Shown here: positions 1 through 20,842 of the stretch, piece by piece | How the letters are laid out: every line of letters begins with the position of its first letter | How positions within the stretch are numbered: position 1 is the first letter of the stretch | IMG/VR virus record: IMGVR_UViG_3300030060_006664 | Span: 1 to 20,842 of that record | DNA: 20,842 nt | Origin: a virus | Strand: one strand, 5' to 3' | Translations under genes and position numbers: made by a program | Notes under the pieces: generated by a model | Database searches by the model: none | Told to the model about the DNA's origin: nothing | What the model saw: the letters and a program-made list of their open reading frames with translations, nothing else

Positions 1-65
1 ATATGAAACCATTCCCAAACAAAAAAAATAAAAGAACCTAAAATTTTTTTATTAATCTTATTTTT

Positions 66-80
66 GTCTCATAATGAGAC
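66..80. repeat. 15-nt palindrome
   Basis: GTCTCAT-A-ATGAGAC is a perfect inverted repeat around one central base. It lies beyond the terminator of the leftward genes. TGAGAC followed by TAG-like bases recurs near 2124-2143. It could be a protein-binding site; no function can be assigned. Confidence 0.5.
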
Positions 81-131
81 TAGGATTTTCTTATGAAAAC
101 GGTTATCATTTTCACTAGATCTGATAGGCAT

Positions 132-157
132 AAAAAAAGGGATGCTTTAAGCATCCC
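132..157 (-). terminator. Rho-independent terminator of the GP88-family gene
   Basis: Read leftward, GGGATGC, a 5-nt loop and GCATCCC form a perfect 7-bp stem followed by seven T. It sits about 20 bases past the stop codon of the gene ending at 179, so it closes the leftward transcription unit. Confidence 0.85.
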
Positions 158-178
158 ATCAAACAATTATTTTAAGAC

Positions 179-1045
179 TTATCTAATACAAAAATTATGT
201 ATGTCTTGTTTAGTGTATTTAATATTATAGGGCTTTTTAAATTTTAATAATACTATTTTATTTTTAGGGTCAAGAAATCTCATATCACCTCTTTTATTAT
301 CGCCATCTATAACGCTAAAATTTTTATTAAATATTTCACTATAAAAAGTGCTAGGTAATTCTTGAGATTTTTTTAAATATATACACGCGGCTATATTAAC
401 GCTTTGTTCCATTGCTTCATAACATCTATTTATATTTACAATATTATTTTCGCCATCAAAGCTAAATGTTAAATGATAATTGAATTCAATTAATAAGTTT
501 TTATATTCTCTTTTTTCTTTGGTGTAATCGTATAAAATAATATTTTTTTCATTTTTAAAAACTTCAAAAATATTGCAGTAATAACCACTATTAATATTTA
601 TAGAAAATTTATTATATATAAAATCACTTAAAGATACAGGAATATAAATTTGAATATTTTCAAATAATATATCAGATGTCCCATTTAATCTAAATGCAGT
701 TTTTAAACTATTATTTTTTCTATAATTTCTGATTATAGATAATATTAATAAATTCATAAAATCATTCTGAGAATAATTGAAAGCAATAGTTTTATTTATT
801 CTTGATTTAACTTTACTAGAATAATGTAATGGATTGCCGCTATGATGCAAGCATAATTTCTTACAATTAAAAGCCGATTTACATACATTTATAACGCCGC
901 TAGTATTACTAGGTGATAAATGCAATATAAAAGTTTTAATACTTGATTTTTTTGTTTTTGGATTCTCTGAAAGTAGAGTATTGTAATTAAGCTTAAATGA
1001 TTCTTGAAAAGCTTTTATTGTTTTTGGTAGTAAGTGAGTTTTCAT
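179..1045 (-). CDS. GP88-family phage protein
   Basis: This 288-residue protein resembles the phage family Pfam calls 'Gene product 88'. The order of conserved blocks fits: a Cys-rich block NVCKSAFNCKKLCLHH (about 53-68, Cys55, Cys61, Cys65), then SRINKT (81-86), a block with FRLNGTSDI (118-126), ILYDYTKEKR (170-179), FNYHLTFS (188-195), SVIDGD (244-249) and MRFLDP (255-260). The biochemical role of the family is not known to me. The three spaced cysteines suggest a metal site, which is inference. No signal peptide or membrane segment is seen. It is the last gene of a leftward cluster and is followed by a strong terminator. The family assignment is from remembered motif order, not from a search. 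Confidence 0.75.
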   Translation of the reverse strand: MKTHLLPKTIKAFQESFKLNYNTLLSENPKTKKSSIKTFILHLSPSNTSGVINVCKSAFNCKKLCLHHSGNPLHYSSKVKSRINKTIAFNYSQNDFMNLLILSIIRNYRKNNSLKTAFRLNGTSDILFENIQIYIPVSLSDFIYNKFSININSGYYCNIFEVFKNEKNIILYDYTKEKREYKNLLIEFNYHLTFSFDGENNIVNINRCYEAMEQSVNIAACIYLKKSQELPSTFYSEIFNKNFSVIDGDNKRGDMRFLDPKNKIVLLKFKKPYNIKYTKQDIHNFCIR

Positions 1046-1091
1046 AATGATAGATTGATTTTTAAAATTTTTTAGTAATTCCAGAACAAAA

Positions 1092-1406
1092 TTAGTTCGA
1101 GGAAAGCAACTCTATAAATTCAGTAACAGTTATTGGTTTTAAGTGTGTTTGCATTTCAAACAATGCTAAACATGATATATTTTCGCCATATATAGACCAA
1201 TAAAAATTATTATGATGATTTTTTAAGTCATCTAAATGAATTCTAACTTTAAACCAATAACCTCTATTAGTATTAACTTCAAAGGTTTTAAATTCATGTA
1301 AACCATTAATAGATTTTTCAATTTTATAAAATCCTGTTAATTTATCAAAAAATAAATCATTAAAGGATGTATGACAGTAGCCAAAATGATGTAATTGTTT
1401 TTTCAT
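1092..1406 (-). CDS. Hypothetical protein, 104 aa
   Basis: I do not recognise this protein. It is rich in aromatic and His residues (for example HHFGYCH near the N terminus and HHNNFYW mid-protein) and looks like a small soluble globular protein. Its start lies two bases from the stop of the upstream 68-aa gene, so the two are probably cotranscribed. A 46-base gap separates it from the GP88-family gene downstream. Confidence 0.6.
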   Translation of the reverse strand: MKKQLHHFGYCHTSFNDLFFDKLTGFYKIEKSINGLHEFKTFEVNTNRGYWFKVRIHLDDLKNHHNNFYWSIYGENISCLALFEMQTHLKPITVTEFIELLSSN

Positions 1407-1408
1407 AA

Positions 1409-1615
1409 TTAAATAGAATCAATAAAATTTTTAACTTTTATTTGTAGTCTTAATATTTCTAACTCTTTTAATTTTGGATTATGTGAAATTATTTCGTTTA
1501 TTTGCTCTGAACATAATTTGTAATAGATATCATTTTTATCTAATTGAGATCTAAAAAACAAGAAAAAAACTAATTGCTTTTTGGCTTCACTTAGTGAGCA
1601 TTTTTCAAAATTCAT
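1409..1615 (-). CDS. Hypothetical protein, 68 aa
   Basis: No family is recognised. The sequence is Leu/Lys/Glu-rich, with a likely helical C-terminal half (KELEILRLQIKVKNFI). It sits just past a strong leftward terminator (1639-1668) and directly before the 104-aa gene. It may therefore have its own promoter, or depend on readthrough of that terminator. Confidence 0.5.
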   Translation of the reverse strand: MNFEKCSLSEAKKQLVFFLFFRSQLDKNDIYYKLCSEQINEIISHNPKLKELEILRLQIKVKNFIDSI

Positions 1616-1638
1616 GATTTTAAAAGGAATAAAGGAAT

Positions 1639-1668
1639 AAAAAAAAGATGATGCTAAATTGCATCATC
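1639..1668 (-). terminator. Rho-independent terminator overlapping a stop codon
   Basis: Read leftward, GATGATGC, loop AATTTA and GCATCATC form a perfect 8-bp stem followed by eight T. The stop codon of the 55-aa gene lies in the stem-loop. It separates that gene from the three leftward genes below it. Confidence 0.85.
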
Positions 1669-1821
1669 TACAATAAAATTTGTATTTTTTATACTGTTTA
1701 AATATCTACATTTTAATTGTGCATACTTAAAACTGTATAATTGATTATCAATAGAGCAAAAACCTAGATTATTAAGGTTTTCTTTTATTTGATAATCTTT
1801 TTTTGTTCTTATTGAAAACAT
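1654..1821 (-). CDS. Small hypothetical protein, 55 aa
   Basis: A short ORF beginning MFSIRTKKDYQIKENL, with an ATG start and a TAG stop inside the terminator stem-loop. No family is recognised. It has a basic N terminus and two Cys residues. Support comes mainly from position: the stop coincides exactly with a strong terminator, and the start lies eight bases from the stop of the preceding small ORF. No clear ribosome binding site is visible. Confidence 0.5.
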   Translation of the reverse strand: MFSIRTKKDYQIKENLNNLGFCSIDNQLYSFKYAQLKCRYLNSIKNTNFIVDDAI

Positions 1822-1829
1822 AATGATAA

Positions 1830-1970
1830 TTAGCTATTAATAAGAACATGAGAGAATGAAATAGGTTTAATATTATTTTGATTGTTTTTGATTATTTGAC
1901 CAAAAAAACCAATAAAAAAAATAATGCCTAATAAGTAAGAACTTAAAAGAAAAAAGAATGTTTTTGACAT
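1830..1970 (-). CDS. Small single-pass membrane peptide, 46 aa
   Basis: The ORF starts MSKTFFFLLSSYLLGIIFF. Residues 5-24 form one hydrophobic helix rich in Phe, Leu and Ile, followed by a polar Asn/Lys-rich tail. This fits a small phage membrane protein. A specific role such as holin or superinfection exclusion cannot be claimed. It lies between the large inverted repeat (1998-2076) and the 55-aa gene. No Shine-Dalgarno sequence is visible, and AT-rich DNA can produce such ORFs by chance. Confidence 0.4.
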   Translation of the reverse strand: MSKTFFFLLSSYLLGIIFFIGFFGQIIKNNQNNIKPISFSHVLINS

Positions 1971-1997
1971 TTTTTCATAGGATAGAGGGAATAAAAA

Positions 1998-2076
1998 AAA
2001 ATGACCTCTATTACCTCTAATTATAGCTTAAAAGCTAGTAAAAAGCTTAGATTTAAGCTATAACTAGGGTCATTTT
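1998..2076. repeat. Large nested inverted repeat
   Basis: The outer arms are AAAATGACC (1998-2006) and GGTCATTTT (2068-2076). The inner arms are TTATAGCTTAAA (2021-2032) and TTTAAGCTATAA (2052-2063), a perfect 12-bp match. Between the left arms is a short direct repeat of ACCTCTA. An A-run to the left would act as a T-run for leftward RNA, so it could be a terminator, a cruciform or part of an origin. It marks the left edge of the non-coding block. Confidence 0.7.
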
Positions 2077-2375
2077 AACAATTGTCACTAATTAAGCTAA
2101 AAAACAAAAATTTTTAAAAAATTATGAGACATAGTGAGACGCTAAAAAGCTAGTCATAGCCTGGGTTTCCAGGTGTATGATACAAATATAAAACAAATAA
2201 GATTAGAACTTTTTTAAATTTTTTATGAATACTAACACGTTAAAGATAGTAAAAAACTAGGATTATTAATATTATTAAATGAGTCTAGAGCTCTATATCT
2301 ATCTATAAAAATTTTAAAAAATACCTTATGATCATTTAACCTTTTTTAAAATTGTCCTTAGTTAAAATCTTTTTT

Positions 2376-2432
2376 TATAAAATATAAACAATTAAAAATT
2401 ATTTATAAATATAAAATATAAACAATTAAAAA
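2376..2432. repeat. Two copies of a 23-bp direct repeat
   Basis: The 23 bases at 2376-2398 are repeated exactly at 2410-2432, a start-to-start spacing of 34. Each begins TATAAAATATAAACAATT. The repeat is very AT-rich and directly precedes a second repeat pair with nearly the same spacing. Confidence 0.8.
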
Positions 2433-2433
2433 C

Positions 2434-2495
2434 AAATTACAATTTTTAAAATATTAAATAGTAAAAAAATTACAATTTTTAAAATATTAAATAGT
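2434..2495. repeat. Two copies of a 29-bp direct repeat
   Basis: The 29 bases at 2434-2462 recur exactly at 2467-2495, a spacing of 33. Each begins AAATTACAATTTTTAAAA and ends ATAGT. With the preceding pair this gives four iteron-like units spaced at about three helical turns. Confidence 0.8.
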
Positions 2496-2630
2496 GGGAT
2501 AAATTAAAAAATAAAATATATTTAACCAGAATAATTGCAATTTATAAAATATAATTAAATAATCGCTGAAAACGTAGTCATAGTAAGGGATTTGCCCCAT
2601 TTCTATCCCAGGTAGTACATTTTTACTACT

Positions 2631-2680
2631 TTTTTTTAGATTTTTTTAGATTTTTTTAGATTTTTTGAGATTTTTTGAGA
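2631..2680. repeat. Five 10-bp T-tract repeats (phased A-tracts)
   Basis: TTTTTTTAGA occurs three times and TTTTTTGAGA twice, head to tail with an exact 10-base period. A-tracts spaced close to one helical turn are known to bend DNA, so this segment should be intrinsically curved. It sits next to the GCGAGTC tandem repeat. Confidence 0.85.
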
Positions 2681-2698
2681 GTTCTAGAGAAAAAGTCA

Positions 2699-2740
2699 GC
2701 GAGTCCCTGACCTTGCGAGTCCCTAACCTTGCGAGTCCCT
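2699..2740 (+). repeat. 16-bp tandem repeat containing GCGAGTC
   Basis: GCGAGTCCCTGACCTT (2699-2714) and GCGAGTCCCTAACCTT (2715-2730) are followed by a partial GCGAGTCCCT (2731-2740). The copies differ at one base. This is the densest cluster of the window-wide motif; a fourth GCGAGTC follows at 2760. Confidence 0.85.
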
Positions 2741-2743
2741 CGC

Positions 2744-2767
2744 AAAAAAAAAGACCCTTGCGAGTCT
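2744..2767 (-). terminator. Rho-independent terminator with GCAA tetraloop
   Basis: The leftward RNA would read AGACUC-GCAA-GGGUCU: six pairs including one G-U, closed by a GNRA-type tetraloop and followed by eight U. It lies just past the stop of the 120-aa gene. One stem half is the GCGAGTC motif. Confidence 0.75.
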
Positions 2768-2782
2768 CTTTTTAAAAGATTT

Positions 2783-3145
2783 TTACAAAACTAATTTATC
2801 TATATATTCATAAATTTCTTCTATTGGATAATCATTCATAAGAACTAAACACTTGCCGAAAACATAATTTTGTTTTTGTCCAAAAACTTGATAAGCTTGA
2901 AAAACTTTAAATTTCCATTTATGAGTAGTTATTGAATTTCTTATATTGTATCTATCACTATAATTTCTAGCACCATTTATGTTTTCTTTCTCCCATTTCT
3001 CTTGTTCTTTTAAGTTTCTATCAGTTGTATATCCAATAAAATCTAAATAAAAATCAAAAGGTGTACTTGTATGTTTTTTAAAATCAGAATTCATTTCATA
3101 CAATTCTTTTATAGGGTTAGACTCCCCGAATGCCTTATTGTTCAT
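2783..3145 (-). CDS. Hypothetical protein, 120 aa
   Basis: No family is recognised. It is a charged soluble protein rich in Tyr, Asn and Lys, with an aromatic-rich central and C-terminal part (for example WKFKVFQAYQVFGQKQNYVF). The start codon overlaps the end of the upstream 57-aa gene by 11 bases, which suggests translational coupling. A terminator follows immediately. The codons around its start carry GACTCCCCGAATGC, a 14-mer found again at 4503. Confidence 0.65.
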   Translation of the reverse strand: MNNKAFGESNPIKELYEMNSDFKKHTSTPFDFYLDFIGYTTDRNLKEQEKWEKENINGARNYSDRYNIRNSITTHKWKFKVFQAYQVFGQKQNYVFGKCLVLMNDYPIEEIYEYIDKLVL

Positions 3146-3308
3146 TGTTTAACCTCTTAATTTTAGAATTAATTGATGAATACATTTTTCTTTTTTCTGT
3201 ACTCATATTTCTTACATCAAGTGCAAACCAAGCTTCAAATAAAACTTCTGATAAAAACTTGACTTCTTCTTTGGTGCATATGTCACCAAGTGGATCATTA
3301 CTAAACAT
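3135..3308 (-). CDS. Hypothetical protein, 57 aa
   Basis: The chosen ATG is preceded by AAGGAGG (3318-3324 on the other strand) at nine bases. This is better supported than the longer reading from a TTG at 3347. The protein starts MFSNDPLGDICTKEEVKF and is likely mostly helical, with a basic C terminus (KIKRLNN). No family is recognised. It overlaps the gene upstream (a 24-aa leader ORF) by 8 bases and the gene downstream by 11. Confidence 0.55.
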   Translation of the reverse strand: MFSNDPLGDICTKEEVKFLSEVLFEAWFALDVRNMSTEKRKMYSSINSKIKRLNNEQ

Positions 3309-3375
3309 TTTTGCATACCTCCTTAATCGCAATTTGTCCAACTTCAAAAGCTTTGGTTTGTTGAATAGTTTTCAT
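3301..3375 (-). CDS. 24-aa leader ORF
   Basis: A short ORF, MKTIQQTKAFEVGQIAIKEV plus four residues, whose last codons contain the AAGGAGG ribosome site of the next gene. Its stop overlaps that gene's ATG. The layout suits a leader peptide that couples translation to the 57-aa gene, or a small protein. It has no good ribosome site of its own, so its translation is uncertain. Confidence 0.35.
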   Translation of the reverse strand: MKTIQQTKAFEVGQIAIKEVCKNV

Positions 3376-3462
3376 AATTTAAAAAAAATTTTAAGAGTTC
3401 CAGAAAACCAGAACCTATTAATATTATAGCAACAAATCCTACTAATTTGCTAGAAAATAAGC

Positions 3463-3468
3463 TATAAT
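3463..3468 (+). promoter_or_regulatory. Putative -10 element of the rightward small-gene operon
   Basis: TATAAT lies 23 bases before the ATG at 3492. TTGCTA at 3447 is too close (10 bases) to be a normal -35 box, so recognition would rest on the -10 alone. The surrounding AAGCTATAATTAGGG nearly repeats AAGCTATAACTAGGG at 2055-2069. Confidence 0.5.
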
Positions 3469-3491
3469 TAGGGAGTAGTTACATTATTTCT

Positions 3492-3977
3492 ATGAAAACA
3501 AAAACTAAAAGTGGTCATCCTATGAGGAAAACTACTTTTCAAATAAACGAGGACAAAACCTTTAATGGTTATTCGGGCAATACATATTGGAACGGATGGG
3601 ACGAACCTTGCTTTGATCAAAAAACTGCACAAGAAGTTTTAGATTATTATCTAAATCAAGATTGCAAAGAATCCGCAGATGATTGGAGAGAATGTTTTCA
3701 AGAAGTTTTAGATTTTGAAGACAAAATTATCTTTTCTAAATTAACTTCAATAAATCTTGCAAATGGCGAAACTGTATTTGAATTTGGTTTTGGATATTGT
3801 TGGCACGAAGTAGAAGACAACGAAAAAGAAGTTGTTTTGTCTTTAACAAAAAAAGCTTCTCATTCTCTATATCAAGCACTAGATGTTTTTGTTATGAAAA
3901 ATCTAGATAGTGCATGGTCAAATGATGAGAAAGATCTTTATGAAATTTTTAACACATTAGAAAAGGAGGTTAAGTAA
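3492..3977 (+). CDS. Hypothetical protein with WNGW motif, 161 aa
   Basis: First gene of the rightward operon. The N-terminal region has NGYSGNTYWNGWDEPCFD. A similar 'WNGW..P.F' pattern occurs in small phage and cyanobacterial proteins of unknown function that I recall only as a pattern. The rest is acidic with many Trp and Phe residues. An alternative start is the Met at codon 11 (3522). The last codons (GAGGTTAAGTAA) carry the ribosome site AAGGAGG for the next gene, whose ATG follows the stop directly, so translation is probably coupled. Confidence 0.65.
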   Translation: MKTKTKSGHPMRKTTFQINEDKTFNGYSGNTYWNGWDEPCFDQKTAQEVLDYYLNQDCKESADDWRECFQEVLDFEDKIIFSKLTSINLANGETVFEFGFGYCWHEVEDNEKEVVLSLTKKASHSLYQALDVFVMKNLDSAWSNDEKDLYEIFNTLEKEVK

Positions 3978-4520
3978 ATGTCAAAATATGTTTCTTACGA
4001 ATCTTGGGAAAAAGATTTTTTTACAATTCCTAATCTCCCCGAACTAGAAAGTGTTATGTGGAAACATGGCATTTGTGATGTACACGAAGATGCTGCGAGT
4101 CTCTTAATCTTTAGACAAGGTAGTTACATCGAACAATTTAAAGATGGCACATATCATGTCTGTTTAGTTAGATCAGATATTTACGACAAAGATTTAAATG
4201 TTGTAAAACGTGCTTTATATAATTGGTGCGATGGCGAATTATTTAACCTACAAAATGGTTTTAAATTTGGCTCATACAAAAGTGAAAATGGATGCACTTG
4301 GGATCTTCAAGAATTTGCAATTTTGGCAGATTCTTATGATGCATGGTTAAAAAAAGAAAATCTTCCAAAAATGGATATAGGAGATTTACTTTATTGTTTT
4401 GAACCAATTAACGGAAAACATTTAACAGATACTCAAAGAGACACATTACGTTCTTATGAAAGAATGTGGACTTTAGTAGATGATGCTTTTAATAAAAAGG
4501 AGGACTCCCCGAATGCATAA
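3978..4520 (+). CDS. Hypothetical protein, 180 aa, paralogue of the 5228-5566 product
   Basis: Unknown family. It matches the 112-aa protein at 5228 in order: YESWEKDFFTIPN against FEEWKKDYEDIPY, HGI, FRQGSYIEQF against FKHGGYYEIL, and KRALYNWCDGELFN against EKELYEWCNGEIFN. The shared core is followed here by about 80 extra residues. The protein is acidic and soluble, with no membrane segment. AAGGAGG lies eight bases before the ATG. The end overlaps the next gene's start by eight bases (ATGCATAA). One GCGAGTC motif lies inside (4095). Confidence 0.65.
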   Translation: MSKYVSYESWEKDFFTIPNLPELESVMWKHGICDVHEDAASLLIFRQGSYIEQFKDGTYHVCLVRSDIYDKDLNVVKRALYNWCDGELFNLQNGFKFGSYKSENGCTWDLQEFAILADSYDAWLKKENLPKMDIGDLLYCFEPINGKHLTDTQRDTLRSYERMWTLVDDAFNKKEDSPNA

Positions 4521-4695
4521 CATCAAAGTTACTACAGAAGAATTGTTTGAATTAGTAGAAATGCTAGAAGACAAAATTCAATATGATCAAGATCTAATTC
4601 CTTTATATAAGAAATTATCATCTATAGAAATTCCAAAACCTATAGAAAATTTTGATTATGAAATTCCCGAATACAAACCAACAAAGAGGTTTTAA
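4513..4695 (+). CDS. Small acidic protein, 60 aa
   Basis: Starts MHNIKVTTEELFELVEM. The ATG at 4513 is chosen because GGAGG precedes it at a suitable distance and it overlaps the stop of the previous gene. A longer reading from 4480 would run far into that gene. The N-terminal half should be helical (EELFELVEMLEDKI) and the C terminus is Pro-rich (EIPKPIENF, EIPEYKPTK). No family is recognised. Confidence 0.55.
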   Translation: MHNIKVTTEELFELVEMLEDKIQYDQDLIPLYKKLSSIEIPKPIENFDYEIPEYKPTKRF

Positions 4696-4697
4696 CA

Positions 4698-5228
4698 ATG
4701 CTTAAATTTAAAATATGGGAACATCACAATCCCAAAATTTCAGAACCACACATGAGAGACTTGCTAGAAAAACTTAGCGAGTCTTCTTCTAATTGGTATG
4801 GCGATAGCTATGCAAATGATTGTATGGCAAATGTATCTTTGCAATATCAAGAGAATAGATGGATACATATTCAGATTCCTAACTCAAAAAATGATCGCCC
4901 TGATAACGAAGAATTTTCAAAATTTTATGTCTATCACAGCGATCAAGTCTATGACTTTGAATTTAATAAAGAGTGCGAGTCTCTCGATGAAGCAGTAAAA
5001 GTTGCGACTGATTTATTAAAAAAATTAGGTGGTGATAAAACTGTTCCTCAATATTGTGTGACTATTACAAGATCTGAGAGAGGTTATATCCATTTTAATA
5101 ATTTTGCAGATGCAAAAAAATTTAAAGACGATGGATTTATTCCTGATAATTTAGCAGATGATATTAATTGGGATGGAGGATCAGATGAATTTGATTTAGA
5201 AAACACTACTTATTGGAGGAAAAACTAA
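4698..5228 (+). CDS. Hypothetical protein, 176 aa
   Basis: Unknown acidic soluble protein with many Asp, Asn and aromatic residues. Features are an N-terminal KFKIWEHHNP, a middle stretch RWIHIQIPNS and a helical segment LDEAVKVATDLLKKL. GAGG lies upstream of the ATG. Its TAA overlaps the next ATG (TAATG). Two GCGAGTC motifs fall inside it (4777, 4975), read as Ser/Cys-Glu-Ser codons. Confidence 0.65.
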   Translation: MLKFKIWEHHNPKISEPHMRDLLEKLSESSSNWYGDSYANDCMANVSLQYQENRWIHIQIPNSKNDRPDNEEFSKFYVYHSDQVYDFEFNKECESLDEAVKVATDLLKKLGGDKTVPQYCVTITRSERGYIHFNNFADAKKFKDDGFIPDNLADDINWDGGSDEFDLENTTYWRKN

Positions 5229-5566
5229 TGACAAAAATCACATTTGAAGAATGGAAAAAAGATTATGAGGACATTCCTTATATCAAACAAAACTACAAAA
5301 AAATCCATGAAGAACATGGCATTCCAAAAGAATGCATAAATGGTGGAGAAGGTATAATGTTAGCCAATTCGGAAGGCGAAGTAGATCAACATACAACAAT
5401 ATGTGTGCGAGTCTTTAAGCATGGTGGTTATTATGAAATTCTTTTAAATAGCCAATATTATTTGCTTCTCGGTAATGAAGATTGGTTAGAAGACTCTCCT
5501 GATTTAATAGAAAAAGAATTGTACGAATGGTGCAATGGAGAAATTTTTAATACGGAGGAAAATTAA
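5228..5566 (+). CDS. Hypothetical protein, 112 aa, paralogue of the 3978-4520 product
   Basis: The start at 5228 has GGAGGA seven bases upstream and overlaps the previous stop. A reading from 5213 would lack this. It shares the core W-KD-IP, HGI, FKHGGYYEI and ELYEWCNGEIFN blocks with the 180-aa protein two genes earlier but lacks that protein's C-terminal extension. No function is known. The pair looks like a within-operon duplication that has diverged strongly. A GCGAGTC motif sits at 5407. Confidence 0.65.
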   Translation: MTKITFEEWKKDYEDIPYIKQNYKKIHEEHGIPKECINGGEGIMLANSEGEVDQHTTICVRVFKHGGYYEILLNSQYYLLLGNEDWLEDSPDLIEKELYEWCNGEIFNTEEN

Positions 5567-5757
5567 TGCTTACAATTATTTATAGACAACTTAATGACAA
5601 TGGGATTTTATTTTGTAATCCTCAGAATTACAGAAATAGTCCTTTAGGTAGAGTTGCAGATTTTACAATCTTTGATGCTCCAAAAGACCTAAAAAATGAA
5701 GTTGGAAATTATATGACTTTACCAATAGAACAAATGATTATTTCAGAGGTTAAGTAA
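5566..5757 (+). CDS. Hypothetical protein, 63 aa
   Basis: Starts MLTIIYRQLNDNGILFCN with GGAGG upstream and TAATG overlaps at both ends. No family is recognised. The C-terminal codons end GAGGTTAAGTAATG, almost the same junction as at 3966-3980, so the ribosome site of the next gene is built into this gene's last codons. Confidence 0.55.
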   Translation: MLTIIYRQLNDNGILFCNPQNYRNSPLGRVADFTIFDAPKDLKNEVGNYMTLPIEQMIISEVK

Positions 5758-5933
5758 TGCTTATCAAATCAACAAACAAAAAAGGCACATTTACTTGTGA
5801 TAGAGATGGAAAAAAATTAATTGAATTAATTGATTCTTTATGGTGGGGACGAGATCGATGGGATAGTTCCACAGAAAAAGTAATGAATAAGATTGCAGAT
5901 TTATTAGAAATGGGAGAAGAAGAAAATGACTAA
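5757..5933 (+). CDS. Small hypothetical protein, 58 aa
   Basis: Starts MLIKSTNKKGTFTCDRDG, then LIDSLWWGRDRWD and an acidic helical tail (LLEMGEEEND). The ATG overlaps the previous stop (TAATG), GAGG lies just upstream, and the last codons overlap the next gene's start. It is supported by tight packing in the operon. No family is recognised. Confidence 0.55.
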   Translation: MLIKSTNKKGTFTCDRDGKKLIELIDSLWWGRDRWDSSTEKVMNKIADLLEMGEEEND

Positions 5934-6213
5934 AAAAGAAAAGAAGAAAAAAATGAAACACCCTCAACAAGAATTTATAGATTATATTTTTGATTTTTAT
6001 GGCAAAGATGGTATCTATGATATGAAAGCAACAAAAGAACAAATAACAACTGCTACAAACATAAGGCTCAAAAGTCTTAAATATGTCAAACTACCTTTTG
6101 AAGCTGACACAATAGATAGAGAAATCGTAAGGGACATTTTAATAGAAAAATTTGCTCTTAATTTTCCAGAATCAAACTATGTACTAAATGAAAAAGGTAT
6201 ACAAAAAAATTAG
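5926..6213 (+). CDS. Hypothetical protein, 95 aa, basic N terminus
   Basis: Last gene of the rightward operon. It starts MTKKEKKKKMKHPQQEFIDY. The Lys-rich N terminus could bind nucleic acid (inference). The rest is mixed helical, with no recognised domain. The start overlaps the previous gene by eight bases. Its stop codon TAG lies at the left foot of the bidirectional terminator and overlaps the stop of the convergent gene. Confidence 0.6.
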   Translation: MTKKEKKKKMKHPQQEFIDYIFDFYGKDGIYDMKATKEQITTATNIRLKSLKYVKLPFEADTIDREIVRDILIEKFALNFPESNYVLNEKGIQKN

Positions 6214-6428
6214 GACTCTTGCGAGTCCTTTTTAATTTCTGATTCAACTGCTTTCTCTAATAATAAGGTTGCGAGTCCTGTAGGTTTCATATCCTTATAT
6301 TTAGAAAATTCTATGGTTGTCTCACTTCCACAAGTAGGACATTTATTTGTAGGAGATTTTTTTGTTAGAGTTTCTAATTGCTCATAGCATTTATCAGAAA
6401 TTCTAATATTAAATTGTCTTTTAGACAT
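6210..6428 (-). CDS. Ribbon-helix-helix-like protein with CPTCG insert, 72 aa
   Basis: The N-terminal QFNIRISDKCYEQLETLTKK fits the strand and first helix of a ribbon-helix-helix DNA-binding fold, and PTGLATLLLEKAV fits the second helix. Between them lies an insert with CPTCG (30-34), a Cys pair like half a zinc ribbon. Two such chains in a dimer could share a metal, which is inference. Its ribosome site GGAGGA is flanked on both sides by CGAGTC motifs (6433-6447). A transcriptional regulator is the likely role. The target is unknown. Confidence 0.55.
   Translation of the reverse strand: MSKRQFNIRISDKCYEQLETLTKKSPTNKCPTCGSETTIEFSKYKDMKPTGLATLLLEKAVESEIKKDSQES
6212..6233. terminator. Bidirectional terminator between convergent operons
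   Basis: AGGACTC-TTGC-GAGTCCT is a perfect 7-bp stem with a 4-base loop. Four T follow on the right. On the left is A7 (with two intervening T), which gives a U-run for leftward RNA. In leftward RNA the loop is GCAA, a GNRA tetraloop. Both flanking genes stop here. Confidence 0.85.
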
Positions 6429-6448
6429 AGTGCGAGTCCTCCGAGTCT

Positions 6449-6685
6449 TTAGTAAGGGTTGCCATTATTGAAGAAAAAATCATCTGATTTTGCTCCCTCC
6501 TGGATTCCTAAAATTTTTAATTTTTCTAGGAGGCCATTAATAATTTTCATATTAATGAACGGAGACTTTTCTTCTGTACTTGCTACATGATGTAGCAAGT
6601 CTTCGAGCTGAGAATGTTCCACCGAGGATAAACCAAGGTGGAAAATTTCTAATGCTTGCGAGTCTTGCGAGTCTTTTATATTCAT
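6449..6685 (-). CDS. Hypothetical protein, 78 aa
   Basis: Unknown protein. Its residues DSQDSQ near the N terminus are two consecutive copies of the GCGAGTC motif read on the other strand. The middle is His/Leu-rich (SQLEDLLHHVAS) and is encoded over a 23-nt palindrome (6578-6600). The start overlaps the previous gene by four bases (ATGA). It may be a small partner of the neighbouring regulators; nothing shows this directly. Confidence 0.5.
   Translation of the reverse strand: MNIKDSQDSQALEIFHLGLSSVEHSQLEDLLHHVASTEEKSPFINMKIINGLLEKLKILGIQEGAKSDDFFFNNGNPY
6578..6600. repeat. 23-nt palindrome inside a coding region
   Basis: ACTTGCTACAT (6578-6588), one G, then ATGTAGCAAGT (6590-6600) form a perfect inverted repeat of 11 bp per arm. 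A second, weaker inverted repeat (TTCCACC with GGTGGAA) follows at about 6617-6645. The right arm ends in GCAAGTC. Confidence 0.8.
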
Positions 6686-6873
6686 TCTTCATCCTCATAA
6701 ACTTCATCATCTCCTTCTTCTTTTAGTTCTAACTCTCCAATAGAAGATTCTTTTATCACTTCAATAATATCGACAAGTGCATCGCTTGAAGTTTCATCAA
6801 AGTAATAATTTTTGTATTTAGTCATGCCAATAGTATTGAGTATTGCATGATCAACAAATTCATAAAGTTTCAC
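6682..6873 (-). CDS. Small acidic protein, 63 aa
   Basis: Starts with GTG (MKLYEFVDHAIL), with AGGAGG about eight bases upstream. The stop of the preceding gene overlaps this start (GTGA). The C terminus is strongly acidic (EEGDDEVYEDEE). Such tails occur in small phage DNA-mimic or inhibitor proteins, but the resemblance is only in charge. No family is recognised. Confidence 0.5.
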   Translation of the reverse strand: MKLYEFVDHAILNTIGMTKYKNYYFDETSSDALVDIIEVIKESSIGELELKEEGDDEVYEDEE

Positions 6874-7280
6874 TTAATTACCTCCTCATCTGTTGGTGTA
6901 TTAGTTGCATAAGATTCAATTCTTTCTGATAAAGGTTTTATTAATACATCAGAATATTTTTTAGTTTTTGAATCATATTGGGTATTTGAAATATACTCAT
7001 TAACAGACTTCCAACCTTTTTCTTTTCTTTGCTCTGAAGAAAGTTCCCAAAAATTTTCAAGCTTTTCAAGCTTTTCATTTAATTTGATTTGCTTCTTTTC
7101 TTCTTCAGTAAATTCAGAATCTATTTTTTCAATAGTTACATCTGTCTCATGAAATAAAAAATCTAAACCTTCTGCATATATTAAATAATGCATATCGGAT
7201 AATCGTCTTTTTTGATCTTTAGCAATCCTGGTCAAAAGATCATAATCTTTATCTGGAATTAAGATTTCAATTTTTTTCAT
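6870..7280 (-). CDS. Ribbon-helix-helix-like protein with coiled-coil region, 136 aa
   Basis: Starts MKKIEILIPDKDYDLLTRIA. The first 40 residues fit a ribbon-helix-helix or CopG-like fold. A Lys/Glu-rich stretch (EEEKKQIKLNEKLEKLENF) then suggests a coiled coil. The ATG at 7280 is chosen because a promoter-like TATAAT lies about 25 bases upstream; a reading from 7325 would start upstream of that TATAAT. It is the first gene of a four-gene leftward unit ending at 6212. Likely a regulator, moderate confidence. Confidence 0.5.
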   Translation of the reverse strand: MKKIEILIPDKDYDLLTRIAKDQKRRLSDMHYLIYAEGLDFLFHETDVTIEKIDSEFTEEEKKQIKLNEKLEKLENFWELSSEQRKEKGWKSVNEYISNTQYDSKTKKYSDVLIKPLSERIESYATNTPTDEEVIK

Positions 7281-7304
7281 AATAATAAATGAATGTACCC
7301 CTCT

Positions 7305-7310
7305 ATTATA
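7305..7310 (-). promoter_or_regulatory. Putative leftward -10 element
   Basis: TATAAT on the minus strand, about 25 bases before the ATG at 7280. No recognisable -35 box is present; a CTAGC hairpin lies just upstream. Confidence 0.4.
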
Positions 7311-7318
7311 CATGATTC

Positions 7319-7333
7319 CTAGCAAAAAGCTAG
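7319..7333. terminator. Weak hairpin after the ligase gene
   Basis: CTAGC-AAAAA-GCTAG forms a 5-bp stem just past the ligase stop codon. It has no good T-run in the leftward direction, so it is a weak terminator or attenuator at best. Confidence 0.3.
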
Positions 7334-7340
7334 ATAATTA

Positions 7341-8117
7341 TTAATCAAGTTTCCATTCTTTTACTGCTATTGCCCATCTTGGTGCAACACTACCACTACC
7401 TAATTTTTGTTGTAATTTATGGTCAACTACTTTAACTACTAAACCATCTGTTGGATATCTAGAAAAAATTAAACTATCTTTCCAATCTTCATGTAATGTT
7501 TTAACTTTCTGTATAACATTACTATCTATATATATATGACCACATACATGAAATTTTTGATCTAATAAAAGTTTTATAGTGTCAATCTCATTTCCTTCAT
7601 CTTTACCCATAATTTCAAAAGCACAAAATGCGAGTCCCTCTCCTGTCGGTGCTTTTTTTCTCATATGCCCTGCCGCAAGTCTTTGACTTTTAAGGTGTCC
7701 TGTTAAACCATATAATTCACCTCTTACTTCTATAGTGTCAATAATTTCTATTTGTTGTGGTAATCCTTTTACTGTTCTCATTGCAGCAGTAATATCTTTA
7801 CCTTTTCTATTCCAAGCTTTAACAAGTCTTCCATATTTATATCTAAGAGCTACTGCACAACCATCTATTTTTGGTTGGACAATGACAGGTGGATTATTTG
7901 GCAAGTCTTTATACCAAGAAATAAAAGAATAATTTCCTAAACTTAATAATTCTGTACCGCCACCTGGAGATAACAAGATTGGATGTTTTGGGTCTAAATT
8001 TACAAGTGTTGCTCTTAACTCATCAAACAATGCATCAGATATTAATGGATTACCTGCTCGATAAGCTTCATCATATTTTTGTATTTGTTGTGCTAGTTCT
8101 TCTACGTTAACCACCAA
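7341..8117 (-). CDS. Minimal NAD-dependent DNA ligase (Ia plus adenylation domain)
   Basis: This 258-aa protein matches only the N-terminal half of bacterial LigA. Residues 15-40 resemble the Ia domain (YDEAYRAG, LISDALFDEL). The nucleotidyltransferase motifs follow: KIDG with the presumed adenylated Lys83, EVRGE (130-134), PTDGLVVKV (222-230) and APRWAIAVKEW (245-255). It stops there. The OB-fold, zinc finger, helix-hairpin-helix and BRCT domains of the usual ~670-aa enzyme are absent. Either another protein supplies DNA binding, or it is adenylation-only. The start is uncertain: TTG at 8117 or GTG at 8114, with no clear ribosome site. Confidence 0.75.
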   Translation of the reverse strand: MVVNVEELAQQIQKYDEAYRAGNPLISDALFDELRATLVNLDPKHPILLSPGGGTELLSLGNYSFISWYKDLPNNPPVIVQPKIDGCAVALRYKYGRLVKAWNRKGKDITAAMRTVKGLPQQIEIIDTIEVRGELYGLTGHLKSQRLAAGHMRKKAPTGEGLAFCAFEIMGKDEGNEIDTIKLLLDQKFHVCGHIYIDSNVIQKVKTLHEDWKDSLIFSRYPTDGLVVKVVDHKLQQKLGSGSVAPRWAIAVKEWKLD

Positions 8118-8152
8118 GATAAAACATTTGCTACTGATATCCTAGCATTAAA

Positions 8153-8959
8153 TTATGCAGATTTACCACGTTTTTGAATATTGTTTAGCAATATATCTTT
8201 AAATTCTCTTCTTGCTATTCTTTCAATAGTTTGTTTAAAATTTTCTGCTTTTGGTTTTACACTAGGTGTATTAGTGTATGTAAAGAGCTTTGCAAGTTTT
8301 TGCTTTCCTCCTTCAGTTTTAACTCTATAAATTCCAGGTTCTAATTTTTTAAATTTACTTTGACCTTTAAATTTTACTGAAAAAACCCTTCCGTTCTGTA
8401 TTTGTGAACTTCCACTAAAAACTTTTTTTGCTTTAAACTTTGGACCTATAAAATTAGATTTAAATCCACCTTCTAATGTTTTATTTAATGCTCTTTGCGT
8501 ATTTGCATAAACATGACCTAATACTCTTTGGTTTGTTCCTGTAGTTTTTATAAATTCATTACTTTTATTAGGAAGTGGATATTGATTACTAGATGCAAAA
8601 CCTTTTCTATGTAAAAATTTTGTAAACCTAGTTTCAAAAGCTTTATTACTTCCACCACCTATAACAGGATATAAATAATTAGCGGGTGAATTTCCTTTTG
8701 ATTGATCATCTTTTACAGAAATAGTAACTTTATTTTTATCTGCATTACTTAAGAAACTATTTAATGTAAAAGGTACAGGATCTATAAATTTAACTTTTCC
8801 TTTTTTGTATTCAAAAGGTAAACCTTTTTGACTATTTTTAGCTATTAAAAAACCAATTTCTTTTGCAGCTACATAAGTAGAATTTCTTAAAGATTTAGGA
8901 GAATATTTATCAATTTCATCTATTAATGGTTTTACATTAATTGTTATTTTTGAAGCCAT
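8153..8959 (-). CDS. Possible phage virion/tail-associated protein, 268 aa
   Basis: The order of blocks recalls a family of phage proteins of about 270-300 aa that I associate with virion assembly: an N-terminal helical part (AAKEIGFLIAKN), then SPANYLYPVIGGGSNKAFE (111-129), a short KFLHRKGF stretch, PGIYRVK near 208 and a C-terminal IERIARREFKDILLNNIQKR. The match is from memory and the function is unproven. It would be the only structural-type gene in the window. It is a basic protein rich in Lys and Phe. A TATAAT (8988-8993) precedes it, so it may be transcribed separately from the replication operon. Confidence 0.45.
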   Translation of the reverse strand: MASKITINVKPLIDEIDKYSPKSLRNSTYVAAKEIGFLIAKNSQKGLPFEYKKGKVKFIDPVPFTLNSFLSNADKNKVTISVKDDQSKGNSPANYLYPVIGGGSNKAFETRFTKFLHRKGFASSNQYPLPNKSNEFIKTTGTNQRVLGHVYANTQRALNKTLEGGFKSNFIGPKFKAKKVFSGSSQIQNGRVFSVKFKGQSKFKKLEPGIYRVKTEGGKQKLAKLFTYTNTPSVKPKAENFKQTIERIARREFKDILLNNIQKRGKSA

Positions 8960-8987
8960 ATTTTCTTACAAAAATATAATTAAATAT

Positions 8988-8993
8988 ATTATA
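8988..8993 (-). promoter_or_regulatory. Putative leftward -10 element for the 268-aa gene
   Basis: TTGCTATAAT on the minus strand, about 30 bases before the ATG. Just upstream, AGTCTC and GAGACT (8997-9016) form arms around an uninterrupted run of eight T, a possible operator or hairpin. No clear -35 box. Confidence 0.4.
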
Positions 8994-9018
8994 GCAAGTC
9001 TCTTTTTTTTGAGACTGA

Positions 9019-9217
9019 GTCCAACCTTGGCAAAATGTCCAACCTACTTTCTATATAATTCCTTTTTTTTGGTGCGTATATATGATAGGCCGTTTTTCGC
9101 CCTATGATAGGGTATATTCTATATTTATACTAACTCTTATAATATTAGTTAGACGTTAGACAAAGCTAGTTATATCAAAGGTGTCCGACCTGTGTCCAAC
9201 CTTAAAAAGTCCAACCT
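9019..9217. other. Candidate replication origin: iterons flanking an AT-rich core
   Basis: GTCCAACCT occurs at 9019-9027, 9037-9045, 9194-9202 and 9209-9217, with the variant GTCCGACCT at 9183-9191. All are in the same orientation. They form two groups around about 135 AT-rich bases that include a 13-nt palindrome. The segment lies directly downstream of the primase-helicase gene. In SaPI-type satellites, short iterons flank an AT-rich region beside the rep gene in the same way. Origin function is inferred. Confidence 0.55.
9100..9112. repeat. 13-nt palindrome in the AT-rich core
   Basis: CCCTAT-G-ATAGGG is a perfect odd palindrome. Its left half also pairs with GATAGG at 9084-9089 across a T-rich loop (CGTTTTTCG), so two alternative hairpins are possible. 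TATGATAGG occurs twice. It looks like an operator or part of the origin. Confidence 0.6.
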
Positions 9218-9226
9218 GTAAACATT

Positions 9227-11353
9227 TTATACAAGCAAGGTGTCCGAGTCTCGAATGTAGACCCATTTGCGACTCGTTTTTTCGCCTCTTCGTTTTTTAA
9301 CGAGTCCCAAGTCTCTTAAAATCGAAGCAACTTGCATTTGATCTCCTCTTGTTTGTCGCTCAATTGGTTTTAATATTGCTTCTGTAAGTATTGCTTCTGT
9401 TGTTAACTCACGATGCCTATTTTGAGGATCATTTATAAAACTTTCTATAACAGATTTCCAAGGACTATCTATTAAATATTTTACGTTTTCGTTATTAACA
9501 ATTGACTCTGATTCTTGATCTAAAGTCCAAGGTTCTTTATTTAAATATGCAGAAACTGCTGAAGCCCAAATAGAATTTTTTTCTTTTAACAATCCATCAC
9601 AATCTATTTGATTTGTATTATCTCTAGTAGTTTGACAAATCCAAAATCTTCGATTTCCAGAATCATCTAGTAGCAAACCGTCTGTCTTATTTGAAGTCCC
9701 GACAATAATTCCCCTTCTTTTGAAAACTTCTGTTGATTTACCATATGGAACTCTGAAAATATCTGTTGATTGTGATAAAAATGCCTTTACTTCCCCTGCT
9801 TGTTTTCGAGTTGTTAGAAAATCCAATTCGGAAAATTCCATTACCCAACTTCTATGAAGTACCATAAGCGAGTCTTTGTTTGATATATCTTTTAATGCAT
9901 CAGAAAAAAAATGACCTCCTAATGTAGACCAAAAAGTAGATTTTCTAGCTCCTTGCTTTCCAACTATTACAAAGCAATTATCAAATTTACAACCTGGATC
10001 AAATACACGAGCTACTGCTGCGATAAGAGTACATTTCAGCATTTTGTCATAAATAGTAGGTGCTATTGGTTTATCTTCGGGTCTAAGATATGTTGTAGCT
10101 AATTCATCAATATAAGTAAGTGGTTCAGTACTATGAACATGATCTAAATATTCTTTAACAGGATCATATTCATTTTCTCTAGCCACTTGAACAACAATAT
10201 CGTAAGCAATATCTTTAGAAGCTTTTATACCTTTTTCTGCAAGTTTTAAATAATATCTATCTAATGCATCCTCCCCTTCACAAAGTTTTCCATCTTTTTC
10301 AATTTGTTGAGTAAAAATATTATATCTAAATGGTAATTTTCTTACCATTTCTAAGAGCTGATGGGCTTCTAATTTTTGTAATGGTTGTTTTTCCATCACA
10401 ACAACCTGATCAGGTTTTTCGATACTTTTTATCTCTACAAGTTTTGGTGGATTGTATCCATGTTCTCGTGCGAAAAACCAAAAAGTCCCTGCCTCAATTT
10501 GTGACCCACCTGATCTAGCTACTTGATCAATGCCACCCCATTGTGGAGAATGATTTTTCATAAGTGATATTGCATCATCAATATTTTTGCCAATGTCATT
10601 ACAAGCTTTAGTCAAACCCCAAAGCAAGTTTCTGTAATAGTCATAAGTTCCTGTACCTGGGATTCTAGGTGGTATATGTTCTAATGCTTTTTGTATGTCA
10701 TCAAAAGTTCCTTTTTTATATTCTGTAAAAGATTTACTTTTTTTAATTTTTTCTGCCTGTTGTTTATCAGGTAAACAATCTTCAATTTCTTTTAATGTAT
10801 ATTTCTTTTCTGACGAGCTGATAATTCTTGTCATCTCTCTTTTTGTTCCATCATCTCCCATATGAAAAGTACCTGGAAGACGCATAACTCGTGATGGATT
10901 TTTTAAGGCTCTATCAGCATCTGCATAATCAAGTAATCTTTCTTGAATAGGCTTCCAAGTTTTTGGGTCTATAGATTTTTTTAAAACCCAATAATTATGT
11001 ATTGATTTACCACCTGTATTAATTTGCATGGTAGGTTCGGGGAGTCCCAAGTCTTTCCATGCATTAATCTGCTGTTCTTGAGATCTATCATCCCATTCGC
11101 AAAAGTAGGCTCTACAACTTGTTATTTCACTATCAGTATCCCCACCATCATTTACAACAACATAAACACCTCTTCCTTCAGACTGACATTGTGTAATCCA
11201 ATTAACATCAGCATGAGATTTTTTACCTCGATCAGTATTTTTTAGTGGATGGTTTTTAGGGTAGAAAGACCGTAAGCGAACAGTATTTCTCTCTTTTCCT
11301 AAAATTTTTAAAAAAGTTCGCCATTGTGACTTGTCTACATCAAGTTCAGACAT
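9227..11353 (-). CDS. RepB-like primase fused to VapE/VirE-type helicase, 708 aa
   Basis: A replication initiator-type protein. Residues 55-165 resemble the RepB-like (archaeo-eukaryotic) primase: VYVVVNDGGD, CEWDD (85-89, likely metal-binding acidic residues), TGGKSIHNYW (113-122) and NPSRVMRLPG (152-161). Residues 215-300 look like a primase-associated helical domain (FDDIQKALEHIPP, YRNLLWGL). Residues 400-580 match the virulence-associated protein E ATPase: Walker A VGKQGARKS (464-472), an acidic Walker B-like VMEFSEL (504-510) and VFKRRGIIVGTSN (543-555). The C-terminal end is a variable winged-helix-like region. It should prime and unwind DNA at the phage origin. It is the last gene of the leftward replication operon, with the iteron segment right behind it. 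Confidence 0.85.
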   Translation of the reverse strand: MSELDVDKSQWRTFLKILGKERNTVRLRSFYPKNHPLKNTDRGKKSHADVNWITQCQSEGRGVYVVVNDGGDTDSEITSCRAYFCEWDDRSQEQQINAWKDLGLPEPTMQINTGGKSIHNYWVLKKSIDPKTWKPIQERLLDYADADRALKNPSRVMRLPGTFHMGDDGTKREMTRIISSSEKKYTLKEIEDCLPDKQQAEKIKKSKSFTEYKKGTFDDIQKALEHIPPRIPGTGTYDYYRNLLWGLTKACNDIGKNIDDAISLMKNHSPQWGGIDQVARSGGSQIEAGTFWFFAREHGYNPPKLVEIKSIEKPDQVVVMEKQPLQKLEAHQLLEMVRKLPFRYNIFTQQIEKDGKLCEGEDALDRYYLKLAEKGIKASKDIAYDIVVQVARENEYDPVKEYLDHVHSTEPLTYIDELATTYLRPEDKPIAPTIYDKMLKCTLIAAVARVFDPGCKFDNCFVIVGKQGARKSTFWSTLGGHFFSDALKDISNKDSLMVLHRSWVMEFSELDFLTTRKQAGEVKAFLSQSTDIFRVPYGKSTEVFKRRGIIVGTSNKTDGLLLDDSGNRRFWICQTTRDNTNQIDCDGLLKEKNSIWASAVSAYLNKEPWTLDQESESIVNNENVKYLIDSPWKSVIESFINDPQNRHRELTTEAILTEAILKPIERQTRGDQMQVASILRDLGLVKKRRGEKTSRKWVYIRDSDTLLV

Positions 11354-11381
11354 TATTAAAATAAATTTGTTTGTGTAAAAA

Positions 11382-11735
11382 TTAGAGGGAAAGAATATTT
11401 AAAGCATCTTTAATACTTCTTGCAACACCCGAAATCCCTCCAGAGTCGTGTATATAGTTAAGCCAATTTTTTTGAATTTGGGTAGGCTTATTTTTATTAG
11501 TTTTTATTTCAATTGATACGAATTGAGCTATTTCTTTGCCGACCATATCAGGAGTTATTTTAACTTTTTTAAAACCGATAAGATCAGAAGAACCTTTAGC
11601 CAATCCAAATTGAACATAGCGACCAGATTTTGGATGAGGGAGTTGACCCACTTGATTACGAAAAAGGCGAAGAGTTGGTATCTTGCCGAGTGCAAGTCGA
11701 ATTTCTTGCTGAAGTAGGGTTTCATCGTTGCTCAC
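11382..11735 (-). CDS. VRR-NUC domain nuclease, 117 aa
   Basis: A single-domain nuclease of the VRR-NUC type (PD-(D/E)XK fold). Visible motifs are LLQQEIRLALG at the N terminus, LFRNQVG, a FGLAKGSSDLIGF block with the catalytic Asp, VSIEIKTNK with the E-x-K pair and QKNWLNYIHDSGGISGVAR. Such proteins occur in phages next to SF2 helicases. They cut branched or flap DNA, as in FAN1 relatives. The GTG at 11735 gives a protein of normal family length and a 14-base overlap with the methyltransferase; a reading from 11786 would add 17 residues with no family match. No strong ribosome site is visible. Confidence 0.8.
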   Translation of the reverse strand: MSNDETLLQQEIRLALGKIPTLRLFRNQVGQLPHPKSGRYVQFGLAKGSSDLIGFKKVKITPDMVGKEIAQFVSIEIKTNKNKPTQIQKNWLNYIHDSGGISGVARSIKDALNILSL

Positions 11736-12939
11736 GCTCCAATTGTATAACCCTTTGCAAGGGTATGGCAGCAACTTGAGGAACAATAGAATTGCCTAAC
11801 ATTTTAAGTCTTTGAATTCGTTGTTTAGCGTCCAATTTAGTGGATAGCCCATCATCTCCTCTACAAATTGTGGGTTGAGATACATATTGTTTCCAGTTTG
11901 GGTTAAGTCGGTGTTCTGTACATCTCCATGTTTGTGAAGTTTGGCTGCTATTTCTGTTTCGAGATATTTCTTGTGTTCGAGATCTGCCATGTTCTCGCTT
12001 AGTTTCATCCCCATTCCTATTGCTGCTCTCGGTGTTGGTAGTTGATCCGCTACATCTGGAAGAGTTGCTCCGTAACCTCTCTCCTTGTAATCGGGTCTTG
12101 TCTTGCCTTTCCAATCCCTCGCTCTCGGTGTTGGAAGAAGAGAAGCTGCTAACAATGGCTGGTTTTTGTTGTTGTAACTGTTGACTCCCTGTTTGTGAGT
12201 TGTTGCTGTTGGTGTAGGTAAAAGAGAGTTGAATATTTCCTGAGTCTTTGGATTTACTGCTTCCCTCAGATTTGACAAAGAAGTACGACCTTTTCTCGCA
12301 CCCTCCATCTGTTTCTTCAATGATTCGGGACTTCGTTGATTTAGATGATCCATTGTTGTTGGTGTGGGTAACATCTCCCGATCTATTGCCGCTCGAAGTG
12401 GAGTCCCTCCCTGTTTGAATTTTGCTTTTCGATCTGGATCTGAGTTTAGAGGGGTAGGCAATAAGCCAAAATCTATCTCTTTGGTGGCAAGCTCCAACAA
12501 AGCTGCTTGGAATACAGCACCATTCTGCATCGTACCCTGCCTTGTAAAGTTCAGCGAGAACGATGTCCATTCCGTTAGTAAGGATAGCTGACACGTTTTC
12601 CAGGATGACGTATTTTGGTCGTACCATGCATATGGTTCTGATGAGTTCGTAGAAGAGACCAGACCTTGTAGTCTCTGTGATGCCTTGCTGTCTCCCTGCA
12701 ACTGAGATGTCTTGGCATGGAAATCCTGCTGAAATAACTGATGCTGAGTATGGTTCTGCGGTGTAGGTTGTGATGTCATCGTGTATTGGAATGTTAGGAA
12801 AGTTTTTTTTAAGGATTTGTTGGCAATAAGGATCTTTTTCAATGAATCCTACAGTTTCGTAACCACCTACAAGTTTTTCCGCAGCGTAACTAAAACCGCC
12901 AATCCCTGCAAATGTATCAAGTAATTTTAATTTATTCAT
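11722..12939 (-). CDS. C5 cytosine DNA methyltransferase, 405 aa
   Basis: All key catalytic motifs are visible: motif I LDTFAGIGGF (7-16), motif IV GFPCQD with catalytic Cys75, motif VI ENV (114-116), motif VIII QRDRFWLI (153-160) and motif X GNSIVPQVA (382-390). A typical motif IX is not obvious. Residues 165-360, where the target-recognition domain should be, are Ser/Thr/Asn/Arg-rich with repeated T-N-T-x-S-like units. That same DNA carries a 300-codon-plus ORF in another frame with normal protein composition. The enzyme probably modifies phage DNA against host restriction. The target sequence cannot be read. The start overlaps the HNH gene by eight bases. Confidence 0.9.
   Translation of the reverse strand: MNKLKLLDTFAGIGGFSYAAEKLVGGYETVGFIEKDPYCQQILKKNFPNIPIHDDITTYTAEPYSASVISAGFPCQDISVAGRQQGITETTRSGLFYELIRTICMVRPKYVILENVSAILTNGMDIVLAELYKAGYDAEWCCIPSSFVGACHQRDRFWLIAYPSKLRSRSKSKIQTGRDSTSSGNRSGDVTHTNNNGSSKSTKSRIIEETDGGCEKRSYFFVKSEGSSKSKDSGNIQLSFTYTNSNNSQTGSQQLQQQKPAIVSSFSSSNTESEGLERQDKTRLQGERLRSNSSRCSGSTTNTESSNRNGDETKREHGRSRTQEISRNRNSSQTSQTWRCTEHRLNPNWKQYVSQPTICRGDDGLSTKLDAKQRIQRLKMLGNSIVPQVAAIPLQRVIQLEREQR
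11796..12779 (-). CDS. Out-of-frame ORF inside the methyltransferase (LPTP-repeat protein)
   Basis: An open frame of 327 codons from the ATG at 12779 (TTG at 12842 is also open), lying wholly inside the methyltransferase on the same strand. It reads FHAKTSQ across the methyltransferase GFPCQD motif, then SSWKTCQLSLL, FSLNFTRQGTMQNGAVF, five LPTP units (for example LLPTPRARDWKG) and MYLNPQFVEEMMGYPLNWT. I recall very similar phage proteins annotated as separate hypotheticals (DSHAKTS at the start, LPTPTARD repeats, LNP-WVEWLMGYP-GWT at the end). It may be a true overprinted gene, or an artefact kept open by methyltransferase conservation. No ribosome site is visible. Confidence 0.45.
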   Translation of the reverse strand: MTSQPTPQNHTQHQLFQQDFHAKTSQLQGDSKASQRLQGLVSSTNSSEPYAWYDQNTSSWKTCQLSLLTEWTSFSLNFTRQGTMQNGAVFQAALLELATKEIDFGLLPTPLNSDPDRKAKFKQGGTPLRAAIDREMLPTPTTMDHLNQRSPESLKKQMEGARKGRTSLSNLREAVNPKTQEIFNSLLPTPTATTHKQGVNSYNNKNQPLLAASLLPTPRARDWKGKTRPDYKERGYGATLPDVADQLPTPRAAIGMGMKLSENMADLEHKKYLETEIAAKLHKHGDVQNTDLTQTGNNMYLNPQFVEEMMGYPLNWTLNNEFKDLKC

Positions 12940-13468
12940 TTTTTAACTCCTTCCTTTTCTCTTCCTGTGCAATTAAAGCTTGCTCAATCGTTTCGTGTGT
13001 GCCGTTTCTATAAGCTTTTCCGTCAACAAAAATAGTAGCTGTATATCTTCCATTTTCTTGCTGATAGATACCTGAGAAACCTGTTTTACTATTTTTATAT
13101 TCATTTTTATTATTATTATTTTGTTTTGTTGTAACCTTTCTTAAATTACCAATACGATTATCAAGTGTATTTCTATTTATGTGATCTATATCGTAATGTT
13201 TTGGATCATCTTTAAGATAAAGTTTCCAAATTATACGTTGAACCGAATATTGTTTTCCATTAACACCAACTTGAAGATAAGTTAAATTACCACTTTTATG
13301 TTTAGAACCTGCTATAGAACCTTTTTTAACATTAGATCTATTTACCTTCCAAATTAAATCTCCTTTATAAGGATTATATTCAAATAATTCATCTAAAAGT
13401 TTCCAATCAGGTAAAGGAAGTTTATTAGTTTTTGGTTGTTTTAAAATTTCCATAAATAAAAGTTTCAT
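12932..13468 (-). CDS. HNH endonuclease with AP2 DNA-binding domain, 178 aa
   Basis: A free-standing homing-type endonuclease. The N-terminal part has LFEYNPYKGDLIWK and GKQYSVQRIIWKLY. The HNH core follows: YDIDHINRNTLDNRIGNLRKV (about 92-112), with His96 and Asn103 as likely catalytic or metal residues. The C-terminal part is an AP2-like fold (TGFSGIYQ, GRYTATIFVDG, TIEQALIA). The ATG at 13468 is chosen because it overlaps the helicase stop (ATGA); an internal Met at 13453 is possible. It sits between helicase and methyltransferase with overlaps on both sides, so it has adapted to the operon rather than interrupting a gene. Confidence 0.85.
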   Translation of the reverse strand: MKLLFMEILKQPKTNKLPLPDWKLLDELFEYNPYKGDLIWKVNRSNVKKGSIAGSKHKSGNLTYLQVGVNGKQYSVQRIIWKLYLKDDPKHYDIDHINRNTLDNRIGNLRKVTTKQNNNNKNEYKNSKTGFSGIYQQENGRYTATIFVDGKAYRNGTHETIEQALIAQEEKRKELKNE

Positions 13469-15207
13469 GTATAAAAGATAGATCTTGGGCAATTATTAAC
13501 AATTTCATCTGGATTAATTTGTACTTTATTTCTTTTAATACTTGCAACATAATTTATGATGAAAGATCTATCCCAAAAATATTTACACATATTAAAAAAG
13601 CATTTTCTATAAGTTCTATTATGATTAAAACTTTTTGAACTATTAATATGAAATGTGGAAAAAATATTTTTAATAATATTTATATCTTCCTCAGATAGAT
13701 TATTAATATCAACTTTTTTATTATCATGAAATTCTTTTAGCATTTTAAACCCGACAAAATTTAAATAAACTAATTTTGAAACCAATTCCTTGTCTTGAAT
13801 TGACATATGAGATTTATTTTTAGGTATATTTATTGTTTTATTTTTTCTAGATTCAAAAACACGATAAGCCCAACCTTTTTTATAACCAAGCATTTTTGCA
13901 ACCATTTCTAATTCTTCCATAGTTCGAGCTGAAGAGATTAATATTCTTTGTTGTTGTTTTTCTGTTTCTTGCTTTTCTTTTCTTTTTAATTCTTCAAGTT
14001 CTCCTTCTTCTTGTTTAATATATCTTTCTCTGTTTTGTGCTTGATATCCACAAACAGGACAAGTTGGTTGTGGCTTATAGGAGGCAAAACATTTTTTGCA
14101 AGTCTCTACAGTAAGTGCTTGTTGATTATTTTTGTTTTTCTTTTTTTTAGAATTTAATGACCATTCTCTTATGTCATCAACAAAACCATGAGTTCTTGTT
14201 GAGTTTACATGATCAAGAATTATGGCAGTTTTTCCTTCTTTTGGTCTTAATATTCTTCCTACTTGTTGTAGGTAAAGTCCCTCAGATTTTGTTGGTCTAA
14301 GTAATATTGCTGCTGATACATCTGGGACATCTGTACCTTCGGAGATAACGTCAACAGATGTAAGAATCTCGACTTTTCCATTTGCAAGTCCTTGGATTGC
14401 ATCATTACGATCCTCCATAGACATTTCACCATGAACTATAGCACTTTTATATCCAGCATCTTTAAATTTATTGCAAACATCAGTAGCGTGTTTTACTGAT
14501 ATACAAAACGCAATAGCGGGTAAACCATGTGCGTGTTTTTTATATTGAGTTACTGCATCGCCAATAATATCAACTTTGTCGATTTCTTTTTCTAAATGTT
14601 TTTTTTGATAATCCCCTGCAACTGTTTTTACTTTGTCTAAGTCTAATTTTAATGGCGGTGCAAAAACTCTATATGGAGCTAGATATTTATCTTCAGTTAA
14701 TTTTTGTATTGAAGGCCCAGGTACTAAATCATCAAAAAAATCTGCAAGTCCTTTTCCGTCTAATCTAATTGGTGTAGCTGTACATCCTATTTTATATGCA
14801 TCACTAAAAGCAGAAATAATTTTCTGCCAAGATCCAGCGGCTGCATGATGTGCTTCATCAATAATGATCCATGATGGTTCAAATAATTTCTTTTCAAGTC
14901 TTCTTACTAGAGTTTGTACAGAGGCAATTTGAATTTTACTTTTTTTAGGTTTATATTTTGCAGCAATAATTCCATGATTAACTTTTATAGCTTTTAATTT
15001 TTTTGATGCTTGATCTATAAGTTCTTTTCTATGAACAAGAATAAGAACATTTTTATTATTTTGGGCTAAAGATTTTGAAATTTCAGCAAAGACAACAGTT
15101 TTACCTGCTCCTGTCGGCATAACTAATAAAGGAGATTTTTTACCTTTTTTACTGAAAGAATCTCTAAGATCACTAATTGCTTTGGTTTGATAACTTCTTA
15201 GTTGCAT
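13465..15207 (-). CDS. Superfamily 2 DEAH helicase with zinc ribbon and C-terminal extension, 580 aa
   Basis: A phage SF2 helicase of the COG1061 (type III restriction-like) group. Motifs are LRSYQTKAI (Q-motif-like), Walker A PTGAGKT (31-37), DEAH (117-120), TATP (143-146), SEGTDVP (289-295) and QQVGRILRP (314-322). A four-Cys zinc ribbon (CKKC...CPVC, 370-386) and a Lys/Glu coiled coil follow. The usual end GYKKGWAYRV comes at about 441-450, but this protein continues another 130 residues, Lys/Asn/Phe-rich, with no recognised domain. The ATG at 15207 fits the family N terminus (MQLRSYQ); a TTG at 15219 would add four residues. It heads the leftward replication operon. Confidence 0.85.
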   Translation of the reverse strand: MQLRSYQTKAISDLRDSFSKKGKKSPLLVMPTGAGKTVVFAEISKSLAQNNKNVLILVHRKELIDQASKKLKAIKVNHGIIAAKYKPKKSKIQIASVQTLVRRLEKKLFEPSWIIIDEAHHAAAGSWQKIISAFSDAYKIGCTATPIRLDGKGLADFFDDLVPGPSIQKLTEDKYLAPYRVFAPPLKLDLDKVKTVAGDYQKKHLEKEIDKVDIIGDAVTQYKKHAHGLPAIAFCISVKHATDVCNKFKDAGYKSAIVHGEMSMEDRNDAIQGLANGKVEILTSVDVISEGTDVPDVSAAILLRPTKSEGLYLQQVGRILRPKEGKTAIILDHVNSTRTHGFVDDIREWSLNSKKKKNKNNQQALTVETCKKCFASYKPQPTCPVCGYQAQNRERYIKQEEGELEELKRKEKQETEKQQQRILISSARTMEELEMVAKMLGYKKGWAYRVFESRKNKTINIPKNKSHMSIQDKELVSKLVYLNFVGFKMLKEFHDNKKVDINNLSEEDINIIKNIFSTFHINSSKSFNHNRTYRKCFFNMCKYFWDRSFIINYVASIKRNKVQINPDEIVNNCPRSIFYT

Positions 15208-15211
15208 TAGG

Positions 15212-15238
15212 TTGCACAAGGTGATTCTAGGTTATAAT
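15212..15238 (+). promoter_or_regulatory. Putative promoter of the recombination operon
   Basis: TTGCAC (15212-15217) and TATAAT (15233-15238), separated by 15 bases. This lies in the 76-base gap between the divergent helicase and RecE-like genes, 46 bases before the ATG. The spacing is shorter than the usual 17. The leftward promoter must share this gap, but no clear boxes are seen. Confidence 0.45.
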
Positions 15239-15283
15239 ATATGACAAGAAACGACAACCCCTTTATTTAAAAATCAGCAAATA

Positions 15284-16114
15284 ATGTATAAACCGATTGA
15301 AATCAGTAACGAAGAATATCATGCAAGAGAGGAGATATCCTCATCTAATATTAGAGATATTCTAAAAAATCCTAAAAAGTTTTTATATAAATACAAAGGT
15401 GAAGAAAAAAGCGAACCTACAAAAGCAATGGAAGAAGGAACTGCTGTTCATAGTTTTTTCTTAGAAAATAATAATTTTCATAAAGAATATATATTTAAGC
15501 CAAAAGGATTGAAAGGAACAACTAAGGAAGGTAAAGAATGGATAAAAGATAATTCTAATAAAAAAATATTATCTTACGAATGGCAAGAAAATTTAGTACA
15601 GATGAAAAAATCTATTTCAGATAGTGCGGGTAAATTAATTTATGACAATGATAATTACAGCGAATTAAGCTACTTTTGGCTCGATTTACATGGAATTAAG
15701 GGAAAATGTAGACCTGATTGTATTTCTTATGAAAAAAGATATGTTATTGATTTAAAAACTACGCAAGATGCAAGTCCTAAAGGATTTCAAAACTCGATTC
15801 TGAAATTTGGTTACCATATTCAAGTTGCTTGGTATTTAAGAGGATTAAAAAACTTAAACATAGAAATTGATAAATTTATATTTGTAGCTATAGAAAAAAC
15901 AGCACCATTTTGTGTGGGTGTATATGAGTTAGAACAAGATTTTATTTTAGAAGGAAACAAACAGATTGAAAAAGCTATACAGGTTTTAAATCTTTGTAGA
16001 GAACAAAAAACATATCCTGATTACACATCACATATTGAGACTATTAGTCTTCCTCCGTGGATGGCTAATAAAAAAGTCACCCCAAAAAATTATCAGGAGA
16101 TCGAACTTTACTAA
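15284..16114 (+). CDS. RecE-like PD-(D/E)XK exonuclease, 276 aa
   Basis: Matches the phage RecE/Cas4-like exonuclease group (DUF3799-type). Visible elements are YHAREEISSSNIRDILKNP (12-30), EGTAVHSFFLE (51-61, with a conserved His), KCRPD (141-145) with a catalytic Asp, VIDLKTT (154-160) giving the D-x-K pair, and FGYHIQVAWYLRGL (175-188), with the Tyr and Gln of the last nuclease motif. It should resect double-stranded ends, leaving single strands for the RecT-like protein encoded three genes later. Its stop overlaps the next small ORF (TAATG). First gene of the rightward operon. Confidence 0.8.
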   Translation: MYKPIEISNEEYHAREEISSSNIRDILKNPKKFLYKYKGEEKSEPTKAMEEGTAVHSFFLENNNFHKEYIFKPKGLKGTTKEGKEWIKDNSNKKILSYEWQENLVQMKKSISDSAGKLIYDNDNYSELSYFWLDLHGIKGKCRPDCISYEKRYVIDLKTTQDASPKGFQNSILKFGYHIQVAWYLRGLKNLNIEIDKFIFVAIEKTAPFCVGVYELEQDFILEGNKQIEKAIQVLNLCREQKTYPDYTSHIETISLPPWMANKKVTPKNYQEIELY

Positions 16115-16251
16115 TGCCAAATTTTCCAAAAGAGCCTTACGAAGGTCAAGTATTTTACGAACCGTGTGAACCATTTACTGGTCGATCCTGGATCTATGAA
16201 AAAGGACAATGGGTAGACATCTCAAATCAAGAGGTCAAAAGTGAAGATTGA
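16114..16251 (+). CDS. Small hypothetical protein, 45 aa
   Basis: Starts MPNFPKEPYEGQVFYEP, then GRSWIYEKGQWVDI. The ATG overlaps the RecE-like stop. The Tyr/Trp/Pro-rich sequence resembles short 'wrapper' segments often seen in phage proteins (Y-E-G-Q...W-I-Y...G-Q-W-V), so it is likely real. Its role is unknown. The end overlaps the next ORF's GTG. Confidence 0.55.
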   Translation: MPNFPKEPYEGQVFYEPCEPFTGRSWIYEKGQWVDISNQEVKSED

Positions 16252-16411
16252 AAAAGTGAAAATTGAATTTGATTACACACAAGGTGAGTGGATACAACTA
16301 AAATCTTACCTTTTCCCTTACAAAGGAAGATCAGAGCTAGTCCAAGACTTCTTTGAAAAAGTCAACAAAAAAACTAAATTGAGGATTATTAAAAGTGACA
16401 GAACTAATTAA
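16241..16411 (+). CDS. Small hypothetical protein, 56 aa
   Basis: GTG start overlapping the previous gene by 11 bases. It reads MKIEKVKIEFDYTQGEWIQL, then a basic helical C terminus. It overlaps the RecT-like gene by 17 bases. No family is recognised. Kept because it fills the space between two real genes with overlaps at both ends. Confidence 0.5.
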   Translation: MKIEKVKIEFDYTQGEWIQLKSYLFPYKGRSELVQDFFEKVNKKTKLRIIKSDRTN

Positions 16412-17036
16412 AACACCAAATACAGAAGGCGAGTCTTCTATCTATAAAACTGTAGATTCTTTTGAATTTGCACAAAGACAGGCAAAAAGTTTATGCAACT
16501 CTAGTCTTGTGCCTGTTTCTTATCAAGGACAAGAAGGATTATCTAATTGTTTAGTTGCATTAGAAATGAGTAAGAGAATGAATCTAAGTCCATTAACAGT
16601 TATGCAGAATTTAAATGTTATACATGGCAAGCCGTCATGGTCAGCACAATTCATCGCATCAATCGTGATTGGCTGCAATAGATTTAAAAACTTTGATTAT
16701 GTTGTTGAGGGTAGTGGCGAGTCTTTATCTGTTCAATGCACAGCTATAAGGCTAGAAGATAATAAATTAGTAAAAGGAACTGCTGTTACGATGAAAATGG
16801 CAAGACAAGAAGGATGGACTAAAAATTCTAAATATACGTCAATGCCAGATCTCATGTTGAGAAACCGAGCTGCAACATTTTTTGGAAGGCAATATATTCC
16901 TGACCTATTATTGGGTGTACAAACAAATGAAGAAGTTATAGATATAGAGCCAGAGCCAATAAATGTTTCCGAGTCCCCTGATTATAGGGAACAAAAGAAA
17001 CCTAAACAGGAGGACAATGATGACAACCAATTCTGA
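16395..17036 (+). CDS. RecT-like single-strand annealing protein, 213 aa
   Basis: Matches a phage RecT-type group that I recognise from its blocks: NCLVALEMSKRMNLSPLTVMQ (with LNVIHGKPSWSAQF following, about 54-90), a middle strand region with LSVQCTAI, KGTAVTMKMARQEGW (about 130-144) and MPDLMLRNRAATFFGR (about 151-166), then an acidic tail. It should anneal single strands produced by the RecE-like exonuclease and could recruit SSB. GTG start with GAGG upstream. The 3' end overlaps the HTH gene by 17 bases. Three CGAGTC motifs lie inside it. Confidence 0.75.
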   Translation: MTELIKTPNTEGESSIYKTVDSFEFAQRQAKSLCNSSLVPVSYQGQEGLSNCLVALEMSKRMNLSPLTVMQNLNVIHGKPSWSAQFIASIVIGCNRFKNFDYVVEGSGESLSVQCTAIRLEDNKLVKGTAVTMKMARQEGWTKNSKYTSMPDLMLRNRAATFFGRQYIPDLLLGVQTNEEVIDIEPEPINVSESPDYREQKKPKQEDNDDNQF

Positions 17037-17211
17037 TAAAGAATTTTTAACAGCTCTTGAACTTGCTAAACGATGGCGAGTTGATGAGCATACTGTTATG
17101 AGATGGAGAAAACAAGGTAAACCACCTGTTTTCTACAGAATTAACGGCAAAATACTCTATAAGGTGGCTGATATAGAGGAACTCGAACTAGCTAAACGTC
17201 AATCTATTTAA
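17020..17211 (+). CDS. Excisionase-like helix-turn-helix protein, 63 aa
   Basis: LTALELAKRWRVDEHTVMRW followed by RKQGKPPVFYRINGKILY is a MerR/excisionase-type winged helix (HTH_17 style), ending in a short helical tail. The ATG at 17020 has AGGAGG six bases upstream; the ATG at 17017 is too close. It lies inside the end of the RecT-like gene. With no integrase in the window, a regulator role is as likely as excision. Confidence 0.75.
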   Translation: MTTNSDKEFLTALELAKRWRVDEHTVMRWRKQGKPPVFYRINGKILYKVADIEELELAKRQSI

Positions 17212-17216
17212 AAATC

Positions 17217-17627
17217 ATGGCATTTCAAGCAACATTAACAGGCAACTTAGGACAAACACCTGAGTTAAAAACATTTCAATCAGGCAAATGCAAAACAGAA
17301 CTTGCAGTAGCCGTTAGACAACAAAATAAAGATGCACAAGCACAATGGGTGCAAGTAGATTTATGGGATAAAACAGCACAATATGCTGCTGATTATCTAA
17401 AGAAAGGCGATAGCATCTATGCCCAGGGTGAAATAAAAGAAGAAAGATTTACACGAAAGAATGGAGATCTTGGATTTAAGATTGTATTACAATTTGCAAG
17501 AATTGAATTATTAAAATCTGCAAGTCCCAAGCAACCTCAAAATTTAACAGAAGTAAAAGCAACAGCAACTACAGGGGAATGGCAAAGTTCACCTAAAGTA
17601 CCCGAAGTAGACGAAATTCCATTTTAA
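17217..17627 (+). CDS. ssb: Single-stranded DNA-binding protein, 136 aa
   Basis: An SSB-type OB-fold covers residues 1-105: TLTGNLGQTPELKTFQSG, KTELAVAVRQ, WVQVDLWDKTAQYAADYLKKG, SIYAQGEIKEE. A linker rich in Pro, Thr and Ser leads to the acidic tail EVDEIPF, like the SSB C-terminal tip that contacts repair proteins. It probably coats single strands made by the exonuclease and the replicative helicase. Starts six bases after the HTH stop and is the last gene before a 231-base gap. Confidence 0.9.
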   Translation: MAFQATLTGNLGQTPELKTFQSGKCKTELAVAVRQQNKDAQAQWVQVDLWDKTAQYAADYLKKGDSIYAQGEIKEERFTRKNGDLGFKIVLQFARIELLKSASPKQPQNLTEVKATATTGEWQSSPKVPEVDEIPF

Positions 17628-17858
17628 CTAGGGGGCATGGTAGTAGCGTTTTTTGTTAAATTTCTCGCTTTTTGCTTGCTGCTCCTTTGACTGAGATACC
17701 AATGATGACTCTAAATGGACATCTGGTTCGACCCAAGATTATTTCATTCAAAGATGATATGAGTTCCCATCGAGGATATTAAAGTGAGTCAACCGCTCGT
17801 GAGATACGGTTCATAGCTTTTATATAAGTAAGCCTATCAGTAAGTCCCCATTTTATTT
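17628..17858. other. 231-base gap with possible RNA structure
   Basis: No ORF is supported. The base composition is more GC-rich than its surroundings. Possible stems are GGGGCA with TGCTCC (17632-17637, 17680-17685) enclosing AGCG/CGCT, ATCTGG with a bulged CC..AGAT around GGTTCGACC, and AACCG (17791-17795) with CGGTT (17807-17811) enclosing CTC-GT-GAG. It may hold an untranslated leader, a small RNA or a terminator. No known RNA family is recognised. Confidence 0.4.
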
Positions 17859-18143
17859 ATGACTAACACAGAAAAGAAAAAAAGATTAACTGACAAGTTA
17901 AGTTTTTTAAAACAAAAAAGAATTTCTAAAATCGAAAAAAATTTTGATTTAGAAATTAAAGGTTTTGATCATCTAATTGAATTTAGAAAGGACAACAAAG
18001 CTTATATTATTGATGACACAATTGATTATGTAATCAGAAATGCCATCATAAAATATAACCACAAAATAGAAAAAATTAATCGCATGAAAATTACTGATTT
18101 TAAACCCGAAGAACGTGTGGAGGCTAATAATGCCTTCTCATAG
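17859..18143 (+). CDS. Hypothetical protein, 94 aa, helical and basic
   Basis: Starts MTNTEKKKRLTDKLSFLKQK. Mostly charged, predicted helical, with repeated Lys/Ile/Asn segments and no domain I know. No clear ribosome site. Its end overlaps the next gene's start by 14 bases, which argues for a real gene. It follows the structured gap after ssb. Confidence 0.55.
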   Translation: MTNTEKKKRLTDKLSFLKQKRISKIEKNFDLEIKGFDHLIEFRKDNKAYIIDDTIDYVIRNAIIKYNHKIEKINRMKITDFKPEERVEANNAFS

Positions 18144-18354
18144 TTTTAAAGATCTTGAAAGAATGAACCTTGTTTTAGATAAAGAAGGTGTAACTCGCCC
18201 TAAGAAAAAAGCTAAAACTAAAAAATATAGACTTAGGGTAGCAGGTTTTGGAATATCGCCAATGATTCTTAGTACAAATGCAGAAAATGAAGAAGCAGCT
18301 ATAAAATATGCAAAAGCAAGATGGAAAGATTGCAAGATAGAAGTAATCAAATGA
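18130..18354 (+). CDS. Hypothetical protein, 74 aa, basic N-terminal half
   Basis: The ATG at 18130 has GGAGG six bases upstream and overlaps the previous gene. It reads MPSHSFKDLERMNLVLDKEG, a Lys-rich linker (PKKKAKTKKY), then a small alpha/beta-looking segment (LSTNAENEEAAIKYAKARW). No family is recognised. The ORF read backwards through this DNA is rejected as a shadow. Confidence 0.55.
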   Translation: MPSHSFKDLERMNLVLDKEGVTRPKKKAKTKKYRLRVAGFGISPMILSTNAENEEAAIKYAKARWKDCKIEVIK

Positions 18355-18443
18355 CATTAGAAGAAAAAATAAAAGCAGCAAAAAAACGCATTGCTGAATT
18401 AAAACTACTTATAAAATTATGGAGTAAAAATGATAAAAGCTAG
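18351..18443 (+). CDS. 30-aa helical peptide
   Basis: MTLEEKIKAAKKRIAELKLL plus ten residues: one amphipathic, coiled-coil-like helix. The ATG overlaps the end of the previous gene (4 bases) and the stop overlaps the start of the next by 14. Position supports it, size does not. No family is known. Confidence 0.4.
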   Translation: MTLEEKIKAAKKRIAELKLLIKLWSKNDKS

Positions 18444-18654
18444 TTTTTGCGGTGTTTTACATAAGAATAAAAAAGACGAGTGGGGTTATTGGTGTGAACG
18501 CTATAGAAGTTGTACAGCAGTATATTGGCAACCAGCCTCAGAAAATCAAATTTACTACTTAGAATCTTACAGAAAAAAAAGACTTGAAGAATATATAAAA
18601 GAACAACAAAGATTATATTTTCAATGTTTATGGGATAATCCTTATTCTTTTTAA
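18430..18654 (+). CDS. Hypothetical protein, 74 aa, Tyr/Trp/Cys-rich
   Basis: GGAG lies upstream of the ATG. Reads MIKASFCGVLHKNKKDEWGY, then WCERYRSCTAVYW, and a helical C-terminal half (RKKRLEEYIKEQQRLYF). Three Cys residues sit in the first 30 residues and one later. The pattern may be a small metal or structural motif, but no family is recognised. Confidence 0.55.
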   Translation: MIKASFCGVLHKNKKDEWGYWCERYRSCTAVYWQPASENQIYYLESYRKKRLEEYIKEQQRLYFQCLWDNPYSF

Positions 18655-18661
18655 TCTAATT

Positions 18662-19159
18662 ATGACCATAGAAAAAATTGAAAAATTGTGGAGATTAGCC
18701 ACAAAAAATCCTAATAAAAATGAAACAATGGTTGCTGCTCGTAAATTTATAGAGGCAGTACAACGTGAAAACATTCATGTTCATATTTCAGCTACAGAAA
18801 AACCTTTATCACAACAAGAAATACAGCAAGCAGTTGATAAGGCTTATATGAAAGGAATTCAAGATGTAAAACAACAATATCAACACGAATTAGATAGACA
18901 TTTAAATACTAAATACAATGAAGGATATCGAGATGGTCAGTCAAATAGTTATACAAAAGATGATTTAGACAGATATTATTGCAAAGGATATGAAGATGGT
19001 AAGAAGTCAAATGCAATACAAAAATCTGAAACTAGTCAAATAACGCAAAAAAAATATACTAGTAACGATATATTTGTTAACAATACGATTGGAACACTAG
19101 GAACAGGTACAGTTACATTTAATAATGGCACTAGTGGAGTAACAATTAGACGTAATTAA
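18662..19159 (+). CDS. DUF2786-like protein with GY-x-DG repeats, 165 aa
   Basis: The N terminus (EKIEKLWRLATKNPNKNE, then AARKFIEAV) resembles the short helical DUF2786 domain seen in bacterial and phage proteins of unknown role. The middle has similar units: AYMKGIQD (61-68), KYNEGYRDGQS (84-94) and YYCKGYEDGKKS (105-116), which looks like a tandem repeat. The C-terminal 35 residues are Thr/Asn/Gly-rich (TIGTLGTGTVTFNNGTSG), like a beta-strand repeat. No enzymatic motif is seen. The DUF2786 call is tentative. Confidence 0.55.
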   Translation: MTIEKIEKLWRLATKNPNKNETMVAARKFIEAVQRENIHVHISATEKPLSQQEIQQAVDKAYMKGIQDVKQQYQHELDRHLNTKYNEGYRDGQSNSYTKDDLDRYYCKGYEDGKKSNAIQKSETSQITQKKYTSNDIFVNNTIGTLGTGTVTFNNGTSGVTIRRN

Positions 19160-19162
19160 GTT

Positions 19163-19360
19163 TTGTATATCACACATATTGTTTGCGAAGGACATTTTGG
19201 AGTCCAACCGATTTATTATGGTTTAACAACTAAATTTCAACCTTGGTATTTTGATGGAAAAACTGTCTTTAGGGGAAGCAATTACGAACTTAGATCAGAA
19301 GCAAAGAAAGCAGCAAAAAGAATTAGGGACAATTGTTTGTTGCGGAAATCATGTTTTTAG
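19163..19360 (+). CDS. Hypothetical protein, 65 aa, possibly frameshifted
   Basis: Opens with a TTG codon four bases after the previous stop and reads ITHIVCEGHFGVQPIYYG, then YFDGKTVFRGSNYELRSEAKKAAKR. This looks like a small phage beta/alpha domain up to about residue 54, after which the frame ends within a few poor residues (CLLRKSCF). A second ORF in another frame overlaps it by 107 bases and continues plausibly. Either two overlapping genes or one gene with a frameshift near 19320-19335. Confidence 0.4.
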   Translation: MYITHIVCEGHFGVQPIYYGLTTKFQPWYFDGKTVFRGSNYELRSEAKKAAKRIRDNCLLRKSCF

Positions 19361-19442
19361 AGTTATAAATGGTCAAAGATATTGGATAAGTGAACCACCA
19401 AAAGATTGGGAAACTATTGATGGAAGAGTTTGGAATAGCTAA
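19254..19442 (+). CDS. Hypothetical protein, 62 aa, overlapping the previous ORF
   Basis: ATG at 19254 within the preceding ORF. The first 25 residues are Lys/Gln-rich, then TIVCCGNHVFRVINGQRYW and a Trp-rich tail (DWETIDGRVW). Its stop overlaps the ATG of the next gene (TAATG), which supports the reading frame at this end. If a frameshift joins it to the ORF starting at 19163, the first part would be a shadow. Confidence 0.45.
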   Translation: MEKLSLGEAITNLDQKQRKQQKELGTIVCCGNHVFRVINGQRYWISEPPKDWETIDGRVWNS

Positions 19443-19756
19443 TGCCATCTCTTAGGTATCATGCAGGTCGTATGGTTTTGTATGAAGAAGAACCGAAAAA
19501 ATGGCGAGTAAAAATAAAAACAAAAAAAGGAAAACTAAATTTAGCTTTATCAGCTACTGAATTAGAACCAGCATTAATAGAAGCGGAATACTTATATGCA
19601 GATGCAAAGTGTATGAGTCGAGATCATCCTTTATGCATTGATTGCATTCATCATTTAGTTATCAAGGCAGAATGTGGTCTTGGAATGCCCGAAGGAAAAG
19701 CTAGCGGAGGAGTTTGGGCAAAGGATTGTGCTTATTTTTGGGAGAAGAATCCTTAG
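19442..19756 (+). CDS. Putative zinc-binding protein, 104 aa
   Basis: An N-terminal part with an alternating strand pattern (WRVKIKTKKGKLNLALS) precedes a Cys cluster: Cys57, Cys65, Cys68, Cys78 and Cys96, plus His70-71. The arrangement C-x2-C-x9-C-x17-C fits a zinc-ribbon-like site (inference). I recall similar phage hypothetical proteins with C-GLGMPE and AKDC ends but no named family. ATG overlaps the previous stop. Its 3' end overlaps the convergent gene by 56 bases. Confidence 0.6.
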   Translation: MPSLRYHAGRMVLYEEEPKKWRVKIKTKKGKLNLALSATELEPALIEAEYLYADAKCMSRDHPLCIDCIHHLVIKAECGLGMPEGKASGGVWAKDCAYFWEKNP

Positions 19757-20003
19757 ATTTTAATTTATCAATATGACTTCCTGCCTGTTTTATAATTTTT
19801 ACAAGTCTATAATTTTCTTTTGCAAAAGCACTTATTAAATCAGGAATCTCCTCTGGTTCCATACTATTTATTAATGCTCTTAATATTATTTCTATATCTA
19901 ATTCCTCTTCTAATTCAACATCTGCCATAATCCAGGGTTGTATTGTTTTTCTACGTTTAGCTTCTGATACAAACCAATCAGACCAGGGCATTTTTAATGT
20001 CAT
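19701..20003 (-). CDS. Hypothetical protein, 100 aa, acidic helical
   Basis: Reads MTLKMPWSDWFVSEAKRRKT, then an acidic helical part (ELEEELDIEIILRALINSM) and a charged C terminus. No family is recognised. The last 56 bases overlap the end of the rightward gene on the other strand; convergent overlaps of this length are unusual but both frames look genuine. No terminator is seen between them. Confidence 0.55.
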   Translation of the reverse strand: MTLKMPWSDWFVSEAKRRKTIQPWIMADVELEEELDIEIILRALINSMEPEEIPDLISAFAKENYRLVKIIKQAGSHIDKLKSKDSSPKNKHNPLPKLLR

Positions 20004-20037
20004 TAGTCATACTTTTATACTTAACATAACTTAGTAT

Positions 20038-20247
20038 TTATGAAAGTCTAGTTTTCATTAAGTTTCCAGCCTTAAAATTATTAATATTTTCTTCGGGATC
20101 TTGATATGTATACCATCTATGCTCGCAATCTAAACATAATCTACGTCTTACAACTTGATGTTTTTCATTTACAACAGTAGAAATTATTCTTTGAAAAGTA
20201 TAAATTCTGCACTTTGGACAACAAACAAATGAAATTCTTTTTCTCAT
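20038..20247 (-). CDS. NrdR-like zinc-ribbon protein, 69 aa
   Basis: CPKC (10-13) and RRRLCLDCEHRWYTYQ (34-49) match the zinc ribbon of the repressor NrdR (four Cys; R-R-R-x-C-x2-C-x2-R-W/F-x-T-Y). The ATP-cone domain of NrdR is absent. In phages such isolated ribbons are probably DNA-binding regulators. This one could influence nucleotide metabolism genes, but no target is visible. Confidence 0.75.
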   Translation of the reverse strand: MRKRISFVCCPKCRIYTFQRIISTVVNEKHQVVRRRLCLDCEHRWYTYQDPEENINNFKAGNLMKTRLS

Positions 20248-20302
20248 TATAGATTTATCAGGTCTTTTATTTTAATATAGAAATAGCTACTACACCATAA
20301 AA

Positions 20303-20380
20303 ATGGATACACAAACAAGAGGATATGGATCTTCTAAAAAGAAGAAAACCAAAAAAACAAAAGTAAAAGTGGGAAAGTAA
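20303..20380 (+). CDS. 25-aa basic peptide
   Basis: MDTQTRGYGSSKKKKTKKTK plus five residues; more than a third Lys. It lies in the gap between two leftward genes, and its stop codon is adjacent to the stop of the next leftward gene. A + strand terminator follows at 20482-20510. The composition suits a nucleic-acid-binding micropeptide or virion peptide. The weak point is its length. Confidence 0.4.
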   Translation: MDTQTRGYGSSKKKKTKKTKVKVGK

Positions 20381-20563
20381 CTAGCGGGGTAGTTGACTTA
20401 CCTTCCTATTAGGAAAAAGGTTCTGTTCCAATAAATCTACTAAACTATCGTCAACAGTATTATCTGTTTTTTTTACTAAAGCTCGCAAAATATCTAATGC
20501 GAGTTTTTTTATGGCTGAACCCCTAAGAAATGCAAAGACGATTGGCCTTATAACTTTTAACAT
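20381..20563 (-). CDS. Hypothetical phage protein, 60 aa
   Basis: Reads MLKVIRPIVFAFLRGSAIKK, then LDILRALVKKTDNTVDDSLVDLLEQNL. I recall similar short phage proteins with a hydrophobic, basic N-terminal helix and a TDN-VDD motif; the role is unknown. The N-terminal 17 residues could associate with membranes. It begins a short leftward unit. A + strand terminator is embedded in its coding sequence. Confidence 0.6.
   Translation of the reverse strand: MLKVIRPIVFAFLRGSAIKKLALDILRALVKKTDNTVDDSLVDLLEQNLFPNRKVSQLPR
20482..20510 (+). terminator. + strand rho-independent terminator inside a - strand gene
   Basis: CTCGCA, a 10-base loop and TGCGAG form a 6-bp stem, extended by a G-U and A-U pairs, followed by seven T. 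It would end rightward transcripts, perhaps those carrying the 25-aa ORF at 20303, about 100 bases past its stop. Confidence 0.65.
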
Positions 20564-20600
20564 AGTTTTGTTATAACTAATTTAATAGTAGCTAAACCTT

Positions 20601-20842
20601 TTATGGCTTTGCATATATCCATCCATTACATAAATATTTAGACACTTTAGGTCTATAACCTCTATGAACATAAGTCCATGTAGCTGGAAATAAAATTAAA
20701 TTACCACAAGTAGGTTGTAGTCGTGTTCCATCTAAAAATTCTGTATAACCATCATCTTGAATTTTTATTGTATTTAAGTACCACATAAAGACTATTACTC
20801 TTGATCCTTGTCTTGTCATACACCAATCATTATGCCAACTAT
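20601..20842 (-). CDS. 2OG-Fe(II) oxygenase, C-terminal part, cut by the window edge
   Basis: The open frame continues past the first ATG to the window edge: upstream codons read SWHNDWC before MTRQGSR. HND is the H-x-D iron site. GNLILFPATWTYVHRGYRP follows, with the second iron His and the Arg that binds 2-oxoglutarate. This is the prolyl-4-hydroxylase-like group common in marine cyanophages, where the substrate is unknown. The N-terminal part lies outside the window. C-terminal end GWIYAKP. Confidence 0.8.
   Translation of the reverse strand, partial: SWHNDWCMTRQGSRVIVFMWYLNTIKIQDDGYTEFLDGTRLQPTCGNLILFPATWTYVHRGYRPKVSKYLCNGWIYAKP

Follow-up and report, generated by a model that had tools for sequence, protein, structure and literature searches.

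An iteron array beside a PrimPol-VapE primase-helicase gene as a predicted replication origin in tailed phages

Does a cluster of short repeats lying next to a primase-helicase gene mark the place where a virus begins to replicate its DNA, and is the neighbouring enzyme the protein that recognises it? This question is raised by a viral stretch of 20,842 nucleotides, referred to below as the window, in which such a cluster occupies positions 9019-9217. Similar layouts have been described in mobile elements: the Rep protein of SaPIs recognises iterons directly downstream of its own gene through its C-terminal domain, the C-terminus of Cch2 binds the Cch2 iterons (PMC7581432), and a rep-ori segment of one PICI supports plasmid replication in E. 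coli (PMC6092414). As argued below from sequence comparison, the array in the window is very probably the replication origin of the phage, bound and opened by the adjoining PrimPol-VapE protein.

The iteron array and the adjoining gene

The array lies within a 267-nt intergenic gap (8960-9226), bordered by the 3' end of vapE and by a minor-tail gene. The features of this region are given below; L005-L010 are relatives with VapE proteins of 80-95% identity.

8153-8959, minus strand: minor-tail gene, the other border of the iteron gap
8988-9016, minus strand: extended -10-like TTGCTATAAT with the inverted repeat AGTCTC-N8-GAGACT, seen in the sequence and kept in L005-L010
9019-9027, plus strand: iteron GTCCAACCT, distal group copy 1, exact match; position kept in L005-L010
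9037-9045, plus strand: iteron GTCCAACCT, distal group copy 2, exact match; kept in relatives
9046-9182: spacer between the iteron groups, presumed melting core, 29.2% GC
about 9148-9161, minus strand: two degenerate inverted iterons GTCTAACGTCTAAC in the core; in L009 and L010 the corresponding position has an exact inverted GTCCAACCT
9183-9191, plus strand: iteron variant GTCCGACCT, vapE-side group, one mismatch; exact GTCCAACCT there in L006-L010
9194-9202, plus strand: iteron GTCCAACCT, vapE-side group, exact match
9209-9217, plus strand: iteron GTCCAACCT, vapE-side group, exact match
9227-11353, minus strand: PrimPol-VapE primase-helicase, 708 aa, presumed initiator (Pfam VapE, E 2.8e-60; PHROG DNA helicase)
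9230-9481, minus strand: C-terminal winged helix, residues 625-708, presumed iteron reader (AlphaFold model; winged-helix matches)
9479-10111, minus strand: VapE helicase domain, residues 415-625 (PF05272, E 2.8e-60; PriRep1 7pds, E 4e-29)
10856-11335, minus strand: AEP primase domain, residues 7-166 (PrimPol AEP structure 6zp9, E 7e-33)

The four exact copies of GTCCAACCT and the single GTCCGACCT reported in the first-pass annotation, split into two groups (9019-9045 and 9183-9217), were all recovered, and the segment is indeed directly 3' of the VapE-type gene, the last iteron ending at 9217 and the stop of the minus-strand vapE lying at 9227. No further exact copy of GTCCAACCT is present outside the array in the 22.6-kb record, and the five copies (at most one mismatch) found here in 199 nt compare with a maximum of two in any of 300 dinucleotide shuffles. 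The five good copies do share the single orientation claimed for the repeats, unlike the two degenerate inverted ones in the core, which are kept in relatives. The array in the window is without dyad symmetry, its good copies running one way with the degenerate inverted pair between them.

Other properties ascribed to the segment fared less well. The supposedly AT-rich core is not distinct: GC is 29.2% in the core, 30.5% in the window and 31.1% across the intergenic stretch as a whole; since the whole genome is AT-rich, the core can be so described only in absolute terms. A perfect palindrome does exist in it (the 8-nt TAATATTA, 9140-9147), but it looks trivial and was not seen to be kept in L006-L010. 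The spacer also contains a G-rich stretch (approximately 9085-9112, vapE strand), which is present in relatives too. The minimum of the cumulative GC skew, proposed as a check, falls near 15 kb with no turn at 9.0-9.2 kb, which formally speaks against an origin here; however, the turning points, near 6.2 kb and 15 kb, coincide with flips of gene orientation, and the skew is therefore uninformative and carries no weight.

The presumed initiator combines an AEP domain and a VapE helicase domain in one protein. The structure matched by the former, 6zp9, bears a PDB title that gives PrimPol AEP domain only, and we take it to be the PrimPol of cyanophage S-2L. Residues 625-708 were modelled by AlphaFold, with 30 aligned relatives, at pLDDT 87.9 and with the order H-H-H-E-E, the recognition helix being RGDQMQVASILRD. 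Structural matches of this C-terminal model were to winged-helix regulators and to the C-terminus of PriRep1, with moderate-to-low scores (Z of about 6), and a Foldseek search with the small model gave zero matches at E<=0.001. The structural matches are consistent with a winged helix but lack specificity.

Arrays beside VapE and DUF5906 genes in other phages

The prediction that the same layout should stand beside homologous genes was borne out in all of L005-L010, which carry GTCCAACCT on both flanks in arrays beginning 13 nt beyond the open frame. The exact 9-mer is absent beside vapE in L011, L012 and L014, in which VapE is 61-64% identical; in L011 and L014 GTCCATA-type repeats are found instead (GTCCATACC in L011), together with a change from Gly to Tyr in the recognition helix. 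More distant VapE phages have repeats of their own at the same place, and the lineage-specific repeats after VapE genes include TGTTGCATCA (Staphylococcus phages), GTTGCCGAT, TGTCACCAACCT and TGCCCTACCT.

The generality of this arrangement can be judged from 120 nonredundant VapE loci, collected in two alignment-driven scans regardless of repeats; the L005-L010 group and records close to the window were obtained separately from this set. A repeated 8-mer with z>=3 relative to shuffles occurs in the 450 nt past the stop in 75 of the 120 loci, compared with 5/106 in the 450 nt before the start, and at z>=5 the figures are 57/120 downstream versus 1/106 upstream. About a third of these loci are without a significant downstream repeat at z>=3. 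Exact GTCCAACCT in at least two copies was found in one of the 120; its rarity in this protein-chosen set marks GTCCAACCT as just one of many specificity classes. Placed on a VapE core tree of 80 rows, GTCCAACCT needs 9 changes, at least 6 of which are forced by well-supported branches.

Two loci merit separate mention. The top repeat after vapE in L330, GCGATCGC, is no iteron but the cyanobacterial HIP1 palindrome, and in L342 a repeat (ATGTGAAA, z 11.3) lies before vapE rather than after it.

The opposite approach started from the repeat and was blind to genes. Viral contigs were scanned for three copies of GTCCAACCT spaced by at most 25 nt, which yielded 59 loci, some of them near-copies of one another so that counts are not independent events; 47 of these have a VapE (36) or a DUF5906 (11) gene, and the array is 3' of the gene in all 47. 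A shifted motif, three copies of TCCAACCTG, served as the control; four of its 14 matches were shared with the motif scan, so only the 10 new loci were used, and none of them (0/10) has a VapE or DUF5906 gene. Scanning of genome contigs gave 7 VapE and 9 DUF5906 arrays, 16/16 on the 3' side, in hosts that include Neoroseomonas, Caldovatus, Rhodoblastus, Chelatococcus, Ancylobacter and Microvirga. A further 69 one-strand matches in genome contigs were set aside, as they have no VapE or DUF5906 gene nearby and their spacing mostly resembles that of coding tandem repeats.

In 14 of 15 whole records with exact copies, all copies or all but one are in one array. Dyad symmetry is frequent among the larger arrays (8-12 copies), whose groups then face each other as in +++ / ---; the mean paired fraction is 0.65, compared with 0.43 in shuffles, and the fraction reaches 1.00 in L029 and L239. 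Such symmetry fits two head-to-head helicase rings.

The DUF5906 proteins found in these scans are phage primase-helicases (phrog_1156) that resemble the window protein in the same 9-mer, dense 3' arrays and a winged-helix C-terminus, but belong to another Pfam helicase family; the similarity between DUF5906 and VapE helicases is at most marginal. Among 72 nonredundant DUF5906 loci chosen by protein, with a query alignment that was built from motif-bearing loci and may favour their kin, GTCCAACCT is present in at least three copies in 11 and is the commonest such 9-mer, whereas none of 200 permuted 9-mers reaches at least three copies in the same 72 loci. Most of the remaining DUF5906 loci have variants such as AGGTGGGGCA, AGGTGGGACA, AGGTAGGAC and AGGTCGGACA.

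The recognition helix and the iteron sequence

For DUF5906, too, a winged helix is predicted at the C-terminus (pLDDT 86.4). In a profile comparison the VapE and DUF5906 C-termini align over 41 columns, comprising the recognition helix and the wing, with 27% identity, a probability of 53% and a pairwise E of 1.4e-4, which is suggestive of kinship between the two domains.

An iteron consensus was available for 69 DUF5906 loci. Among them, Thr at a single recognition-helix column pairs with ACCT/AGGT in the iteron (2 x 2 table 30, 2; 5, 32; Fisher p 4.5e-12). This pattern was first spotted by eye in the same data, and hence every C-terminal column was scanned; the next-best column gave p 1.6e-3. 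The trait undergoes 13 changes on a DUF5906 core tree built without the C-terminus, and independent pairs number about 4.5 agreeing against 0 opposite, too few to reach 0.05. Among 12 later DUF5906 loci outside the discovery set, 11 match the prediction as fixed beforehand (6, 0; 1, 5; Fisher p 0.015). A divergent hold-out from genomes was too small to weigh for or against the rule, with 4 of its 6 informative loci in agreement (4, 1; 1, 0). L168, with a GTCCAACCT array and no Thr, is a clear exception.

In a test across VapE the top-ranking columns include the homologous one, together with many others of about equal strength (p 1e-7 to 1e-9), so that specificity at this column is not separable from phylogeny. 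Within the clade of the window, as read from the table, the residue after QTR, the first of the recognition helix, is Gly with GTCCAACCT (QTRGDQM in the window type), Tyr with GTCCATA (QTRYDQM in the L011 type) and Ser with TTCCTA/GTCCTA; Ala, Gln or Val accompany variants like TGCC(C/T/A)(A/T)ACCT, with exceptions such as L270.

It is conceivable, at slightly under even chances in our estimation, that VapE and DUF5906 share one origin-recognition system, in which homologous winged helices would read iterons of the approximate grammar TG(T/C)CCNACCT, GTCCAACCT would have been reached or kept several times independently, and single recognition-helix residues would set the half-sites. Were this so, the origin specificity of such phages would be predictable from protein sequence. 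The recognition-helix residue singled out above is a candidate whose exchange should alter origin recognition.

Origin function and alternative readings

The first-pass annotation had proposed an origin of the SaPI type used by the primase-helicase, and this proposal is well supported by the comparisons above, from which we infer both binding and origin activity. By analogy with work on SaPI Rep, Cch2 and PICIs (PMC7581432, PMC6092414), PrimPol-VapE would use its C-terminal winged helix to bind the AGGTTGGAC/GTCCAACCT iterons and would form helicase rings on both iteron groups; the DNA between the groups would then be melted by these rings, and the AEP domain, with a host polymerase, would prime synthesis. 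Reading of the iterons by the C-terminal domain is favoured indirectly by the winged-helix model and by the helix-iteron covariation in DUF5906.

Could the repeats instead be operators of the tail-gene promoter, bound by VapE or by another phage regulator, with no origin involved? The extended -10-like TTGCTATAAT and its inverted repeat, conserved in L005-L010, do lie between the iterons and the tail gene. Nevertheless, arrays remain 3' of VapE and DUF5906 genes in very different phages, contain up to 12 copies across 200-320 nt, often with dyad symmetry, which exceeds a typical operator, and in DUF5906 their iterons covary with the helicase's own C-terminus; we therefore regard operators without an origin as very unlikely. 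The same promoter-like element adjoining the iterons would also suit an origin through which the initiator additionally regulates transcription of its own region, but the element at 8988-9016 is not listed by a consensus promoter scan, and such a double role, while plausible, seems rather improbable.

The adjoining tail gene might suggest a packaging (pac/cos) or recombination site, placed beside vapE by chance, as repeats near a structural gene could mark packaging. No terminase match was found among the window genes scanned beside the array, however, and arrays follow the gene for a replication helicase and, in DUF5906, the part encoding its DNA-binding domain, which makes a packaging or recombination site extremely unlikely. 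A chance cluster or a decayed tandem repeat devoid of function is hardly credible: although many three-copy matches in genome contigs are indeed single-strand arrays without such a gene, these are mostly of short regular spacing, whereas the spacing in the window is irregular, its copy number was never reached by shuffles and the array is conserved in relatives.

The presumed origin can be set beside known systems. As in SaPI/PICI rep-ori segments, the iterons of the window form two sets immediately beyond the 3' end of the gene for the presumed initiator helicase, and a presumed melting region lies between the sets (PMC6092414, PMC7581432). This comparison with SaPIs is apt as regards layout, the level at which it is drawn; the spacer in the window is no AT-richer than the rest. 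The replicon has the look of a tailed phage and not of a satellite. Tail, ligase, RecT-like and SSB genes are present on the 22.6-kb fragment that makes up the record, and the array of a close relative is in a 55.5-kb record. PICIs are small phage satellites that have an integrase/AlpA-type module and lack a full set of virion genes; the element here looks like a phage and is not assigned to them. In the SCCmec system of Cch2/CCPol-MP, a presumed self-loading helicase uses its C-terminal domain to bind short direct repeats that lie downstream of its gene, much as is predicted for the window (PMC7581432); there, however, helicase and polymerase-primase are separate proteins and the iterons are of 5 nt, whereas in the window AEP, VapE and winged helix are united in one protein.

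Among named phages the closest relative is cyanophage S-LBS1 (54% over residues 303-701). Its gene is followed immediately by GCCCAACCT/TGCCTAACCT iterons, one to two bases off those of the window; the iterons of S-2L are strongly different. The gene order of S-2L (SF2 helicase, VRR-NUC, PrimPol) is like that of the window minus two intervening genes. No origin is annotated at the place of the array in the stretches of S-LBS1 and S-2L examined. In phage P4 the initiator is the primase-helicase alpha, which binds short iterons by means of a winged helix at its C-terminus; its iteron is a different one, and ori and crr are two distinct sites. The likeness of alpha to the window protein is one of general description.

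The layout itself is known from SaPIs and PICIs. Its occurrence across ordinary tailed phages appears to be new, as do the one 9-mer common to two helicase families and the candidate specificity residue; in the open-licence literature no paper was found on GTCCAACCT, on the shared grammar or on the specificity residue, and the sequences listed for the letters of the 9-mer were all unrelated. An origin would thereby be predicted for a very large set of phages, the replication start of which is mostly unannotated in the records examined, and an origin layout said to be unique to satellites would extend to ordinary tailed phages. This matters for the question of which phages and satellites are able to replicate one another's origins and for the evolution of initiator specificity, and makes the way in which such enzymes recognise their start sites testable.

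Several other features of the window were observed. The octamer TGCGAGTC occurs 12 times on the plus strand and 0 times on the minus strand of 2713-7636, where TTGCGAGTC occurs 7 times; with one mismatch allowed, TGCGAGTC is present 18 times against 1.7 expected. Its one-strand bias is also seen in L005-L011 and L014, on the strand opposite vapE, and there is none in L012 and L013. Tandem arrays of TTTTTTTAGA (5 copies) and GCGAGTCCCTAACCTT (2.6 copies) are located at 2631-2740, and the stretch 1616-2782 has no listed open frame of at least 60 aa. The NAD-dependent DNA ligase (7341-8117, minus strand) is short, 258 aa, and its one matched domain is that for adenylation. At 11722-12939 and 11796-12842, both on the minus strand, a C5-methylase gene and a 348-aa open frame overlap in different reading frames.

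Follow-up and report, generated by a model that had tools for sequence, protein, structure and literature searches.

A phage gene read in two frames: a predicted two-subunit C5-cytosine DNA methyltransferase with an overlapping array of LPTP modules

Introduction

Can one stretch of phage DNA be held to two proteins at once, and if so, what would the second protein contribute to the first? The question is raised by a 20,842-nt viral DNA (IMG/VR record IMGVR_UViG_3300030060_006664, positions 1 to 20,842), hereafter the window, in which an initial annotation pointed to a long ORF nested out of frame within a methyltransferase gene. We analysed this locus together with its relatives, asking which of the two frames is constrained, where the nested frame begins and what its product resembles. 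The methyltransferase frame is called alpha here and the nested frame beta.

Results

Two overlapping frames at the locus

The nested ORF is present at 11796-12842 on the minus strand in phase +1, and encodes 348 aa if read from a TTG at 12842 or 327 aa from an ATG at 12779. It contains five LPTP units and its product ends in ...LNPQFVEEMMGYPLNWTLNNEFKDLKC, both as first described. The ending had been likened to that of separately annotated phage proteins, and the family was identified as PHROG_1008 (E 1e-33), which, like PHROG_363, is labelled DNA methyltransferase. The alpha motif GFPCQD, which had been expected to give DSHAKT-like text when read one base on, gives DFHAKT at 12705-12725. The features of the locus, all on the minus strand, are as follows, with their basis in brackets.

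11722..12939, minus strand: alpha, predicted catalytic subunit of a C5-cytosine DNA methyltransferase, 405 aa, with motifs I-VIII and X
12895..12918, minus strand: alpha motif I, DTFAGIGG (sequence and alignment)
12712..12726, minus strand: alpha motif IV, GFPCQ, with the catalytic Cys (conserved in the alignment)
12592..12600, minus strand: alpha motif VI, ENV (sequence)
12457..12486, minus strand: alpha motif VIII, HQRDRFWLIA (sequence)
11845..12461, minus strand: low-complexity linker of alpha, residues 160-365 (dN/dS, stop counts, pLDDT)
11776..11811, minus strand: alpha motif X, RLKMLGNSIVPQ (sequence; alpha dN/dS of 0.51-0.55 past the beta stop)
11796..12779, minus strand: beta, nested subunit in the +1 frame relative to alpha, 327 aa from ATG 12779, stop at 11796-11798 (ORF list, stop depletion, PHROG_1008)
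12780..12842, minus strand: 21-codon in-frame extension of beta from TTG 12842, probably untranslated
12372..12461, minus strand: beta LPTP module 1, cluster M02 (module clustering)
12222..12371, minus strand: beta LPTP module 2, cluster M03 (module clustering)
12138..12221, minus strand: beta LPTP module 3, cluster M24, the 84-nt unit missing in the relative L007 (module clustering)
12042..12137, minus strand: beta LPTP module 4, cluster M13 (module clustering)
11880..12041, minus strand: beta LPTP module 5, cluster M04, and the linker up to motif IX (module clustering)
11829..11879, minus strand: beta motif IX, LNPQFVEEMMGYPLNWT (beta dN/dS of 0.08; hhalign)

Alpha carries the catalytic motifs except motif IX

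Alpha matched PF00145 (E 4.9e-39), TIGR00675 (E 2.1e-34) and PHROG_363 (E 2e-68), and it carries motifs I, IV (PCQ), VI (ENV), VIII and X on a Rossmann-type lobe, as is characteristic of C5-cytosine methyltransferases. The AF2 model of alpha was confident for residues 1-167 and for residues 385-404, the motif X helix, while residues 168-366 were mostly disordered (pLDDT mostly 27-50), and Foldseek with this model returned M.HhaI as the best PDB matches (E 2.7e-15). The low complexity ascribed to this stretch from the start is evident from its composition, S, N, T, R, Q, G and E together making up 72% of alpha residues 168-360. Motif IX was absent from the alpha frame in all 80 of the 80 loci selected by alpha alone; for the enzyme as a whole the motif is supplied by beta, whose motif is linked to that of Dcm via single-chain and split relatives described below.

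Several neighbouring genes were recorded in the window. An HNH endonuclease ORF (PHROG_99; 12932-13492, minus strand) lies immediately upstream of alpha and overlaps its start by 8 nt, and the purine-rich AAGGAAGGAG precedes the alpha ATG; the overlap and this stretch suggest translational coupling. At the other end, a VRR-NUC nuclease ORF (11382-11786, minus strand, TTG start as listed) shares as much as 65 nt with the 3' end of alpha; further overlapping genes may therefore use that DNA. A 258-aa ORF at 7341-8117 (minus strand) had as its sole match the adenylation domain of NAD-dependent DNA ligase (PF01653); it is too short for the usual C-terminal domains and could be either a minimal ligase or a fragment.

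Both frames are kept free of stop codons

For the stop test, 80 viral loci were collected with a beta query and 7 with an alpha query, 58 of the loci being non-redundant, and the synonymous codons of one frame were shuffled while stops were counted in the other. The scored span for beta stops ran from 16 codons past PCQ to motif IX. When alpha was shuffled, 216 beta-frame stops were expected across the 58 loci and none was observed, and the third frame contained 764 stops (820 expected). The window alone gave 0 stops in the beta frame versus 6.3 expected (p at the 0.0005 floor) and 19 in the third frame versus 20.7 expected. Since this first set had been found mostly with beta, the test was repeated on a second set of 80 loci found by the alpha profile alone, 60 of which were non-redundant and scorable. 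A single beta-frame stop was observed there versus 206 expected (third frame: 644 versus 643), which rules out search bias from the beta queries as the source of the depletion. Shuffling of the beta codons in the 58 loci gave the reciprocal result, with 250 alpha-frame stops expected between motifs VIII and IX and none observed. Stops are thus all but absent from each frame when the other is shuffled, which indicates that selection holds both frames open. Within the window's group, every relative is free of beta stops between the PCQ codon and motif IX.

Apparent loss of motif IX, or apparent beta stops, in some of the alpha-selected loci largely reflected either a text pattern that was too narrow or the counting of the beta terminator itself; in the 12 such loci examined in full, beta was present and motif IX was recognisable or degenerate. 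The sole scored alpha-selected locus with an internal beta stop (L139, 2726-3274; stop at codon 63 after PCQ) has a degenerate motif IX, and its beta may be decaying or restarted downstream.

Constraint alternates between the frames

Substitutions were classed by their effect in both frames with an OLGenie-like count, in which the first letter refers to alpha and the second to beta (N, replacing; S, silent). The comparison drew on 26 independent pairs with DNA identity of at least 70% and on 13 with at least 82%. Alpha dN/dS was 0.29 in the part preceding the overlap. From PCQ to motif VIII it was 0.27-0.38 and that of beta about 0.8-0.9, and the rate of alpha-silent, beta-replacing changes fell from 0.300 to 0.187. 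Between VIII and IX, beta-silent changes were the commonest, with dN/dS of 1.26-1.86 for alpha and 0.37-0.78 for beta; the 13 close pairs gave 1.26-1.67 and 0.37-0.39, respectively. Comparison of the window with L007 over this interval yielded NN 0.02, SN 0.02 and NS 0.19. In motif IX the rates were NN 0.018, SN 0.013 and NS 0.226, corresponding to a beta dN/dS of 0.08 and an unconstrained alpha, and past the beta stop, in motif X, alpha dN/dS was 0.51-0.55. Alignment bias towards alpha was ruled out, as aligning by beta repeated the same dN/dS pattern. Beta is under purifying selection, and constraint switches from alpha to beta between VIII and IX and back to alpha at motif X. Both frames are therefore selected along a long stretch, as judged by stop counts and dN/dS, which is the mark of overprinting.

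These values bear out the proposal of the initial annotation that constraint may fall on the second frame across alpha residues 165-360: neither a beta dN/dS near 1 nor stops in close relatives were found, the 13 close pairs standing at 0.37-0.39 and the window's group being free of beta stops. Its caution that conservation of one frame could mimic conservation of the other was justified from PCQ to VIII and not from VIII to IX. In the former segment, the first ~80 codons of beta display stop avoidance and lowered silent rates with no clear amino-acid constraint of their own, and a beta dN/dS of about 0.9 implies that the beta sequence there is largely dictated by alpha. Beta as a shadow of alpha was accepted for that segment and ruled out between VIII and IX.

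Beta probably starts at internal ATG codons

In 13 of the 58 loci (group B), beta-frame stops persist to about 15 codons past PCQ. All 13 have an ATG at PCQ+16/+17 after a purine-rich, Shine-Dalgarno-like stretch such as AAGGAGAAGG, and beta stops numbered 21 (11.0 expected) just upstream of this ATG and 0 (13.7 expected) downstream. In the window's group, beta stops are no fewer than expected as far as PCQ-19, with depletion setting in at PCQ-18 (10 versus 32.6 expected, then 0 versus 10.7), and an ATG is conserved at PCQ-18, corresponding to position 12779 in the window. A start at TTG 12842 was rejected because the depletion begins at the PCQ-18 ATG, and the extension from 12780 to 12842 is probably not translated. 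ATG 12530 (MQNG, with AAGG/AGGG upstream) was rejected as the main start by 0 stops versus 99 expected over PCQ+0 to +63. No Shine-Dalgarno sequence was found upstream of ATG 12779 in the window, so beta initiation may depend on alpha translation.

Beta resembles the recognition region and motif IX of single-chain relatives

Searches of PDB and Pfam with beta and with the LPTP modules returned no significant match, and no fold match was obtained for beta because the AF2 model of beta alone was poor (mean pLDDT 53). A poor model of a lone chain would be unsurprising for a partner subunit, yet it lends that role no support.

The identity of beta was approached through relatives in which the frames are arranged differently. 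Actinophage Batiatus gp66, a single ORF, has motifs I-VIII, three LPTP units, LTAAFPEWMMGWPAGWV and LRIIGNGVCPQQA in one frame (its in-frame sequences include EWMMGWPAGW and GNGVCPQQA), and matched PHROG_363, PHROG_116 and PHROG_1008. A split gene is found in Upyo, Jarcob and AvatarAhPeg: its LPTP frame includes motifs IX and X, and in Jarcob VIII as well. With hhalign, the profile of the single-chain and split relatives aligned to E. coli Dcm through RRLTPRECARLMGFE...QFGNSVVV (motifs IX-X, E 7e-6), and beta aligned to the same relatives over the LPTP-to-IX region (E 7.5e-13). As these relatives align both to Dcm IX-X and to beta, we strongly infer that beta corresponds to the enzyme's own target-recognition region, moved to another frame, together with its motif IX, and predict that it functions as a subunit.

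Other arrangements were encountered among the relatives. In L091 (2462-3638), alpha stops just past motif VIII and the LPTP frame holds motif X, with extra residues between IX and X; in layout this locus stands midway between the nested genes and an M.AquI-like split. L078 (440-1141, 796-1206) has motif IV and LPTP/motif IX in one frame and motif X in another, the frames being joined at a GGG-rich spot after ENV, either by natural frame fusion or by a sequencing or assembly frameshift. In Gordonia phage Inspectinfecti (L181; 735-2693, 1120-1575), the gene of the single-chain methyltransferase gp5 contains, in another frame, that of the annotated endonuclease gp6; this resembles the hidden HNH insertions of PMC11855218, but the methylase is a different one. 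The ShiLan-domain enzyme with its out-of-frame HNH insertion was set aside as a different methylase.

The LPTP modules form a variable array

Between VIII and IX, beta is composed of one to five modules, mostly 27-58 aa long and mostly starting with LPTP; 135 modules fell into 69 similarity clusters, and their number and order vary. For example, M06 is followed by M11 in L023 and M11 by M06 in L035. Some modules are closer to each other than the adjoining catalytic lobes are (80% versus 49% for L035 and L053). Across aligned alpha codons the window shares 95% identity with L007, yet L007 lacks an entire module that the window has; both edges of the resulting 84-nt gap fall within LPTP-coding repeats. 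LPTP-coding DNA recurs at every boundary, so recombination could add or remove modules with both frames intact. The longest array seen, in Prevotella bivia (L185, 3239-4723), counts seven LPTP units; its beta frame is open for 495 aa and lies beside a 526-aa alpha frame.

Because Bacillus phage enzymes have tandem recognition domains that give several targets (PMC8936443), we predict that the LPTP modules are target-specificity cassettes, and consider this likely. As the modules have no PDB or Pfam match, the reading of one module for one target rests on their position and modular behaviour. A two-subunit enzyme with one composite recognition surface, on which the LPTP modules would be structural repeats or spacers, is possible but doubtful. 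It would suit the existence of one-module relatives, the LPTP opening common to the modules and the uninformative beta model, but it sits poorly with 69 dissimilar clusters, with one to five modules per protein and up to seven LPTP units, and with entire modules gained or lost between loci 95% identical in DNA; moreover, modules more alike than their hosts' catalytic lobes are what specificity cassettes would give.

Proposed enzyme and alternative readings

Open frames, alternating constraint, homology of beta to the VIII-IX region of single-chain relatives, and gain, loss and reordering of modules were all shown by the comparisons above. We think it very probable that this one gene, through two frames, encodes a predicted two-subunit C5-cytosine methyltransferase in which the modules of the beta array are most likely target-recognition cassettes. 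Alpha would be the catalytic lobe, with the cofactor site, the catalytic Cys and motifs I-VIII, continued by a disordered linker in which residue identity is irrelevant and then by the motif X helix, which would complete the lobe. Beta would be translated in this phage from the internal ATG 12779 and would bring the missing small domain, consisting of five LPTP modules and motif IX. The two proteins would bind one another, and the complex would methylate the phage genome at sites chosen by beta, perhaps one target per module, giving protection from host restriction.

Programmed frameshifting, yielding one polypeptide that follows alpha to VIII, the LPTP frame through IX and alpha again for X, appears improbable. 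The fused order would be functional, as single-chain relatives have VIII-LPTP-IX-X in one frame, but alpha is open throughout (0 versus 250 stops), which would be needless if ribosomes left it. Furthermore, the depletion of beta stops starts at internal ATGs, with Shine-Dalgarno-like stretches before them in group B, each product would need two shifts, and M.EcoHK31I is made of two polypeptides (PMC3404938). It is very improbable that beta is a real but unrelated overprinted protein, e.g. an anti-restriction or regulatory factor: the absence of a significant Pfam or PDB match would agree with such a protein, but beta has the sole motif IX, can be aligned to single-chain methyltransferases over their VIII-IX region and occurs where alpha lacks motif IX. 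That beta is untranslated and its conservation a shadow of alpha has hardly any probability left, for although beta dN/dS is about 0.9 between PCQ and VIII, where alpha largely sets it, alpha is unconstrained between VIII and IX with beta-silent changes commonest, beta lacks stops under alpha shuffling, and motif IX is in beta only.

Returning to the two-subunit enzyme with a modular beta, we think it somewhat likely that dual coding is required across a large phage methyltransferase clade, with an alpha linker free of sequence requirement and a beta made of shuffled cassettes, so that specificities are swapped as whole modules. If true, the recognition domain of M.EcoHK31I-type enzymes would move from the large to the small subunit.

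Distribution and annotation

A beta-type query matched 1,588 of 50,697 phage records, which is an upper figure because the PCQ-VIII part can match through alpha. The nested layout also occurs in about a dozen cellular genome contigs, many from Bacteroidota, with up to seven LPTP units. Judged from the sequences compared, the nested two-frame layout is the rule in a large phage clade. Both nested CDS are annotated in the RefSeq record of Escherichia phage K1ind2, and one methyltransferase CDS is annotated at the locus in the records of Klebsiella phage Soft, BcepC6B and Javan565.

The two-frame layout accounts for one phage gene giving two 'DNA methyltransferase' families (PHROG_363 and PHROG_1008) and for the alpha-only annotation in several phages. 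It also carries a warning: alpha by itself should not be mistaken for the whole enzyme, nor its variable region for the recognition domain. In more than 100 divergent loci purifying selection is handed between the frames and back along a long same-strand overlap, which makes this an unusually clear-cut natural example of dual coding. If the LPTP modules are specificity cassettes, the methylation targets of phages could be read from module content.

Comparison with known systems

In M.EcoHK31I, the small gene reportedly lies inside the large gene in another frame; in the window the nesting is seen in the sequence and a separate internal start is supported by the results above. M.EcoHK31I (YGGCCR; Lee, Kam and Shaw 1995) is outlined in PMC3404938 as a two-polypeptide C5-methyltransferase whose large subunit has motifs I-VIII, X and a predicted target-recognition domain, and whose small polypeptide has motif IX only. 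This motif split, as given there, is the one found in the window, where the large protein has I-VIII and X and the small one IX (PMC3404938). The same outline places the predicted recognition domain in the large subunit. At least for this clade, the present results disagree with that placement, the alpha stretch being disordered and free of constraint and the recognition region forming the LPTP array of beta. Since recognition-domain placement, a literature prediction for M.EcoHK31I, differs, membership of the EcoHK31I type is claimed for the motif split and layout only. Also unlike M.EcoHK31I, the window gene belongs to a phage, and no restriction enzyme was recognised next to it. We interpret the window as a phage variant of the M.EcoHK31I kind, in which dual coding is observed, subunit function is strongly indicated, and the recognition region is likely an overlapping-frame cassette array.

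M.AquI (CYCGRG) likewise shares the motifs of one enzyme between two polypeptides (PMC3404938), but there the break falls in the variable region and the small subunit carries both IX and X, whereas here X stays on alpha; the split forms of actinophages (Upyo, Jarcob) and L091 come closer to the M.AquI layout. The C5-methyltransferases of Bacillus phages (SPR, phi3T, rho11, H2) have several tandem recognition domains and several targets (PMC8936443). Those enzymes are single polypeptides in one frame, whereas the window's array belongs to a separate protein encoded by the overlapping frame, and the likeness considered is one of predicted layout; the window's family has one to five LPTP modules that are exchanged as units and whose function is predicted. 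Single-chain LPTP methyltransferases (Batiatus gp66, Inspectinfecti gp5) have the motifs, LPTP units and motif IX colinear as here, but all in one frame and one chain. Beta and alpha belong to PHROG_1008 and PHROG_363, respectively, families that are catalogued separately. In literature covering few subscription journals, no report was found that links PHROG_363 and PHROG_1008 as two subunits from one DNA stretch or that describes the nested pair as general in phages, which, given that coverage, is weak evidence of novelty. What appears new relative to these systems is the layout as a rule in a phage clade, the recognition region placed in beta, its predicted organisation as a shuffled cassette array, and the mapped internal starts of beta.
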